Assembly (NCBI GenBank): GCA_003725745.1
Contig: RHDP01000001.1
Coordinates: 2,509,501 to 2,573,500 of the forward strand
DNA length: 64,000 nucleotides
Source of the DNA: Streptomyces sp. I6
GTDB taxonomy: Bacteria; Actinomycetota; Actinomycetes; Streptomycetales; Streptomycetaceae
Reading direction: 5' to 3'
How positions within the stretch are numbered: position 1 is the stretch's first letter; each line of letters begins with the position of its first letter. Made by a program: the position numbers and the translations under genes. The notes under the pieces were generated by a model that did not search any database, was not told where the DNA came from, and worked only from the letters and a program-made list of their open reading frames with translations. Shown piece by piece: positions 1 through 64,000 of the stretch.

Positions 1-315
1 ACCTCGCTCGGGCCTTCGGTCCTGACCTCGACCCGAAGGCGGCCTCGATTCGCACTGCCGACCGTCCCGCGGTCCATGCCCGTCCTCTTCGCCGACGACG
101 TTGACGTCCGCAGAACATTACGCCTTTCGTACGCCGATCGGTAGCCGAACTCCCCCACAAATCGGACATACATGACTTTCAACACTTGCAACGGGCGGCA
201 AAGAGCGGGTAGGGCTATATGGACACCACCGACACGGCCGGCTTTGGAGGCGCCGCACACCGCAGCACCGCGTATGGGCATCGGCAGCCATATGCCGAGA
301 ACGATGGAGGAGACC
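1..315. other. Leader region before the sigma-factor gene; no gene seen
   Basis: I see no supported coding region here. A weak housekeeping-type promoter could be TTGCAA at 186-191, an 18-base gap, then TAGGGC at 210-215, reading toward the sigma gene. This is a pattern match only. The first bases could hold the tail of a gene from outside the window, but nothing recognisable is encoded. Confidence 0.3.
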
Positions 316-1275
316 ATGTCACCCCGGCTCGACGAAACGCGTACCCCGGACGCGCCGTCGACATGTCAGCACGATCAACTCGATTCCCCCGAGCACACCG
401 GGCGCCACGCGCCCGACGTGTACGACGAGCACCACCCGCACGCGCAGTACGGGCAGTACGCGCAGTACGAGGATGTCGGCCTCCCGGCGCTCCCGCCGTT
501 CGACCAGGTCGGCCCCGTGGACGCGCGCGCTCTGTCGAAGACGCTCTTCGCCCGCCTGGAAGCCCTCGAGGAGGGCACGCACGAGTACGCCTACGTGCGC
601 AACACCCTCGTCGAACTCAACCTCGCACTGGTCAAGTTCGCCGCCTCCCGGTTCCGCTCCCGCAGCGAGCCGATGGAGGACATCGTCCAGGTGGGCACGA
701 TCGGCCTGATCAAGGCCATCGACCGCTTCGAGCTCAGCCGGGGCGTGGAGTTCCCCACGTTCGCGATGCCGACGATCATCGGCGAGATCAAGCGCTTCTT
801 CCGCGACACCTCCTGGTCCGTGCGCGTCCCGCGCCGGCTGCAGGAACTGAGGCTGGACCTCGCGAAGGCCGGCGACGAGCTCGCCCAGCAGCTCGACCGC
901 GCACCCACGATCGGCGAACTCGCCGAGCGCCTCGGCATCACCAGGGACGAGGTCGTCGAGGGCATGGCCGCGAGCAACGCGTACACCGCGAGCTCGCTGG
1001 ACGCGCAGCCCGACGAGGACGAGTCCGAGGGCACGCTGGCGGACCGCATCGGCTACGAGGACCACGGCCTCGAGGGGATCGAGTACATCGAGTCCCTGAA
1101 GCCGCTCATCGCCTCGCTGCCCCCGCGCGACCGCAGGATCCTCTCGCTCCGCTTCGTCGCGGGCATGACCCAGTCCGAGATCGGCGACGAGCTCGGGATC
1201 TCGCAGATGCACGTGTCGCGCCTGCTGACCCGCACGCTGACCAGGCTCAGAAAGGGCCTCACCGTCGAGGAGTGA
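316..1275 (+). CDS. RNA polymerase sigma factor, SigB/SigF/SigG (stress and sporulation) family
   Basis: Group 3 sigma factor of about 319 residues that directs RNA polymerase to stress or developmental promoters. The N-terminal 65 residues are variable and rich in His, Gln and Tyr. Region 2 follows, with 'FAASRFRSRSEPMEDIVQVG' and 'DRFELSRGVEFPTFAMPTI', then the region 3 stretch 'DTSWSVRVPRRLQEL', which is typical of this family. The C-terminal region 4 helix-turn-helix is 'MTQSEIGDELGISQMHVSRL'. ATG 316 is chosen because GGAGG lies 6 bases upstream; a longer reading from 172 has no such site. It stands next to hut genes, as sigI (SCO3068) does in S. coelicolor as I remember it, but no anti-sigma or anti-anti-sigma gene is seen in this window. 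Family assignment is firm; sigI orthology is inference. Confidence 0.93.
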   Translation: MSPRLDETRTPDAPSTCQHDQLDSPEHTGRHAPDVYDEHHPHAQYGQYAQYEDVGLPALPPFDQVGPVDARALSKTLFARLEALEEGTHEYAYVRNTLVELNLALVKFAASRFRSRSEPMEDIVQVGTIGLIKAIDRFELSRGVEFPTFAMPTIIGEIKRFFRDTSWSVRVPRRLQELRLDLAKAGDELAQQLDRAPTIGELAERLGITRDEVVEGMAASNAYTASSLDAQPDEDESEGTLADRIGYEDHGLEGIEYIESLKPLIASLPPRDRRILSLRFVAGMTQSEIGDELGISQMHVSRLLTRTLTRLRKGLTVEE

Positions 1276-1300
1276 ACTCCCCTCCGCAGCACACCGCCTG

Positions 1301-1331
1301 AAGGGTCCATTCCGTCAAGGGATGGACCCTT
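1301..1331 (+). terminator. Hairpin after the sigma-factor gene
   Basis: A perfect 10-bp inverted repeat, AAGGGTCCAT at 1301-1310 and ATGGACCCTT at 1322-1331, with an 11-base loop, begins 25 bases after the stop codon. There is no clear U tract, as is common for Streptomyces terminators. Confidence 0.65.
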
Positions 1332-1398
1332 CCGCCGTATTGACGGTGGGGTCCGGTATGGGCCACATTGAGCCGGGGGTTCAGGGGGTGGTGGGGCC

Positions 1399-2643
1399 GT
1401 GGGGGAGGCGCTGGAAGCGCGGATGCGCGACCGCATCGGCAGGGAGTGCCTCTACCTGCCGTCGTGCCGGCTCGGGCTGTACGTGGCGCTGCGCCACTGG
1501 TGCAGACCCGGCGGGCGGGTGCTGATGTCGCCCGTCAACGACGACGTGATCTTCTTCGTGGTGCTGGCGGCGGGCCTCCGCCCGGTGCAGGCACCCCTCG
1601 ACCCGCGTGACGGCTCGATCGACGAGTCCGCCGTCCCCGAGGAGACCTGGCGGACCCTGGACGCGGTCATCACGACCAATCTGTACGGCAACCCCGACCC
1701 CGCACCCGGCCTGCGCGCCCGCTGCGACGCGCTGGGCATCCCGCTCCTTGAGGACGCGGCGCACGCGATCGGGTCGAGCGTCGGCGGACGGCCCGTGGGC
1801 TCGTACGGGGAGGCGTCCGTCTTCAGCCTCTCCAAGCACACCGCCGCCAAGACCGGGGGCTTCCTGGCGGTCGCCGACCCGGCCCTCCGGGAGGCACTCC
1901 GGGAGGCCCGCGACCACCTCCTCGCCCCTTCCCGGCTGTCCGCCGAGTTCGCCTACGCCCTGCGGCCGTACGCGGAGGCCTCGGTGCGCGGGCTGCGCCT
2001 GGTCCGGGCGGCACGGGCCGCGATGCGGCTCCTCGGCATGGAGGAGCGCGAAGGGATACGGATGCCGCTGCGGCCCGGCGAACTGAGGCAGGCGGTGGCC
2101 GAGGCCCCCGCTCTCACGCCGTTCCACTCCTGGGTCCGGGTCGACATGCACGACTACCGGATCCGCCCCGGACGCGCCCGCCTCCACCGCACCGCGCGGC
2201 TGCTCGACCGCCTCGACGACCGTCTCGCGGCCCATCGCGAAGGCACCCGGCGGCTGCTGGCGAGCCCCTGGGCGGCGCCCGGCGCCGGCCCGGTCCAGCC
2301 GCTCTTCCGCGTGCCGCTGCTGGTAGCCGACCGGGACGCGGCCGTCGCCGCACTGGCCCGGCACCGCATCACCACCGGCTATCTGTACGACCCTCCGCTC
2401 GACGACTACGCCTCCGCGCGGTTCACCGACCCGCCGCCCGATCCGGAACCGGCCCGCTGGTTCGCCCGCCACGCCCTCCCCGCCGACCCGCTCAGGGCGG
2501 ACCGGATCACCGCCGTCCTGGACGCGGCGGGCGTACGCCCGGCCGAGCCCCCGCCGAAGGCACGGCGCACGGGGGACCCCGAAGGCGGGGCCGGGGGCCC
2601 CGAGAGCGGGGTCCGGGGCCCCGAAGGCGGGGGCGGTGGCTGA
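1399..2643 (+). CDS. DegT/DnrJ/EryC1/StrS-type PLP aminotransferase family protein
   Basis: Fold-type I PLP enzyme of 414 residues, of the family that makes amino sugars for surface polysaccharides. Seen: the phosphate-site region 'YLPSCRLGLYVALRHW', the cofactor-stacking segment 'GIPLLEDAAHAIGSSVGGR' and 'SVFSLSKHTAAKTGGFLAV', where a lysine should bind PLP. That last segment lacks the usual TGEGG, so the enzyme is divergent and may not be a standard sugar transaminase. The last 30 residues are a Gly/Pro/Glu-rich tail encoded by G-rich degenerate repeats and are probably disordered. The start is GTG with a purine-rich AGGGGG about 10 bases upstream. Its stop overlaps the next gene by 8 bases, so the two are likely co-transcribed. 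Confidence 0.8.
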   Translation: MGEALEARMRDRIGRECLYLPSCRLGLYVALRHWCRPGGRVLMSPVNDDVIFFVVLAAGLRPVQAPLDPRDGSIDESAVPEETWRTLDAVITTNLYGNPDPAPGLRARCDALGIPLLEDAAHAIGSSVGGRPVGSYGEASVFSLSKHTAAKTGGFLAVADPALREALREARDHLLAPSRLSAEFAYALRPYAEASVRGLRLVRAARAAMRLLGMEEREGIRMPLRPGELRQAVAEAPALTPFHSWVRVDMHDYRIRPGRARLHRTARLLDRLDDRLAAHREGTRRLLASPWAAPGAGPVQPLFRVPLLVADRDAAVAALARHRITTGYLYDPPLDDYASARFTDPPPDPEPARWFARHALPADPLRADRITAVLDAAGVRPAEPPPKARRTGDPEGGAGGPESGVRGPEGGGGG

Positions 2644-4999
2644 GACGACCCGGGTGCGGGCGCCCGGTACCGCCACCGGCGGGAAGGCGCCCTCCGACGG
2701 GACGACCGGAGGATCCGAGGGCGGCTCCTCCATGTTCCGCAACGCCTATGCGCTGATGCTCTCCACCGGCGTCTCCGCCGCGCTGGGGCTGGGCTTCTGG
2801 CTGGTGGCCGCCCGGTACTTCACCGAGGAGGCCGTGGGGCAGGGGTCGGCCGCCATCGCCGCGATGCGGCTGCTCGCCTCGATCACCGCGACCACGATGA
2901 TCGGCGCGGTGGTGCGGTACGTGCCCAGGGCCGGACGGGCGACCGGTCCGCTGGTGTGGCGGGCGTACGCGGTCAGTTCGGCCGTCGTGTGCGTCGCGTG
3001 CGCGGCCTTCCTCGTCACCCTCGACCTGTGGGGACCCTCGTACGCCCCGTTGCGGGGTCCCGTCGCCGGAGCGGTCTTCACCGCCGCATGCGTCGGCTGG
3101 GCACTGCTCACCCTGCAGGACGGGGTGCTGACCGGGTTGCGCGAGGCCGTCTGGGTACCGGTGGGCAACGCGGTGTTCTCCGTGGGCAAGCTGCTGCTGC
3201 TCGTCGTCTTCGCGGGCGCCCTCCCCGTCCTCGGCGTCTTCGTGTCGTGGGCGGCGGCGATCGCCCTGTCCGTACTACCGCTCGGCTGGCTGGTGTTCCG
3301 CCGGCTGATACCCCGCCACGCCGCCGCCGAGGGCGGCCGCGAGCCGCCGCGGATGCGGGACATCGGGCGCTTCCTCGCCGGGGACTCCGTCGGCGCCCTC
3401 TTCTCCCTGGCGATGATCAACCTGCTGCCGGTGATGGTCGCCGTCCGCTTCGACGCCGCGCACAACGGCTTCTTCTACATCGCCTACACCGTCGGCGGCA
3501 CGATGGAGTTCATGGCCATCAACATGGCCTCCTCGCTCACCGCGCACGCCTCGCACAGCCCGGGCAGCCTCGCCGACGGGGTGCGCGGTGCTCTGCGCCG
3601 GATGGCGCTGCTGCTCGTGCCGGTCGTCGCCGTCCTCGTCGTCTTCGCACCGCTGATCCTCGCGCCGTTCGGCGGCGACTACGCCGAGCACGGCACGACG
3701 GTGCTGAGGCTGCTGGCCGCTGCCGCGCTGCCCCGGGTCGTCGTGGAGCTGTACATCGGGGTCCTGCGTGTGCAGGGCCGTACGGGCGTACTCGCGGCCC
3801 TCCAGGGCACGATGTGCGTGATGGTGCTCGGCAGCGCCGCGGTCCTGATGGGCCTGGCCGGGATCTCCGGCGCGGGCCTGGCGATGCTGCTGTCCATGGC
3901 GCTGATGGCGCTGGTCTCCGCGCCGGGCATCCGGGCGGCGCTCGCCGGGCGGGCGCCCCGTCCGGCGTGCGGGTCACGGCCGTTGACGCCACGGCGGCAC
4001 TCCGCGGCCGACGGATTCGGCACGACCTGGGCCCGCCGGGCCGCCGCGCGGCGGGCCTCCGCCGCGGCCGGGCAGGACGGGGTCCGGACGCGGGAAGCCG
4101 TCTGTCCGCGGGGGATGCACGGGGCGGGGGGCCCGGTGTGCGGGACATCGGCGCACAGCGCGGGAACCCCGGTCGGGACCCCGACACACGAACCAGGGAC
4201 CACGGTCGGGACCCCGACACACGAACCAGGGACCACGGTCGGGACCCCGACACACGCGACGGGATCCCCGGCGCCCGGAACACCCCTGCACCAGGGAGGA
4301 AACCCGACACCCGGAACCCCGGCGCACGGGCCGCCGGAGCGGTCCCCGGCCGCCGGGCCCGGCGAGGAGTCGGGCACGGCCGCCTGGCTGTGGCTGCTGC
4401 TGGGCCTGGCGGCCGGCCTGTTCTGGTTCCCGCTGGCACGGGCGCGCGACGTACCGCCCGGGCCGCTGACGGGCCGGGAGCTGCTGCACGCGCTGCCGGC
4501 TCCGACGGTGACCGCCGTGGTGCTGCTGGTGGTCGTGTACAGCGGCGCCGTGGCACTGGGCCGCCTGCGGCCGGTCCTGCTCGCGGCCGCCCTGCTCACC
4601 TTCGCGGGCGCGCTGCACTCCGCGCCCGCACTGCTGGGGGTACGGCCGCCGCCCGTCTCCGGGCCGGGGCACGAGGTGCTGGCGGAGCTGCTGACCGGGC
4701 CGGTGGGGATCGGCGGCCCGGCGGAGGTACGCGCGGTCCTGCCGCCGCTGCTGCAACTGCTGTGCCTGGGGCTGGCCGCCACCGCCCTGCGGGCCCTGGG
4801 CACCCCCGGCCGGACGACCGCGGCGGCGGTGTGGGTCCTGGCGGTGGCGGGCTGGGCGGCCCAGGGCGCGTTCGCCGCCGCGGCACTACCGGTGTCGGCC
4901 GGATTCCTGGCGGTGGCGGTGGCTGCGCTCGTCCACCGCCGGACGGGCCCCGGCGCCGCCCGGCGGAAGGCCCTCAGCGGCTCGGGACCGGCTGCCTGA
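2636..4999 (+). CDS. Polysaccharide flippase-like membrane protein with an extra C-terminal membrane domain
   Basis: Membrane protein of 787 residues. Residues about 35-435 look like an oligosaccharide flippase of the Wzx/MurJ-like superfamily: roughly 12-14 hydrophobic helices, starting 'NAYALMLSTGVSAALGLGFW' and 'ATTMIGAVVRYVPRAGRA'. Such proteins move lipid-linked glycans across the cytoplasmic membrane. Residues about 440-580 form a hydrophilic linker rich in Gly, Pro and Thr that contains 11-residue repeats (VGTPTHEPGTT). Residues about 585-775 form a second membrane block of some six helices whose family I do not recognise. The start is uncertain: GTG 2636 overlaps the upstream stop, while ATG 2733 (MFRNAYAL) begins right at the membrane domain. 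The 3' end overlaps the opposite-strand hydrolase gene by 26 bases. Confidence 0.8.
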   Translation: MAETTRVRAPGTATGGKAPSDGTTGGSEGGSSMFRNAYALMLSTGVSAALGLGFWLVAARYFTEEAVGQGSAAIAAMRLLASITATTMIGAVVRYVPRAGRATGPLVWRAYAVSSAVVCVACAAFLVTLDLWGPSYAPLRGPVAGAVFTAACVGWALLTLQDGVLTGLREAVWVPVGNAVFSVGKLLLLVVFAGALPVLGVFVSWAAAIALSVLPLGWLVFRRLIPRHAAAEGGREPPRMRDIGRFLAGDSVGALFSLAMINLLPVMVAVRFDAAHNGFFYIAYTVGGTMEFMAINMASSLTAHASHSPGSLADGVRGALRRMALLLVPVVAVLVVFAPLILAPFGGDYAEHGTTVLRLLAAAALPRVVVELYIGVLRVQGRTGVLAALQGTMCVMVLGSAAVLMGLAGISGAGLAMLLSMALMALVSAPGIRAALAGRAPRPACGSRPLTPRRHSAADGFGTTWARRAAARRASAAAGQDGVRTREAVCPRGMHGAGGPVCGTSAHSAGTPVGTPTHEPGTTVGTPTHEPGTTVGTPTHATGSPAPGTPLHQGGNPTPGTPAHGPPERSPAAGPGEESGTAAWLWLLLGLAAGLFWFPLARARDVPPGPLTGRELLHALPAPTVTAVVLLVVVYSGAVALGRLRPVLLAAALLTFAGALHSAPALLGVRPPPVSGPGHEVLAELLTGPVGIGGPAEVRAVLPPLLQLLCLGLAATALRALGTPGRTTAAAVWVLAVAGWAAQGAFAAAALPVSAGFLAVAVAALVHRRTGPGAARRKALSGSGPAA
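4171..4256 (+). repeat. 33-bp tandem repeat inside the flippase linker
   Basis: A 33-bp unit starts at 4171, 4204 and 4237; the first two copies are complete and the third stops after 20 bases. The unit is a multiple of three, so copy-number change alters the 11-residue VGTPTHEPGTT repeat without breaking the frame. Confidence 0.9.
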
Positions 5000-6142
5000 A
5001 CCAGCCGTCCCGGCCGGCGAGCCGGTAACCCTCCAGCCCCGGCCCGTTGTTGACCGTCAGATCGCAGCCCTCGCCCGGCACCGCGCGGTTCCAGTGCACC
5101 ATCGCCTTCACCCTGGGCATGGTCCTGGCGACCTCCGGGATGGCCGCGTACCACTCGCGCTGCCGGTCGGGGTCGGCCGGATCGGGGACGGTCGCGAACT
5201 CGGCGAGCATCAGGGGCTTCTCGTCGGAGATGTTCGCGAGCAGCCAGTCGTGGGTGGGCCGCTGGCTGCGCTCGAAGTCCTTCCAGTCCGTGGTCCGGTG
5301 GCAGGTGAAGTAGTTGTACTGGTCCATGGCGAGCCAGTCGACGTAGTCGTCACCCGGGTACAGCCGCTTCATCAGGTCGGCGCTGCCGAGATAGCCGGAG
5401 ACCGTCCACACCCACACCACGTTCCGCGCGCCGAGCTTCTCGAAGCGGTCCCGCAGATGCCGGTAGGCGGCGACGTACTCCTCGGGCGTACCGGCGCCCT
5501 CCCCGATCCGGGCGTCGACCTCCTGGTCGAAGGAGAGGAAGACCCGCTTCCCGTAGGCCTTGATGCGGCGGATCTGCGGGTCGATGATCTCCGTGTCGTA
5601 CCGGCCCGAGGCGATGCTCCGCCAGCCGAGCTGGGTCTCGGTCCAGTTGGCGTGGTGCGGTTCCTTCCAGACCGTGGACTCCCAGGCGAGCATCAGGAGG
5701 CGGTCGCGGCCCAGTTCCTGTTCGTCGGGGGTGAGCAGCTGCCCGTCGAGCTCGTTCCCCGACATGTCGTGGTACGTGTAGACGAGGTCGAGCCGCCGTC
5801 CGATCTTCTTCTCGAACGCGTACACCGGTGCGGTGAGCGAGCCGTTCCCGTCGTAGGGGATGTACGCACCCCACCAGGCGCCGCAGCGCGGAGCGAGTAC
5901 GTCGTCGGGGGCGCAGGGTCCGGCCGGGGGCGCGCCGGAGACGGCGTTCTCCGGAAGGCCCCCGGTGGACTCGCCGTTGGACTTTCCGATGGACTCGCCG
6001 GGGGGCTCCCCGGCGGTCTCCCGTCCACGGGGCCGTCGTCGGCGGTGGCCCAGATCCCGATGCCGGCGAGAAGGGCGGCGACCGCGGCGAGGACGACCGC
6101 CGCGGCCGCTCGCCGCCGGGAGCCCGCACGAGGTCCGCTCAT
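4974..6142 (-). CDS. Secreted or membrane-anchored GH26-like glycoside hydrolase (one apparent frameshift)
   Basis: About 389 residues once one missing base is restored. An N-terminal membrane or signal segment, 'AAAAVVLAAVAALLAGIGIW', is followed by a short low-complexity linker and the catalytic domain. That domain opens 'WGAYIPYDGNG', carries 'RVFLSFDQEVDARIG' (likely acid/base Glu), 'YVDWLAMDQYNYF' and 'PLMLAEFATVPDP' (likely nucleophile Glu). This pattern fits family GH26 (beta-mannanase-like). It probably trims or matures the polysaccharide made by this cluster. ATG 6142 overlaps the stop of the upstream gene (ATGA). The signal peptide lies in one frame and the catalytic domain in another; adding one G to the run at 6020-6022 joins them. 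The break is probably a sequence error. Confidence 0.75.
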
Positions 6143-6654
6143 CGGCCACCGCTCCCCGCCGCGCGTCCGGGCGCGGCCTCGGCGTCGGGCGCACCCTCGC
6201 TCCCGGGCCCGGGAGCCGTACCCGGGGACGGCGCACCGCCGCTGCCTGCCGCGGGCCCGGGCGCCTCCCCCGCAGCGACGTCACGCGCGCCTCCGGCCGC
6301 GCCGCGCGTGGCCGCGGGGAGCGGGAGCCCCGGCAGCGCGGCGACGACCGTCACGAAGGCCGCCAGGGGCAGCAGGAACGCGGTCACCGTGAATCCCCCG
6401 GCCAGGAACAGCGAGGTGGCGGTGAGCACGCCGATGGCGAGGCTGATCGGCGCCGCCAGCGCGAACGCCTCCAGACGGGCGGCGGGCCGCAGGCCGGCCG
6501 GCTGCGGGTGCAGCAGGGCGAGACCCGGGCCGAAGCCGACGAACAGGAGCACGGGGACCCATCTCAGCGGCGAGCCGCCGGGCAGCAGGGTGGCGGCGAG
6601 CGCCACCCAGCCGGACAGCGCCACGGCCGCTCTGAGCGGGGCCTCTTTCGGCAT
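6139..6654 (-). CDS. Small membrane protein of the polysaccharide cluster, unknown function
   Basis: 171 residues. Four or five hydrophobic segments occupy residues 5-115, for example 'WVPVLLFVGFGPGLALL' and 'ISLAIGVLTATSLFLAGGF'. The last 55 residues are an Ala/Gly/Pro-rich hydrophilic tail. The shape recalls the small DUF1616-like membrane proteins found in cell-surface glycan clusters, but I cannot assign a family. It begins 6 bases after the large membrane protein gene upstream and overlaps the hydrolase gene by 4 bases, so the three are probably one transcription unit. Confidence 0.75.
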   Translation of the reverse strand: MPKEAPLRAAVALSGWVALAATLLPGGSPLRWVPVLLFVGFGPGLALLHPQPAGLRPAARLEAFALAAPISLAIGVLTATSLFLAGGFTVTAFLLPLAAFVTVVAALPGLPLPAATRGAAGGARDVAAGEAPGPAAGSGGAPSPGTAPGPGSEGAPDAEAAPGRAAGSGGR

Positions 6655-6660
6655 CGGGAC

Positions 6661-8559
6661 TCACCTCGCTGGTGATCGGTGTTCGAGTACGACGCCGTAG
6701 GGGTGTTCCTCGACGACGGTGAAGAGCGGGGACGCCGCGAGCTTGTCGCGCAGCCTCGCGAAGCCGCCGGGGGGCAGCAGCCCCTCGCCCGCGGTGTAGA
6801 CGTCCTGGGTGCGGGTGAGGATGACGTACGCCCGCGTCCCGGGCGGGATCCCGTCGTCCAGATAGCGGGCCGGGTCGGCGAGCATCCGTTCGTTCTCCGG
6901 GAGTTCCTGCTCGGCGAAGAACCAGTGCTCCAGCCGGTCGTAGCGGTGCAGCGCCTTCGGGAACGACCCGGTCGCCGCGAGGACCAGGCTTCCCTCGGGG
7001 GCCCGGTCGATGGACCTGGTGACCAGGGCCGTCTCGGCCGGCGGGGTGTAGTGCATCCTCTCCTTGCCGTAGTACGAGGGGAGGAACCCGGCGGCGAGCG
7101 CGACCAGCGACACGGGCAGCGCGACGGCGGCGACGCGGCGGCGCACGGCCCTGGCGCGCGGTGAGGCGGCCCGGGCACCGGCGGCCGGGACGAGTGCGGC
7201 GGCGGCGAAGAACGCGGCTCCGGGCAGGCCGAACAGGTAGACGCGGAAGAGCATTTCGCCGCCGTAGTCGTTGACGGCGAACAGCGGCAGCGGCGCCGCC
7301 GACACCAGCAGCAGCGGCAGCGCGCTGCGGACCAGTCTGCGCCGGGTGAGCACGGCGACGGCGGCAGGCAGGGCGATCGCGAACACCATCAGCACATTGG
7401 CCAGGCCCGCGAGTTCGGGCCCGGGGCCGGTCAGCCGGCCGGCGTATCCGGCGCGGGAGTTGCGGGTCAGCTCGCCGAGGGACTCGCGCAGGGTGCCGAG
7501 GGTCTCCATGAACAGCGGCCGGCCCATGGTCAGATCCCAGGCCAGCATCACGGCACAGGCGACCGCGAGGAGCCCGTAGTTGCGGTAGCGGCGGGTGAGG
7601 AGCAGGGCGGACAGCGACACGCACAGCATCACCGGGGTGAGCTGGTGCGAGGCGTTGATCGCCGCGATCAGGGGCACGAGCACCAGCACGCAGACGGCGC
7701 GCTGACGCCGCCCGGTCGGCGGCGGCACGGCGGCCGCGGCCGGGTCGAGGAACGTACGGTCCCGGAGCCTCCCGGCCGATCCCGGCAGCACGAAGTGGCG
7801 CAGCACCACCGCGAGTACGGTCAGGTGCAGCAGGTAGGCGAAGCCCTGCGGAGCGAGGTAGTCCTGGCCGACCCAGTTGGCGAGCTGGTAGATCCAGACG
7901 CCGGTCCACACCAGCCGCCAGTCCTCGGTGAAGGTCCGGTAGAGCAGCACGAGCACGGGCATCAGCAGCAGCCCGAGCACCACCGGTGCCCAGTTGAGGT
8001 ACGCGGCCGCGCTCTCCACCCCGAAGGAGCGCACCAGGGCGGCGTTGAGGCCGAAGAAACCGGGCCACTGCTCGTAGGCCGCCATGTTCCCGGACAGCGG
8101 CGCGTGGGGCCTCAGTTCACCGTTGGCCAGGAGGGTGTCGATGACGGCGTCGTGCTTGGAGGCCCACGGGTAGCGCACCGAGTCGTACAGCAGCGCGGGA
8201 GGGGCCTTCAGGGCGAACAGCATCCCCACGCAGTACGCGGCCGGCCACCAGGGGGCGGTGCCCGCGCGCCGCAGCGCGAGCAGGAAGCCGCCGGTGAGCA
8301 CCAGGAGCGCGGCGAAGAACGATGCCGGCAGCCGGTCGAGGAGTCCGTACTCCCCCATCGTCCGGAAGCCGATGCGCGGCAGCGCGTACCCCCACAGGGC
8401 GAGACCGAGGAGCAGGGGGAGCCAGGCGGGGCCGGGCAGGGCCGGCCGTCTCCGCGGCCGCGCGCCGGTGCCCGCGGGCGGCCGGTGGCCCTCGGCCCGT
8501 GCCACCGCCGGCAGCACGCCGCTCCCGGTGACCGGTGTGGGCACGCGTTGCTGCTGCAC
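6661..8559 (-). CDS. Large multi-spanning membrane protein, GT-C glycosyltransferase-like
   Basis: 632 residues with about 12-13 predicted membrane helices from residue 45 to 500, followed by a roughly 120-residue soluble C-terminal domain ('ALVTRSIDRAPEGSLVLAA'). The layout, many helices plus an extracytoplasmic C-terminal domain, is that of GT-C enzymes, which use polyprenyl-phosphate sugars, or of O-antigen-polymerase-like proteins. A conserved-looking loop 'NWVGQDYLAPQGFAYLLH' may be catalytic. It lies between glycosyltransferase, deacetylase and hydrolase genes, which supports a role in polymerising or transferring surface glycan. The start is GTG 8559. The exact reaction is unknown. Confidence 0.75.
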   Translation of the reverse strand: MQQQRVPTPVTGSGVLPAVARAEGHRPPAGTGARPRRRPALPGPAWLPLLLGLALWGYALPRIGFRTMGEYGLLDRLPASFFAALLVLTGGFLLALRRAGTAPWWPAAYCVGMLFALKAPPALLYDSVRYPWASKHDAVIDTLLANGELRPHAPLSGNMAAYEQWPGFFGLNAALVRSFGVESAAAYLNWAPVVLGLLLMPVLVLLYRTFTEDWRLVWTGVWIYQLANWVGQDYLAPQGFAYLLHLTVLAVVLRHFVLPGSAGRLRDRTFLDPAAAAVPPPTGRRQRAVCVLVLVPLIAAINASHQLTPVMLCVSLSALLLTRRYRNYGLLAVACAVMLAWDLTMGRPLFMETLGTLRESLGELTRNSRAGYAGRLTGPGPELAGLANVLMVFAIALPAAVAVLTRRRLVRSALPLLLVSAAPLPLFAVNDYGGEMLFRVYLFGLPGAAFFAAAALVPAAGARAASPRARAVRRRVAAVALPVSLVALAAGFLPSYYGKERMHYTPPAETALVTRSIDRAPEGSLVLAATGSFPKALHRYDRLEHWFFAEQELPENERMLADPARYLDDGIPPGTRAYVILTRTQDVYTAGEGLLPPGGFARLRDKLAASPLFTVVEEHPYGVVLEHRSPAR

Positions 8560-8624
8560 CGTGCGACTCCCCCACGGATGTGGACGCTGCTGTCAGACCG
8601 CTGTCCCTTTCAGCGAAGTATAGG

Positions 8625-8638
8625 AACCTGGTCAGGTT
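8625..8638. promoter_or_regulatory. Short palindrome between the deacetylase and membrane-protein genes
   Basis: AACCTG-GT-CAGGTT at 8625-8638 is a perfect 6+6 palindrome in the 106-base gap between two minus-strand genes. It could be an operator for the downstream transcription unit, or a weak terminator for the deacetylase gene. Evidence is the symmetry alone. Confidence 0.3.
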
Positions 8639-8665
8639 TTGGGCGGCTCTCGACCATCTTCACCC

Positions 8666-9681
8666 TCACCCCGCGAACCGCGGGCCCCGCACGGCCGCCC
8701 GCGCCCGCCGGTAGAGCCGCCAGCCCACGGTCGGCAGCGAGTCCGGGTACGGGGCGACCCGTGCGCCCGCGCCGTCCATCCACGCCTGCACGTCGGCGGC
8801 GGTGTGGCCGCGGCGCAGGATGAGCCGGGCGATCCGGTAGACCTCGTCGGTCTCCGAGCTGAGCGCGTGGCGCACGGCGACGGCGGACTCGTACCCGGCG
8901 GCCCTGGCGGCCCGGCGCACGACGCGGCTGCTGTAGCCGTGCGGATAGGCGAGGTGGCGCACCTGGTGGCCGAGGGTGTCCTCCAGTACGGCCTTGGAGT
9001 GGCGCAGTTCGTACCGCAGCCGCCGGGCGCCGAGCGTGTCGAGCTGGGCGTGGGTGACGGTGTGGCCGCCGACCTCCATGCCGTACTGCTCCAGCAGCGG
9101 CGCCTGGGCGAGCGTCATCATCGGCGCGGGCGGCAGCAGGCTGCGGAGCCCGGGAGTGATGGCCCCGGTGGTCAGGTACGCGGTGGCGGGGAGACCGCGG
9201 AGGGCGAGCGCCTCGGCGGTGGGTCCGGGCAGATCGGCGAAGCCGTCGTCGAAGGTGAGGACGACGGGCCGGGGTGGCAGGGGTGCTCCCCGGCCGGCGA
9301 GATGGTCGGAGAGGGCGCCGATCCTGATGGGCGTGCGGCCGCTGGCGACGACGGCGTCGAGCTGGGCGGCGAACTCCGCGGGGCCGACGGTGAACTCGGC
9401 GATCCAGGCCGGCGGGTCGTCCATGACGGCGTGGTAGAGCAGCACGGGAATACGGGTCTCCCGGCGGCCTCGGAGGCGCGGGGGCCCGGGGATTCCTGGA
9501 GGCTTCGGGGCCTCCCGGGTCTGAGGGATTCCCGAGGACCTCGGGGTCTCTCGGATCCGAGGGGATCCCGGGAGCTTCGGGGTTCCCGGGGCTGGTGGGG
9601 TTCGTGCGGGGTGCGGGGCTCATGGGGGATGCGGGGCTCATGCGGGACATGGGGCTCATGCGGTGCACGTGGTGCCGTCAT
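8666..9681 (-). CDS. NodB-type polysaccharide deacetylase with a repetitive N-terminal extension (one apparent frameshift)
   Basis: The deacetylase domain (about 260 residues) has the family motifs: 'VLTFDDGFADL' (metal-binding Asp pair), 'GGHTVTHAQLD' (His-x3-His) and 'LAYPHGY'. It would remove acetyl groups from N-acetylated sugars of the surface glycan. The domain begins 'IPVLLYHAV' with no good start codon of its own. An ATG at 9681, overlapping the stop of the glycosyltransferase gene (ATGA), opens a low-complexity stretch with repeated His-Glu-Pro units that runs in another frame to 9460. Adding one base to the run at 9460-9462 fuses the two into a 338-residue protein. The deacetylase is certain; the extension and fusion are inference. 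Confidence 0.8.
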
Positions 9682-11153
9682 CTCTCCTCCCAGGGAAGCG
9701 GCAGACGGCGGACCCGGCGGCGGGCCCGGACATAGCCGAGGGGTCCGGCGAGCATCCCGCGGCGCTCCAGCCGGGAGAGGCTGCGCGGCCAGGGGTGGCC
9801 ACCGGCACCGTGCTGCCCGGGAACGCCCTGGACCGCGTCCCGATGCACGTCCGGGTGCACGTCCCGGTGCACGTCCCGGTGCGCGGTCATCGAGCGGGCG
9901 TGTGCCAGGCCGCGGGGCAGCCGGGCGAGCAGCGCCGGCAGCAGGCCGGGCCGGCGGGCGACGAGCGCGGTGAGATACGCGGTGAGACCGGCGCCGTAGC
10001 CGAACGCCTGGTTCCGCAGATCGTGCTCGGTCTCCCGGTGGTGGTGCCAGACGAGCGCGTCGGGCGTGTACCGCAGCCGGTGGCCGTCCGTGAGGATCCG
10101 TACGAACGCGTAGAGGTCGTCACCTCCGCGGGCCGCGGTTCCGGTGCCGGTCGCCGGGTCGAATCCGCCGGCCGCCCTGAGCGCCCGGGCGCGGAACGCC
10201 ATGTTGGCTCCGGAGCCGAAACGGCCCGCGGTGAACGGGAACAGCGGCTCGTCGGCGGGCGGCCGCGCCGGGTCGTAGGTGCGGGGGGCGAAGCCCTTGG
10301 CGAAGCCGCCGTGGCTCTCCAGCAGGACCTGGGCGGGTGTGCCGAGCCGCGCGGGGAGGATCAGCCCCGTGACACAGCCGATGCGGGGGTCCTCGGCGAA
10401 CGGTGCCGTCAGCGCGGTCAGCCAGTGCGGATCGGCGACGACGTCGTCGTCGGTGAAGGCGAGCACGGCGCCGTCGGCGGCGGCGACACCGCGGTTGTGG
10501 GCGACGGCGAGACCGGGTACGGGCTCGCGCACATACCGCACCCGCTCGCCGTACTTCCGCTCGACCAGCTCCCTGGTGGCCCCGGTCAGCGGCGCGTTGT
10601 CGACGACGACGACCTCGAAGTTGGGATGGTCCTGGGCGAGCAGCGAGTCCAGCGCGCGACCGAGCACGCCGGGGCGCTCGCGGGTCGCGACGACGACACT
10701 GGCACGGGGCGGTCGGGTCCGCCGGACGTCCCCTCCGGGAGCCGCCGTGGGAGCCGCGCCGTCCGGGGCCGCGCGGTGGCGGGGCCCGGCGCCGCGTGGC
10801 GCACTGTCCACGGCGGCCCCTGACAGCCAGCCCCGGGCGGTGGCCCCGGCCAGTCGCTCCCGGGCCGCGACGGACAGGAAACCGGCCGGGTCGGCGCCGT
10901 CCGGCACGGTCGCGGTGAGGGTGCCGACGGGTCGGCCCCGGTGCCGTACGAGCACGAACACCTCCCCCGGTCCGACCCCGGCCCCACCCGGCGCAGGACG
11001 CAGGGCGAGCACACCGTGGGCGAGCACATCGTGGGCGGGGACGCCCCCGGCCGCTCGGGACCCCGCGTACGGCGGCGGGTCGAGCGCGTCGAGATCCAGC
11101 TCGGCGACCTGCATGGGGCGCGGTCGCGGCGGGGCGGGCGGAGTGTGCGGCAT
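9678..11153 (-). CDS. Family 2 glycosyltransferase
   Basis: About 491 residues. An N-terminal region of some 145 residues of unknown fold precedes a GT-A catalytic domain: 'PRASVVVATRERPGVLGRAL' (nucleotide-binding start), 'FEVVVVDNAPLTGATRELV', the metal-binding 'VLAFTDDDVVADPHWL' and the acceptor-side 'GGDDLYAFVRILTDGHRLRY'. It should transfer an activated sugar to a lipid or glycan acceptor at the inner face of the membrane. ATG 11153 is chosen because GGGGAG lies 8 bases upstream; the open frame extends further but with low-complexity sequence. A short 'HRDVHRDVHPDVHRD' repeat lies near the C-terminus. Its stop overlaps the next start (ATGA). Confidence 0.88.
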   Translation of the reverse strand: MPHTPPAPPRPRPMQVAELDLDALDPPPYAGSRAAGGVPAHDVLAHGVLALRPAPGGAGVGPGEVFVLVRHRGRPVGTLTATVPDGADPAGFLSVAARERLAGATARGWLSGAAVDSAPRGAGPRHRAAPDGAAPTAAPGGDVRRTRPPRASVVVATRERPGVLGRALDSLLAQDHPNFEVVVVDNAPLTGATRELVERKYGERVRYVREPVPGLAVAHNRGVAAADGAVLAFTDDDVVADPHWLTALTAPFAEDPRIGCVTGLILPARLGTPAQVLLESHGGFAKGFAPRTYDPARPPADEPLFPFTAGRFGSGANMAFRARALRAAGGFDPATGTGTAARGGDDLYAFVRILTDGHRLRYTPDALVWHHHRETEHDLRNQAFGYGAGLTAYLTALVARRPGLLPALLARLPRGLAHARSMTAHRDVHRDVHPDVHRDAVQGVPGQHGAGGHPWPRSLSRLERRGMLAGPLGYVRARRRVRRLPLPWEER

Positions 11154-11457
11154 GGAAGTCTCCCCGAGTGGTGTCGTCGGTGCCGTCCTGCTGCGGGCCA
11201 GGGCCGTCCTGCTGCGGCCCGCCGCCGTCAGTTGCGTTCTGGTGCCGTTGACGCGGTCTGCGATCTCTGTGCGTTGATGACTTCGGGTGTGCTGTGCGGC
11301 GTCCGGTGCGGTTTGGTGCGGCCTGGGGCTTCCGGTGCCCTCGGTGCGCAGTGCGGTCCGGTCGGCCGGTCCGGTCGGCCGGTGCGACACCCCGACAGAG
11401 CCGGCAGTGCGACCGATCCGGCGGGTGCACCTGCCGCCCGGCCCGCCTGGCCGCCCC
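11154..11457. other. 304-bp gap between the acetyltransferase and GT2 genes
   Basis: No gene is supported. The stretch contains degenerate repeats of CTGCTGCGG (about 11190-11215) and of GGTGCGG/GGTCGG (about 11300-11385). It must hold the leader of the GT2 gene, but I see no clear promoter. Confidence 0.4.
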
Positions 11458-12534
11458 TCAGTCGCCCCTGAGCCGGCCGATCCGGCCGAGCGTCCGCTGC
11501 GCGTACCCGGCGAGGCGGGGCCGGCTGCGGACGAAGCCGTGGGCGCGGCGCCCCGGTTCGCGGCTCAGCCGGTGGAGCACCGCCCCGGGGCCCGGCCGGG
11601 TGGACGAGCCCTCGCGGACGCGCAGTTCACCGGTCCGGAGGGCGTCCTTGTACTCGGCGGCGCCGCGGCCGAGGTCGAGCATCCCGATGCCCGCGGCCGC
11701 GGCGGCCTCGGCCATCCGCAGGTGCAGGATCAGCCCCGGCGAGTACCGGGCGTACGCGGTGTCGTAGGACGGGAACCAGCAGGCGAGCACCGTGCGCGAG
11801 CGCAGTCCGAAATGGGCCGCGACGGGGCGCTCCGCCACGTACAGCACGGACAGCACGCCGGAACAGCCCGGCGCCCGGGAGCCGTGCAACCGCCGCACGA
11901 GCGTGCTGATCCACTCCCGGGCGAACCGGTCACGGCGCCCGGTCCTGCGGTACTGGGCGGACTTCCAGGCCATGAGGGTCCGCAGCGCCGAGGGGTCCCG
12001 CTCGTCGAAGACGAACCGCACCTCGCCCGACTGCCGCCCCAGTCTGCGTTCCTTGGCCTTGGTGGTCCTGAGGAACTTGGGCGACTGCTCGCGCAGCCGC
12101 TCCTCGTACACGGCGTACCCCTCGCCCACGTCGATCACCGGCGAGACGAACTCCTCGGCGCCGCCGGGCCCGAAGAGGTCCTGCCCCGCCTCCAGGTTGT
12201 CGAACTCCCACACGGAGAGCGAGCAGGCCCGCAGCAGCTCGCGGGCGGAGAGGCGCAGACCGGGCCGCAGCACCGCCCCCTGGCAGTCGGAGACGCCGTA
12301 CCCGATGGCCCGGCCCTGCCCGAACGGGCCTTTCTGGTAGGGAAAGAAGCCGGCCGGAACTCCGTCCTCCTCGACGACCGCCACCCTGGCGTCCTGCCGC
12401 ACACCGGCGACGGCCAGCGTGAACTCCGGCTCCATGAAGGGACTGGCGGGCGCGCCGGACTTGGCCCGCAGTTCACGCCAGGAATCGGCCTCCCCCTCGT
12501 CCAGCTCCCCGGGCCTGACGACACGAATGCGCAC
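11458..12534 (-). CDS. GNAT-superfamily acyltransferase, CelD/BcsL (FemAB-like) type
   Basis: About 358 residues. Family features are the region 'FMEPEFTLAVAGVRQDARVA', the central 'KFLRTTKAKERRLGRQSGEV', and the C-terminal core 'AERPVAAHFGLRSRTVLACW' followed by 'YSPGLILHLRMAEAAAAAGI' and 'LDLGRGAAEYKD'. Proteins of this type acylate sugars or add residues to cell-wall components and are often found in exopolysaccharide clusters. It is probably the first gene of the minus-strand polysaccharide unit. The start is unsure: GTG 12534 or TTG 12543 are preferred because sequence upstream of them is not protein-like, but neither has a strong ribosome-binding site. Confidence 0.78.
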   Translation of the reverse strand: MRIRVVRPGELDEGEADSWRELRAKSGAPASPFMEPEFTLAVAGVRQDARVAVVEEDGVPAGFFPYQKGPFGQGRAIGYGVSDCQGAVLRPGLRLSARELLRACSLSVWEFDNLEAGQDLFGPGGAEEFVSPVIDVGEGYAVYEERLREQSPKFLRTTKAKERRLGRQSGEVRFVFDERDPSALRTLMAWKSAQYRRTGRRDRFAREWISTLVRRLHGSRAPGCSGVLSVLYVAERPVAAHFGLRSRTVLACWFPSYDTAYARYSPGLILHLRMAEAAAAAGIGMLDLGRGAAEYKDALRTGELRVREGSSTRPGPGAVLHRLSREPGRRAHGFVRSRPRLAGYAQRTLGRIGRLRGD

Positions 12535-12862
12535 ACCGCTCAACTCGACCCCCGGTCTCCCCCTTGAGCTTCCCCGGGTCAGGACGGTACCGGCCGAAAT
12601 CGCCCCGCGACAGGGAGTGCAGGGGGCGCTGTGGCCAACCTGGGAAGAGGAGTGAAGTCCCGTGAAAGGCGGTGCCAACGGGGCGAATCGTGGGGGCGCG
12701 CGCCGCCAGTCGCGCGCCGCCAGTCGAAGCTGTGGGTCGGAGTTACGGATCAGAGCTGTAGGTGAGAACCGCAAGTCCCGTCAGCCGGACCCGTCCGTGT
12801 GAGCGGCTGCGGTCTCGAGCGGACTCTCCAGGAGCAGCCTCGGCACCGGACCGTGTCCCGCG
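12535..12862. other. 328-bp gap upstream of the polysaccharide acetyltransferase gene
   Basis: No gene is supported. It contains a short direct repeat, CGCGCGCCGCCAGTCG, near 12695-12725. It lies 5' to the minus-strand polysaccharide unit and should carry its promoter, which I cannot place. Confidence 0.35.
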
Positions 12863-13399
12863 CTACTCGCAGGCGACACCGTCACCGTCGCGGTCCAGGT
12901 GCCTGCCATACCCCGGCTCCCCCCTGCGGATCGGAGCGGCGCCTGCGGCGCGCACCTCGGTGCAGTTCGCGTAGGAGGTCGAACCGCCCCATCCGCCACC
13001 GCCATCCGAACCGCCCGATCCATCGTCGTCGCCGCCGCCCGCGGCAGGAGCCACCGTGACCCGGACGGTCTCCGTCTTCGTCACGGTCGGTGCGGGCTCG
13101 GGCTCGGCCGTCACCGTCTCCGTGACGGCCGGCGTGGGAGTGGCCGTGACCGTCGCGGTCACGGTCGCGGTCGCGGCAGGTGCCGCCTTGGCACTCGCCG
13201 CCGCCCCGGTCTTCGTCTCGCCGTCGGACCCGGCGACGGCACCGGCGAAGAACAGCATGAGCGCGGCCGGGATCAAGACCCGCTTGCGCGCCCACTTCGG
13301 GCGATCCGGCTGCGGGGCGGGGGGCGCGTACGGGTTGGGGACTCCGGGGGCGGGTGGCGGGCCCCAAGGCGGCTGCGGAGATGGCGAATTGTGTGACAT
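12863..13399 (-). CDS. Membrane-anchored excalibur calcium-binding domain protein
   Basis: 178 residues. A Pro-rich cytoplasmic N-terminus of about 35 residues is followed by one membrane or signal segment 'RVLIPAALMLFFAGAVAG' and a repetitive Thr-Val linker (TVTATVTATPTP and similar). A Gly/Asp/Ser-rich stretch leads to the excalibur domain: 'YANCTEVRAAGAAPIRRGEP' ending 'DRDGDGVACE', the DxDxDGxxCE calcium-binding motif with its two Cys. Such domains are extracellular and often accompany nucleases or surface proteins; here it stands alone. ATG 13399 has GGGAG 5-6 bases upstream. Function unknown beyond likely calcium binding at the surface. Confidence 0.85.
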   Translation of the reverse strand: MSHNSPSPQPPWGPPPAPGVPNPYAPPAPQPDRPKWARKRVLIPAALMLFFAGAVAGSDGETKTGAAASAKAAPAATATVTATVTATPTPAVTETVTAEPEPAPTVTKTETVRVTVAPAAGGGDDDGSGGSDGGGGWGGSTSYANCTEVRAAGAAPIRRGEPGYGRHLDRDGDGVACE

Positions 13400-13707
13400 G
13401 GCTCTCCCGAGGACACGACGAAGGAAGCCGACCGTAGCGGACACACCCCTGGATACGGGTCGGTTTCGTGAGATGGGAGTGCCTCCCGGGGGCCTCAGTG
13501 CCACCGGGCGGGGTCCCCGCGGGAGTCGACCGCGGACCACGGGCGGCCCGGTCGCTCACGCTCGCCGTGCCTGCCGCTCGGCACCGCATGGCCGCCGCGG
13601 TCGGCCGGGGTCGGCCGGGGTCGCCGTGGTGGGCCGGGGTCGCCGTGGTCGCCGTACTGCGCCGCCGTACGGCACGGCGAGGTGCGCGGGACGGAAGGCG
13701 AGGCCCT
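13400..13707. other. 308-bp gap between hutI and the excalibur gene
   Basis: No gene is supported. About 13595-13665 is a degenerate tandem array of GGTCGGCCGGGGTCGCCGTGG-like units. A terminator for hutI is expected here but no strong hairpin stands out. Confidence 0.4.
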
Positions 13708-14880
13708 TCAGACGGCTCGCGTCCCCCGCCGCCACACCTCGCGGACCAGCGGGACACCCGGGCGGTAGGCCAGGTGGACATGGCTCGGCGCGTCCAGGAC
13801 GGTCAGGTCGGCGCGGGCGCCGGGCGAGAGACGGCCGATGTCGGTGCGGCGCAGTGCGGCGGCGCCGCCGGCCGTGGCGGACCAGACGGCCTCGTCCGGT
13901 GTCATCCCCATGTCGCGTACCGCCAGGGCGATGCAGAACGGCATGGAGGAGGTGAACGACGAGCCCGGGTTGCAGTCGGTCGACAACGCGACGGTCGCCC
14001 CCGCGTCGAGCAGCCGGCGGGCGTCGGGCCACTCGGCGCGGGTGGAGAACTCGGCGCCCGGAAGCAGGGTCGCGACCGTGTTGCCGCTCGCGAGGGCGTC
14101 GACGTCCGCCTGGGTGAGGTGGGTGCAGTGGTCGGCGGACGCCGCGTCCAGCTCGACGGCGAGCTGCACGCCGGGGCCGTGGGTGAGCTGGTTGGCGTGC
14201 ACGCGGGGAACGAGCCCCTTGGCCATGCCCGCGGTGAGGACCGCCCGGGCCTGGTCCCCGTCGAACGCGCCCTTCTCGCAGAACACGTCGACCCAGCGGG
14301 CGTGCGGGGCGCAGGCGTCGAGCATCTCGCCGGTCACGAGCGCGACGTACCCGGCGGGGTCGTCGGCGTAGTCGGGGGACACGATGTGGGCGCCGAGGTA
14401 GGTCACCTCCTCGGTGTGCCGCGCGGCGATGCGCAGGGCACGCGCCTCGTCCGCCACGGTGAGCCCGTACCCCGACTTGGTCTCGAACGTGGTGGTTCCC
14501 TGACGCAGCGCCTCGTCCAGGTAGTGCGTGAGGTTCGCCTCCAGCGCCTCGTCGGAGGCGGCGCGGGTCGCGGCGACGGTGGTCCTGATCCCGCCCGCCG
14601 AGTAGGCGCGGCCCGACATGCGGGCGTTGAACTCGGCGGTGCGGTCGCCGGCGAAGACGAGGTGGGAGTGCGAGTCGACGAAGCCGGGGACGACGGCGCG
14701 GCCCGCCGCGTCGTACGCCTCGTCGGCGGCGGGCGCGTCGGCCGCGCGGCCGGCCCAGGCGACGGTGCCGCCGTCGAGGACGAGGGCGGCGTCCTCGATC
14801 CGGCCCAGGGGGCCGCCGTCGCCGAGGGCGGGGTCGTTGGTGACGAGGGTGCCGATGCGGGTGATGAGGGTGCTGCCCAT
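13708..14880 (-). CDS. hutI: Imidazolonepropionase
   Basis: 390-residue amidohydrolase that opens imidazolone-5-propionate to N-formimino-L-glutamate, the third step of histidine breakdown. Metal and substrate motifs are visible: '[17 protein letters not shown]' (His-x-His), '[12 protein letters not shown]', '[13 protein letters not shown]', '[14 protein letters not shown]' and '[18 protein letters not shown]'. The length is normal for the family. ATG 14880 has an AGAGGA site 5 bases upstream; a longer reading from 14949 is not supported. The gene sits 2.8 kb from the hutF-M20-hutU unit on the same strand, with unrelated genes between, so it is probably transcribed on its own. Confidence 0.95.
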
Positions 14881-15248
14881 GGTTCCTCTCCGTGGCCTTT
14901 CGTCCCCCTGCGGAGAAGGGGCACACCGTGTCGCTCCCCATGCTTCCACAGGCGCCTCCGGGCCTCTCCGGTCGGCCCCGGGGCGGGGCGGGCGCGCCGG
15001 CCGCGCGCACGCCGGCCCGGGACGGCCTCACGCACGGGGGCTGAGAAGCCGGCGGCCGCAGCCGGGCGGGACCGCCCCGCCCCCGGGCACCCGGCCTCAC
15101 GCACGGCGAGGGCATACGGCCGCAACCGGACCCGGTGACACGGTCTCGGCCCGGAAGAGCGCGGCGCGATCCCCGGCCATGGCCGTTGGCCCCGGTCCCA
15201 GCCACAGCCACAGCCACAGCCACAGCCACAGCCACAGCGAGCGTCGCG
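14881..15248. other. 368-bp gap upstream of hutI
   Basis: It should hold the hutI promoter, which I cannot place. It ends in a CAGCCA microsatellite (15200-15238) just before the stop codon of the PPOX gene. No coding region is supported. Confidence 0.4.
15200..15238. repeat. Hexanucleotide microsatellite (AGCCAC), about 6.5 copies
   Basis: Six perfect tandem copies of AGCCAC plus a partial copy lie 11 bases beyond the stop codon of the PPOX gene and upstream of hutI. Pure microsatellites of this length are uncommon in Streptomyces gaps and are prone to slippage. Confidence 0.9.
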
Positions 15249-15680
15249 TCAGCGGATCCGCGAGCCGTACACGTGCTCGACGGGCATCGTCATGAGGACC
15301 CTGCGGTCGGACACCATCGCGGAGCGGTACTCCTCCCAGTCCGGATGCTCACCGGCAACGCGGCGGTAGTACGTCACCAGAGCCTCCACCTCCGGTCCGT
15401 CCCGGTCGGTACCCGGACCGGTGAGCGTCACCGTGCCCTCGGCCGTCGCCCAGGACCAGCCGTCGGAACTGGTCACCTCCAGGGCCGCGCGCGGGTCCCG
15501 GCGCAGGTTGGCCGTCTTGGCCCGCCCTTCGGTCACCGACACATAGACGGTGTCGGCCTCACGGTCGTAGAAGGGCATCACCGGCGAGAGCTGCGGGCGA
15601 CCGTCCGCCTTGATGGTGGCCAGGACGCCGAGACGGCTCTCGGAGAGCAGTGTGCGCGGGTCGTACTCGTCACCGTTCAC
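15249..15680 (-). CDS. PPOX-class flavin or F420-dependent oxidoreductase-like protein
   Basis: 143 residues with the split-barrel fold signature of the pyridoxamine-phosphate-oxidase-like superfamily: 'SRLGVLATIKADGRPQLSPV', 'YVSVTEGRAKTANLRRDPRA' and 'EEYRSAMVSDRRVLMTMPV'. In actinobacteria many such proteins use F420 or FMN to reduce small molecules; the substrate is unknown. GTG 15680 (MNGDEYDP) is the most likely start, although no clear ribosome-binding site precedes it. It lies between hutI and a DUF4239 gene and has no obvious link to histidine use. Confidence 0.8.
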   Translation of the reverse strand: MNGDEYDPRTLLSESRLGVLATIKADGRPQLSPVMPFYDREADTVYVSVTEGRAKTANLRRDPRAALEVTSSDGWSWATAEGTVTLTGPGTDRDGPEVEALVTYYRRVAGEHPDWEEYRSAMVSDRRVLMTMPVEHVYGSRIR

Positions 15681-15889
15681 GTGTCGCGCAACACAGGACC
15701 GGCCCGGACCATTCCCGCCGGGCCCAGCACTGCGGCACGGCCACCGCCGCCGGCCCGAAGGAAGCGCCGCCGCCGCACCGCCGCGTCCCGACGGAAGCCG
15801 GGCGGCCCCCGACCCGCGACCCGGGCCCGGCGTTTCCGCGCCGCCCTGCCGCACACGTCCCGCGTGGGCGGTACGGGTTCCCAGCGCGG

Positions 15890-16693
15890 TCAGCTCTCGC
15901 CCAGGTCGGAGATGAGCTGCTCGTGGCTGGCCGGACCCAGCTCCAACCCGCTGGAGAGCGGATTGTCGAGTTGGATGATGAGCACAAGACTCACCGCGAC
16001 GACGAGGGCCACCCCGACGATCATCATCAGATGAAGCCGGGGGCGGTCGGACAGGAACAGGCAGCAGAACAGCAGCGTCATCGCACCGGAGACGAGCAGG
16101 GCGAACCACACCGGATCCTCCAGGTGCCCCTGCTCGGCCAGTTGGATGTAGAGGCTGTGCCGCTCGGCGACCTGGGCGAGCAGGCCCATGGCCGTGTCCA
16201 GGAAGGCGTCCTCCTGGTCGGTCTCCCCCCGCACGCTCTCGATGGTGTTGAGAAGCGCGTCGTAGCTGTTGCCGGTCGCCTGGCTCTCGTCCCCCCTGGA
16301 CAACGCGGGCCATTCGGCGACGACGGCCCGTGCGTAGTCCTCCACGGCGGCCACCACCCGCGCCTGGTCGTCGGGTCCGAGCACATGGCTGCCCGACGCG
16401 AGAGCGTCCAGGGCCGACACCTCCAGCCGCACGTCGTTGCGCAGGGAGACGTACACCTCCCACTGGTTGAAGATGGTGAACCCGCTGAGCAGCGCGTAGA
16501 CGATACCCACCACCCCGAGAAGACCCGCGACCACCTGGTTCGTGGGGCGAAGCCCCTCGGCCGACCGGCTGGCAGGTCCGGGCGTCACCCAGCGCACGAC
16601 CGCGAGCATCCCCAGGGCCACGGCCACCACCACGACCAGAACCAGCAGACGGAGGGCCCACAGAGGAAGGGCCTGGAGCAGCGTGTGCGTCAT
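15890..16693 (-). CDS. DUF4239-like membrane protein
   Basis: 267 residues. Two N-terminal helices ('LWALRLLVLVVVVAVALGML' and 'VVAGLLGVVGIVYALLSGF'), a roughly 100-residue soluble middle, and two C-terminal helices ('WFALLVSGAMTLLFCCLFL' and 'LMMIVGVALVVAVSLVLII') give the 2+2 layout of DUF4239 proteins, called bestrophin-like by some annotators. Function unknown. ATG 16693 has AAGGAGA 7 bases upstream. The ribosome-binding site is directly followed upstream by an IS605-like hairpin (16716-16737), so its native promoter may have been replaced. Confidence 0.8.
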   Translation of the reverse strand: MTHTLLQALPLWALRLLVLVVVVAVALGMLAVVRWVTPGPASRSAEGLRPTNQVVAGLLGVVGIVYALLSGFTIFNQWEVYVSLRNDVRLEVSALDALASGSHVLGPDDQARVVAAVEDYARAVVAEWPALSRGDESQATGNSYDALLNTIESVRGETDQEDAFLDTAMGLLAQVAERHSLYIQLAEQGHLEDPVWFALLVSGAMTLLFCCLFLSDRPRLHLMMIVGVALVVAVSLVLIIQLDNPLSSGLELGPASHEQLISDLGES

Positions 16694-16715
16694 CGAGGGT
16701 TCTCCTTCGTGGATG

Positions 16716-16737
16716 CCCCCCGGACTTCAGCCGGGGG
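16716..16737 (+). mobile_element. IS200/IS605-type end hairpin (remnant)
   Basis: CCCCCGG (16717-16723), a 7-base loop ACTTCAG, then CCGGGGG (16731-16737), followed by AGG. Hairpins of this form, with a TTCAG-like loop and G-rich 3' flank, mark the right end of IS200/IS605-family elements and the end of their guide RNA. It sits just 5' of the DUF4239 ribosome-binding site and 134 bases from a tnpB fragment. Assignment rests on resemblance. Confidence 0.5.
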
Positions 16738-16870
16738 AGGGGAACGGAGCTGCTGCGGAGCAGGGCGGGGAAGGCCGGTTCGCCGCCGGGGCGGACCGGC
16801 GTCCGCCTCCAACTGCCACCATTCCGTCACAAACTGATGGGGTGGTATGTGCACCGTGAAGGCCACCCAT

Positions 16871-16922
16871 GTGAAGGGCGTTCACGTACCGCTTCTATCC
16901 GACCGATGCGCAGGCAGCCGAG
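16871..16922 (+). pseudogene. Fragment of the start of a TnpB (IS605 OrfB) gene
   Basis: Starting at GTG 16871 and skipping one extra G near 16876, the bases read VKAFTYRFYPTDAQAAE, which resembles the N-terminus of TnpB proteins common in Streptomyces. The match stops abruptly at 16922 and nothing TnpB-like follows. It is therefore a 5' scrap of an insertion sequence, with a one-base shift as well. Confidence is limited by the short length. Confidence 0.55.
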
Positions 16923-17672
16923 ACCTCACCGTCCGGAGCACGGATTCCGTTCTCCCGTGGACGCCCGGCACGGCGGCGGGGGGCGCCGCTCGCGGGCCGG
17001 GCGCCGTGCCGGCTCACGGTCGACGCGGGGGCGGGCCGGCCCGGAGGGCCGGCGGGCCCGCCGGCTGCAAGCCTCCTTCCACCGGCTCCGGTTCGCTCCG
17101 ATGCCGGCGGCTGCGGGGCGCGCTCCGGAACCGGGCACTGCGGTGTACGGTTCGCCACCCTAGGCGAGCCGGGCCGCCCGCGCCCGGCATCCCGTCGGCG
17201 AGCCCCAGGAGCTACCCGTGCGGTGCAGCGGTGCAGCGTGGGGTACGCCCGGCGGCGGCTCGTGCTCGGCGCCGACGGCGCGGTACCGCGCCTTCCGCCG
17301 AGGACGGGGAGGACGGGAGGGCCGCCCGCGGCACGGTCGTCCGGGTCCGGCGAGTCCGCACGGTGCGGCTCTGCCGGCGAGACGGCGGCCGCAACGACGC
17401 GGGCCGGCCTGGCCTCGTTCCGGCGCTGTCCGGCGCGTCCCGGTCGTGTCTGGTCGTGCCCCGGTCATGTGCGGTCGAGCCCGACCTGGCGTGGTCCGCT
17501 CCGGCCCGCGCCGGCGGGACCCCTCCGATCCGGGTCGGTCAGGGACGCCCGGTTCGGTCTGGACCGTCTCGTCCGGTCTGGGCCGGCCGGTCCGATCCGG
17601 TCCCGATCCGGTCCGCGATCGGCGCCGAGCAGGGTCCGCGGGGCACCCCACCGCCCCGGCGGGGCGCCGCCC

Positions 17673-19019
17673 TCAGCCGCGCAGCGCCCCGATCGCCTGC
17701 GACAGCGCCGAAGGCACGTTCGGCACCAGGGTGTGCACGCCGTCGCGGACGATATGGCGCCCGGCCACGACCGTGTGCCGGACGTCCGCGGCGGTGGCGG
17801 CGAAGACCGCGGTCTCCGCGCCCAGCCGGGGCAGCGGGCCGGCCGTGCGCACCGAGTCCAGCGCAACGGTGGTGAAGTCGGCGAGGGCGCCGGGCTCCAG
17901 CAGTCCCGCGTCGTCCCATCCGAGTGCCGCGTACCCCTCGGCGGTGGCGGCGCGCAGCAGGGAGGCGGCCGTCCAGTGGCCGCGGGTGCGGGTGCGCAAC
18001 CGCTCGTCCATCTCCATCGCGCGGGCCTCCTCGAGGAGGTCGATCACCGCGTGGCTGTCGCTGCCGAGCGACAACGGTGAGCCGGCTTGCTGGAGGGCCT
18101 TCGCGGGGCCGATGCCGTCGGCGAGGTCCCGTTCGGTGGTCGGGCACATGCAGGTGCCGGTCCCGCTGCCGCCGAGGAGGCGGATGTCCCCGTCCGTCAG
18201 ATGGGTGTTGTGGACACCCGTGGTGCGCCGGCCGAGCACGCCGTGGTCGGCGAGCAGCTGCGTGGGCGTGCGGCCGTGGGCCTCCAGGCACGCGTCGTTC
18301 TCGGCGGTCTGCTCGGAGAGATGGACGTGCAGGGGTGCGGCGTGCTCCGCCGCCCAGCCGGCCACCACGGGCAGCTGGGCCGCCGGGACCGCGCGTACGG
18401 AGTGGATCGCGGCGCCGATCCTCGCCAGCCCCCCTCCCCTGAGGAGGGACACCCGCTCGGCCCACGCCTCGGCGGTGCCGTCGGAGAAGCGGAGCTGGTG
18501 CCGGTTCGGGGGCTCCCCGCCGTGCTGGTCGCCGATGGCCGAGGACAGGTACGCCGTGTCGAGCAGGGTGATGCGGATACCCGCGTCCGCCGCCGCGGCG
18601 ATCAGCGCCTCGCCCATCGCGTTGGGGTCGGCGTACGGCCGGCCGCCGGGCGCGTGGTGCACGTAGTGGAACTCGCCGACGACCGTGATCCCCGCCAGAG
18701 CCATCTCCGCGTACACGGCGCGCGCCAGCGCGTGGTAGTTCTCCGGGGTCAGCCGGGCCGCGACCCGGTACATGACGTCGCGCCAGGTCCAGAAGGTCCC
18801 CGAGCCCATCTGCACCACGCCGCGCAGTGCCCGGTGGAAGGCGTGCGAGTGGGCGTTGGCCAGTCCGGGCAGCGTCAGGCCGCGCAGCACCCGGGCGCCC
18901 GGTCCGGGGGCCTCCGCCCCCGTGCGGACGGCCGTGATCCGGCCGTCCGCGACGTCGAGGGCGACCCCCGGCTCGACGTGTGCGCCGAGCCAGGCGTGCT
19001 CCAGCCAGTACGTGGTCAC
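17673..19019 (-). CDS. hutF: Formimidoylglutamate deiminase
   Basis: 448-residue amidohydrolase that removes ammonia from N-formimino-L-glutamate to give N-formyl-L-glutamate. Motifs: 'LPGLANAHSHAFHRALRG' (metal His pair), 'GITVVGEFHYVHH', 'PLHVHLSEQTAEND', 'GVHNTHLTDGDIRLLGG' and 'PLSLGSDSHAVIDLLEEAR'. This set is specific to the deiminase branch rather than to imidazolonepropionase. The GTG start at 19019 overlaps the stop of the M20 gene (GTGA), so translation is probably coupled. It is the last gene of the hutU-M20-hutF unit. The presence of HutF implies the five-step pathway through formylglutamate. Confidence 0.93.
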   Translation of the reverse strand: MTTYWLEHAWLGAHVEPGVALDVADGRITAVRTGAEAPGPGARVLRGLTLPGLANAHSHAFHRALRGVVQMGSGTFWTWRDVMYRVAARLTPENYHALARAVYAEMALAGITVVGEFHYVHHAPGGRPYADPNAMGEALIAAAADAGIRITLLDTAYLSSAIGDQHGGEPPNRHQLRFSDGTAEAWAERVSLLRGGGLARIGAAIHSVRAVPAAQLPVVAGWAAEHAAPLHVHLSEQTAENDACLEAHGRTPTQLLADHGVLGRRTTGVHNTHLTDGDIRLLGGSGTGTCMCPTTERDLADGIGPAKALQQAGSPLSLGSDSHAVIDLLEEARAMEMDERLRTRTRGHWTAASLLRAATAEGYAALGWDDAGLLEPGALADFTTVALDSVRTAGPLPRLGAETAVFAATAADVRHTVVAGRHIVRDGVHTLVPNVPSALSQAIGALRG

Positions 19020-20431
19020 CTGCACGCGAGGCCCTCCAGTACGTCGGCGAGTGCGAGGACCCCGGCGACGCAGTCGTCCTCGGCGGCGTGCTCGGCCGGG
19101 GAGTGGGAGACGCCCGTCGGGTTCCGTACGAACAGCATGGCGGTCGGCACGGCCGCGGACAGGATTCCGGCGTCGTGTCCGGCCCCCGTGCCGAGCAGCG
19201 GAACCCGTCCGCCCAGCAGCCGGCCGATCTCGTCGCGCAGGGCGTGGCCGAACTCGACGACCGGGGTGAACGACTCCCGGACGACGGCGAGGTCGACGCC
19301 GTCGCGCTGGGCCCGGTCCTTCGCGGCCTGCTCGATCGCGGAGACGACCGCGTCCAGCGTGGCCTGGTCGGCGGCGCGCGAGTCGAGCCAGCCGCGGACG
19401 AGGGATGGGATGGCGTTGACGCCGTTCGGCTCGACGGAGACCTTGCCGAAGGTGGCGAGCGCGCCCGCCAGTTCGGCCTCGCGGCGGGCGGCGAGGACGG
19501 TCTCCGCGTACGTCGGCATCGGGTCGCGGCGGTCGGCGAGGCGGGTGGTGCCCGCGTGGTTCGCCTCGCCCCGGAAGTCGAAGCGCCAGCGGCCGTGCGG
19601 CCAGATGGCGCTGGCGATGCCGACGGGGTCGCCCGAGATGTCCAGGGCCCGGCCCTGCTCGACATGGAGTTCCACGAAGGCGCCGACGCGGGACAGGCGT
19701 TCGGGGTCCGCGCCGATGGTCCCGGGGTCGAGGCCGGCCGCCTCCATGGCCTCGGGCAGGCTCACCCCGTCGGCGTCCCGCAGTGCGTACGCCTGCTCCC
19801 TGGTCAGCTGCCCGGCCGCGAGACGGGAACCGACGCAGGCCAGGCCGAAGCGCGCGCCCTCCTCGTCGGCGAAGTTGGTGATCGCGAAGGGCCGGGTGAA
19901 CTCCGCTCCTCTGCGGCGGAGTTCGTCGAGTGCGGCGAAGGCGGAGACGACGCCGAGGGGCCCGTCGAAGGCGCCTCCGTCGGGGACGGAGTCCAGGTGC
20001 GAGCCGGTGACGACGGCGTCCCCGGCGGCGGGGGCGCTCCGGGTGTCCCCACCGGAGGGGGTGCCCCGCCGGAGGCAGGGGTGGGGGTACCCCGCCGGAG
20101 GCAGGGGAGGGCCGCCGAGCCAGGCCCACTGGTTGCCGTTGCGGTCGGTCTCATAGGCGAGCCCGCGGGCCTCGGCCTGCTCCTGGAACCAGTTGCGGCA
20201 GTCGGCGTCGGCACCGGTCCAGGCGTGGCGCCGGTAGCCGCCGCTGTCCGCGTCCCGGCCGATGCGCCGCAGCTCGGACCACATCTCCTGGAACGAGGGG
20301 GTGCGTGCCGCGGCCCCGCCCGCGCCGGAGGCGCCGGTCAGCGGTTCGCGCGCGCTCAGCCGGCGCTGGGCGCCCATCGCCGTGCGGGGGCTCACCGGTT
20401 CGTCGGCGCTCATCGAGCCGTGCGCGCTCAC
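19016..20431 (-). CDS. M20-family amidohydrolase (allantoate amidohydrolase type), probable N-formylglutamate hydrolase
   Basis: 471 residues; a zinc amidohydrolase of the allantoate/N-carbamoyl-amino-acid hydrolase family. Metal ligands are seen in '[20 protein letters not shown]' (His, Asp), '[11 protein letters not shown]' (Glu pair), 'FVELHVEQG' (His) and the final 'GVSHSPAEH'. It lies between hutU and hutF with GTGA overlaps at both ends, so it should act on a hut intermediate. HutF makes N-formylglutamate and no HutG homologue is seen nearby, so I infer that this enzyme removes the formyl group. About 30 residues near position 110-140 ('[18 protein letters not shown]') are encoded by a DNA repeat inserted just before the first zinc ligand. 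The first 45 residues look disordered. Confidence 0.88.
20047..20107. repeat. Streptomyces-type repeat inserted in the M20 hydrolase gene
   Basis: An 18-bp unit (CCCCGCCGGAGGCAGGGG) occurs at 20064-20081 and 20090-20107, with a related partial copy at 20047-20063. The units are imperfect palindromes. The insertion stays in frame and adds a Pro/Gly-rich loop to the enzyme. A related core, GCCTCCGGCGG, recurs inside the ppx gene near 46620. Confidence 0.8.
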
Positions 20432-22092
20432 CGGGAGTCGCCCTCCCGCATCGGGACGCGCACGCCCTTCGCCTCGGAGACGGACTCCGCGATGTCGTAG
20501 CCGGCGTCGACGTGCCGGATGACACCCATCCCCGGGTCGTTCGTCAGCACCCGGCGGATCTTCTCGGCGCCGAGCTCGGTGCCGTCCGCGACGGTGACCT
20601 GGCCGGCGTGGAGGGAGCGCCCCATGCCGACGCCGCCGCCGTGGTGGATCGACACCCAGGAGGCGCCGGATGCGACGTTGACCATGGCGTTCAGCAGCGG
20701 CCAGTCGGCGATGGCGTCCGAGCCGTCGATCATCGCCTCGGTCTCGCGGTACGGGGAGGCCACCGAGCCGCAGTCGAGGTGGTCGCGCCCGATGGCCAGC
20801 GGGGCCCGCAGCTCACCGCCGGCGACCATGTCGTTGAAGCGCTCGCCCGCCCGGTCCCGCTCGCCGTAGCCGAGCCAGCAGATGCGGGCCGGAAGGCCCT
20901 GGAAGTGGACGCGCTCACCCGCCATCCTGATCCAGCGGGCCAGGGACTCGTTCTCCGGGAAGAGTTCCAGGATCGCCTTGTCGGTCCGGGCGATGTCGGA
21001 GGGGTCGCCGGAGAGCGCGGCCCAGCGGAACGGGCCCTTGCCCTCGCAGAAGAGGGGCCGGATGTAGGCGGGGACGAAGCCGGGGAACGCGAACGCCCGC
21101 TCGTAGCCGGCGAGCTGCGCCTCGCCGCGGATCGAGTTGCCGTAGTCGAAGACCTCGGCGCCGGCGTCCATGAAGCCGACCATGGCCTCGACGTGCCGGG
21201 CCATGGACTCGCGGGCGCGGGTGGTGAACCCGGCCGGGTCCTTCGCCGCATACGAGGCCATGTCGCCGAAGTCGACCCCGGTGGGCAGGTAGGCCAGCGG
21301 GTCGTGCGCGGAGGTCTGGTCGGTGACGATGTCGATCGGCGCGTTCATCGCGAGCAGCTGCGGCACCAGTTCGGCCGCGTTGCCGAGCACGCCGATGGAC
21401 AGCGGGCGGCGGGCGTCGCGGGCCTCGGCGGCCAGCTGGAGGGCGTGCTCGAGACCGTCGGCCTTCACATCCAGATAGCGGTGCTCGATGCGGCGCTCGA
21501 TGGCCCGGGGGTCGCAGTCGATGCAGATGGCGACGCCGTCGTTCATGGTGACGGCGAGCGGCTGGGCGCCGCCCATCCCGCCGAGTCCGGCGGTGAGCGT
21601 GATCGTCCCGGCCAGTGTGCCGCCGAACTTCTTGGCCGCCACGGCGGCGAAGGTCTCGTACGTGCCCTGGAGGATGCCCTGGGTGCCGATGTAGATCCAG
21701 GAGCCCGCGGTCATCTGCCCGTACATGGTGAGCCCGAGGGCCTCCAGACGCCGGAACTCCTCCCAGTTCGCCCAGTCGCCGACGAGGTTGGAGTTGGCGA
21801 TGAGCACACGGGGCGCCCACTCGTGGGTCTGCATCACGCCGACCGGGCGGCCGGACTGGACGAGCATCGTCTCGTCCTGCTTCAGCGTCCGGAGCGTGCG
21901 GACCATCGCGTCGAAGGAGCGCCAGTCGCGGGCGGCCTTGCCCGTGCCGCCGTACACGACGAGCTTGTCGGGGTGCTCGGCGACCTCCGGGTCGAGGTTG
22001 TTCTGGAGCATGCGCAGCGCGGCTTCCTGCTGCCACCCAAGGGTGCTCAGTTCCGTACCACGCGGTGCCCGTACCGGGCGGGGTCCAGACAT
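20428..22092 (-). CDS. hutU: Urocanate hydratase
   Basis: 554 residues, normal for the family. It adds water to urocanate to give imidazolone propionate, using tightly bound NAD+ as an electrophile. Recognised segments are '[20 protein letters not shown]', '[20 protein letters not shown]', '[20 protein letters not shown]', '[20 protein letters not shown]', '[19 protein letters not shown]' (with a conserved Cys) and '[19 protein letters not shown]'. It is the first gene of the unit and is preceded by a good promoter with nested repeats (22112-22159). Its stop overlaps the start of the M20 gene (GTGA). The upstream enzyme HutH is not encoded in the window. Confidence 0.97.
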
Positions 22093-22111
22093 GCCGATGC
22101 CTCCTCGCGAC

Positions 22112-22159
22112 GTTGACTCTTCTATTCACATCCTGACGTCCTGAATAATTCCAGTCAAC
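22112..22159 (-). promoter_or_regulatory. hutU promoter with inverted-repeat operator
   Basis: On the minus strand TTGACT (22153-22158) is followed by 17 bases and CAGGAT (22130-22135), a good vegetative-type promoter. The -35 lies in GTTGACT (22153-22159 read in minus) and a matching AGTCAAC lies downstream, at 22112-22118 in plus coordinates, so the two form a perfect 7-bp inverted repeat around the core. Between them TCAGGA occurs twice as a direct repeat, spaced by CG. The layout suggests a repressor that covers the core promoter, as expected for an inducible hut operon. Confidence 0.65.
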
Positions 22160-22588
22160 AGTACGGCGGCCCCGGTCTGAAGCCACGCGTGCGCGACCTG
22201 CGCGGCGCCGCGGCACCCGAGCGGGGCGGGCCCCGCTCCCGGACGGGAGAGTGCACGGACACACGGCGGCCGGCACGGGCTGAAAGCGAGTGAAGCGAAC
22301 TGTTCAGTGACCGGCACGGACACACGGGGACGGGGCCGGGGCAGGTACGGGACGGGACGGGACAGAGCCCGGCCAGGTGGCGGGCCGGTACCCGTGGACA
22401 CCGGATCGTCACCCGGGGTCACCAGAGGGGCAGCGGTGGACACCAGAAGGGCGCGGGCGGACGCCGAAGGGCACGGTGGGCACGGCACGCACGGGCGGAC
22501 GCCGAACGGCACGGTGGGCACGGTGGGCACGGGCGGACGCCGAAGGGCACGGTGGGCACCGGCGCGCACGGATGATTGACTGGAGCCC
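22160..22588. other. 429-bp divergent gap between hutU and the PLP decarboxylase gene
   Basis: No gene is supported. Apart from the hutU promoter at its left edge, it contains G-rich low-complexity sequence (GGGACGGGACGGGAC near 22350) and three 38-bp tandem repeats at 22455-22568, which end about 20 bases before the decarboxylase start. Confidence 0.5.
22455..22568. repeat. 38-bp tandem repeat, three copies
   Basis: Units begin at 22455, 22493 and 22531. The first 30 bases of each are nearly identical (starting GGGCGGACGCCGAA); the last 8 vary. A more degenerate trace lies just upstream. The array ends about 20 bases before the ATG of the decarboxylase gene and so occupies its leader. Confidence 0.9.
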
Positions 22589-23986
22589 ATGGCTCATCTG
22601 GCTTCAGACCGTCGTGACCAGGCCGTACGGGCAGCCGTGGAGCAGGGCCTGCTCACCGAGACCGACCCCGTCGTCGCGCTGGTCGACATCGCCGGCGTCC
22701 GCGCCTCGGCCGCAGCACTCCGGAGCGCCTTCGAGGAGGTGACCGGCGCCCCGGTCCTGCACGCCTTCGCCGTGAAGGCAGCCCCGCTGGTGCCGGTGCT
22801 GCGGCTGCTGGACTCCGAGGGCATCGGCGCGGAGGTCGCGAGCCCGGGCGAGCTGGCGCTGGCGCTGGCCGCCGGTGTGCGGCCGGAACGGATCGTGCTG
22901 GACTCCCCCGCCAAGACCCGGGCCGAGCTGGCCGAGGCGCTGCGCCTGGGGATCGCCGTCAACGCCGACAACCTCCAGGAACTCGACCGCATCGACGCGC
23001 TGGCCGGTACCGGACCCGGCACCCGCTCCGGTCCCGGCTCCGGCTCCGGCTCTGGCTCCGGCCGCGGTCTCGGACCCGGCTCCCGCTCCGGTTCCGGGGG
23101 CTCGCGGCTCGGGCTGCGCGTCAACGCGCAGATCGGCGCCGGCGCGATCGGTGCGCTGTCCACGGCCACCGCGACCTCGAAGTTCGGCGTCGCCCTGCGC
23201 GACGAGGGGGCCCGCGAGCGCGTGGTGCGCGCCTGCCTCGACCGGCCCTGGCTGACCCGGCTGCACACCCACTCCGGCTCGCAGGGGCTGGGGCTGGAGC
23301 TCATGGCCCAGGGCGTCCTGGCGGTGTACGAGCTGGCCGAGGAGATCAACGCGGCCGCCGGCCGGCAGCAGATCGACACCGTCGACATCGGCGGCGGGCT
23401 GCCGGTCAACTTCGCCTCCGACGAGGAGACCCCCACCTTCGCCGACTACGCGCGGACGCTGCGGGACGCGGCCCCCGGACTGTTCGACGGCCGCTACGGG
23501 CTGGTCACCGAGTTCGGCCGGTCGCTGCTCGCCAAGCACGGCACGGTCCTCGCCCGCGTCGAGTACACCAAGACCACCGGCGCCCGGCCCATCGCCGTCA
23601 CCCATGCGGGGGTCCAGGTCGCCACCCGCACCGTCTACGACCCGGCGTCATGGCCGCTGCGGATCGCCGCGTACGACGCGAAGGGCGCCCCCAAGACCGG
23701 TGACGCCGTGGTCCAGGACGTCGCGGGGCCGGCCTGCTTCGCGGGCGACCTGCTGGCGGAGGGGCGGGAGCTGCCCCTGCTGGAGCCGGGTGACACGGTC
23801 GCCGCGCTGGACACCGGCGCGTACTACTTCAGCAGCCACTACGCCTACAACAGCCTTGCCCGGCCGGGCGTTCACGGCTTCCTGGCGGATGCCGGCGGGG
23901 TGCGCTTCACCACCGTGCGGGCCCCTCAGACGGTCGCGGAGATCGTGGCCGAGTCGGGCGGGGACCGGCCGGACGCGCTGCTGTAG
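22589..23986 (+). CDS. PLP-dependent amino acid decarboxylase, diaminopimelate/ornithine decarboxylase (fold III) family
   Basis: 465 residues. The alanine-racemase-like barrel starts 'VVALVDIAGVRASAAALR' with the PLP lysine in 'LHAFAVKAAPLVPVLRLL'. Further markers are 'IGAEVASPGELALALAAG', 'LTRLHTHSGSQGLGLELM', 'DTVDIGGGLPVNFASDEE' (phosphate-binding Gly run) and the C-terminal 'DVAGPACFAGDLLAEGRELP' with an active-site Cys, then 'DTGAYYFSSHYAYN'. The substrate is uncertain: the family includes lysA-type enzymes but this protein is divergent. A low-complexity insert of about 30 residues made of Gly, Ser, Pro and Arg interrupts the barrel near residues 147-175. It stands divergently from hutU across a repeat-filled gap. 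Confidence 0.85.
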   Translation: MAHLASDRRDQAVRAAVEQGLLTETDPVVALVDIAGVRASAAALRSAFEEVTGAPVLHAFAVKAAPLVPVLRLLDSEGIGAEVASPGELALALAAGVRPERIVLDSPAKTRAELAEALRLGIAVNADNLQELDRIDALAGTGPGTRSGPGSGSGSGSGRGLGPGSRSGSGGSRLGLRVNAQIGAGAIGALSTATATSKFGVALRDEGARERVVRACLDRPWLTRLHTHSGSQGLGLELMAQGVLAVYELAEEINAAAGRQQIDTVDIGGGLPVNFASDEETPTFADYARTLRDAAPGLFDGRYGLVTEFGRSLLAKHGTVLARVEYTKTTGARPIAVTHAGVQVATRTVYDPASWPLRIAAYDAKGAPKTGDAVVQDVAGPACFAGDLLAEGRELPLLEPGDTVAALDTGAYYFSSHYAYNSLARPGVHGFLADAGGVRFTTVRAPQTVAEIVAESGGDRPDALL

Positions 23987-24022
23987 CGGGCGGCTGTCGT
24001 ACCCCGGTGGTTCCATGGAGCC

Positions 24023-24487
24023 ATGACCAGCAGAAGTGTCGTCGTCGAGCGGCGTATCGCCGCGCCCGCGGGCCGCGTCTGGGACGCGCTGACCGATATC
24101 GAGGGCTCCCCGCACGTGCTGAGCGGCGTGGAGCGCGTCGAGAAACTCACCGAGGGCGCCTTCGGTGTCGGCACCCGCTGGCGGGAGACCCGGCGGATGT
24201 TCGGCAAGGAGGCCACCGAGGAGATGCGGGTCACGGCCAGTGAACCGCCCGAGCGCTTCGTCGTGGAGGCCGACAGCCACGGCACGCACTACGTGTCGGA
24301 GTTCGTGCTGCGCGCGGACGGCCCGGAGACCACGACGGTCCGGATGACGTTCTCCGGCAGCACCCCCGGAGGCGTCGCCGGCGTGCTCGCCAAGGTGCTG
24401 GGCGGGATCGGCGAGCGGGCCGTGGCGAAGGCCGTCGCGAAGGACCTCGCCGACGTCGCGGCCGCGGTGGAGGGGCGCGGCGCCTGA
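24023..24487 (+). CDS. SRPBCC-superfamily protein (polyketide cyclase/START-like)
   Basis: 154 residues with the helix-grip layout: 'VVVERRIAAPAGRVWDALTD' at the N-terminus, a beta-sheet middle and a long C-terminal helix 'VAKAVAKDLADVAAAVEGRG'. Such proteins bind hydrophobic ligands in a deep pocket; many have no enzyme activity. It starts 36 bases after the decarboxylase stop and may share its transcript. GGAG lies only 3 bases before the ATG, which is close. The 3' end lies inside a 44-bp tandem duplication. Confidence 0.8.
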   Translation: MTSRSVVVERRIAAPAGRVWDALTDIEGSPHVLSGVERVEKLTEGAFGVGTRWRETRRMFGKEATEEMRVTASEPPERFVVEADSHGTHYVSEFVLRADGPETTTVRMTFSGSTPGGVAGVLAKVLGGIGERAVAKAVAKDLADVAAAVEGRGA

Positions 24488-24557
24488 CTCCGGGCGAGGC
24501 ACCCCCGTCCCGCGAGGGGCGCGGCACCCGACTCCGGGCGAGCCACCCCCGTCCCGC
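24470..24557. repeat. 44-bp tandem duplication across the SRPBCC stop codon
   Basis: 24470-24513 and 24514-24557 are near-identical 44-bp units differing at a few bases. The first copy contains the last codons and the stop of the SRPBCC gene; the second lies outside it. Confidence 0.88.
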
Positions 24558-24743
24558 GGTGGAGGCCGGGCGCCGCGGAGCCGCGCGCCGCCCCGCACCC
24601 CGGTGGGCCGGGCGGCCCGGACCCGGTAGGGACCCGCCGTGCCCGCACCCCGTACGGACCAGCCTCCCGGCGTGCCGCAGGCGTCAAGGACCCGTGGTCG
24701 GGCAGAGACTTTCCCAGCCGTCAACGGAAGCGGGAGAGGGTGC

Positions 24744-26120
24744 ATGGCCACATCCACGTCCACGGATCCGCAGGAGCACGAGTCGTCGCTGAAGCGCGCC
24801 ATCGGCCCGAAGCTGATGATCCTCTTCGTCATCGGCGACATCCTGGGCACCGGCATCTACGCCACGACCGGGAAGGTCGCGGGGAAGGTCGGCGGAGCGC
24901 TGTGGCTGCCGTTCCTGATCGGATTCGTCGTGGCGCTGCTGACGGCGGCCTCGTACGTCGAACTCGTCGGCAAGTACCCGAAGGCGGCGGGCGCCGCGCT
25001 CTACACCCAGAAGGCGTTCCGGCTCCCCTTCCTCACCTTCATCGTCGCCTTCATGGTCATGTGCTCGGGGCTGTCCTCGGCGAGCGCGGCGGCCCGCGCG
25101 TTCAGCGGCCAGTACTTCCAGGAGTTCACCGACGCGATCCCGCCGACCGCGATCGCGATCGCCTTCATCCTGGGCCTGGCCGCGATCGCGCTGCGGGGTG
25201 TCGCGGAGTCGGTGCGGACGAACATGGTGCTGACGCTGGTCGAGTTGTCGGGGCTGGCGGTGGTCCTCGGGATCGGGGCGTGGGCCGTGCTGAACGGCGT
25301 CGGGGAGCCCTCCCGGCTGGGCGAGTTCCAGTCGAGCGGCACCGGTTACGCCCTGCTGACCAGCGTGCTCGGCGCCACCGCGCTGGGGTTCTTCGCATTC
25401 GTCGGCTTCGAGGACTCCGTCAACATGGCCGAGGAGACGAAGGATCCGGTCAGGACGTTCCCGCGCGCGATCTTCATCGGCGTCGGGGTGACCGGCACGA
25501 TCTACGTCCTCGTGGCCCTGGTGTCGTCACTGCTCGTCGACTACCGGACGCTGGCTCAGTCCGACGGCCCGCTGCTGGAGGTCGTGAAGGCCGGCGGGGT
25601 CGCCTTCCCGCCGAAGCTGTTCGCGGCCATCGCGCTCTTCGCGGTCACCAACTCCGCGCTGATCAACATCATGATGGCCTCGCGGCTCTGCTACGGGCTC
25701 GCCAACGAGAAGGTGCTGCCGCGGGGCATGGCCCGGCTGCTCCCCCACCGCCGTACGCCCGTCACCGGAATCCTCTTCGTCACCGTGATCGCCGTCGCCC
25801 TCGTCTCGACCGGTGAGATCGAAGGGCTCGGCGACACCACGGCGTTCCTGCTGCTGTGCGTCTTCGCGGTGGTCAACGTGGCGGTGCTGGTGCTGCGCGG
25901 GGACCGCGTCGGGCACGCCCACTTCCGCACCCCGACCATCCTTCCGGTGCTGGGCGCGATCACCTCGGTTATCCTGGCGAGTCCGCTCTCGGAGCGGGGT
26001 TCGGACGTGTACATCCGGGCCGGGGTGCTGGTCGCCGCCGGCATCGTGCTCTGGGGTGTCAACAGGCTGTGGATGAAGGCCCGGAACGAGGAGACGGCGA
26101 CCTGGGGCTCCGCGGGCTGA
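24744..26120 (+). CDS. APC-superfamily amino acid permease
   Basis: 458 residues with about 12 membrane helices. The first helix has the family's substrate-binding break 'IGDILGTGIYATTGKVAGKV'; others include 'PFLTFIVAFMVMCSGLSSAS', 'FFAFVGFEDSVNMAEETKDP' (helix 6 region with the conserved Glu-rich loop) and 'AVTNSALINIMMASRLCYGL'. It should import an amino acid or related cation by proton coupling at the cytoplasmic membrane. ATG 24744 is chosen over the longer reading because GGGAGAGGG precedes it. The substrate is unknown; nearby hut genes make histidine or urocanate possible, but that is only proximity. Confidence 0.9.
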   Translation: MATSTSTDPQEHESSLKRAIGPKLMILFVIGDILGTGIYATTGKVAGKVGGALWLPFLIGFVVALLTAASYVELVGKYPKAAGAALYTQKAFRLPFLTFIVAFMVMCSGLSSASAAARAFSGQYFQEFTDAIPPTAIAIAFILGLAAIALRGVAESVRTNMVLTLVELSGLAVVLGIGAWAVLNGVGEPSRLGEFQSSGTGYALLTSVLGATALGFFAFVGFEDSVNMAEETKDPVRTFPRAIFIGVGVTGTIYVLVALVSSLLVDYRTLAQSDGPLLEVVKAGGVAFPPKLFAAIALFAVTNSALINIMMASRLCYGLANEKVLPRGMARLLPHRRTPVTGILFVTVIAVALVSTGEIEGLGDTTAFLLLCVFAVVNVAVLVLRGDRVGHAHFRTPTILPVLGAITSVILASPLSERGSDVYIRAGVLVAAGIVLWGVNRLWMKARNEETATWGSAG

Positions 26121-26393
26121 GTACGCCGGGGACGCGGGGACGCCGACGCCCTGGGGCACCGACGGCCTGAGCACACCGACGCTTTGAGGACACCGAGGGC
26201 GCCGAGCGAGCCGAGGGCACGGGACGGGCCGGGCGGCACGCGGACCGCTGGGCGGACGGGCGGACCCTAGCGAATCCCACGCATGTTCCGATGGAAAATG
26301 CCAGAAGTTCCACCTGCCGCTACTCCGTTGCGTAACCTTACGGCTACGGACATACGTCCGAGCCGTACGAACATGTGCTGGGGGGATTTCCGC

Positions 26394-26804
26394 GTGCCCG
26401 GAATCGACGAGTGTCTACTGCACGCCATGCGGCTGCCCGGCGTGCGCGGCGCCGCCCTCGTCGACTGGACCAGCGGACTCGCCCTCGGCACGGTCGGTGA
26501 CGCCGCAGGCGACGACCACGAGACGGCCGCGGCCGAGACGGCGGAGCTGGCGCGCATGGTGGCGGAGCATCCCACCTTCGCCCCGGTGGGCACCGCCGGC
26601 GGCCCGGAGACGGACCACGGCAAGACCCCTCCGGTGGAGGACCTCGTCGTCACCACCCGCACGTGCTACCACGTTCTGCGCTTCGTCGAGACGAGCTTCG
26701 ACAGCAGTGTCCTGCTCCATCTCTGGCTCGACCGCGCGGAGGGCAACCTCGCCCTCGCCCGGCTCAGAATGCGCGACCTGACGGAGCGGCTGGTACTGGA
26801 GTGA
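26394..26804 (+). CDS. Roadblock/LC7-like protein (first of the cluster)
   Basis: 136 residues. The start 'GVRGAALVDWTSGLALGTVG' and the end 'LHLWLDRAEGNLALARLRMR' closely match the last gene of this cluster (28106-28480), so the two are paralogues. They have the small roadblock fold that works as a dimeric scaffold or GTPase regulator in MglB-type and conservon systems. The middle is longer and less regular than in the paralogue. GTG 26394 is preferred, with GGGGGA about 8 bases upstream. Its stop overlaps the next gene's start (GTGA), so the pair is translationally coupled. Confidence 0.78.
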   Translation: MPGIDECLLHAMRLPGVRGAALVDWTSGLALGTVGDAAGDDHETAAAETAELARMVAEHPTFAPVGTAGGPETDHGKTPPVEDLVVTTRTCYHVLRFVETSFDSSVLLHLWLDRAEGNLALARLRMRDLTERLVLE

Positions 26805-27562
26805 CCGTCTCACCGATGCTGCTGCGGCTCGCCTCCGAGCGGGCCACCGGGGCCCTCTTACGGGACCGGGGGACGCTGTACCTCGTCGAGGGCCAGGTCG
26901 TGCACGCCGAGAGCCCCGCCGCGCCGGGCATCGACGTCATGCTCTCCGCCACCGGAAGGCTGCGCGCCGACGGCTGGACGCAGGCCATCCGCGAGGCCGG
27001 GGCGGACGGCGCGGTCGGCCGGTACCTCGTCGACAGCGGCCTGGTGTCCGGCGGCGAACTGGAGATCTGCCATCTGGGGGCGCTCTTCGACGCGGCGTTC
27101 TTCGCCCTCTCCCCGAGCAGCGGCCCCACCCGCTTCCGCTACGGCGTGGCCCACTGGATAGGCCCGGTGCGGCCGGTGCCCGCCGAGGCGGTCGAACGCG
27201 AGACCCTGCGGCGCCGGGCCCTGCTGGACCGCCTCTGGGCGCATCCGGAGACGGACACCGCGCCGGTGGTTCCCTCTCCCCGGACCGCCCGTCTGCGGAC
27301 AGCCCCACGGCAGCGCGCCGTGCTCGACCTGGCCGACGGGGTGCGTACGCCCCCCGACATCGCCCGGGCTCTGGGCCGCCCCGCGTTCCACACCCTCATC
27401 GACGTACGCCGGCTGGCGGCGGCCGGGCTCGTCGAGACGCCGCGCCCGGCGGCCGACGCGCCCACCCCGCCACCCGATGTCGCCCGCCTGATGGCGATGT
27501 CCGCCGATCCGGACGTCGCCCTGCTCCGCCGGCTCCGTGACGCCCTGGAGGCAACGCTGTGA
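26801..27562 (+). CDS. DUF4388/PATAN-like protein with a C-terminal helical domain; contains a TTA codon
   Basis: 253 residues. The N-terminus 'ASERATGALLRDRGTLYLVE' and 'GQVVHAESPAAPGIDVMLSA' resemble the DUF4388 (PATAN) domain found in bacterial signalling proteins. Residues about 165-230 ('QRAVLDLADGVRTPPDIARA', 'HTLIDVRRLAAAGLVETPRP') look like a winged-helix fold. Leu20 is encoded by TTA at 26858-26860, read only by the bldA tRNA, so synthesis should depend on bldA. GTG 26801 overlaps the previous stop. It lies between roadblock genes and is probably their partner. The domain assignments are by eye and moderate. Confidence 0.75.
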   Translation: MTVSPMLLRLASERATGALLRDRGTLYLVEGQVVHAESPAAPGIDVMLSATGRLRADGWTQAIREAGADGAVGRYLVDSGLVSGGELEICHLGALFDAAFFALSPSSGPTRFRYGVAHWIGPVRPVPAEAVERETLRRRALLDRLWAHPETDTAPVVPSPRTARLRTAPRQRAVLDLADGVRTPPDIARALGRPAFHTLIDVRRLAAAGLVETPRPAADAPTPPPDVARLMAMSADPDVALLRRLRDALEATL

Positions 27563-27600
27563 TGCGCGCGATGAGGCAGCGCGCCGAGAGGAGACAGCTG

Positions 27601-27984
27601 ATGACCGCGAGCACCGGGGTCCTCGACGAACTGCACCGGTTGAGGACCCGGCTACCGCAGCTCACCGGCGCCCTCGCGGCGAGCGTGGACGGCCTCGTGC
27701 TGGCCAGGGACACACCGGAGGCGGAGGCGGAGACCGTCGCCGCGCTGACCGCCGCCGCGCTCGGCGTGGCCGTGCGGCTCACCGAGGCGACCGGCCAGGG
27801 CCGCTTCCGCGAACTCCTCGTGCGCGGCGAGAGCGGCTATGTGGCGACGTACGCGGCGGGCACCGCCGCCGTGATCACCGTGACCGCCGAACCCCGGGTC
27901 AACGTCGGCCGGTTGCACCTCGAGGTCCGCAAGACCGGGGCGCGCATCGGCGAACTCGTGGACGGAGCACTCGAACGCCCCTGA
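27601..27984 (+). CDS. Roadblock/LC7 domain protein (MglB-like)
   Basis: About 127 residues. The pattern 'LPQLTGALAASVDGLVLARD', 'ALGVAVRLTEATGQGRFREL' and 'AAVITVTAEPRVNVGRLHLE' is typical of the roadblock fold of MglB and CvnB proteins, which bind small GTPases or form scaffolds. GAGGAG lies 7 bases before ATG 27601; an alternative ATG at 27562, overlapping the upstream stop by one base, would add 13 residues. No MglA/CvnD-type GTPase gene is present in the window. Confidence 0.85.
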   Translation: MTASTGVLDELHRLRTRLPQLTGALAASVDGLVLARDTPEAEAETVAALTAAALGVAVRLTEATGQGRFRELLVRGESGYVATYAAGTAAVITVTAEPRVNVGRLHLEVRKTGARIGELVDGALERP

Positions 27985-28105
27985 ACCGACCGGCACCGCC
28001 GGCCGGGCGCCGGCCGGACGCCCCCGGACCGGAGGCCAGCGGCCTCCCGCCTCCGACGGGCGAACGCATCACCAGAACCGAACAGTTCCACAACAAGGAG
28101 AGACC

Positions 28106-28480
28106 ATGGCGAACACCGAGACGGCCCTCAAGGAAGCGATGGCCGTGATCGAGGGCGCGGTCGGCGTCGCTCTCGTCGACTACACCAGCGGTATGGCACT
28201 GGGCACCATCGGCGGCGGCAAGCACCTCGACCTGAACGTCGCGGCGGCGGGCAACACCGACGTGGTGCGGGCCAAGCTGCGCGCGATGGAGATGCTGGGC
28301 CTCCAGGACGAGATCGAGGACATCCTCATCACCCTGGGCGGGCAGTACCACCTGATCCGGCTGCTGAAGGCGCGCGGCGGCAACGGGCTGTTCCTGTACC
28401 TCGCGCTGGACAACAAGCGCGCCAACCTGGCGATGGCCCGCCACCAGCTGCGCAAGATCGAGGCCGAGTTGGAGGTCTGA
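28106..28480 (+). CDS. Roadblock/LC7-like protein (last of the cluster)
   Basis: 124 residues. 'AVGVALVDYTSGMALGTIGG' and 'LYLALDNKRANLAMARHQLR' are shared with the first gene of the cluster, and the predicted helix-sheet order is that of a roadblock protein. The middle segment 'DVVRAKLRAMEMLGLQDEIE' is a long helix. It has the strongest ribosome-binding site of the four genes (AAGGAG, 6-7 bases before ATG) and a 121-base upstream gap, so it may be made in excess over the others or from its own promoter. Confidence 0.85.
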   Translation: MANTETALKEAMAVIEGAVGVALVDYTSGMALGTIGGGKHLDLNVAAAGNTDVVRAKLRAMEMLGLQDEIEDILITLGGQYHLIRLLKARGGNGLFLYLALDNKRANLAMARHQLRKIEAELEV

Positions 28481-28517
28481 CGCCCCACCGGCGCCCCACC
28501 GGCGCCCCGCCGGCCGC

Positions 28518-29084
28518 TCAGCGACGCCTGGCCCCGCCCGGGGCCGCGTCGCCGGCGGCGGGGCCGGTGGTGCGGTAGCCCTTCACCCGCGTCCCGGCTG
28601 GCCGGCCGCCCTCGACCCAGTCGGTGCGCACCCACAGCAGCCTCTCGGCCGCGCTCTCCCGCCGCCCCAGGGCACGCGCCTTGAGCCAGAGCCCGGCACC
28701 GGCGCCCGCGAGCAGCAGCCCGCCCGCCGCCGGTACGGCGAAGGCGCTGCCGACCGCCGCGGCGAACGCCGCGAGCAGCCACCAGCGGTGCCTGCGGCGC
28801 CAGTTGCGTACGGTCACGGCCCGGTCCTGGAGGATGTCACCCCGGGCGGCCCGGGTGGCCCCGCGTTCCAGCTCCCGGTACCGGCCGGTGCGCACGGCCG
28901 CCACGACGGCCGCCGTCACCAGGAACACCGCGGCGCCGCCGTACAGTCCGATCCTGCGGCCGGTGAGCCCCTCCGGCGCCAGCCCGACGGCGGCGGCGAG
29001 CCCGCCGAGCCACAGCATCGGGGCCGCCCCGGCCCGTACGACCACCGCCACGCGCGCCAGTGCGTGACCTCCGCCCCGACCCAC
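28518..29084 (-). CDS. Small membrane protein, unknown function
   Basis: 188 residues with two pairs of hydrophobic segments, 'APMLWLGGLAAAVGLAPEGL' / 'IGLYGGAAVFLVTAAVVAAV' and 'RWWLLAAFAAAVGSAFAVPA' / 'AGGLLLAGAGAGLWLKARAL', separated by a basic loop (RGDILQDRAVTVRNWRRRHR). It converges on the roadblock cluster. I do not recognise a family. The start could lie a few codons further in. Confidence 0.65.
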   Translation of the reverse strand: MGRGGGHALARVAVVVRAGAAPMLWLGGLAAAVGLAPEGLTGRRIGLYGGAAVFLVTAAVVAAVRTGRYRELERGATRAARGDILQDRAVTVRNWRRRHRWWLLAAFAAAVGSAFAVPAAGGLLLAGAGAGLWLKARALGRRESAAERLLWVRTDWVEGGRPAGTRVKGYRTTGPAAGDAAPGGARRR

Positions 29085-29209
29085 CGCACCGCTCCCTTCA
29101 GTCAGCCGTCATGCCGTCCGGGCGGGGAGGGTAGCCGGTTTTCCTGAGGAACGCCTGAGAGGCGACGCGCCCAGGCCGCGACCGGGGAGGCATGCCGGAC
29201 GACGGCGCG

Positions 29210-30049
29210 TCAGTCCGCGAAGAGTCCACGCTCCGCGGCCCGGACGTCGAACTCCTCCAGCCGCGCCTGCGCGTCCGGCAGGCCGTCGCACATCGCCTCC
29301 AGCAGCACCCGGCCCAGCAGCATCGGCGCGCACGCGGTGTCGAAGGCGAGGCCGGTGCCGACGGCGGCCGGGATCAGCACATCGCTGTGGGCGGCGACGG
29401 GTGCGAACGCCGAGTCCGCGACCGTGACGACGGTCAGCCCGGTCTGCCGCGCGTACGCGAGCGCCTCCACGACCTCCCTGGGGTGGCGGGGCAGGGCGAA
29501 GCAGAGCAGCGCGGTCGCGCCCGCCCGGCGTGCGGCGTCGATGCGGTCGGCCAGCATCGAGCCGCCCTCGTCGAGCAGCCGGACGTCCGGGTGGACCTTG
29601 GCCGCGAAGTAGGAGAAGCCCCGCGCCTGCGAGGAGGCGGCGCGCAGCCCGAGGACCGGCAGCGGGCGGGAGGCGGCGAGCAGCCGGGCGGCCCGTTCCA
29701 CGGGGCCCGGGTCGGCGAGCAGTTCGGCGAGATGCCGCAGGTTCTCGATCTCCGCGTGCACGGCCTGCTGGTACTCGGTGAACTCCCGGCCGTCCTGGGC
29801 CGGTTCGGCGGGCACCACCTCGCGCAGGCGCCTGCGCAGCGCCGGATAGCCGTCGAAGCCGAGCGCGACGGCGAAGCGGGTGACGGAGGGCTGGCTGACC
29901 CCGGCGAGCTCGGCCAGTTCGACGCTGGACAGGAACGGCACGTCGGCGGCCCTGCGCACCATGCAGTGGGCGATGCGGCGCTGGGTGGGGGTGAGCCGGT
30001 GCCCTTCGAAGAGCTGCTGGAGCCGTGCGGCAGGGCTGGTGTCGTTCAT
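29210..30049 (-). CDS. MurR/RpiR-family transcriptional regulator
   Basis: 279 residues. The N-terminal RpiR helix-turn-helix is seen in 'VELAELAGVSQPSVTRFAVA' followed by 'LGFDGYPALRRRLREVV'. A C-terminal SIS domain (about residues 120-260) has 'PLPVLGLRAASSQARGFSYF' and 'ATALLCFALPRHPREVVEAL', which bind phosphosugars. Members control sugar, amino-sugar or amino-acid genes. No obvious target lies next to it, though the hut genes 8 kb away are possible (some HutR-type regulators belong to this family). The start is ATG 30049. Confidence 0.88.
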   Translation of the reverse strand: MNDTSPAARLQQLFEGHRLTPTQRRIAHCMVRRAADVPFLSSVELAELAGVSQPSVTRFAVALGFDGYPALRRRLREVVPAEPAQDGREFTEYQQAVHAEIENLRHLAELLADPGPVERAARLLAASRPLPVLGLRAASSQARGFSYFAAKVHPDVRLLDEGGSMLADRIDAARRAGATALLCFALPRHPREVVEALAYARQTGLTVVTVADSAFAPVAAHSDVLIPAAVGTGLAFDTACAPMLLGRVLLEAMCDGLPDAQARLEEFDVRAAERGLFAD

Positions 30050-30688
30050 ACCGTCCCGTCCCCCAGTTCGTCTCGCCCGGCGCGCCGGAGGTGTCTGCCC
30101 GTCCCTGACGCCCGGGACAGTACCGCGAGAGCACGGCGCCGGGAGGCGGAACGGACACGGAGATCACCGGGAGCTCCGGCCCACCGGCTATTCAGTCACC
30201 CTTAACTCTGCATGACCATATACAGACCGGGCAAGCGGCGCCGCGCCGACACCGTGCACCGCCGCGCGGGAGGGGCCCCGTTCGCCCGCCGGGGCACGCC
30301 GGCGGGCCCGCAGCCGAACGGGAGGTGCGGGCCCGCGTCCGCGGGCCGGGAGGAGCGGCCCCCACCCGGCCCGCGGACGCGGGCCCCTGACCAGCCCCCG
30401 CGGCGCCACCGGGCTTACCGTGCACGGAGGTTCGCGCAAGTGGTACGGGCGCGACACGTCGGCGCAGCACTCGCTTAACACGCGTCCGGCACATTGAGGG
30501 GTGTCGGCGCCAAGGACCTCCGGAGCGGCTCCCGGACCTCCATGGACGCCCGGACGCGGGGCGGGCCCTGACCCGGACCGCGTCCCCCGCGGGGACCGCC
30601 GTCGTCCCGCCCCCCGGTCACGGGGGTGCGGCGGTCCCCGCGCATCCCGCTCCCCGCGGGGACCGCCGCAGTCCCGCCCCCGTGCCGC
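30050..30688. other. 639-bp gap between the RpiR gene and cbs
   Basis: No gene is supported. It holds a very strong nested hairpin at 30329-30386 (listed separately) and GC-rich low-complexity sequence with repeated CCCGCGGGGACCGCCG words at 30590-30680. The RpiR promoter should lie at the left end; I cannot place it. Confidence 0.5.
30329..30386. terminator. Long perfect hairpin with self-complementary arms
   Basis: Arms at 30329-30350 and 30365-30386 are perfectly complementary over 22 bp, with a 14-base loop. Each arm is itself nearly palindromic (GGCCCGCG...CGCGGGCC), so the DNA can form a cruciform or two separate hairpins. It lies about 300 bases beyond the cbs stop. It may stop transcription from either side, but the nested symmetry is more than a terminator needs. 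Confidence 0.55.
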
Positions 30689-32074
30689 CTACTTCCCGGA
30701 CCGCGCCAGGAAGGACAGCAGGTCCTGGCGGCTGACGACACCGGTGGGCTTGCCCTCGACCAGCACGATCGCCGCGTCGGCGGAACCGAGCACGGACATC
30801 AGGTCGCCGACCGGCTCACCCGAACCGACCTGGGGCAGCGGCTCGCTCATGTGCTTCTCCAGCGGGTCGTTCAGCGAGGCCCGCTGCGTGAACAGCGCGT
30901 CCAGCAGCTCCCGCTCCACCACGGAGCCGATGACCTCGGCGGCCATGACGTCCGGGTGCCCGGCGCCCGGCTTCACGATCGGCATCTGGGAGACGCCGTA
31001 CTCGCGCAGCACCTCGACGGCCTGGCCCACGGTCTCCTCGGGGTGCATGTGCACGAGGGACGGCAGGGCGCCCTCCTTGTGCTTCAGCACGTCGCCGACC
31101 CGCGGCTGGTCGCCGGCCTGCTCGAGGAAGCCGTAGTCGTTCATCCACTCGTCGTTGAAGATCTTCGACAGATAGCCGCGCCCGCTGTCCGGAAGCAGCA
31201 CGACGACCACGTCGTCCGGACCGAGGCCCTCGGCCACGCGCAGCGCGGCGACGACCGCCATGCCGCAGGACCCGCCGACCAGGAGGCCCTCCTCCTTGGC
31301 CAGGCGGCGCGTCATCTGGAACGAGTCCTTGTCCGACACGGCGACGATCTCGTCCGTGACGTCCGGGTCGTAGGCGGTGGGCCAGAAGTCCTCGCCGACC
31401 CCCTCGACCAGGTACGGCCGGCCGGAGCCGCCGGAGTAGACGGATCCCTCGGGGTCGGCGCCGACGACGCGCACCGCGCCGCCGCTGATCTTCTTGAGGT
31501 AGTTGCCGGTGCCGGAGATGGTGCCGCCGGTGCCGATGCCGGCCACGAAATGGGTGATTTTCCCCTCAGTCTGTTCCCACAGTTCGGGACCGGTCGTCTC
31601 GTAGTGCGAACGCGGGTTGTTCGGGTTGGAGTACTGGTCCGGCTTCCAAGCGCCCGGCGTCTCACGCACCAGCCGGTCGGAGACGTTGTAGTACGAGTCC
31701 GGGTGCTCCGGGTCGACCGCCGTCGGGCAGACGACGACCTCGGCGCCGTAGGCGCGCAGGACATTGATCTTGTCCGTGGACACCTTGTCCGGGCAGACGA
31801 AGATGCACTTGTAGCCCTTCTGCTGGGCCACGATGGCCAGCCCGACGCCGGTGTTGCCGCTCGTCGGCTCGACGATCGTGCCGCCCGGCTTGAGCTCCCC
31901 GCTCTGCTCGGCGGCCTCGATCATGCGCAGGGCGATGCGGTCCTTCACCGATCCGCCGGGGTTGAAGTACTCGACCTTGGCGAGGACCGTCGCCTGAATG
32001 CCCGCGGTCACGCTGTTCAGCTTCAGCAGCGGGGTATTGCCAACCAGACTGATCATCGAGTCGTGGAATCGCAC
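30689..32074 (-). CDS. cbs: Cystathionine beta-synthase
   Basis: 461 residues. It joins serine and homocysteine to cystathionine, the first step of reverse transsulfuration to cysteine. The PLP lysine is Lys44 in 'FNPGGSVKDRIALRMIEAAE'; other markers are 'IVEPTSGNTGVGLAIVAQQK', 'PNNPRSHYETTGPELWEQT' and 'HFVAGIGTGGTISGTGNYLK'. A C-terminal pair of CBS domains (about residues 335-460) suits this enzyme rather than plain cysteine synthase. GTG 32074 is preceded by GGAGA at 7 bases; the longer reading upstream is not protein-like. It is divergent from an SGNH esterase gene, with thiolase next, an order I recall from mycobacteria (cbs, SGNH, fadA3). Confidence 0.93.
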   Translation of the reverse strand: MRFHDSMISLVGNTPLLKLNSVTAGIQATVLAKVEYFNPGGSVKDRIALRMIEAAEQSGELKPGGTIVEPTSGNTGVGLAIVAQQKGYKCIFVCPDKVSTDKINVLRAYGAEVVVCPTAVDPEHPDSYYNVSDRLVRETPGAWKPDQYSNPNNPRSHYETTGPELWEQTEGKITHFVAGIGTGGTISGTGNYLKKISGGAVRVVGADPEGSVYSGGSGRPYLVEGVGEDFWPTAYDPDVTDEIVAVSDKDSFQMTRRLAKEEGLLVGGSCGMAVVAALRVAEGLGPDDVVVVLLPDSGRGYLSKIFNDEWMNDYGFLEQAGDQPRVGDVLKHKEGALPSLVHMHPEETVGQAVEVLREYGVSQMPIVKPGAGHPDVMAAEVIGSVVERELLDALFTQRASLNDPLEKHMSEPLPQVGSGEPVGDLMSVLGSADAAIVLVEGKPTGVVSRQDLLSFLARSGK

Positions 32075-32202
32075 CGTAAGTCTCCGGGATCTCCGTAGTG
32101 GTTCCGTCAGCGTATGCGCATTCGGCGCGAGATTGGGCTGCGGCGGTTGCGGGGCAGGTAGCTCTTGGACGACTGCACGGCTACGAGGAGGTGGCTGGGA
32201 CT

Positions 32203-33224
32203 GTGTCGAGGGCGAGGGTGGCGCGGCGCATCGCGGCAGGCGCGGCTTACGGCGGCGGCGGGATCGGGCTGCTCGGAGCCGCGGCGGTGACTCTCCTGCT
32301 GGCAGAGGTGCAGCTGGCGAAGAGATCGGTAGGGGGAGGTACGGCCCCCTTCGCGCCCGGGGCGGACGGCGTCTACGGCACGGCCTTCGGGCTCTCCGAT
32401 CCGCTGCGACTGGTCCTGCTCGGCGACTCGACGGCCGCCGGGCAGGGTGTGCGCCGGGCGGGGCAGACACCGGGGGCGCTGCTGGCCTCCGGTCTCGCGG
32501 CCGTGGCGGAGCGCCCGGTGGAGCTGTTCAACGTGGCCCAGCCCGGTGCGCGCTCCGACGACCTCGAACGGCAGGTGGGCCTCGCCCTGCGGGACCCGGC
32601 CCGGATCCCGGACGTCTGCGTGATCATGATCGGGGCGAACGACGTGACGCATCGCATGCCCCCGACGCAGTCGGTGCGCTACCTGTCCGCCGCGGTGCGC
32701 CGGCTGCGGACGGCGGGAGCGGAGGTGGTGGTGGGCACCTGCCCGGACCTCGGCACCATCGAACCCGTCTACCAGCCGCTGCGATGGCTCGCCCGGCGGG
32801 TCTCCCGGCAGCTCGCGGCCGCGCAGACGATCGGCGTGGTGGAGCAGGGCGGCCGTACGGTGTCGCTGGGGACCTGCTGGGGCCGGAGTTCGCGGCGAAC
32901 CCCCGCGAGCTGTTCGGACCCGACAACTACCACCCCTCGGCGGAGGGGTACGCCACGGCGGCGATGGCCGTCCTGCCGACACTGTGCGCGGTGCTGGGCC
33001 TCTGGCCGGAGACGGACCGGCTGGACGCCGACCGCCGCGAGGGCATGCTGCCGGTCGCCAAGGCCGCGGCGGAGGCGGCGAGCGAGGCCGGCACCGAGGT
33101 CACCGGCGCCCGTGCCCCGTGGGCCCTGCTCAAGCACCGCAGGCGCCGCCGCCTGCCGGTCCCGGCGGAGCCCGCGCCTTCGGAGGCCCGGGCCGCCGAG
33201 GCGCGCGGGCGGGGAGCGGAGTGA
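32203..33224 (+). CDS. SGNH/GDSL-family secreted or membrane-anchored esterase (one apparent frameshift)
   Basis: About 340 residues after restoring one base. An N-terminal membrane segment 'AAYGGGGIGLLGAAAVTLLL' is followed by the SGNH fold: block I 'LVLLGDSTAAGQGV' (Ser), block II 'FNVAQPGARSDDL' (Gly), block III 'CVIMIGANDVTHRM' (Asn) and block V 'DNYHPSAEGYATAAMAVL' (Asp-His). The last block is in a different frame, and adding a G to the run at 32868-32871 joins them. Substrate unknown; surface lipids or acetylated glycans are likely. GTG 32203 is the best start, though its ribosome-binding site is weak. Confidence 0.82.
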
Positions 33225-33360
33225 ACGCGCGGCCCGCGCCGGGGCGGGACCCGACCCGCCCCCGCAGTCCCGCGCCAGTGGCCCCGCGGACCCGTGCCGG
33301 GGCGGAATCCGTCCCGGCCCCGCAGTCCCGCGCCGGGCCCGTGCGGCCGGATCCCGATTC

Positions 33361-33429
33361 CCTTGCTCCCCTTGCTCCCCTTGCTCCCCTTGCTCCCCTT
33401 GCTTCCCTTACTTCCCTTGCTTCCCTTGT
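33361..33429. repeat. 9-bp tandem repeat (TTGCTCCCC and variants), about 7-8 copies
   Basis: CCTTGCTCC-type units follow one another every 9 bases from 33361; the first four or five are exact and later ones change CTCC to TTCC or ACTT. One strand is purely pyrimidine-rich except for one G per unit, so the opposite strand is a polypurine run. Confidence 0.9.
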
Positions 33430-33562
33430 CAGGGCAGCCCCTGCCCCCGGCCCGGACGGTCCGCGCCCCTACCCGGCCCTCGCAGCCCCCGCCCGGGACG
33501 GACCGCCGCGGGCGGGAGCGCCGCGGGCGCCCCGTCCGCCGGATCCGCGCGGCCCTCATCCG

Positions 33563-33576
33563 TAAGCGAGCGCTTA
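33563..33576. promoter_or_regulatory. Possible TetR-type operator upstream of the thiolase gene
   Basis: TAAGCG-AG-CGCTTA is a perfect 6-bp inverted repeat with a 2-base centre, about 100 bases before the thiolase start. Several actinobacterial TetR regulators of fatty-acid genes bind AAGCG...CGCTT-like sites, so control of this beta-oxidation gene is plausible. No regulator gene is adjacent. Confidence 0.4.
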
Positions 33577-33673
33577 GAAAAGAGGTCCGCATCACACGGT
33601 TTGTACCGTGACCCACGCGATACGTAGGGGTAACTTCCAGACTGTCGCCCCCGAGCACCCCACTGGAGCCGTG

Positions 33674-34894
33674 ATGCCCGAAGCCGTGATCGTCTCTGCC
33701 GCCCGCTCGCCCATCGGACGGGCCTTCAAGGGCTCGCTGAAGGAGCTGCGGCCGGACGACCTGACCGCGACGATCGTCCAGGCCGCACTGGCCAAGGTCC
33801 CCGAGCTGGCCCCCGAGGACATCGACGACCTGATGCTCGGCTGCGGCCTGCCCGGCGGCGAGCAGGGCCACAACCTGGGCCGGATCGTGGCCGTGCAGAT
33901 GGGGATGGACCACCTCCCCGGCTGCACCGTCACCCGCTACTGCTCGTCCTCGCTGCAGACCTCCCGGATGGCGCTGCACGCCATCAAGGCCGGCGAGGGC
34001 GACGTCTTCATATCGGCCGGCGTCGAGATGGTCTCCCGCTCCGTGAAGGGCACCTCCGACGGCCTCCCCGACACCCACAACCCGCTCTTCGCCGAGGCGG
34101 AGGCCCGGACCGCGGCCGTCGCCGCCAGCGAGGGCGCGAGCTGGCACGACCCGCGAGAGGACGGCCTGGTCCCGGACGCGTACATCGCGATGGGCCAGAC
34201 CGCGGAGAACCTGGCCCGCCTCAAGGGCGTGACCCGCCAGGAGATGGACGAGTTCGGCGTGCGGTCCCAGAACCTCGCCGAGGAAGCGATCAAGAACGGC
34301 TTCTGGGAGCGCGAGATCACGCCCGTGACACTGCCGGACGGCACCGTGGTCAGCAAGGACGACGGCCCGCGCGCAGGCGTCACGCTGGAGGGCGTGCAGG
34401 GCCTGAAGCCGGTGTTCCGCCCGGACGGGATGGTCACCGCGGGCAACTGCTGCCCGCTCAACGACGGCGCGGCCGCGTTGGTGATCATGTCCGACACCAA
34501 GGCGCGTGAGCTGGGCCTGACCCCGCTGGCCCGGATCGTCTCCACCGGGGTCTCCGGCCTCTCCCCCGAGATCATGGGCTACGGCCCGGTCGAGGCGAGC
34601 AGGCAGGCGCTGCGGCGGGCCGGGCTCACCATGGACGACATCGACCTGGTCGAGATCAACGAGGCGTTCGCGGCGCAGGTCATCCCCTCCTACCGGGACC
34701 TGGGCATCCCGCTGGAGAAGCTGAACGTCAACGGCGGCGCGATCGCGGTAGGCCACCCCTTCGGCATGACCGGCGCGCGCATCACCGGCACGCTGATCAA
34801 CTCCCTCCGGTTCCACGACAAGCAGTTCGGCCTGGAGACCATGTGCGTGGGCGGCGGCCAGGGGATGGCGATGGTCATCGAGCGCCTCAGCTGA
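33674..34894 (+). CDS. Acetyl-CoA acetyltransferase (thiolase)
   Basis: 406 residues; catalyses thiolysis of 3-ketoacyl-CoA or condensation of two acetyl-CoA. The nucleophile is Cys90 in '[20 protein letters not shown]'; the C-terminal catalytic loops are '[20 protein letters not shown]', '[20 protein letters not shown]' (His) and '[19 protein letters not shown]' (second Cys). Normal length. ATG 33674 has GGAG 5 bases upstream. Gene order with cbs and the SGNH esterase resembles the fadA3 region of mycobacteria as I recall it. Substrate chain length cannot be told from sequence. Confidence 0.94.
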
Positions 34895-34932
34895 CACCGC
34901 CGGCGCCTCGCCCGCGGGAGAGCGCCGATCCG

Positions 34933-34966
34933 GGCGGGGTGCCGTGCTCGTGCGCGGCACCCCGCC
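34933..34966 (+). terminator. Hairpin after the thiolase gene
   Basis: GGCGGGGTGCCG at 34933-34944 and CGGCACCCCGCC at 34955-34966 form a perfect 12-bp stem with a 10-base loop, about 40 bases after the stop codon. No U tract follows. Confidence 0.65.
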
Positions 34967-35423
34967 GGTGCGGATGACCGGGCCCGGGCCGCGGCGGTAC
35001 GGCGAGCGGGTCCGGGCCGCGGCCCAGACCCGCGACCGCAAACCGCAAACCGCAAACCGCACACGGCGACCCGCGACCCGCGACCGGCAACCCGCGACCC
35101 GCGACCCGCGACCGGCGACCCGCGACCGGCAGCCCCGCAGACCGCGCCCGGGCCGCGGACGCGCGTCGCGAACCCCCTCCCATCCCTCCGCGACCGCTCT
35201 CCCAACCCCGCCGTCTCCCGGTCGTGACCTAATCTCCCCCAGGATGTGATCTGCCTCCCATCGACGCGCGTTTGCCCAGGTCACATGCGCCTCGTTGGAA
35301 GACATCCGGCTCAGCCCCCTGTCTCTTTCGTGACGTTCGTGATGTATTGCACTGACACCAGGTGTGGGCCCACGACAAGCTGATGTAGTAAGTCGGGAAG
35401 TCCTCAGAACCGGGAGTACGTCA
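34967..35423. other. Gene-free stretch with heptamer repeats upstream of a conserved hypothetical gene
   Basis: No gene is supported. 35031-35132 is an array of 7-bp words: AACCGCA first, then GCGACCC and GCGACCG. The part nearest the next gene (35230-35423) is less GC-rich and should hold its promoter; I see no strong consensus pair. Confidence 0.5.
35031..35132. repeat. 7-bp tandem repeat array (AACCGCA, then GCGACCC/GCGACCG)
   Basis: About fourteen heptamer units in two blocks. The first block repeats AAACCGC; the second alternates GCGACCC and GCGACCG(GCA) units. The array lies in the gap between thiolase and the next gene. Confidence 0.85.
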
Positions 35424-36290
35424 GTGAGCGCCTTGTCCCTCGCCCTGCTGCTGACCACCGCCGCCGCCACGGCTGTGGGCGCCGCCGCCCTGCACACCAC
35501 TCTCGGGCTGCGCCGGCAGGTCACCGCCCTGCGTTCGGAACTGGCCGCAGTGAGCCGCCACGGGAGCGGCCCCTTCGGCTCCGTACCGCAGGCCCGCACG
35601 GCCCCCGCCGCCGAGATACGCGCGGCCGTCGCCGAGGCCCTGGCCGAGGAGCGCGAGCGCGAGCTGGCCGAGGCGCGCGCCTTCTGGGCCGCGCAGGAGG
35701 CCCGCGAGGCGGCCGACACACCGCACTTCGCCGGGGATTCCCCGCTGACGATGCTCGGCGGGCTGGCGGACGTCGGCGAGGACGGGCCGATCCACCTGCC
35801 CAAGCAGGCCGACTTCGCCGGCCTGGAGTCACTGGACCGGGAAGCGGCGGAGGCCCTCGAGGAGCTCGCGGAGCCGGAGCCCGCCGAGCAGCCGGCGGAA
35901 TTCGCGGAGGACTCCGCCGAGCTCGCCGCGGCCCGCCGCCGGCACCCCTCGCACCCCGACTTCGTACCGGTGCAGACGCCTGTCGTGACCGACCACGAGC
36001 GGACCGTGGCGAGGCTGGAGGAGCTGGCGGACACCGCGACCGCCCTCACCGACGTACGGCCGGGCCCGCTGGGAACCCTGGACGTGTACGTGTTCGCCGA
36101 CGGCACGACCCTCTGCATGACCCCGGGGCACCGCGAGACCGCGGAGCAGCTCGGGGAGGCGCTGCGCGCCGGGCGGACGCCGGTCCTGCTCGGCGGCTCG
36201 GGCGTCTCCGGCGCCTACTCCCTCACGTTCTCCTGCGGCGCGGGGGAGAACGTCTACATCCTCGCCGACCGCGTCATCGCCTCGCTCTGA
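35424..36290 (+). CDS. Conserved actinobacterial membrane-anchored protein, unknown function
   Basis: 288 residues. One N-terminal membrane segment 'ALSLALLLTTAAATAVGAAA' is followed by a basic then strongly acidic Ala/Glu-rich helical region (residues about 60-165, 'AEALAEERERELAEARAFWA'), likely a coiled coil. A compact C-terminal domain follows: 'LGTLDVYVFADGTTLCMTPG', 'EALRAGRTPVLLGGSGVSGA' and 'FSCGAGENVYILADRVIASL'. GTG 35424 has GGGAG 8 bases upstream. Family not recognised; I believe it is widely conserved in Streptomyces at this place. Confidence 0.78.
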   Translation: MSALSLALLLTTAAATAVGAAALHTTLGLRRQVTALRSELAAVSRHGSGPFGSVPQARTAPAAEIRAAVAEALAEERERELAEARAFWAAQEAREAADTPHFAGDSPLTMLGGLADVGEDGPIHLPKQADFAGLESLDREAAEALEELAEPEPAEQPAEFAEDSAELAAARRRHPSHPDFVPVQTPVVTDHERTVARLEELADTATALTDVRPGPLGTLDVYVFADGTTLCMTPGHRETAEQLGEALRAGRTPVLLGGSGVSGAYSLTFSCGAGENVYILADRVIASL

Positions 36291-36357
36291 GCCGGTCCCG
36301 CGGGCCCGCCGGGCCTCCCGGCCCCGCCGACGGCCCCGGAGCCTCCCGGGCACGCCC

Positions 36358-36681
36358 TCAGAGCCGCGCCCGCCGCGCCGCCGCCTCGACCAGTTCCACG
36401 GCCTCGTGCAGCTCCCCCGGCGAGGCCGTCCCGGTGCGCAGGGCTTCGGACAAATCCGTCCCCGCGACCACCAATTGGTCCGCGACCGCGAAGACACCCG
36501 CGTCGGGCATGATCCACGGCTGCCGGCCCGGCGTCTCGAGGCGCTGGGCGCGCACCGCCAACTCCCTGGCCAGTGCCAGCCCTTCGGCCGCCGCCCCGCG
36601 CTGGAGCCGGCTCTGCGGGGCCGCCCGCAGCCGGTCGGCGAAACGTTCCACGGCCGCCGTCAGAGGTGTCGTATCAAGCAC
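36358..36681 (-). CDS. Small conserved hypothetical protein
   Basis: 107 residues, mostly helical and soluble: 'TTPLTAAVERFADRLRAAPQ', 'GLALARELAVRAQRLETPGR', 'MPDAGVFAVADQLVVAGTDL'. It is convergent with the previous gene and divergent from the DUF4287 gene. No family recognised; codon use is typical of a real Streptomyces gene. Confidence 0.68.
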   Translation of the reverse strand: MLDTTPLTAAVERFADRLRAAPQSRLQRGAAAEGLALARELAVRAQRLETPGRQPWIMPDAGVFAVADQLVVAGTDLSEALRTGTASPGELHEAVELVEAAARRARL

Positions 36682-36780
36682 GCCGCGACCCTATGCGCCG
36701 GTACGGGACTGTTGCCAATACGCGAACGCTGAGGCACGGTGACGTGAAGGACCACACGCGCAATGCGTCCGGAGGCGCCG

Positions 36781-37011
36781 ATGTCCCAAGTCTTCTCCGA
36801 AGAGACCCATCGCAACCTGCTCTCCCGCATTCCCCACTGCACCGGTCGGGACATCGCCGACTGGCTGCGCACCGTCGAAGAAGGACCGTCCCTGTTCCGT
36901 TTCGAGGAGAAGGTCAGCTGGCTCCGGAGCGAACACGATCTCGCGTACGGCCATGCGAAGGCGATCATCCATGAGTACGACCTGAGGAGGGCAGCCCGCA
37001 AGCTGCTCTAG
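36781..37011 (+). CDS. DUF4287-family protein
   Basis: 76 residues matching the DUF4287 pattern: 'CTGRDIADWLRTVEEGPSLF' (usual core: G-hydroxyl-x-W), 'FEEKVSWLRSEHDLAYGHAK' and 'AIIHEYDLRRA'. The fold is a short helical bundle. Function unknown. GGAGG lies 6 bases before ATG 36781; a longer reading from 36763 is less likely. Confidence 0.85.
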   Translation: MSQVFSEETHRNLLSRIPHCTGRDIADWLRTVEEGPSLFRFEEKVSWLRSEHDLAYGHAKAIIHEYDLRRAARKLL

Positions 37012-37036
37012 CGGCACCGGCTCGAGGACGAGCGAT

Positions 37037-37067
37037 GGGCCCGCCCGGCGGATGCCGGAGCGGGCCC
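37037..37067. terminator. Bidirectional hairpin between two convergent genes
   Basis: GGGCCCGC (37037-37044) pairs with GCGGGCCC (37060-37067), enclosing an inner CGGC...GCCG stem. It lies between the stop codons of the DUF4287 gene (+) and the Bax1 gene (-), so it can serve both. Confidence 0.7.
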
Positions 37068-37107
37068 GTCGTCGGTTCGCCGGGCGGCCGTGCGGGCCGC
37101 CCGTGCG

Positions 37108-37994
37108 TCAGTCGTCGCCCTGCAGGATCGACAGCAGACGCAGCATCTCGAGGTAGATCCACACCAGGGTCAGGGTGAGGCCGAAGGCGGCCAGCCAGGA
37201 CTCCTCGCGGGGGGCGCCGTAGTTGATGCCGTCCTCGACCTGCTTGAAGTCCAGGGCGAGGAAGCAGGCACCGAGGATGATGCCGATGACACCGAACAGG
37301 ATGCCGAGACCACCGCTGCGGAAGCCCAGGCCGTCACCGCCGGCGAAGACGGCGAAGAGCAGGTTGACCGCCATCAGCAGCAGGAAGCCCATCGCGGCCG
37401 CCATCACGAAGCCGTAGAAGCGGCGGGTGACGCGGATCCAGCGCATCTTGTAGGCGAACAGCACGCCGCCGAAGACCGCCATGGTCCCGAGCACGGCCTG
37501 GGCGACCACACCGTCCGCGATGTACGTGGACACCGCGCTGGAGATCACTCCGAGGAAGACGCCCTCGAACGCCGCGTAGGCGAGGATCAGCGCGGGCGAC
37601 GGCTTCCGCTTGAAGGACTGGACGAGCGCGAGCACCATGGCCACCAGTGCGGCGCCGATGGCGATGCCGTACGACCTGCCCATGCTGGCCGGGTCGACGG
37701 GCAGGAGCACCCACGACAGGATCGCGGTGAGCACGACGGTGCCGAGCGTCATGGCGGTGCGCGCCACGACGTCGTCCATCGTCATCACACTGGTCGGGGC
37801 GGGTGCCTGCGGCGGGGCACCGACCTGGGCGTCCGCCGGCGCGTAGGGGTTGGTGGCGTACGGGTTGCCGGCGCCCTGGGCGTACGGGTCTCCGCCGACT
37901 GCGGGGCCCCGGCCTGCGGCGCGGTGTTGAAGCCCGCGTAGCCGTTGTCGCGGCTGAACCCCCGTCGCGAGAAGACCGGGTTGCTGCTCCTCAT
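37108..37994 (-). CDS. Bax1-I/YccA-related membrane protein (one apparent frameshift)
   Basis: About 295 residues after repair. A hydrophilic N-terminus ('MRSSNPVFSRRGFSRDNGYA' then Tyr/Pro/Ala-rich) precedes seven membrane helices of the Bax inhibitor 1 superfamily: 'TVVLTAILSWVLL', 'GAALVAMVLALVQSFKRKPS', 'ALILAYAAFEGVFLGVISSA', 'VLGTMAVFGGVLFAYKM', and the final 'WLAAFGLTLTLVWIYLEML'. Members are often linked to ion leak or membrane stress; function here is unknown. The N-terminus (from 37994) and the membrane part are in different frames and join if one G is added at 37892-37893. Confidence 0.82.
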
Positions 37995-38361
37995 CTCACT
38001 CCTCCATGGCCGCCCTGCGCGGCCTTCACACAAGAGTAATGCGGGGGCAAAGACCTCGGCCTAGTGCTGAAGGAGGATCTTTCCTCGATCGTGACTGACC
38101 TGTCGCCCTGCACCCGCCGTGCACTCTCTCCTCACACTACAGCCGGTGAACGGAGTCACTCATTCCCGGGTCGGCGCGGTTCACTCCCGAGGCGGTACCG
38201 GAAGACCGCCGGGGGTGAGGGCCTGGCGTACATGGCTGCGGGCCGGGCAGGGGTACGGGGGCGCGGGCCGGCGTACGGATCGGCGGCGGCGGCGGACGCG
38301 CGGGCGCGGGCAAGCGTTCAAGAATTCAACGGGTGCCGCTCGCGCCGCGGACGCATGAACG
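37995..38361. other. 367-bp gap downstream of bldA and upstream of the Bax1 gene
   Basis: No gene is supported. It must contain the Bax1-gene promoter and the bldA 3' end. An imperfect palindrome GTTCAAGAATTCAAC lies at about 38324-38338. The sequence GCGGCGGCGGCGGACGCGCGGGCGCGGGC near 38281-38310 is GC-rich low complexity. Confidence 0.4.
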
Positions 38362-38443
38362 TGCCCGGAGCCGGACTCGAACCGGCACGGCCCGAAGGCC
38401 AGCGAGGTTTAAGCTCGCCGTGTCTGCATTCCACCATCCGGGC
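38362..38443 (-). tRNA. bldA: tRNA-Leu with UAA anticodon (bldA)
   Basis: An 82-base cloverleaf on the minus strand. The 7-bp acceptor stem is GCCCGGA/TCCGGGC with discriminator A; CCA is not encoded. The anticodon arm is GCGAG-CTTAAAC-CTCGC, giving anticodon UAA, and a long class II variable arm (TGGCC-TTCG-GGCCG) and the T-arm GCCGG-TTCGAGT-CCGGC follow. This tRNA decodes UUA, the rarest codon in Streptomyces, and gates development and secondary metabolism. It is encoded downstream of and antiparallel to the ABC transporter genes. Identification from the anticodon and class II shape is direct; the gene name follows from established Streptomyces biology. Confidence 0.96.
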
Positions 38444-38485
38444 TGGTGACGCGGTCCTGCGTACGCGGCTCTGCGTTCGCACACG

Positions 38486-38491
38486 AGCCTA
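38486..38491 (-). promoter_or_regulatory. Likely -10 element of the bldA promoter
   Basis: On the minus strand TAGGCT lies 42 bases before the mature tRNA start, which would leave a leader of about 35 bases. The -35 region is not clear; a CTGTT-GGGG stretch lies at the right distance. TAGGCT is a good match to the Streptomyces vegetative -10. Confidence 0.5.
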
Positions 38492-38866
38492 TCCGCACGG
38501 CTCACCCCAACAGGGGAACAACGTGCCTAAGTTGTCTTATTTTATTGATGACTGAGAGGTAGTCAGACCTCGTGAGCGGCGGTTTGCACCTGCCGAGGCG
38601 GGCTCCTCGCGCACCCGGCGCCACCCGTGGGAATGACGGAAAGTCGCCGCCCCTGCACACCCCGGGGAACCGGCCGTCGGCGCTCCGGCAGGGCGGGCCC
38701 GCCCCGGAGCCGCACCAGGGGCCACCGTCATACCAAAGGAGGACGGGCTGCCGCCCCGTCAGACCGGAGAGGGCCCCGGGAACGGGCACCGGGACTGACG
38801 ATCCGGCGAGGGTCCCGGCAGCACGATGGAGCGGTCCCAGGAACGCCGCGACAGGAGAGCCGACTC
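38492..38866. other. Gap between the bldA promoter and the ABC transporter genes
   Basis: No gene is supported. It includes an AT-rich patch (about 38530-38550, TTGTCTTATTTTATTGATGA), rare in this genome, that probably marks the divergent promoter area. A ribosome-binding-like AAAGGAGG near 38735 has no convincing reading frame after it. Confidence 0.4.
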
Positions 38867-39637
38867 GTGACCACCACCTCCACCACCGCCCGCGCCACCG
38901 CGGTGGCCGCCCGTGCCACGGATCTGTCCAAGGTCTACGGGGAGGGCGAGACCCGGGTGGTCGCCCTCGACCGGGTCACCGTGGACTTCCGGCAGGGGGA
39001 GTTCACCGCGATCATGGGCCCGTCCGGGTCGGGCAAGTCGACGCTGATGCACTGCGTTGCCGGACTCGACGGCTTCAGCGGCGGATCGGTGCGGATCGGC
39101 GGGACCGAGCTGGGTTCGCTCAAGGACAAGCAGCTGACCCGGCTGCGCCGCGACAAGATCGGCTTCATCTTCCAGGCCTACAACCTGCTGCCGACGCTGA
39201 CGGCCCTGGAGAACATCACGCTGCCGATGGACATCGCCGGCCGCAGGCCCGACCAGCAGTGGCTGCGGCTCGTCATCGACATGGTGGGGCTCTCCGGCCG
39301 GCTCGGCCACCGGCCCGCCCAGCTGTCGGGCGGCCAGCAGCAGCGCGTCGCCGTGGCCCGCGCGCTCGCCTCCCGGCCCGAGATCGTCTTCGGCGACGAG
39401 CCGACCGGGAACCTCGACTCCCGCTCCGGCGCCGAGGTCCTGGGCTTCCTGCGCAACTCGGTACGGGAGCTGGGCCAGACCGTCGTGATGGTGACGCACG
39501 ATCCGGTGGCCGCCTCGTACGCGGACCGCGTCGTCTTCCTGGCGGACGGCCGGATCGTGGACGAGATCGCCGCCCCGACCGCCGACGGCGTGCTCGACCG
39601 CATGAAGGAGTTCGACGCCAAGGGCCGGACCAGCTGA
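38867..39637 (+). CDS. ABC transporter ATP-binding protein (MacB/LolD type)
   Basis: 256 residues. Walker A 'IMGPSGSGKSTLMHCVAGLD', Q-loop 'IGFIFQAYNLLPTLTALENI', signature 'AQLSGGQQQRVAVARALASR', Walker B 'IVFGDEPTGNLDSRSG' and switch His 'VVMVTHDPVAASYADRVVFL' are all present. The 'YNLLPTLTALENITLPM' segment is typical of ATPases that pair with FtsX-like permeases. GTG 38867 is preferred, with AGGAG 10 bases upstream. It precedes its permease by 52 bases. Such pairs export lipids, antibiotics or lipoproteins; the cargo here is unknown. Confidence 0.94.
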   Translation: MTTTSTTARATAVAARATDLSKVYGEGETRVVALDRVTVDFRQGEFTAIMGPSGSGKSTLMHCVAGLDGFSGGSVRIGGTELGSLKDKQLTRLRRDKIGFIFQAYNLLPTLTALENITLPMDIAGRRPDQQWLRLVIDMVGLSGRLGHRPAQLSGGQQQRVAVARALASRPEIVFGDEPTGNLDSRSGAEVLGFLRNSVRELGQTVVMVTHDPVAASYADRVVFLADGRIVDEIAAPTADGVLDRMKEFDAKGRTS

Positions 39638-39689
39638 CCCACGGCTCCACCGCAGACTTCCGGACCCCACCCCAGGACTGACCCACACC

Positions 39690-42221
39690 ATGTTCCGTAC
39701 CGCCCTGCGCAATGTGCTCGCGCACAAGGCCAGGCTGCTGATGACCGTGCTCGCCGTGATGCTCGGCGTGGCGTTCGTCTCCGGCACCCTGGTCTTCGCC
39801 GACACCCTCTCCCACGCCTTCCGCAACCAGTCGGCCAAGAGCTACGACGACGTCGCCGTCGCCGTCTCCTCGTACGCCGACGAGAACGACGCCGGGCGGG
39901 AGCCCGGCATCCCCGAGCAGACCCTCGGCAAGATCGCCGCACTGGACGGCGTCGCCGCCGCCCACGGCCGCGTCGACGGCTTCGCCGGGGTCGCCGACCC
40001 CGACGGCAAGCTGATCGGCGTCGGCTGGTCGAACAAGGGCTCCAACTTCTCCCCCGGCAGGGACGGCAAGGACCCCGCCTACACCTTCACCCACGGCAGC
40101 GGCCCCGCTCGGGACGACCAGATCGCCCTGGACGCGGACAGCGCCGCCAAGGGCCGGTACGCGGTGGGCGACCGGGTCCGCGTCGCCACCAACGGGCCGG
40201 TGCGGGAGTACACCCTCAGCGGCGTGTTCACCACCGGGGACGGCGCCGTGAACGCCGGCGGCAGCCTGGTCCTCTTCGACACCGGCACGGCCCAACGGCT
40301 CTACCTCGAGCCCGGCTACTACCGGGACGTCACCGTCACCGCCACCCCCGGAGCGGACGACACGGCGATCCTGGCCGCGGTGGAACCGCTGCTTCCGGAG
40401 CACGCCGAGGCGCAGACCGGAGAGGCGCTCGCCGAGAAGCAGGCCGCGGACATCGAGGCGGAGCTCGGCGCGCTCCAGCAGGTCCTGCTGGGCTTCGCCG
40501 GCATCGCCCTCTTCGTCGGCGTCTTCCTGATCTCCAACACCTTCACCATGCTGGTCGCCCAGCGCACCAGGGAACTCGCGCTGATGCGGGCCGTCGGCGC
40601 CTCCCGCCGCCAGATCACCCGCTCGGTGCTCATCGAGGCCGCGATCGTAGGAGCCTCGGCCTCGGCCGTCGGCTTCGCCCTCGGCATCGGGCTGACGGTG
40701 GGGCTGCGCCGGGGAATGGCCGCCTTCGGCATCAAGGTGCCGGACGGCCCCCTCGTGGTCTCCGCCACGCCGGTGGCCGCCGCGTTCGCGGTCGGCGTCC
40801 TCGTCACCATGTTCGCCGCATGGCTCCCGGGCCGCCGGGCCGCGAAGATCCCACCGGTCGCGGCCATGGGCAGCGTCCATGCGCCGGCCGGCGCCAAGTC
40901 GCTGGTGTGGCGCAACTCCGCCGGAGGCGCGCTGACCGGCCTCGGGGCGGCGGGCATCGTCGCGGGCGCCTCCGCCGCCGGCGACACCGGGCGCATGCTG
41001 ATCGCGGCGGGCGCCTTCCTCGCGCTGACCGGTGTGATCGTGCTGATCCCGCAGCTCTCACGCCCCGTCATCGCCCTCGCACGGCCGCTGCTCGTCGGCG
41101 CCTTCTCGGTGGCCGGCACCCTCGCCGGGCGGAACGCGGTCCGCAACCCGCGCCGCACCGGTGCCACGGCCTCCGCACTCGCGATCGGGCTGACCCTGGT
41201 CACCGGTCTGTCCGTGCTCGGCGTCACCGTCGGCCGGGCCGTCGACAAGATGACGACGGACAGCATCAAGGCCGACTACATGGTCACGATGGCCAACGGC
41301 GGGGGCCTCGACCGGTCCGCGCTGGCCGCGCTGGAGAAGGCCCCGGGCGTCTCGGCCGTCTCCCCTCAGCAGGCCGTGCACGTCGAGGTGAAGGGCGACT
41401 TCGCCGCCGCGTCGGCCGTCACAGCCGGCGACATCGCGAAGGTCATGAACGTCCAGGTGGTGAACGGCAGCCTGGACACCCTCGCGAAGGGGGGCGTCGC
41501 GGTCGCGGAGAAGACGGCCGCGAGCAAGGGCTGGAAGGTCGGCGACAGCCTGCCCGTCACCTTCGGCGACGGGAAGAAGGGGACGCTGGAGGTCGGCGCG
41601 GTCTTCCGGGACAACGAACTCCTCTCACCGGTCCTGGTGGGCACCGAGGTCACCGACCCGCACGAGGCGAGGCCCCACATCCGGCAGATCCTCGTGAAGA
41701 CGGACGGCGGCCGGAGCGAGGCGAACGAGAAGGCCCTGATCGACGCGCTCGGCGACAACCCCGCCATCGCGGTGATGGACCGGCAGGACATCCGCGACGA
41801 GTTCGGCGGCATGATCAACACCCTGCTGAACATCATGTACGGCCTGCTCGCGATGGCCTTGATCATCGCCGTGCTCGGGGTGGTCAACACCCTGGCGATG
41901 TCCGTCTTCGAGCGGCAGCAGGAGATAGGGATGCTGCGCGCGATCGGCCTGGACCGGCGCCGGGTGAAGCGGATGGTCCGGCTGGAGGCCGTCGTCATCT
42001 CCGTGTTCGGCGCGGTCGTCGGCATCGGTCTCGGGACCTTCCTCGGCTGGGCCGTCGGCGAGACCTTCCGGGACAAGGTGCCGGGCTACGCCCTGGTCCT
42101 GCCCTGGGACCGCATCGGCCTCTTCCTGGTGCTCGCGGCACTGGTGGGCCTGCTCGCCGCGATGTGGCCGGCCCGCAGCGCCGCGCGGCTGAACATGCTC
42201 ACCGCGATCAAGACCGAGTAG
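39690..42221 (+). CDS. FtsX-like ABC transporter permease (MacB type, double unit)
   Basis: 843 residues with two FtsX units. An N-terminal helix 'KARLLMTVLAVMLGVAFVSG' is followed by an extracytoplasmic domain (about residues 45-250) and a first helix group ('LLGFAGIALFVGVFLISNTF' onward). The middle helices ('TGLGAAGIVAGASAAGDTGR') lead to a second extracytoplasmic domain (about 530-700) and the last three helices ('LLNIMYGLLAMALIIAVLGV' and following). Coupling-type motifs 'RTRELALMRAVGASRRQITR' and 'RQQEIGMLRAIGLDRRRVKR' lie after helices in each unit, as expected. Works with the ATPase encoded just upstream, at the cytoplasmic membrane, probably to move substrates outward. Confidence 0.93.
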   Translation: MFRTALRNVLAHKARLLMTVLAVMLGVAFVSGTLVFADTLSHAFRNQSAKSYDDVAVAVSSYADENDAGREPGIPEQTLGKIAALDGVAAAHGRVDGFAGVADPDGKLIGVGWSNKGSNFSPGRDGKDPAYTFTHGSGPARDDQIALDADSAAKGRYAVGDRVRVATNGPVREYTLSGVFTTGDGAVNAGGSLVLFDTGTAQRLYLEPGYYRDVTVTATPGADDTAILAAVEPLLPEHAEAQTGEALAEKQAADIEAELGALQQVLLGFAGIALFVGVFLISNTFTMLVAQRTRELALMRAVGASRRQITRSVLIEAAIVGASASAVGFALGIGLTVGLRRGMAAFGIKVPDGPLVVSATPVAAAFAVGVLVTMFAAWLPGRRAAKIPPVAAMGSVHAPAGAKSLVWRNSAGGALTGLGAAGIVAGASAAGDTGRMLIAAGAFLALTGVIVLIPQLSRPVIALARPLLVGAFSVAGTLAGRNAVRNPRRTGATASALAIGLTLVTGLSVLGVTVGRAVDKMTTDSIKADYMVTMANGGGLDRSALAALEKAPGVSAVSPQQAVHVEVKGDFAAASAVTAGDIAKVMNVQVVNGSLDTLAKGGVAVAEKTAASKGWKVGDSLPVTFGDGKKGTLEVGAVFRDNELLSPVLVGTEVTDPHEARPHIRQILVKTDGGRSEANEKALIDALGDNPAIAVMDRQDIRDEFGGMINTLLNIMYGLLAMALIIAVLGVVNTLAMSVFERQQEIGMLRAIGLDRRRVKRMVRLEAVVISVFGAVVGIGLGTFLGWAVGETFRDKVPGYALVLPWDRIGLFLVLAALVGLLAAMWPARSAARLNMLTAIKTE

Positions 42222-42266
42222 CCGTACGGAGGGCGCATGACGGCTGCCCGGGCCGGGCCCCGCGAA

Positions 42267-42370
42267 GGGTCCCGGCCCGGGTGCCTGCGGGTCCCGGCCC
42301 GGGTGCCTGCGGGTCCCGGCGCGAGTGCCTGCGGGTCCCGGCGCGAGTGCCTGCGGGTCCCGGCCCGGGA
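42267..42370. repeat. 22-bp tandem repeat, about 4.6 copies
   Basis: Units start at 42267, 42289, 42311, 42333 and 42355 (partial). Two subtypes differ at CCCGGG versus GCGAG in the middle. The array fills the 280-bp gap between the convergent permease and cyclopropane-synthase genes, where a terminator would be expected. Confidence 0.9.
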
Positions 42371-42501
42371 GACCGGCCCGCCCCGTTCCGGGAAGGCGCG
42401 GGTCCCGGTCCGGGAGGCCGCCCCTCCCCAGCCGGGCAAGGTGCCGGCCCCGGCCCGGGCAGGTGCGGAGGGACCGGCTCACCGCGCCCTCCTCCGGGAG
42501 G

Positions 42502-43806
42502 TCAGCCCGCCCCGGTCTCGGTCCAGGCGCGGGCCCTGAGCGGCAGGCCCGAGCCGCCGCCGTCCCGGCACCGCACCGCGAGGATCTGGTTGACCCCGAT
42601 CCTGTTGCGCTCGAAGGACACGGCCGACGCGGCCATGTAGAGGCGCCAGATCCGCGCACGGCCGGGCGAGGAGTGCCGTACCGCCCGCTCCCGGTCGGAC
42701 TCCAGGTTCGCCACCCAGGCGCGGAGCGTGAGGGCGTAGTGCTCGCGCAGCGACTCGACGTCGCGGGCCTCGAAGCCGGCCTCCTCCAGGATGGACAGGG
42801 TCCTGCCGAGCGGCGCCAGCTCCCCGTCGGGGAAGACGTAGGCGTCGATGAAGTCGTCCACGTGGTAGGCCGCTTCGTCCTGCTCGGGGCGGCGCGCGAT
42901 CTGGTGGTTGAGCAGCCTCCCCCGGGCCTCAGCAGCCCGTGGAGCACATCGGCGTACTCCCGGTAGCGGACGGACCCGACGTGCTCGGCCATGCCGATGG
43001 ACGAAATCGCGTCGTACGGGCCGTCCTTGACGTCCCGGTAGTCCTGTACCCGGATCTCGATGCGGTCGGTCAGCCCCTCCTCGGCGATCCGCTTGCGGGC
43101 GTACGCGGCCTGCTCCCTCGACAGGGTGACCCCGGTGACCCGGGCGCCGTACTCCCGGCCGCGTGCAGCGCCATCGAGCCCCAGCCGCAGCCGACGTCCA
43201 GCAGCCGGTCGCCCTCGCGCAGGGCGAGCTTGCGGCAGACCAGGTCGAGCTTGTCGCGCTGGGCGTCCTCGAGGGAGCCCCCGTCCCGCCAGTAGGCGCA
43301 GGAGTACACCATCGAGGGCCCGAGCACCTGCTCGTAGAACGCGTTGCCGACGTCGTAGTGGTGGCTGATCGCCTGCCGGTCCCGCGCCTTCGTGTGCAGC
43401 GGGCCTCGGCGTCCGGCGACCTCCTCCGCGGGCGGCGGCACCGGCAGCCAGCAGCGGGGCCCGGCGAGGGCGGTCAGCTCCCGGACGGCCGAGCGGAACC
43501 GCGGATCGCCCAGCGAGCGCAGCCCGGGGCCGGGCTCGGAGCGCTCCCAGAGCATTCCCGCGAGCCGCCCCAGGGCCTCGTACAGATCACCCTCGACGTC
43601 GATCTCACCGGCCACCCAGCCGCGGGCCAGGCCCAGTTCGCCCGGTTTCCACAGCAGCCTGCGCAGGGCTCGCCGGTGCCGGATGACGAGGACCGGGCCG
43701 TCGGCGGGACCGGACTCGCTTCCGTCCCAGGCCCGGACGCGGATCGGGGAGGTTCCCCCAGCAGTTCCTCGGCGAGAGCGGTGAGCCGCGAAGCGGCATC
43801 GGCCAT
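42502..43806 (-). CDS. Cyclopropane-fatty-acyl-phospholipid synthase (three apparent frameshifts)
   Basis: About 435 residues after three bases are restored. It transfers a methylene group from SAM onto double bonds of membrane lipid chains. Seen in order: 'GWVAGEIDVEGDLYEALGRL', 'RQAISHHYDVGNAFYEQVLG', 'MVYSCAYWRDGGSLEDAQRD', the SAM motif 'LLDVGCGWGSMALHAA', then 'AISSIGMAEHVGSVRYREYA' and the C-terminal 'LSILEEAGFEARDVESLREH'. These are spread over frames that join if one base is added at each of the runs 43755-43759, 43154-43156 and 42919-42923. ATG 43806 (MADAASRL) is the start. Three shifts could mean a decayed gene, but the protein is otherwise well conserved, so errors are more likely. 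Confidence 0.85.
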
Positions 43807-43943
43807 GGCGCACACCTCCGTGACGCTGTTTGACGGAAATGCCCAACACCACGTAAACGCCGTCGGCGCGCGGACGCAGTCCCCCGTGGGCAAACGGACG
43901 GCAAAACAGACAACTTCCCCGTACGCGGCGTGCCCAAAGTACG

Positions 43944-43987
43944 CCGAAGGGGCCGTCCGCACCACGGATGGCGGACGGCCCCTTCGG
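43944..43987 (-). terminator. Terminator hairpin after the NDH-2 gene
   Basis: Arms 43944-43960 and 43971-43987 are perfectly complementary over 17 bp with a 10-base loop, 20 bases beyond the stop codon of the minus-strand NADH dehydrogenase gene. The stem contains GGCCCCTTCGG. Confidence 0.85.
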
Positions 43988-44006
43988 GGGTACTACGGCG
44001 GGGAGG

Positions 44007-45386
44007 TCAGGAGGCCTTGGCCTTCTCGGGGGCGGGACGGGCCGCCGCCGGGGCGGGCCTGGCCGCCTCGTAGAACTCCTCGCGCGGCGACTCGATCGCA
44101 CCGAGCGAGACGACCTCGCGCTTGAGGAACATCGCGAGGGTCCAGTCGGCGAAGACGCGGATCTTGCGGTTCCAGGTCGGCATCGCCAGGCCGTGGTAGC
44201 TGCGGTGCATGTACCAGGCCAGCCGGCCCTTGAGCTTGATCTTGACCTTGCCCATGACGATCATCGCGACGCCCTTGTGCAGGCCGAGACCGGCGACCGC
44301 ACCCTTGTTGGCGTGGCTGTAGTCCTTCTGCCGGAAGCCCCGCATACCGGAGATCACGTTGTCGCCGAGGACCTTCGCCTGGCGCAGCGCGTGCTGGGCG
44401 TTCGGCGGGCACCAGGCGTTCTCGACACCGGCCTTGCGGGCGGCGAGGTCCGGGACCTGGGCGTTGTCGCCCGCGGCCCAGATGTAGTCGGTGCCCTGCA
44501 CCTGGAGCGTCGGCCGGGTGTCGACGTGGCCGCGCGGGCCGAGCGGCAGGCCGAAGCGGGCCAGGGCCGGGTTCGGCTTGACGCCGGCGGTCCAGACGAC
44601 GGTGTTGGAGTCGACCTCCAGACCGTTCTTCAGCACCACGTGGCCGTCCACGCAGGAGTCCATGGAGGTGTTGAGGTAGATCTCGATGCCGCGGGACTCG
44701 AGGTGCTCCTTGCCGTACGTGCCGAGCTTGGGCCCGACCTCGGGAAGGATCTTGTCGGCGGCGTCGACGAGGATGAAGCGCATGTCCTCGCGCTTGACGC
44801 TCTTGTAGTACGTGACCGCGTCGCGGGCCAGGTCCTCGACCTCGCCTATCGTCTCGGCACCGGCGAAGCCGCCGCCGACGAAGACGAAGGTCAGCGCCTT
44901 GCGGCGGACCTCCTCGTCGGTGGTGGAGTCGGCCTTGTCCAGCTGCTCCAGGACGTGGTTGCGCAGGCCGATGGCCTCCTCGATGCCCTTCATGCCGATG
45001 CCCTGCTCGGCGAGGCCGGGGATCGGGAAGGTGCGGGAGACCGCGCCGAGCGCGATCACCAGGTAGTCGAACGGGAGCTCGTACGCCTCGCCGACGAGCG
45101 GCGCGACCGTGGCCACCTTGCGGTCCTGGTCGATGGTGGTGACCCGGCCGGTGAGTACCTCGGCCTTGGGCAGCACGCGCCGCAGCGGGACGACGACGTG
45201 CCGCGGCGAGATGCTGCCGGCGGCGGCTTCGGGGAGGAAGGGCTGGTACGTCATGTACGACCGCGGGTCGACGACCGTGACGGTCGCCTCCCCGTACCGC
45301 ATCTTCTTCAGAATGCGACGAGCTGCGTACAGGCCTACGTACCCACCGCCTACTACGAGGATCCTGGGACGCTCCGTGGTGCTCAT
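44007..45386 (-). CDS. ndh: Type II NADH dehydrogenase (NDH-2)
   Basis: 459 residues. A single-subunit flavoenzyme at the inner face of the membrane that passes electrons from NADH to menaquinone without pumping protons. FAD-binding 'ILVVGGGYVGLYAARRILKK', quinone-side 'RSYMTYQPFLPEAAAGSISP', NAD-binding 'LTFVFVGGGFAGAETIGEVE' and the third motif 'DYIWAAGDNAQVPDLAARKA' are present. A short amphipathic C-terminal part ('NRKIRVFADWTLAMFLKREV') may anchor it to the membrane. The start is ATG 45386. Transcribed alone, with a strong terminator after it. Confidence 0.92.
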   Translation of the reverse strand: MSTTERPRILVVGGGYVGLYAARRILKKMRYGEATVTVVDPRSYMTYQPFLPEAAAGSISPRHVVVPLRRVLPKAEVLTGRVTTIDQDRKVATVAPLVGEAYELPFDYLVIALGAVSRTFPIPGLAEQGIGMKGIEEAIGLRNHVLEQLDKADSTTDEEVRRKALTFVFVGGGFAGAETIGEVEDLARDAVTYYKSVKREDMRFILVDAADKILPEVGPKLGTYGKEHLESRGIEIYLNTSMDSCVDGHVVLKNGLEVDSNTVVWTAGVKPNPALARFGLPLGPRGHVDTRPTLQVQGTDYIWAAGDNAQVPDLAARKAGVENAWCPPNAQHALRQAKVLGDNVISGMRGFRQKDYSHANKGAVAGLGLHKGVAMIVMGKVKIKLKGRLAWYMHRSYHGLAMPTWNRKIRVFADWTLAMFLKREVVSLGAIESPREEFYEAARPAPAAARPAPEKAKAS

Positions 45387-45923
45387 GCCATCGAGTATCC
45401 ACCCCCCTCGGAGGGGGTGCTCGTGAGCCCCTTCACAAGCATGGGGGACCCTCTGCTACACTCCGCCGCCCACGTGATCCAGGTCATGGCACCCGGCGGG
45501 AACACCGACCCGGCGGCAGACGTTGCTCAGGCCCGCTGAGCTGGCCCCACGCTCCTCCCGGAAGGTGAACCGGGGCCTGATTCCCCGTGTACACCACACG
45601 GCGGCCACCTGCTGGAGCACGGTTGAACGGGCGGAGTTGGGCACAAAAACAGGCCCGGCGGGCCCTCCGGGGGCACTTTCGACGGCCACCCGGAGTCTTT
45701 TCCTTGTGAAGAACTTCACGAACTTTCTTGCGGACGGCGCCCCGGCGGCCGGAAAGCACCCCCCGGCTCCGGGTCGGCAGCCACCGCGTCGCCCATCGGG
45801 CCGACGACGGTGAACTCCTGGTCCTCGTGGTCGGGGTGGGCGGCCGGCGACAGGTCCACCGCACCCCGCGACGCCCCGCCCCGGGCTCTGCCGCCGCCGT
45901 CCGCGCGGAAGCCCCGCCCCGGC
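45387..45923. other. 537-bp gap between ppx and ndh
   Basis: No gene is supported; a possible 87-codon reading on the minus strand looks like chance. It contains a terminator-like hairpin (45644-45664) for the ppx unit. The ndh promoter should lie close to 45400-45480. CGCCGTCCGCAAGAAAGTTCG-like AT-richer sequence around 45700 may be part of a leader. Confidence 0.45.
45644..45664 (-). terminator. Intrinsic terminator, minus strand
   Basis: On the minus strand GGCCCG-C-CGGGCC is followed by TGTTTTTG, a GC stem and T run that is unusual for this genome. It lies 260 bases after the ppx stop and probably ends the eno-region transcript before ndh. Confidence 0.65.
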
Positions 45924-46861
45924 TCAGACGAGGGAGAGCGCGATGCCGTCGAGGATGTCGTGCTCCGAGACGACGACCTCCGGCACCCCGGCACGGTCCA
46001 TGACGGCGAGCAGCACCAGGGCACCCGCGATGATCACGTCCACCCGCCCGGGGTGCATCACCGGGATCGCGGCCCGCTCGTCGTGGGTGGAGCGGACCAG
46101 CCGCTCGGTGATCTCCGCGACCCGGTCGCGGGAGACCCGGGAGTGGTGGATGGCCCCGGAGTCGTACGCGTCGAGGCCCAGCGCGATCCCCGCGACGGTG
46201 GTCACCGAGCCGGCCAGGCCGACGAGCGTGCCCGCCTCGCCGATCGGCACGGTCTCCCCGGCCAGGTCGAGCGCCGCCTCGATGTCCGCCCGGACCGCGG
46301 CGATCTCCTCCGGCGCCGGGGGATCGCCGCGTATGTGACGCTCGGTCAGCCGGACACAGCCGATGTCGACCGAGCGGGCCGCCTCGACCCGCCCGCGGCC
46401 TATGACGAACTCGGTCGAACCGCCGCCGATGTCCACGACCAGCCGCTCCTCGTGGCCCGCCAGCCCCCTGGTGGCGCCGGTGAAGGAGAACTCGGCCTCC
46501 TGGTCGCCGCTGATCACCTCGGGCTCGACCCCGAGGATGCCGGCCACACCGCTCACGAACTCGCCGCGGTTCTCCGCGTCCCGGGAGGCGGAGGTCGCCA
46601 CGAAGCGGATCCTCCCCCGCCTCCGGCGGAGGGCGCCTCGATGCCGTGCTCCTTGATGACCCCGGCGTACTCCCGGCACGCCGCGAAGGTGCGTTCCAGC
46701 GCCTCGGGTGCCAGCCGGCCGGTGCGGTCGACACCCTGGCCGAGCCGGACGATGGTCATCCGCCTGTCGAGTTCCATGAGCCCACCCGTCGAGGGGTCCA
46801 CGTCGGCGACGAGCAGGCGGATCGAGTTCGTGCCGCAGTCGACGGCGGCGACGCGGGTCAT
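45924..46861 (-). CDS. Exopolyphosphatase/guanosine pentaphosphate phosphohydrolase, Ppx/GppA family (one apparent frameshift)
   Basis: About 312 residues after repair, the usual length for the short actinobacterial form. It hydrolyses inorganic polyphosphate or pppGpp. Actin-like ATPase-fold motifs: 'VAAVDCGTNSIRLLVADVD', 'RRMTIVRLGQGVDRTGRLAP', then after the shift 'RFVATSASRDAENRGEFVSG', 'SGDQEAEFSFTGATRGLAGH', 'LVVDIGGGSTEFVIGRGRVE' and 'GLAGSVTTVAGIALG'. Adding one base to the run at 46614-46618 joins the halves. The joint lies in an unusual Gly-rich insert containing GCCTCCGGCGG, where the family normally has few residues. ATG 46861 overlaps the DUF501 stop. Confidence 0.88.
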
Positions 46862-47424
46862 GCGGGGCCCTCCGTTCCCGTGGGCGCTCCGCCGTCCGCG
46901 CGGTCGCCGGCTCCCGCAGCCACGCACGGGCCCTTGGCCCACCACTCCGGAAGCAACGCGATGGCCTCGTCGCCCAGCGGGTTCACCCCGGGACCGGCCG
47001 CGAGCGAGTGGGCGACCAGGACGTGCAGGCACTTCACCCGGTCCGGCATGCCGCCGGCGCTCGGGAAGCCCGTCAGCTCCTCGATCTCGTCCCGGCGCCG
47101 GACGTAGTCCTCGTGCGCCGCCCGGTACGCCGCCGCCAGGTCGGGGTCGCTCCGCAGGCGCTCGGACATCTCCTTCATCACGCCGTTCGCCTCCAGCGTG
47201 CCGATGGCCGAGGCCGCACGCGGGCAGGTCAGGTAGTACAGCGTCGGGAAGGGAGTTCCGTCCTCCAGCCGCGGTGCCGTCTCGACCACGTCGGGCCGGC
47301 CGCACGGGCAGCGGTGGGCGATGGCCCGCAGACCGCGCGGCGGGCGGCCGAGCTGCTCCTTGAACGCGGCGATGTCCTCCGCGGTGGGCGGGGTGGGCGC
47401 GGTGCTCGGCGGGGGCGTGTCCAT
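46858..47424 (-). CDS. DUF501-family protein
   Basis: 188 residues. The DUF501 core is clear: 'GRPPRGLRAIAHRCPCGRPD', 'FPTLYYLTCPRAASAIGTLE', 'VMKEMSERLRSDPDLAAAYR' and 'MPDRVKCLHVLVAHSLA', with conserved Cys residues that may bind metal. Function unknown, but the gene is kept next to divIC and ppx across actinobacteria. ATG 47424; the stop overlaps the ppx start by 4 bases (ATGA). The C-terminal 20 residues are a variable tail. Confidence 0.92.
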   Translation of the reverse strand: MDTPPPSTAPTPPTAEDIAAFKEQLGRPPRGLRAIAHRCPCGRPDVVETAPRLEDGTPFPTLYYLTCPRAASAIGTLEANGVMKEMSERLRSDPDLAAAYRAAHEDYVRRRDEIEELTGFPSAGGMPDRVKCLHVLVAHSLAAGPGVNPLGDEAIALLPEWWAKGPCVAAGAGDRADGGAPTGTEGPA

Positions 47425-47474
47425 GCGATGTGTACGTCTCTTCGTCGGTTCGGTGAATGGGCTGGGGGCTGTCC

Positions 47475-47939
47475 CTAGCGTCGCGCGTCGGCCCGGTCGA
47501 CGCCGTCCCAGACGTTCGAGTACCAGGGCCGGCCGCGGCCCTGCTCCTCGGCGCGGGGCGTCCGGTCCGCCCGCGGGTCGGCCATGATGTACCCGGTCTC
47601 GCCCGGCAGGACCATGTGCAGATGCTCACGGGCCAGCCGCATGACGTACGCGTCGTCCTGGAGGCGGGCCTTCTCGTCGCGCAGCCGCTCGACGCGCTCG
47701 CGGGCCGCGGCGGCGAGCCGCCGCTGCTCGGCGATCTCGTTCCGCTGCGACACGTAAGCCCGCATCGGATAGGCGAGTGCGACGATCATCGAGCATACGA
47801 CGAGCGCGAGGAAGGCGGCCCGGCCGGTGAGCCGGGAGCGCCGGGCCTGGCGGCGGGTCTGCGAACGGTAGACGCGGGCGGCGGTCTGCTCACCGAGCAA
47901 CCGCAGCCTGGTCGCGGTGGAGAACCGGTCCCGGGCCAT
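47475..47939 (-). CDS. divIC: Septum formation initiator family protein, DivIC/FtsB-like
   Basis: 154 residues with one membrane helix ('AFLALVVCSMIVALAYPMRA') after a basic cytoplasmic N-terminus. An extracytoplasmic coiled coil follows ('RNEIAEQRRLAAAARERVER', 'LRDEKARLQDDAYVMRLARE') and then a short conserved end 'LVLPGE'-type segment ('HMVLPGETGYIMADP'). It should join the FtsL/FtsQ complex at the division septum, needed in Streptomyces mainly for sporulation septa. Its place between eno and DUF501 is conserved. The start is ATG 47939. Confidence 0.92.
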   Translation of the reverse strand: MARDRFSTATRLRLLGEQTAARVYRSQTRRQARRSRLTGRAAFLALVVCSMIVALAYPMRAYVSQRNEIAEQRRLAAAARERVERLRDEKARLQDDAYVMRLAREHLHMVLPGETGYIMADPRADRTPRAEEQGRGRPWYSNVWDGVDRADARR

Positions 47940-47959
47940 CTGTGCGCCTCCCCTTCACG

Positions 47960-48008
47960 TGCGTACGTCCCCGCACACGGTACGGGACCGTGTGCGGGGA
48001 CGTACGCA
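47960..48008 (-). terminator. Very strong hairpin between eno and divIC
   Basis: Arms 47960-47981 and 47987-48008 form a perfect 22-bp stem with a 5-base ACGGG loop. It begins 50 bases after the eno stop and ends about 20 bases before the divIC start. As a terminator it would cut divIC, DUF501 and ppx off from eno unless read-through or a promoter inside or beyond it serves them. Confidence 0.88.
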
Positions 48009-48057
48009 ACCAGCCTGGTGCCGGGCCCGGGCGGTGCCGTCCGGGAATGTGCCGGAC

Positions 48058-50632
<2,575 letters not shown>

Positions 50633-50645
50633 GGTAGGCACACGC

Positions 50646-50677
50646 CTCCCCGATGTTCAAAGACGAACATCGGGGAG
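50646..50677. promoter_or_regulatory. Perfect 13-bp palindrome just upstream of the ydaO riboswitch
   Basis: CTCCCCGATGTTC (50646-50658), loop AAAGAC, GAACATCGGGGAG (50665-50677). It lies 14 bases on the 5' side of the riboswitch core. It could be an operator, or a hairpin at the 5' end of the transcript that stabilises it or pairs with the aptamer. It is not part of the ydaO consensus as I know it. Confidence 0.6.
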
Positions 50678-50817
50678 AAATCGCCCATATCTGATGCGGC
50701 AACATGTCCGTTTTCGCAGGTGAGAGCCCCGATGACCGGAGTTGACCACCCTGTGACGCCAGTTGACCGGAAGAGACTCTTGTCTCACTCGCGCAGACCC
50801 GGACATAAGCACCCGAA

Positions 50818-51802
50818 CTACTGCGTCAACTCGCCCTTCTCCGGGCCGAGATCGAGGCTCTGGCCAGGCAGGATGAGGTTCGCGTCGGCGCCGACGACAT
50901 CCCGGTTGGCCTCATAGAGGGCGGGCCAGCCGCCGGGCACCTTGTTGGCGTCGGCGATCGACGAGAGGCTGTCGCCGGCGCGGACGACGTAGCCATCTCC
51001 CGCGACAGCGCCGCCTCGTGCAGATTCGTCACCCCTTGACGCGTGGCGTCCGGAATCGCGCTCATCGCCGGAGTTGCCCGTCTCCGCCCCTCGGTGGCGG
51101 GGACGCCACGGTGCTTGCCCGTGCCCCCGTCGGCAGCGCCGCCGGGGGCCTGCGGGCTCTCGCCGTCACCGGCGGGCTCCGAGGACCCCCCGAGGGCCCG
51201 GCGGACGGGGCGGGCTCCGAAGACCCGGACGGCGGAGCGGACGGCTCGGAACCGGCGGCCGGCGGAGACCCTGCGTCCGGCTCGGAACCGGCGTCCGGCC
51301 CGGAACCGGCGGCGGAGGGATTCCCGGCGTCCGGCTCGGGTGCGGCGGCCGCCCCGTCGCCGAACGAGGGGGCCTTCACCAGGCCGCCCAGCGGGTCGGT
51401 GGACGGGGTGCCGGCCGGCTCGGAGTCACCCGCGGTCAGACCCGTGATCACGCCGCAGCTCTGCCAGGCGGAGGTGCCCTGGGCGGCGAGCACCATCTCG
51501 GCGACGGAGATCTGCTCCGAGGGGCTGGCGAGGTCGGCGCGCGGCGCGTAGGCGGTGCCGCCGTACGCCTCCCAGGTCTCCTGGGACATCTGGAGTCCGC
51601 CGTAGTAGCCGTTGCCGAGGTTGGCGCCCCAGTCGCCGCCGCTCTCGCAGTCGGCGACCCGGTTCCAGGTGGCGGTGTCGGCGGCGGATGCGGCACCCGC
51701 ACCGAGCAGCGGGATGGCGATGGCCGATCCGGTCACCCCTGCCGCGACGATGAGGGCGGGAGCCTGACGAGGTCGGCGGTGGCGGCCGTTCCCGGACAGC
51801 AT
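50818..51802 (-). CDS. Second Rpf-LysM secreted protein, RpfC-like (two apparent frameshifts)
   Basis: About 328 residues after repair. A signal peptide ('LIVAAGVTGSAIAIPLLGAG') precedes the Rpf domain 'TWNRVADCESGGDWGANLGN' and 'GYYGGLQMSQETWEAYGGTA' with the catalytic Glu. A long linker rich in Pro, Ser, Ala and Gly, with repeated PDAGSEP-like units (about residues 130-230), leads to a C-terminal LysM domain 'GYVVRAGDSLSSIADANKVP' to 'LILPGQSLDLG'. Single-base additions at 51186-51191 and 51084-51085 put it all in one frame ending at 50818. It lies directly upstream of rpfA, on the same strand, but its own leader shows no ydaO element. S. coelicolor has rpfC at this place as I remember it. 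Confidence 0.87.
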
Positions 51803-51965
51803 GCGGTGTGCCTTCCGTGTGACTACAGAAAACGTCCGGGACGATCGTGGCGGTTGAAACCTCGACGGCCCGGAGTCGGGGTGAACGTAGCCGCAGTCCC
51901 GCCCCAGTCACAAGCCGATGCAGCGGAGATTACGTAAAAGTCACAGACTTGACGTACCATCAGAT

Positions 51966-53243
51966 TCAGCACGGGGTGAACTCAACGGGCAGAGTGCGCA
52001 ATCCGCGCATGATGAGTCCCCCACGCCACCGCAATTCGGATGGATCGACCGCAAGCCGCAAGTCGGGCAGCCTGCCGAGGAGAGCCGCCAGCGCCGTCTG
52101 CCCCTCCAGCCGTGCGAGCGGGGCACCCAGGCAGTAGTGGATGCCGTGCCCGTACCCGAGGTGCGGGTTGTCCCGGCGGGCGAGATCGAGGGTGTCGGGC
52201 TCCGCGAACCGCTCCGGGTCCCGGTCCGCGGCGGCGAGCACGACGAGGACGGGGTCGCCGGTGGAGATGTCCCGCCCGCCGAGGGTGAGCGGCTCGGTCG
52301 CGAAGCGCCAGGTGGCGAGCTCCACCGGCCCGTCGTAGCGCAGCAGCTCCTCGACCCCGGTGGCCAGCAGGCCGGTCTCGCCCGCGGCCAGCGAGTCCTG
52401 GAGCCGCCGCCGCTGCCCCGGATCGCGCAGCAGCGCGTATGTGCCGTTCCCGATCAGGTTCACCGTGGTCTCGAACCCGGCGAAGAGGAGGATGAAGGCC
52501 ATGGCCGCGGCCTCGTTCTCGGTGAGGTGCTCCCCGTGGTCGGATGCCCTGATGAGACCCGAGATCAGGTCGTCACCGGGCGCCTCCCGCTTGCGGTGGA
52601 TCAGCTCGGCCAGATAGCCGCGCATCCTCTTCACCGACCGGGCGACACCGCCGCGCGGGCCACCGCCGTGACGGATCATCATTCCGGCCCAGTCCCGGAA
52701 GTCGTCCTGGTCCTCGCGGGGGACCCCGAGCATGTCGCAGATGGCGTAGATGGGGAGCGGAAAAGCGAACTCGTGAATGAGGTCCGCGTGGCCCCGCTGA
52801 GCGAAACCGTCGATCAGCCCGTCCGTCAGCTCCTGCACCCGCGGGGCGAACTCGGCCACCCGGCGCGGGGTGAACGCCTTGGACACCAGCCGCCGCAGCC
52901 GGGTGTGGTCCGGCGGGTCGATGTTCAGCAGATGCGTCATCAGCTCCGCCTTGCGCTCGCCCGGGATCCCCGTCTTCCCCTTCGCGTGCGCGGGCTCGTC
53001 GTGGTGCGCCGGGTCCTTGCTGAGCCGCTGGTCCGCGAGCGCCTGCCGGGCGTCCGCGTACCGGGTCACCAGCCACGCCTCCACCCCGCTGGGCAGCCGG
53101 GTCCGGTGCACCGGCGCGTGCTCCCTCAGCCAGGCGTAGGCGGGGTACGGGTCGGTGGCGAACTCCCAGGTGAAGAGTTCGGGGGCGCCGGGGATGCCGG
53201 GGGTGCCGGGAGCGGCGGGGACGCGGGACGGCTGGTCGTGCAT
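51966..53243 (-). CDS. Cytochrome P450, CYP107-like
   Basis: 425 residues. A soluble bacterial P450 that inserts one oxygen atom into its substrate with electrons from a ferredoxin. I-helix 'AFILLFAGFETTVNLIGNGT' (acid-alcohol pair Glu-Thr), ExxR in 'GVEELLRYDGPVELATWRFA', and the heme loop 'HLGYGHGIHYCLGAPLARLE' with Cys371. The N-terminal 'TWEFATDPYPAYAWLREHAP' and 'LLNIDPPDHTRLRRLVSKAF' fit the CYP107 group. No ferredoxin or pathway genes adjoin it. Its place next to the rpf genes matches SCO3099 (CYP107U1) of S. coelicolor, which I recall being linked to sporulation; that link is from memory. Confidence 0.93.
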   Translation of the reverse strand: MHDQPSRVPAAPGTPGIPGAPELFTWEFATDPYPAYAWLREHAPVHRTRLPSGVEAWLVTRYADARQALADQRLSKDPAHHDEPAHAKGKTGIPGERKAELMTHLLNIDPPDHTRLRRLVSKAFTPRRVAEFAPRVQELTDGLIDGFAQRGHADLIHEFAFPLPIYAICDMLGVPREDQDDFRDWAGMMIRHGGGPRGGVARSVKRMRGYLAELIHRKREAPGDDLISGLIRASDHGEHLTENEAAAMAFILLFAGFETTVNLIGNGTYALLRDPGQRRRLQDSLAAGETGLLATGVEELLRYDGPVELATWRFATEPLTLGGRDISTGDPVLVVLAAADRDPERFAEPDTLDLARRDNPHLGYGHGIHYCLGAPLARLEGQTALAALLGRLPDLRLAVDPSELRWRGGLIMRGLRTLPVEFTPC

Positions 53244-53305
53244 GCGTCGACGTTAACCCGAGGGCGTCCGGTCACCCGTTCGGCTGACCTCTCGCCGTTC
53301 CCCGT

Positions 53306-53324
53306 GGGTACGCTGACCGTACCC
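53306..53324. promoter_or_regulatory. Palindrome in the divergent P450/Uma2 promoter region
   Basis: GGGTACG-CTGAC-CGTACCC is a perfect 7+7 inverted repeat in the 108-bp gap between the divergent P450 and Uma2 genes. TACGCT inside it resembles a -10 element. It is a good candidate for an operator or for overlapping divergent promoters. Confidence 0.5.
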
Positions 53325-53351
53325 GCGAGACTCCGTCACATGGGAGCGCTG

Positions 53352-53998
53352 ATGAGTGCCGCAGCCGAGGACCGGAGGGACGGCCGGGACGACCGGCAGG
53401 ACCGGGACGACCGGGAGGAGCCGTACGCCTTCCCGGTCCCGCCCCCGGTGGGTGGACGGCGGACGACCTCGACCGGATCAAGGGTCTCCCGCCGCACACC
53501 GAGCTGATCGACGGGGGACTGTTCTTCGTGAGTCCGCAGACCTTCTTCCACATGGCCGCGCTGAGGCTGCTGGAGAACGCCCTGGTGCGGCAGGCACCGG
53601 ACGACCTCTATGTCGTCCGGGAGATGACCACCAAGCTGGGCGAGCGCGACCGGCCGGAGCCCGATCTCATGGTGGTCCGTGAGAGAGCCCTCGGAGGACC
53701 GGAGCAGACCTGGTACGCCCCGGACGACATCCTGCTCGCGGTCGAGATCGTCTCGGACGAGTCGGTCCAGCGCGACCGCGAACTCAAGCCCCGCAAGTAC
53801 GCGGCGGCCGGCATCCGGCACTTCTGGCGGGTCGAGAAGAACGACGGCCTGCCCGTGGTCTACGTCTACGAACTCGATCCCGCGACGCACTCCTACGCCG
53901 TCACGGGCATCCACCACAACCGGCTCAAGGTCGATGTCCCCTGTCCCATCGAGATCGATCTCACCGACGTGGAGCGGCGGCGCGGTACCGGGGACTGA
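53352..53998 (+). CDS. Uma2-family (PD-(D/E)XK-like) protein (one apparent frameshift)
   Basis: About 215 residues after repair. An Asp/Arg-rich N-terminus ('EDRRDGRDDRQDRDDREEP') precedes the Uma2 fold: 'LPPHTELIDGGLFFVSPQTF', 'RPEPDLMVVRERALGGPEQT', 'DDILLAVEIVSDESVQRDRE' and 'LKPRKYAAAGIRHFWRVEKN'. The Glu...PD...EI.S...K pattern is that of a PD-(D/E)XK nuclease core. Uma2 proteins are very numerous in Streptomyces and their function is unknown. ATG 53352 has GGGAG 5 bases upstream; one base added at 53442-53446 joins the N-terminus to the core. Confidence 0.85.
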
Positions 53999-54106
53999 CG
54001 CGCCCGCCCGGGACGGCACCGGCCCTGCCTCTGACGACCGGGCAGGGCACCCGGCCGCGACGGTCCCGGGCCGCGGTCCCAGTCGTTCCGGTCCCGGGCC
54101 GCGGCC

Positions 54107-55113
54107 TCACTCGTTCCGGTCCCGGGCCGCGGCCTCCACGGCGCGGATCGCGTCACGGTAGGCGCGGGCCGCGGCGCGGAGGGCGGCCTCCGGGTCGTGG
54201 CCCTCGGCCTCCGCCCGCACGGCCATGGCGAGCAGCCGGTACCCGACGGCTCGGTCGCCGTCCTCCGCGGGCAGTTCCACCTCCAGCCCGGCGGTCCGCA
54301 CCCGGCCCGCCAGCTTCGCGGCGAGAGCGAGTCCCGGCTGACCCAGCGGGATGCCGTCGGTCACCGACTCACGCCGCTTCTCGACCGCCTTGGTACGCAG
54401 CCAGTGCTCCTTGACGTCCTCGGGGTCTCGGCACGGGCGTCACCGAAGACGTGCGGGTGGCGGTGGACGAGCTTGTCGACGATGGTCCCGGCGACGTCGT
54501 CGATCGAGAACGGCTCGTCTCCCTCCGCACCGCTCGCCTCCTGGGCGATGCGCGCGTGGAACACGACCTGGAGGAGCACGTCGCCGAGTTCCTCCCGCAG
54601 TTCGTCGCGGTCCCCGTCCTCGATGGCCTCGACGAGTTCGTACGCCTCCTCGATGCCGTACTTGGCGAGGCCCTTGTGGGTCTGCCGCGAGGACCACGGG
54701 CACTCGCGGCGGATCCGGTCCATGACCTGGACGAGATCGAGAAGCCGGGCGCCCGGGAGGTCGTAGGAGCCGGGCAGGAGTTCCAGCGCGGGCATGGACA
54801 CCCGGCCCGAGCCGGCGATGCGGGCCAGGCCGTCGGTGAGTGCCCGGTCGCCCTCACCGGTCGCGAGGACCACCGCGGTCCGGCCTCCCGCGCAACCGTC
54901 GAGGAGCTCCTGCGCGGTGGGCGCGGCGATCTCCACTTCGACGCCCGCCTCCCTCAGGTACGGCAGTTGCGGGTGCTCCGCGTCGGCGCACAGCACGCGG
55001 TCGGCGGCACGCAGGGTCTGCCACGCCGGCCAGGACAGCAGTCCGGGCGCGACACGGTGGCTGGCGGTGAGCAGGACGATACGACCGGGTTCGACGGGCG
55101 CTTCAGCGTTCAC
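54107..55113 (-). CDS. mazG: MazG-family nucleoside triphosphate pyrophosphohydrolase (one apparent frameshift)
   Basis: About 335 residues after repair. An N-terminal region (1-110, 'GRIVLLTASHRVAPGLLSWP') resembles the tetrapyrrole-methylase-like domain of actinobacterial MazG. The MazG core follows: 'LLDLVQVMDRIRRECPWSSR', 'THKGLAKYGIEEAYELVEAI', 'DELREELGDVLLQVVFHARI' with the metal-binding Glu/Asp pattern, and 'IVDKLVHRHPHVFGDA'. It hydrolyses NTPs, possibly oxidised ones, to NMP and pyrophosphate. Adding one base at 54422-54425 links the core to the C-terminal 'EHWLRTKAVEKRRESV' region ending at 54107. The start is GTG 55113. It lies near eno, as in mycobacteria. Confidence 0.88.
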
Positions 55114-55169
55114 CCCTCGACCTTACGTCGGTGTGGACGGGCCGACGGGGCCGGGCCTGACGGTTCGGC

Positions 55170-55262
55170 GGGGGCGCCTGTCGGGAGCCGCTCGGCGGGG
55201 CCGCGTTCCGGTAGCCGCTCGGCAGGGGGCGCCTGTCGGGAGCCGCTCGGCGGGGCCGCGTC
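55170..55262. repeat. Direct repeat, 55-bp period, two copies
   Basis: About 37 bases starting GGGGGCGCCTGTCGGGAGCC occur at 55170 and again at 55225; a third, degenerate half-unit (GTAGCCGCTCGGCAGG) lies between them. Confidence 0.85.
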
Positions 55263-55298
55263 CACCGGAACGCCTCCCGGCCGCCACGGGCGCCCACC

Positions 55299-55410
55299 GG
55301 GACGCACACCGTCGGCGGGACCGGGCGCCTCGGGGACGCACCACCGTTCAGCGGGACCCCGCGCCCCGGGGACGCACACCGTCGGCGGGACCCCGCGCCC
55401 CGGGGACGGC
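55299..55410. repeat. Degenerate tandem repeat of about 34-37 bp
   Basis: GGGACGCACACCGTCGGCGG-like units begin near 55299, 55332, 55369 and 55403. Units vary in length by a few bases, so the array has diverged more than the others in the window. Confidence 0.75.
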
Positions 55411-55532
55411 CGGCCGCTCGACAGGGCCGGAGCCCACCGGGACGCACACCGGCCTCGCGAGCGGGCCGCCGTCCCCGCTCCCACCGGAACTCCGGCCGGC
55501 GGGGCGGGGCCGCGTCTCGGGTTGCGGCTCTT

Positions 55533-56186
55533 CTACGCCCCGGCCTGGATTCCCTCCTGCGGCCCGGTGACCTGGGTGATCCACGGGGCCTCGTAGTCGC
55601 CGAGCTGGATCTTGGCGTCATCCCAGGTGCCGTACCGCGGGTTCACATCGATGGCGAGTTGCTTGGACGCGGCCGTCAGCGCGGCACCGACCTTCTGCTG
55701 ACCCTCCGGGGTGCCGAGGTCGGCGCCCAGCGCCCGGGCCAGCCCGGTCAGCAGGACCTCCTCGCGCACCGCCTGGTCGATCTGGTCCGGGGCGACCCCG
55801 CGCTGCTGGAGCAGCATCGCGGCGAGCTGTTCCTCGCCCCCGGACTGCCGGGCCGCGGCCGCCCGGGCGTCCTGGACCTGCTTGCGTGAGGCGGTGACGC
55901 CGTTGTCCGCGGCCGCGTGCTCCAGGATGCGGTCGAAGATCATCCCGTGCAGCTTGGCCCGGTTGAGCTGCCCGGTGTTCTTGATCAGCTGAGCGCCCTC
56001 GGGCGAAGCCTCCTGGGCCGCCCGCACGTCCCTCACCTCGGCCTGGAGCGCGGACACCTCGATACGGTCGCCCCCGACGACGGCCGCGGCGCCCGGGCGC
56101 GCCTCGTCACCGCAGGCGGCGAGCAGGGGGACCGCCGAGACGAGCGCGGCGGAGAGGGCGAGCGCGGTGCGACGGCGGCGGTGCAA
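55533..56186 (-). CDS. SurA N-terminal-domain-like lipoprotein
   Basis: About 217 residues. A lipoprotein signal ('RTALALSAALVSAVPLLAAC', lipobox LLAAC) precedes a SurA-like helical domain: 'VVGGDRIEVSALQAEVRDVR', 'AKLHGMIFDRILEHAAADNG', 'VTASRKQVQDARAAAARQSG'. No PPIase (parvulin) domain is present, so it is more likely a chaperone for secreted proteins than an isomerase. It is anchored to the outer face of the membrane. TTG 56186 is preferred because GGGAGG lies 5 bases upstream; the frame is open further up to 56246 without a good site. It is divergent from the DUF4230 gene. Confidence 0.86.
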   Translation of the reverse strand: MHRRRRTALALSAALVSAVPLLAACGDEARPGAAAVVGGDRIEVSALQAEVRDVRAAQEASPEGAQLIKNTGQLNRAKLHGMIFDRILEHAAADNGVTASRKQVQDARAAAARQSGGEEQLAAMLLQQRGVAPDQIDQAVREEVLLTGLARALGADLGTPEGQQKVGAALTAASKQLAIDVNPRYGTWDDAKIQLGDYEAPWITQVTGPQEGIQAGA

Positions 56187-56279
56187 AGGGGCCTCCCGGC
56201 GTGCGGTGGTGATCGTGACGCGGAGCGTTTGTGACTCGGTGCACAAAGACCTTGCGGTGATCGATGGTAGGCAGTCGGC

Positions 56280-56296
56280 GTGGTGCAGGCCACCAC
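56280..56296. promoter_or_regulatory. Palindrome in the divergent lipoprotein/DUF4230 gap
   Basis: GTGGTG-CAGGC-CACCAC is a perfect 6+6 inverted repeat with a 5-base centre, about 95 bases upstream of the lipoprotein start and 125 bases upstream of the DUF4230 start. It looks like an operator for a dimeric regulator. Confidence 0.45.
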
Positions 56297-56420
56297 TTCG
56301 CCGCCACTGATTCGGTCAACGATTCGGGAGCGCCCGGGGTGCGGTGCCGCGCACCGGTTCCGCGCGGGCACGCCTGATCGGCGACGGCCGGGGCATCCGT
56401 AGGGCGAGGGAGGCCGGGCT

Positions 56421-57076
56421 ATGGGTGCGGTGAGGTCTGTGTCGTGGTGGGTGAAGGTGCCGGTCGGCTTCCTGCTGGTGGCCGTGCTGCTGCTGGCGGG
56501 GGCGCAGCTCCGGGGCTGCCGGGGCTGCCGGGGCTCGGCGCCCTGTTCGGCGAGCAGACGCGGGACCGCTCGGGGCCGGCGGTCCTGGAGTCCGTCCAGG
56601 ACCTGAGCCGCTACCAGGCGGCCACGGGGAACTTCCAGGTCGTGGTGGACCTGGAGAAGGACACCAGGTACGTGCCGGACGCGCTGCGGGGCACCCGGGT
56701 CCTGTACGTCGGGGCGGGCAGCGTGGACGCGTACGTCGACATGGGGGCGCTCGGGGAGACGGACGTCACCGTGAACGAGGAGCGCACCGCCGCGACGATC
56801 CGGCTGCCGCACGCGGTCCTGGACCGGCCGGCGCTGGACCCCGACCGCTCCTACGCCGTCTCGAAGCAGCGCGGACTGCTCGACCGGCTCGGCGACCTCT
56901 TCTCCGACAACCCCAACAGCGAGCAGGCGGTCCAGCAGCTCGCGGTGCGGCATATCGCCGCCGCCGCGGAGGAGAGCCGCCTGACGGCGCAGGCGGAGCG
57001 GAACACGACACGGATGCTGGAGGGGCTCCTGCGCTCGCTCGGGTTCAGCAAGGTGACGGTGGTCTACGGGGCGTGA
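56421..57076 (+). CDS. DUF4230-family membrane-anchored protein (one apparent frameshift)
   Basis: About 218 residues after repair. One N-terminal membrane helix ('KVPVGFLLVAVLLLAGAQL') and a short repeated LPG stretch lead to the DUF4230 domain: 'VLESVQDLSRYQAATGNFQV', 'VVDLEKDTRYVPDALRGTRV', 'AYVDMGALGETDVTVNEERT' and 'AATIRLPHAVLDRPALDPDR'. Function unknown; the domain is extracytoplasmic. GGGAGG precedes ATG 56421. The helix and domain are in different frames; one C added at 56510-56511 gives 'LPGLPGLPGLGALFGE' and joins them. Confidence 0.8.
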
Positions 57077-57362
57077 GGGCCGGACGCCGGGCGACCGGGC
57101 ATCGCACCGAAACCCGGGACGGGGGCGACCGGGCGCGCGGGCAATCGGGCGAGCGGGGGCTCGCGGGCAATCGGGGGGCTCGCGGCTGTGAGGACCGTCA
57201 GGGCCATCGGCAGACGGCGCGGTGGCGGTCCCGGCCCACCCGTGACGAGGGCCGGTCCGCTACCCGCTGTAAGGGCAGGTCAACGGAAGGACACCAAGAC
57301 TTCACCCGAACGGCCCCCGTTGGTGGCCCCTTGAGCGGAAATCGCGGCGTAACCTCCCGGCC
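57077..57362. other. 286-bp gap upstream of the methyltransferase-like gene
   Basis: No gene is supported. GCGACCGGGC/GCAATCGGG words repeat between 57085 and 57185. The promoter of the next gene is not evident. Confidence 0.35.
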
Positions 57363-58259
57363 ATGCCTTCCCTCCTGAGCAACCGGCTGGCGAAGCGGAT
57401 GCTGCGTCCGGCCTTCTCACTGGTGGAACAGCGCCTGGAGCGTGCGACCACCGCTCTCCAGGCAGACCTCGACGCCCTCCACCACGAAGTGGCCGACCTG
57501 CGGCGGCAGAGCTACGGGCTCGGGCTGCTGCTCGACCACGCCGGGCGGGACGGCCACCGGATGGCCACCGCCAACCAACTGGACACACTGGTGCGGGAGG
57601 TGACCACCGTGACCGGCGCCTCCTGCGAGCACGCGCGACGCGATCTGACGGTGGCGTACCGCACGGTGGTGGCCCTCGAGGCGCTGGGCGTCGGCCGGAT
57701 GGCGGGCTCGACCTCGGACATCTGCGGGAAGCTGGCGACCGTGCCGCTGCTGGCTCCGCCCAACGAGGAGGTGCTGGAGATCGGCACCCAGCACGGGCTG
57801 TTCGCGGCCGCCCTGCTGCGCATGCTCCACCGCGCGGGAGTCGAGCCGCGGCTGACGGTCATCGACCCGCTGGCCGGCGCCCTCGTGCCGTCGGGCACGG
57901 CGCCCGCCCCGGTCAGGGAGGACGTCGTGCGCGCCAACCTGACCCTGTGCGGCAGTCGTTCGGGCGCCCGGGCCCGGCTCCTCCAGGGCGGGTCCGGCGA
58001 CGCCGGCGTACGCGCGAGGGTGTCCGACCGGCGGTACGGCGTGGTCGTGCTGGCCGGTGATCCCTCCGTGGCGGGCGTACTCGCGGATCTCCGCCTCACC
58101 GAGGAACTCGCCGCCGACGGCGCCGTCGTCGTCCTCGACGGACACGGCGACGGCACGCGCCCCGGCGTCGGCGAGGCCCTGGCCAAGCGCGTCGCCGACG
58201 GCTCGCGGCTGAGGACCCTGGGCGTGGTCGCGGGAACGGCGTACCTCCGGGCCGGGTGA
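57363..58259 (+). CDS. Class I SAM-dependent methyltransferase-like protein
   Basis: 298 residues. The N-terminal 100 residues are helical and partly coiled coil ('QRLERATTALQADLDALHHE'). The Rossmann core follows: 'PPNEEVLEIGTQHGLFAAAL' (SAM-binding Gly-rich loop), 'RLTVIDPLAGALVPSG', 'RRYGVVVLAGDPSVAGVLAD' and 'DGAVVVLDGHGDG'. It resembles the class-I methyltransferases that act next to glycosyltransferases, but the acidic ribose-binding residue at the end of strand 2 is an Asp followed by Pro, which is unusual. Target unknown. The last codons and stop lie within a 23-bp tandem repeat. Confidence 0.72.
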   Translation: MPSLLSNRLAKRMLRPAFSLVEQRLERATTALQADLDALHHEVADLRRQSYGLGLLLDHAGRDGHRMATANQLDTLVREVTTVTGASCEHARRDLTVAYRTVVALEALGVGRMAGSTSDICGKLATVPLLAPPNEEVLEIGTQHGLFAAALLRMLHRAGVEPRLTVIDPLAGALVPSGTAPAPVREDVVRANLTLCGSRSGARARLLQGGSGDAGVRARVSDRRYGVVVLAGDPSVAGVLADLRLTEELAADGAVVVLDGHGDGTRPGVGEALAKRVADGSRLRTLGVVAGTAYLRAG

Positions 58260-58303
58260 CGGCGTACCTCCGGGCCGGGTGACGGCGTACCTTTGGGCCG
58301 GCC
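58236..58303. repeat. 23-bp tandem repeat across the methyltransferase stop codon
   Basis: Units begin at 58236, 58259 and 58282; the first two are identical and the third diverges. The first contains the last codons (TAYLRAG) and stop; the others repeat those codons after the stop. Confidence 0.88.
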
Positions 58304-58417
58304 GGGGTGACGGGCGCCCGGCCCCACCGCACGACAGCCGCCGAGCGCCGGGCCGATGGCGTTCGCCGGGTTTCGGCCGCGGCCGCGCGGTGCGGAAGCG
58401 GCCGTGCCCCGGCGGCC

Positions 58418-59956
58418 TCAGCCGGATCGGAACCGGCGCTGGCGGTCCAGCGACCGGCGCAGCTCGACGACGAGGGGGTGGCCGGGTCCGTACACGCGTT
58501 CCGTGTCGAACAGCAGGTTCCGCAGTTGCTGATGCCCCGCGGTGTGGTCGCCCACCGCCAGCAGCAGATGCCCCATCCGGTGCCGTATGTCGAAGCCCCG
58601 GGAGGGGTCTCCCCCGGTCCTGTGGTGGTTCTCGTAGTAGGGGAGCACCGCGCGGTACTCGGCGAGCGCCGCGGCCGTCTCCCCCAACTGTTCCAGGCAC
58701 AGCGCCGCGTCGTAGCGGAACTGCAGCGCCTGCGAGTCGCCCGGGCCCGCCTCCGCGGTCCGGTCGTCCGCGAGGCGGCGCAGCTCGGGCAGGGCCCGGC
58801 GGTACTGGCCGTCGTCCATCAGCGTCGTCGCGTACTGCTTGCGCAGGATCCGGACGACGGGTGACCGCTCCCCGTGCTCCGCGGCGGCGGCCGGGAGGAT
58901 GCCGCCGAGGATGTCCACGGCGCGGGTGATGCTGCCCTCGCCGAGCAGGCGCTTGACCTCGTCGACCGCGGCGGCGACGTCGGGGCGGCCGGCCACCGGG
59001 GCCGCGGAGGCCACCACGCGCGGGTCGGGTGGCGGCGGGACCGTCGCCCGGTCCGGCCAGGGCGCGTGCGGGCGCAGGAAGGGGCGCGTCGGGTCGAGCG
59101 GCCCACCGGGCGCGGACTGCCGAGCGGGCAGCAGCGGCCTCAGCGCGTCGTACACCTCCTGGGCGCCCGAGGGCCGGCGCTGCGGGTCCTTGGCGAGCAT
59201 CCGCAGCACCAGCGCCTCCAGCGGCTCCGGGATCTCGGGCCGGAGCTGGCGGACCGGCAGCGGGGGCTCGTAGAGGTGGCGGTGGAGGACCCCCAGGGCG
59301 GTGGAACCCGCGAACGGCACATTGCCGCTCAGCAGTTCGTGGAGTAGCACGCCGAGCGCGTACAGGTCCGTGGCGGGCCCGACGGCACCGCCCATGGCCT
59401 GCTCGGGCGCCATGTACGCCGGGCTGCCGATCGGCGACCCGGTGTGCGTGAGCCGGGTGGTGTCCGTGTCGATGACGGACGCCACGCCGAGGTCGAGGAC
59501 GGTGACCGTGCCGTCCGGCTTCACCATCACGTTCCTCGGCTTGAGGTCCCGGTGGACGATCGGGACGGCGTGCACGGCGCCGAGGACGGAGCACAGCTGG
59601 GCGGCGACGGAGACGGCCCACTCCCAGGGGTAGGGGTCGTGCTCGGCGAGGTGGTCGGCGAGGTCGGCGCCCTCGACGTACTGCATGACGAGGTACAGGT
59701 CGTCGCCGTCGCTGCCCGCGTCGTGCACGGTGACCAGGCCCGGATGGGTCACCTGGGCGGTGACACGGCACTCGCGGACGAAGCGGCGCCGCATCTCCTC
59801 CGCGGCCGTGGCGGGCGCCATGCGGTCGGGGCGGAGCAGCTTCACCGCCACGCGGCGGTCGAGCCGCTGGTCGTAGCCCGTCCACACCTGGCCCATGCCA
59901 CCCTGTCCTATGACGGTGGAGAGTTCGTAGCGTCCGGCGATGACGCGTCCGTTCAC
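58418..59956 (-). CDS. Serine/threonine protein kinase with a C-terminal TPR-like region
   Basis: 512 residues. Kinase domain (about 8-275): Gly loop 'VIGQGGMGQVWTGYDQRL', Lys39 in 'RRVAVKLLRPD', catalytic 'PIVHRDLKPRNVMVKPDG', metal loop 'VTVLDLGVASVIDTD' where DLG replaces the usual DFG, and the activation segment 'GSPAYMAPEQAMG'. No membrane helix is seen, so it should be cytosolic. After a Pro-rich linker, residues about 325-505 are helical repeats of TPR type ('VKRLLGEGSITRAVDILGGI', 'ALCLEQLGETAAALAEYRAV'), as in PknG-like kinases. GTG 59956 overlaps the stop of the upstream membrane-protein gene (GTGA), which suggests the two act together. Confidence 0.92.
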   Translation of the reverse strand: MNGRVIAGRYELSTVIGQGGMGQVWTGYDQRLDRRVAVKLLRPDRMAPATAAEEMRRRFVRECRVTAQVTHPGLVTVHDAGSDGDDLYLVMQYVEGADLADHLAEHDPYPWEWAVSVAAQLCSVLGAVHAVPIVHRDLKPRNVMVKPDGTVTVLDLGVASVIDTDTTRLTHTGSPIGSPAYMAPEQAMGGAVGPATDLYALGVLLHELLSGNVPFAGSTALGVLHRHLYEPPLPVRQLRPEIPEPLEALVLRMLAKDPQRRPSGAQEVYDALRPLLPARQSAPGGPLDPTRPFLRPHAPWPDRATVPPPPDPRVVASAAPVAGRPDVAAAVDEVKRLLGEGSITRAVDILGGILPAAAAEHGERSPVVRILRKQYATTLMDDGQYRRALPELRRLADDRTAEAGPGDSQALQFRYDAALCLEQLGETAAALAEYRAVLPYYENHHRTGGDPSRGFDIRHRMGHLLLAVGDHTAGHQQLRNLLFDTERVYGPGHPLVVELRRSLDRQRRFRSG

Positions 59957-60615
59957 CGGTCACCGCCGTCGGGGCGGGGCTCCCTGCGGAGGAGGTCGCT
60001 GAGTTCGTCGAGTTCGGCGCGGACCTGGTCGATGCGGCGGTTCGGCTCGTGGCCCGATACCGGTCCGGGGGCGGGCCCCCCGGCGGACGGCTGCGGCTGC
60101 GGCTGCGGCCCGGACCGCGAGGGCGGCTGCCTCGGCGCGGGAGGGTGCTGCACCGGCCGGGCGTACGGGTTCGCCGCCGCCCCGCCGGGCGGGTAGCCGT
60201 ACCCCGCCACGGGCGGCTGCGGCGGCAGCCCGTAGCCGGCGGCCGCACCCCCGCCGGACTTGAGCCGCTCGTAGTGCCGGGTCTCCGCCATCACGTAGTA
60301 CGTGATCGTCCCGACCATCACGACCGTGATCCAGCCGAGGATGGTGTAGCCCACGGCGTCGGTGATCTCCTCGTCCCCGGGGGCGGAGAGCCCGGCGAAG
60401 ACCAGCATGCCCACGTTGGCCACGACGGTGGCGCAGAAGAGGAACCAGTCGACCGGCTTGCGGGTGACGATCGCCAGCCGCAGCATCGGCACCCAGGCGA
60501 GCAGGCTGCAACTCACCACGGCCGTCGCGATGAAGAGCACGCGCAGGGCGATCAGCGTGCCCTCGGCCGGGCGCCCGGCGGGTCGGGGCGGGTAGCCGTG
60601 GCCGTGGCCCTGCAT
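59953..60615 (-). CDS. Membrane protein coupled to the Ser/Thr kinase
   Basis: 220 residues. Four hydrophobic helices, 'ALRVLFIATAVVSCSLLAWV', 'DWFLFCATVVANVGMLVFAG' and 'AVGYTILGWITVVMVGTITY' among them, are followed by a long Pro/Gln/Gly-rich tail and an ending helix 'RIDQVRAELDELSDLLRREP'. The tail could be a kinase substrate or docking site. ATG 60615 is preferred because AGGAG lies 6 bases upstream. Its stop overlaps the kinase start. No family recognised. Confidence 0.75.
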   Translation of the reverse strand: MQGHGHGYPPRPAGRPAEGTLIALRVLFIATAVVSCSLLAWVPMLRLAIVTRKPVDWFLFCATVVANVGMLVFAGLSAPGDEEITDAVGYTILGWITVVMVGTITYYVMAETRHYERLKSGGGAAAGYGLPPQPPVAGYGYPPGGAAANPYARPVQHPPAPRQPPSRSGPQPQPQPSAGGPAPGPVSGHEPNRRIDQVRAELDELSDLLRREPRPDGGDR

Positions 60616-60829
60616 GGCTGCTCCTGGGACTGGTGCGTTCACTGGCGTGAGTTCACGGACTGCTCGTCCTTCTGCTCGTCCTTCGGCGACGGCTCATCGG
60701 ACGAGGCCACGAGTTCACAAGGTCCGAGCGTATACATCGACACCGGCGTCCGGCCGCGGGTTGTACCGAACCGTTGTTGAACCGATCACGCGGCGGCCGC
60801 GCGGGTCTCCGGCCGGCGCCCGTCCCCGC

Positions 60830-62977
60830 TCAGGCCTCGACCGTGCCGTCGGTCAGTCCGTCGTACAGCCCCTGCACCAGCTGCTCGCCCAGCCGCCCCG
60901 CGCGGCGCAGCGCGGACTCGAACTCGGCGAGCGCCCGGAAGCGGTCCCCGTAGCGCCGCTGCTCGGCGAGCGGCAGGCGGGGGAGCTGGAGGCGGCGCAC
61001 ATCGAGCCGGGTGGCGGTGGAGGCGTAGCTGCTGGCCTGCCGGTTGTTCGCCGTGCCGCGCAGGAAGCCGGCGAGGAACCAGGGGTCCAGCGCCGCGGGA
61101 TCGGGGCGCAGCAGCTGGAGGTTCCGGCCCAGCGCGGCTCCGGCCGTGGCCTCGTCGATGACGCGGGCCGAGGGGCCGGAACCCAGGACGGGCACGACGA
61201 CGTCACCGGCCCGGAGCAGGACCGGCTCCACGGCGCCTTCACCGGGTGCCGGCCCTTCGGGCAGCGTCCCCGAGGGTGCGGTGCCGTCGTGGACGTCCTG
61301 TTCGGTGAGGACGGGCACGGACGCGGGACCGGACGCGGGCACGGGGCCGGACGCGGGCACGGGGCCGGACGCGGGCACGGGGCCGGGGCCGGGACTCGTG
61401 CGGGAGCCACTGCCGGAGCCGGAGCCGCCGGCCCGGAGTTCGAGAACTCCCGCACGGACCAGCTCGCCCACGGTGGTGCCGGGGCGGATCGGTGACCCTT
61501 CCGCCGCCGGTTCCACGGCCTCCGGCGTGATGTCGTGGACGAGCCTCAGCGCCTCGGTCAGCCGCTCGCGCACACCGGCGAGTTCCGCCGCGTCTCCCCC
61601 GGCCGCGGGCGGCGGCAGATGGCGGGCCGGGGCCAGGTCCACGTCGTCGTCGAGGAGTTCGATGACGGGCACGGAGCGGCTTCTGCCGGGCCGTTCCGGC
61701 ACGCCCCCGTCGCGGACGAACGGCTGCCAGGCCTCAAGGACCACGCGGTGCACGCCCTGCCAGTCGAGTTTGCCGCGCCCGCCGCCCGGCTCCGCGAGTT
61801 CGGCGGTGTCGACCAGGAGCAGCTCCTGCCCGGGGCGTTCGCCGGCGGCCGGACGGCGCAGCACCCAGAGATGGAGCGGGATGCCGTAGGGCGGTGCCGC
61901 CCCCGCCGGCAGGGAGACGACGGCACGCAGCGCCCCGCGCCGCAGCAGGTCCGCCCGGATCCGGCGGCCCGACTTGCGCGACGCGACGGCCGGCGGCATC
62001 AGCAGCACCGCGGTGGCCCCCGGGCGCAACCGGGCGAGCGCGTGCTGCACCCAGGCCAGTTCGGACTCGGTGCGGGCCGGGAAGCCGTACTCCCAGCGGG
62101 GGTCGTACGCGAGTTCGCCGTGGCCCCAGTTGCGTTCGTTGAACGGCGGATGGCAGAGCACGGCGTCGGCGGCCAGTCCGGGGAAGGCGTCGGCGCGGAG
62201 GGCGTCGCCCGCGGCCGCCCGGATGTCGGCGTCGCCGTGCAGGGCGAGGCGCACCGCCGTGAGCGACGCCAGTTCGGGGTCCGCGTCCTGCGCGTAGAGG
62301 GCGGCGGGCTGCCGTACGGCGCGCAGGAGTCCGCCCGTGCCCGAGGCGGGGTCGAGGACGGTCCTGCCCGGGGTGTCCGCCCCGGCCAGGGCGGCCATCA
62401 ACTCGGCCGGACCGGCCGGAGTGAGCGTGTACTGGCGGGGGTTGGCGTCCAGGTGCCGGCCGAGCAGGAACTCGAACGCCTGGCGGGCTCCCGTCTCGGC
62501 GGCGAGCTCGGCCGCACCCCGCAGGAGCGGCACGGATGCCTCCAGTTCCGCGGCGGCCGGGGCCGGTACGGGTGAGCACCGGTCGCCGAACCGGGCCGTG
62601 AGCACCGTGTCGAGCGCCGCGGGGAGCCTGGTGAGCAGCCGCCTGTCGGACACCGCGGACAGCTCCAGCCAGGCCGTGGGGCGGTCGCGTACGAGGAGCA
62701 GCAGGCAGCCGGCATGCCGCAGCGCCGTGACGGCCCCTGCCGGGTGGCCGGAGAGCTGCTGCCAGACTCTCTCCCTCAGCGGCACCTCGGCGAGCTTGCC
62801 CTGGGCGCGCAGCCACCGCTCGACCTCGTGGAGCGCGAAGGACGGGCTGGTCTCGGTACCGCCGACGGGCCTGGGGAAGTCGGCGTGCCGGCGCCGCCAG
62901 TTGCTGACCGCGGCGCGACCGACGCCCGCCAGCCGGGCGATTCCGGCAGCGGTCACCTCTGCTGCGTTCTCCGGCAC
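60830..62977 (-). CDS. HTH - N6-adenine DNA methylase - type I specificity-like fusion protein
   Basis: 715 residues. An N-terminal DNA-binding helix-turn-helix ('IARLAGVGRAAVSNWRRRHA') is followed by a HsdM-like methylase core with SAM motif 'TVLDPASGTGGLLRAVRQPA' (208-216) and motif IV 'AVLCHPPFNERNWGHGELAY', where His276 stands in place of the catalytic Asn of N/DPPY/F. A Gly/Ser/Pro repeat linker (about 525-560) leads to a C-terminal HsdS-like half with 'LLRAGDVVVPVLG', 'LDPWFLAGFLRGTANNRQAS' and 'LPLAEQRRYGDRFRALAEFE'. This puts recognition, modification and an extra DNA-binding head on one chain, with no nuclease gene beside it. The methylase may be inactive or altered. GTG 62977 follows AGGAG. 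Confidence 0.85.
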   Translation of the reverse strand: MPENAAEVTAAGIARLAGVGRAAVSNWRRRHADFPRPVGGTETSPSFALHEVERWLRAQGKLAEVPLRERVWQQLSGHPAGAVTALRHAGCLLLLVRDRPTAWLELSAVSDRRLLTRLPAALDTVLTARFGDRCSPVPAPAAAELEASVPLLRGAAELAAETGARQAFEFLLGRHLDANPRQYTLTPAGPAELMAALAGADTPGRTVLDPASGTGGLLRAVRQPAALYAQDADPELASLTAVRLALHGDADIRAAAGDALRADAFPGLAADAVLCHPPFNERNWGHGELAYDPRWEYGFPARTESELAWVQHALARLRPGATAVLLMPPAVASRKSGRRIRADLLRRGALRAVVSLPAGAAPPYGIPLHLWVLRRPAAGERPGQELLLVDTAELAEPGGGRGKLDWQGVHRVVLEAWQPFVRDGGVPERPGRSRSVPVIELLDDDVDLAPARHLPPPAAGGDAAELAGVRERLTEALRLVHDITPEAVEPAAEGSPIRPGTTVGELVRAGVLELRAGGSGSGSGSRTSPGPGPVPASGPVPASGPVPASGPASVPVLTEQDVHDGTAPSGTLPEGPAPGEGAVEPVLLRAGDVVVPVLGSGPSARVIDEATAGAALGRNLQLLRPDPAALDPWFLAGFLRGTANNRQASSYASTATRLDVRRLQLPRLPLAEQRRYGDRFRALAEFESALRRAGRLGEQLVQGLYDGLTDGTVEA
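61331..61384. repeat. 18-bp tandem repeat in the methylase linker, three copies
   Basis: Three exact 18-bp units from 61331 encode the repeated PASGPV hexapeptide in the linker between methylase and specificity parts. Being a multiple of three, copy number can change without loss of frame. Confidence 0.88.
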
Positions 62978-63456
62978 GGGCTGCTCCTGTTCTCCGTCGG
63001 CGTCTCGATGTTCCCGCCGGGGTCTCCGCCGGGGTCTCCGACGGCGTCCCGGTCGGCGACTGGTTCTCCGCTAAGCAACCGCTCGCTGCCGGCGGCTCCC
63101 CTTTGCCTGCGACCGGCCTCCCCGGCGGGACATCTCCGTCGGCGGCACTTCCCCGCCGGCCGTCGCTGGGACAGCTCCGTGGGTGGTACGTCCCTCCGCG
63201 GTACGCGTCCGCCAGGCGTCCGGTCTCCGTCGACGGCCGGCAGACGCCGATGTGAGACCGAGCATAGCGACCCCCACAGGCCGGACCACTTCACAGCGTG
63301 CATGAACCGGACCCATGCAAATCATGTTGACTCGGTTCACAGGCTCTGCTCTTATTGACCCGTCACACCGCTGGATCACCGAACGGTCCCGACCACGTGG
63401 CACCTCGTTGACCGCTGCAGCGCAGGCGCCGATGACACGTCCCCTGGAGGGCACCC
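62978..63456. other. 479-bp divergent gap before the last gene
   Basis: No gene is supported. CGCCGGGGTCTCCG words repeat at 63015-63045. The right part (63250-63360) is less GC-rich, with TTGACT at about 63328 and TCTTATT about 18 bases later as a possible promoter for the DUF4190 gene. Confidence 0.4.
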
Positions 63457-64000
63457 ATGTCCCCGTACACGCAGCAGCCCCCGTTCCCGCAGGGGCCCGC
63501 ACCTGCGGCACCGGCCCGCAACGGCCTCGGCACCGCCGCACTGATCCTGGGGATCATCGGTGCCCTGTCCGGTCTGATCCCGTTCCTCTTCTGGCTGGCC
63601 GGCATCCTCGGCCTGATCGGGCTGATCCTCGGCCTCTCGGCGAAGGGACGGGTGAAGCGCGGCGAGGCCACGAACAAGGGAGCCGCCGTCGCCGGCGTCG
63701 TGCTCGGCCTGGTGTCCCTCGCCCTCTCGGTGGTCGGCGCGGTCATCACGTTCAAGGCCGTGGGGGACGCGGTGGACGAGATCAACAAGGCCACGTCCGG
63801 ATCCTCCGCCACCAAGAAGCCCGCCGGGAGCGACAAGCCGCTGGAGCAGCCGGAGGACGGCGAGGACGCGACCGGCAAGGCCCTCGCCGCCGGCGACTCC
63901 GCCGTCTACGACGACGACCTCACCATCACCGTGTCCGAGCCGGAGGCCTGGACACCGGGCGAGTACGCCATCGGCCACGCCAAGGGCAACAAGGCCTACA
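63457..64000 (+). CDS. DUF4190-domain secreted or membrane protein (cut by the window end)
   Basis: The first 181 codons of a longer gene. A Pro/Gln-rich N-terminus is followed by the DUF4190 double helix 'GTAALILGIIGALSGLIPFL' and 'LAGILGLIGLILGLSAKGRV', then 'GAAVAGVVLGLVSLALSVVG'. A Lys/Ser/Glu-rich linker leads into an extracytoplasmic part starting 'YDDDLTITVSEPEAWTPGEY', which resembles the DUF4352 immunoglobulin-like fold. GGAGG lies 6 bases before ATG 63457. The stop codon is outside the window. Confidence 0.85.
   Translation, partial: MSPYTQQPPFPQGPAPAAPARNGLGTAALILGIIGALSGLIPFLFWLAGILGLIGLILGLSAKGRVKRGEATNKGAAVAGVVLGLVSLALSVVGAVITFKAVGDAVDEINKATSGSSATKKPAGSDKPLEQPEDGEDATGKALAAGDSAVYDDDLTITVSEPEAWTPGEYAIGHAKGNKAY

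Follow-up and report, generated by a model that had tools for sequence, protein, structure and literature searches.

Among described systems, the closest to the locus considered here are the conservons (AGPS, CvnA–D; PMC13343842, PMC8510531), in which a CvnA kinase and a CvnD GTPase accompany the roadblock protein CvnB and the DUF742 protein CvnC. In the mfp conservon of mycobacteria, MfpB is the GTPase, MfpD (a CvnB homologue) is a GAP, and MfpC (a CvnC homologue) is a likely GEF, according to PMC13343842 and the preprint PMC13015309. A second group comprises MglA–MglB systems with PATAN neighbours, treated in PMC4316618 with reference to Makarova et al. 2006; the same source describes actinobacterial MglB proteins that make up a small, exclusively orphan clade and are not flanked by conservon genes.

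Streptomyces sp. I6 carries four + strand genes, g1, g2, g3, and g4, at positions 26394–28480 of the window (the whole stretch of 64,000 nucleotides that was analysed), as an earlier note made from the sequence had observed. Like a conservon, the cluster has a CvnB-like protein (g3) and, in the C-terminal half of g2, a region resembling CvnC down to its tail, but it has neither a CvnA kinase nor a CvnD GTPase; g2 carries a PATAN-like domain and is devoid of the N-terminal stretch of CvnC, while g1 and g4 have no conservon counterpart. The mfp conservon, from which GAP and GEF functions are assigned below to g3 and g2 by analogy, possesses its own GTPase and kinase, and no PATAN part, g1, or g4 has been described for it in these sources. 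In the MglA–MglB/PATAN systems, an MglB-type roadblock protein lies beside a PATAN protein, as g3 does beside g2; the cluster differs from them in having no GTPase and in having a second protein of predicted roadblock fold (g4) together with its paralogue (g1). Finally, the g4 model resembles the roadblock dimers of M. xanthus MglB/MglC and of Ragulator (LAMTOR), a similarity of fold alone, g4 itself giving no sequence-level match.

Layout and conservation of the cluster

The features of the locus are as follows.
26394..26804, + strand: g1, 136 aa, GTG start; g4 paralogue, probably a divergent protein of roadblock fold
26801..27562, + strand: g2, 253 aa; PATAN (DUF4388) domain, winged helix, and C-terminal helix, CvnC-like
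26843..27205, + strand: PATAN/DUF4388 part of g2, residues 15–135; DUF4388 score below the cut-off
27284..27436, + strand: winged-helix part of g2, DUF742/CvnC-like, approximately residues 162–212; DUF742 score below the cut-off, hhalign match to CvnC
27506..27559, + strand: C-terminal tail of g2, CvnC-tail-like, residues 236–253; tail score 14.0
27562..27984, + strand: g3, about 140 aa; MglB/CvnB-type roadblock protein by sequence; alternative start GTG 27559
28095..28102, + strand: likely ribosome-binding site of g4, AAGGAGAG, read from the sequence
28106..28480, + strand: g4, 124 aa; highly conserved protein of predicted roadblock fold, with no Pfam match

The genes g1 and g2 overlap by 4 nt, while g3 and g4 are separated by 121 nt. 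The only doubtful boundary in the cluster is the g3 start: the overlap between g2 and g3 is 1 nt if translation begins at ATG 27562, or 4 nt if it begins at GTG 27559.

The co-occurrence of the four genes, proposed earlier as a check, is borne out. The order g1-g2-g3-g4 on a single strand is present in 50 of the 82 loci read (overlapping genes being permitted; 45/82 if they are disallowed), a proportion that is not a frequency, since all 82 loci were picked for a match to g1 or g4. Loci with the cluster include those of Streptomyces, Kitasatospora, Dactylosporangium, and two more families. Within the class, 76 of the 296 genomes have a g4 homologue (E ≤ 0.001), and in many loci g4 is found on its own. 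When the neighbours were compared across a set of 50 loci, no family beyond the four genes proved widely common, so the surroundings gave no hint of function: an ABC-transporter ATPase family is present in 10 of these loci at varying distances, and a few other families recur in 4 to 12 loci, mostly of Streptomyces.

The roadblock proteins g3 and g4 and the probable roadblock protein g1

On sequence, g3 is an MglB/CvnB-type roadblock protein, in keeping with its earlier description as MglB-like. It scores 65.2 bits against Robl_LC7 (cut-off 23) and matches PDB 7f8m (E 1.2e-13), and its family profile matches cvnB5, 3leq (E 4.4e-18). In a tree, g3 stands apart from the CvnB-type rows, although the dividing branch is weak (68/84); the g3-like rows of two loci from other classes, L160 and L161, group with g3, and the CvnB-type rows from these two genomes lie across the branch, on the CvnB side, where the roadblock proteins of L049 and L050 are placed as well. 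g3 may belong to the orphan actinobacterial MglB clade of PMC4316618. A basic amphipathic N-terminus of g3, considered as a membrane-binding element, was dropped as a candidate, its charge and moment varying among 29 members.

No Pfam model matches g4 at E ≤ 1, and no homology at the sequence level was found between g3 and either g1 or g4 (BLASTP of g3 against g4; hhalign), so the assignment of g4 rests on fold. Its AlphaFold model (pLDDT 92.5) has the secondary-structure order a-b-b-a-b-b-b-a of the roadblock fold, and the top PDB match in Foldseek is MglB (E 8.9e-7, TM 0.85), so that on the predicted structure, a check proposed in the earlier note, g4 is a roadblock-fold protein. Altogether, 81 PDB matches were obtained at E ≤ 0.001, and the best 50 of these 81 comprise MglB, MglC, Ragulator/LAMTOR, MP1-p14, a Streptomyces roadblock protein, and one axonemal chain. 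The LAMTOR5 model is weakly matched by 5 of 52 members of the g4 family (best E 0.014).

The suggested paralogy of g1 and g4 holds, with 32% identity (E 4e-18) and an hhalign probability of 99.9% between the family profiles. Through this relation, g1 is probably a divergent roadblock-fold protein; its own score against Robl_LC7, 15.1 bits, is under the cut-off, and 10 of 22 members of its family match this model at E ≤ 0.1. The N-terminus of g1 is conserved across the 22-row alignment.

These features bear on the idea of a decayed conservon, in which cvnA and cvnD have been lost and the remainder is drifting. At two places in the own genome, roadblock and DUF742 matches do occur together with no adjoining GTPase match, and loss of GTPase genes from conservons is described in PMC4316618. 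The four genes are nevertheless intact, their order is kept over several families, g4 has a mean column identity of 73%, g1 and g4 are not conservon parts, and g3 is set apart from CvnB, if with weak support; decay thus appears very improbable.

The PATAN-like domain and the CvnC-like half of g2

The earlier assignment of g2 as DUF4388/PATAN-like stands: g2 itself remains below the cut-off for DUF4388 (PF14332; 20.1 bits against 25), yet 29 of 34 members of its family match at E ≤ 0.1. By contrast, the claim that the cluster lacks all other conservon parts has to be revised, since g3 resembles CvnB, and g2 resembles CvnC over its C-terminal half. Against DUF742 g2 scores 15.4 bits (cut-off 27), and hhalign relates this half, over the winged helix and the tail, to CvnC with a probability of 92.6% (E 4.6e-7), the CvnC set consisting of 9 of 10 DUF742 places over the cut-off (L115 was omitted because its frame runs into a GTPase). 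All nine CvnC rows carry the N-terminal stretch RPYxxTGGRT or a similar one. For twenty CvnC alignments with shuffled columns, the probability was never above 1.5%.

The tail of g2 scores 14.0, a value reached by 0 of 1145 filtered ORF ends (all ≤ 10.5), although g2 sequences and all ends matching LL.R[LV]R.[AL]LE had been removed from this background, a filter that favours the claim. The top-scoring background tail (10.5) sits in L042 and may be CvnC-like itself. Scores above 10.5 are found in 24/34 members of the g2 family, and a good score is absent in 8/34. Judged by sequence comparison, g2 therefore resembles a PATAN–winged-helix protein with a CvnC-like C-terminal half, tail included. 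Foldseek with the g2 model (pLDDT 90.1) returned nothing at E ≤ 0.001; three of the first four matches are SEA or KICSTOR-GATOR1 chains, all weak (E 0.063, 0.22, and 1.2).

A winged helix might also mean that g2 binds DNA and that the cluster is a transcriptional regulator whose activity is set by the roadblock proteins with no GTPase involved. Indeed, Pfam winged-helix models match no fewer of the 34 g2 members than DUF742 (at E ≤ 0.1, MarR_2 9, HTH_47 9, HTH_20 8, and DUF742 4), and the top PDB matches of the g2 profile carry transcriptional-regulator annotations (E from 6.7e-4). However, the 92.6% obtained with CvnC, which falls to 67.5% when the tail is left out, contrasts with 0.3% for a small set of four ArsR-like proteins, and the CvnC homologue MfpC is reported in PMC13343842 as a likely GEF. 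We regard such a regulator as improbable.

GTPases at and away from the cluster

As the earlier note had claimed, GTPase and kinase, here those of the CvnD and CvnA types, are absent locally. Within 6 kb of the 53 loci having g2, g3, and g4, five GTPase queries revealed no CvnD-type GTPase, and one CvnA query, a frame of the own genome that includes a roadblock part as well, revealed no CvnA-type kinase (E < 1e-5 in both cases). In other classes, g4 homologues (60–63%) adjoin CvnD/MglA-type GTPases in three of six loci, two of them with g3-like genes. The gene orders are GTPase-X-g3-g4 in L160, GTPase-X-g3-(partial g4-like)-g4 in L161, both incomplete assemblies, and g4-GTPase-roadblock in L162; the other three (L158, L159, and L163) have no GTPase nearby. 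L161 has, in addition, a divergent operon of the order roadblock-PATAN/winged helix-GTPase, where a g2 homologue (97.4%, E 1e-11) fills the CvnC slot; it matches PF14332 with 114.9 bits, and its tail score of 6.0 is within the background. A search of the own genome for an ortholog of the L161 GTPase gave nine matches of 38 to 45% identity, none of them a clear ortholog. L049 and L050 show the order GTPase-roadblock-g4-like, with g4-like proteins of only 36–41% identity; the L049 matches are under the Pfam cut-offs (GTPase 22.1 bits against 27, roadblock 18 bits against 23), and the L050 genes are assigned solely by similarity to L049. Because g4 is rare outside the class (2/24 and 1/66 genomes), the linkage to a GTPase in these relatives may be secondary.

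The own genome encodes 9 CvnD-type GTPases, 8 of which are near both roadblock and DUF742 matches, and the corresponding profile has 9 to 14 matches in each of 25 g4-bearing genomes of the same genus. A GTPase profile is matched in 78 of the 79 g4-bearing genomes searched; the exception, G512, has g4 homologues and no match at E ≤ 1e-8.

The earlier note had left two options, a switch that uses a remote GTPase and a GTPase-free scaffold. Since some relatives carry an adjoining GTPase, the former is favoured: with a probability of about 0.58, the cluster would be a module regulating small Ras-like GTPases of CvnD/MglA type; with none of its own, it would act on one or more from other parts of the genome, most probably conservon GTPases, and this remote action is the step that we infer. 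In such a module, g3, alone or with g1/g4, would have the GAP-like role, contacting the GTPase in the form of a roadblock dimer, and g2 would have the GEF-like one, by analogy with the role reported for MfpC. The PATAN domain may take in an input or recruit a target, and g1 and g4 could form a roadblock heterodimer gating or tethering the complex. A linked GTPase would have been lost from this lineage or never gained by it.

Eukaryotic Ragulator subunits are scaffold parts, and their presence among the fold matches of g4 suits the other option, in which g1, g3, and g4 form roadblock hetero-oligomers with g2 and the complex serves as an adaptor localising or titrating another target (DNA, a kinase, or a protein of the membrane or pole); the link to a GTPase seen in relatives would have been lost along with its function. 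The 0/53 loci with a linked CvnD-type GTPase, the winged helix of g2, and the frequently solitary g4, present in G512 and in G221, G273, and G300, each with one weak GTPase-profile match, are consistent with it. On the other hand, g3 and the CvnC-like half of g2 are members, or at least lookalikes, of the conservon GAP and GEF families, relatives of g2, g3, and g4 adjoin GTPases in a few lineages, and the GTPase-poor genomes bear g4 without the full cluster in the loci read. The scaffold is the less probable option.

As for novelty, no description of the four-gene set was found in literature searches, which is consistent with the earlier view of an undescribed system, but actinobacterial MglB orphans lying apart from conservons have been published (PMC4316618). 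On the whole, the first reading of the locus is partly supported. The families of g4 and, probably, of g1 are additions to the roadblock fold that Pfam mostly misses, and the PATAN–CvnC relation in g2 would tie the MglA/PATAN systems to the conservons.

In the Ragulator/GATOR systems, Rag GTPases are held by roadblock heterodimers. A bacterial counterpart of the Ragulator-type platform is conceivable, if unlikely: a shared trans-acting regulator with no GTPase, in which a g1/g4 heterodimer, g3, and the PATAN–CvnC fusion determine the nucleotide states of several CvnD GTPases, the cell having at least nine. The preferred reading, a module acting on GTPases encoded elsewhere, is made testable by the GTPase-linked relatives. 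If it is true, a conserved GAP/GEF-like set with no GTPase of its own would be a natural site of cross-talk between CvnD switches.

Organization and conservation of the four-gene cluster

The roadblock cluster consists of four neighbouring genes, g1 to g4, on the + strand at 26394-28480, precisely the placing proposed in the earlier note. g1 and g2 share 4 nt; g2 and g3 share 1 nt or 4 nt, according to which g3 start is used. g4 follows g3 after a gap of 121 nt and is preceded by a good ribosome-binding site. The g1 start is supported by conservation of its N-terminus across 22 rows. The genome is of the Streptomyces type (7.05 Mb), and the Streptomyces pacificus homologues of g1 and g4 are 97% and 99% identical.

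At E<=0.001, 76 of the 296 class genomes have a g4 homologue. The loci compared number 82 (the window, 34 loci of named organisms and 47 further ones); all were picked by a match to g1 or g4, several genomes twice, so that ratios among them are not frequencies. The co-occurrence search suggested in the earlier note revealed a conserved order, g1-g2-g3-g4 on one strand in 50 of these 82 loci, where a place matching g4 better was still counted as g1. Such clusters occur, among others, in Streptomyces, Kitasatospora, Dactylosporangium and families f17 and f4, one of which may be the family of Dactylosporangium. Other arrangements include g4 alone, g4 with g3 (L047), g4 with g3 and a divergent g2 (L046, L071), a g1-like gene with g4 (L039, L040, L069, L072, L073), g1-g2-g3 without g4 (L042) and g4 divergent from g1-g2-g3 (L061). 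A lone second g4 copy, 79% identical, is present in the genome of the window (L004:9796-10182; C1:1913801-1914169, - strand). Its neighbour is an ArsR-like regulator gene, and L064 shows the same pairing.

Roadblock proteins and a PATAN-like protein with a CvnC-like half

g3 is a plain roadblock protein (Robl_LC7, 65.2 bits in Pfam), whose family profile retrieves CvnB5 and MglB from the PDB. g4 goes unmatched in Pfam at E<=1, and its sequence finds nothing better than E 0.12 in the PDB. Structure prediction, also proposed earlier, gives g4 a roadblock-like model: the AlphaFold model built from 52 sequences (pLDDT 92.5, pTM 0.87) has the roadblock order of elements, and its best Foldseek match is MglB (E 8.9e-7, TM 0.85), the 50 matches listed also including MglC, Ragulator subunits, MP1/p14 and a Streptomyces roadblock protein. 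By sequence and profile comparison g1 is a paralogue of g4; 10 of 22 g1-family members match Robl_LC7 at E<=0.1, and on these sequence grounds g1 probably belongs to a roadblock family too. Neither g1 nor g4 shows sequence likeness to g3. In L054, L055, L058, L059 and L060, g1 is longer (188 to 241 aa) owing to a central insert, which in several of them breaks up the g1 match.

The N-terminus of g2, the only DUF4388 match of its genome at E<=1, is a probable PATAN (DUF4388) domain (20.1 bits, under the cut-off of 25; found in 29 of 34 g2 members at E<=0.1), after which the model (pLDDT 90.1) shows a winged helix and then a helix at the C-terminus. The winged helix matches DUF742 below threshold (15.4 bits). 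When the C-terminal parts of 34 g2 homologues were aligned by hhalign with nine CvnC proteins of the window's genome, taken from ten DUF742 places over the cut-off, the score was 92.6% (E 4.6e-7), the alignment spanning the winged helix plus about the last 15 residues; without the tail it was 67.5% (E 5e-5). Four ArsR-like proteins scored 0.3%, and none of 20 column-shuffled CvnC alignments exceeded 1.5%. Pfam alone fails to pick out DUF742 (4 of 34 members, versus 9 for MarR_2), and therefore the tail matters. On a CvnC-tail matrix the g2 tail scores 14.0, a value that neither 5000 shuffles of the tail nor 1145 filtered ORF ends (top 10.5) ever reach; 24 of the 34 member tails lie above 10.5 and eight at 3.0 or less. 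Unlike CvnC proteins, g2 lacks the N-terminal stretch RPYxxTGGRT or similar.

GTPases near the cluster and in its relatives

g2, g3 and g4 lie together within 6 kb in 53 loci, 48 of them with at least 5 kb on each side, and none has a CvnD/MglA-type GTPase (five queries, E<1e-5) or CvnA kinase (one query, E<1e-5) within 6 kb. Among the remaining 29 loci, six have a GTPase within this distance (L042, at 5.9 kb, L049, L050, L160, L161 and L162). The CvnA query matches L160 and L161 at a second roadblock gene because the query frame itself holds a roadblock part.

L049 and L050 belong to a single family within the class; in each, a distant g4 homologue (36-41%) comes after a GTPase gene and a roadblock gene. 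Both L049 genes are sub-threshold in Pfam (GTPase 22.1 bits, cut-off 27; roadblock 18 bits, cut-off 23), and those of L050 were detected by similarity to them (51 and 52% identity). A search of 396 genomes of the phylum matched 20, five of which carry g4 outside the class, in six loci. A same-strand GTPase adjoins g4 in three, L160, L161 and L162 (g4 identity 61, 60 and 63%), and no GTPase was found near g4 in L158, L159 and L163. Two gene orders are as follows:

L160: GTPase; 222-aa protein (L160:2237-2905); g3-like; g4
L161: GTPase; 219-aa protein (L161:7835-8494); g3-like; partial g4-like reading (matches residues 48-119 only); g4

In Pfam the 219-aa protein finds nothing better than E 0.07. 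Robl_LC7 matches above the cut-off come from the g3-like proteins (65.1 bits in L160, 67.5 in L161) and from the L162 roadblock (34.7). ATP_bind_1 likewise matches the GTPases of L161 (45.3 bits) and L162 (46.1) above its cut-off, and the L160 GTPase is 73% identical to that of L161. A divergent operon of L161 encodes a roadblock protein, a PATAN-winged helix protein and a GTPase, the CvnB-C-D order in which the place of CvnC is taken by a homologue of g2 (hhalign 97.4%, E 1e-11; DUF4388 114.9 bits; tail score only 6.0). L160 has the same roadblock gene and part of the PATAN gene before the contig ends. A tree built from 46 roadblock proteins has the g3-like members from L160 and L161 on its g3 side, where L162 also sits, on a very long branch. 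The CvnB-type proteins, among them those from the L160 and L161 genomes, lie opposite together with L049 and L050; the branch between the two sides is weak (68/84). The lone g4 homologue of L163 (52%), from a very small genome (G300, 1.3 Mb), sits downstream of an apparent rRNA dimethyladenosine transferase gene.

In the genome of the window, among the matches listed, 12 of 15 for Robl_LC7, 10 of 25 for DUF742 and nine of 25 for ATP_bind_1 exceed their cut-offs. Eight of the nine GTPases have roadblock and DUF742 matches close by, and one (L165, near 6.637 Mb) has a roadblock only; L164 (near 6.626 Mb) and L166 (0.755 Mb) combine roadblock and DUF742 with no GTPase match alongside. The kinase-like frame of L164 contains a roadblock part as well.

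A profile of eight GTPase sequences was run on 80 of 84 genomes, 79 with g4 and one (G153) without, the four left out including G228 and G232 with weak g4 or g1 matches. It matches 79 of the 80 at E<=1e-8, with single weak matches in G221, G273 and G300 (E 8e-10 to 5e-9) and none at this threshold in the g4 carrier G512. Since at least one g4 genome thus has no detectable CvnD-type GTPase, a scaffold working free of any GTPase is kept as a less likely reading.

A GAP/GEF-like module as the preferred reading

No description of the four-gene set was found in searches of the open literature; PMC4316618 already reports actinobacterial MglB proteins that are orphans, and neighbourhoods that pair MglB with PATAN. 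As far as open-literature searches go, the roadblock families of g4 (and probably g1), the relation between PATAN and CvnC, and the relatives linked to a GTPase are new.

According to PMC13343842 and PMC13015309, in the mycobacterial mfp conservon the CvnB homologue MfpD is a GAP of the GTPase MfpB, and the CvnC homologue MfpC its likely GEF, although one figure legend in PMC13015309 swaps these roles. The latter source places the MfpD dimer interface on helix 2 and strand 3, with the helix-2 face contacting the GTPase in a model. Conservation along g4 is highest within helix 2 and strands 3-4, near these MfpD faces when compared by eye. Some MglA/MglB genes have PATAN proteins nearby (PMC4316618). 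Family relation, fold, gene order and GTPase linkage in a few relatives are direct results; taken with the published roles, the PATAN neighbourhoods and the conserved faces of g4, they led us to favour, at a probability of roughly 0.6, a GAP/GEF-like module serving a GTPase encoded elsewhere. The cluster proteins would contact this remote GTPase, most probably one or more of those of the conservons, and may act on it catalytically.
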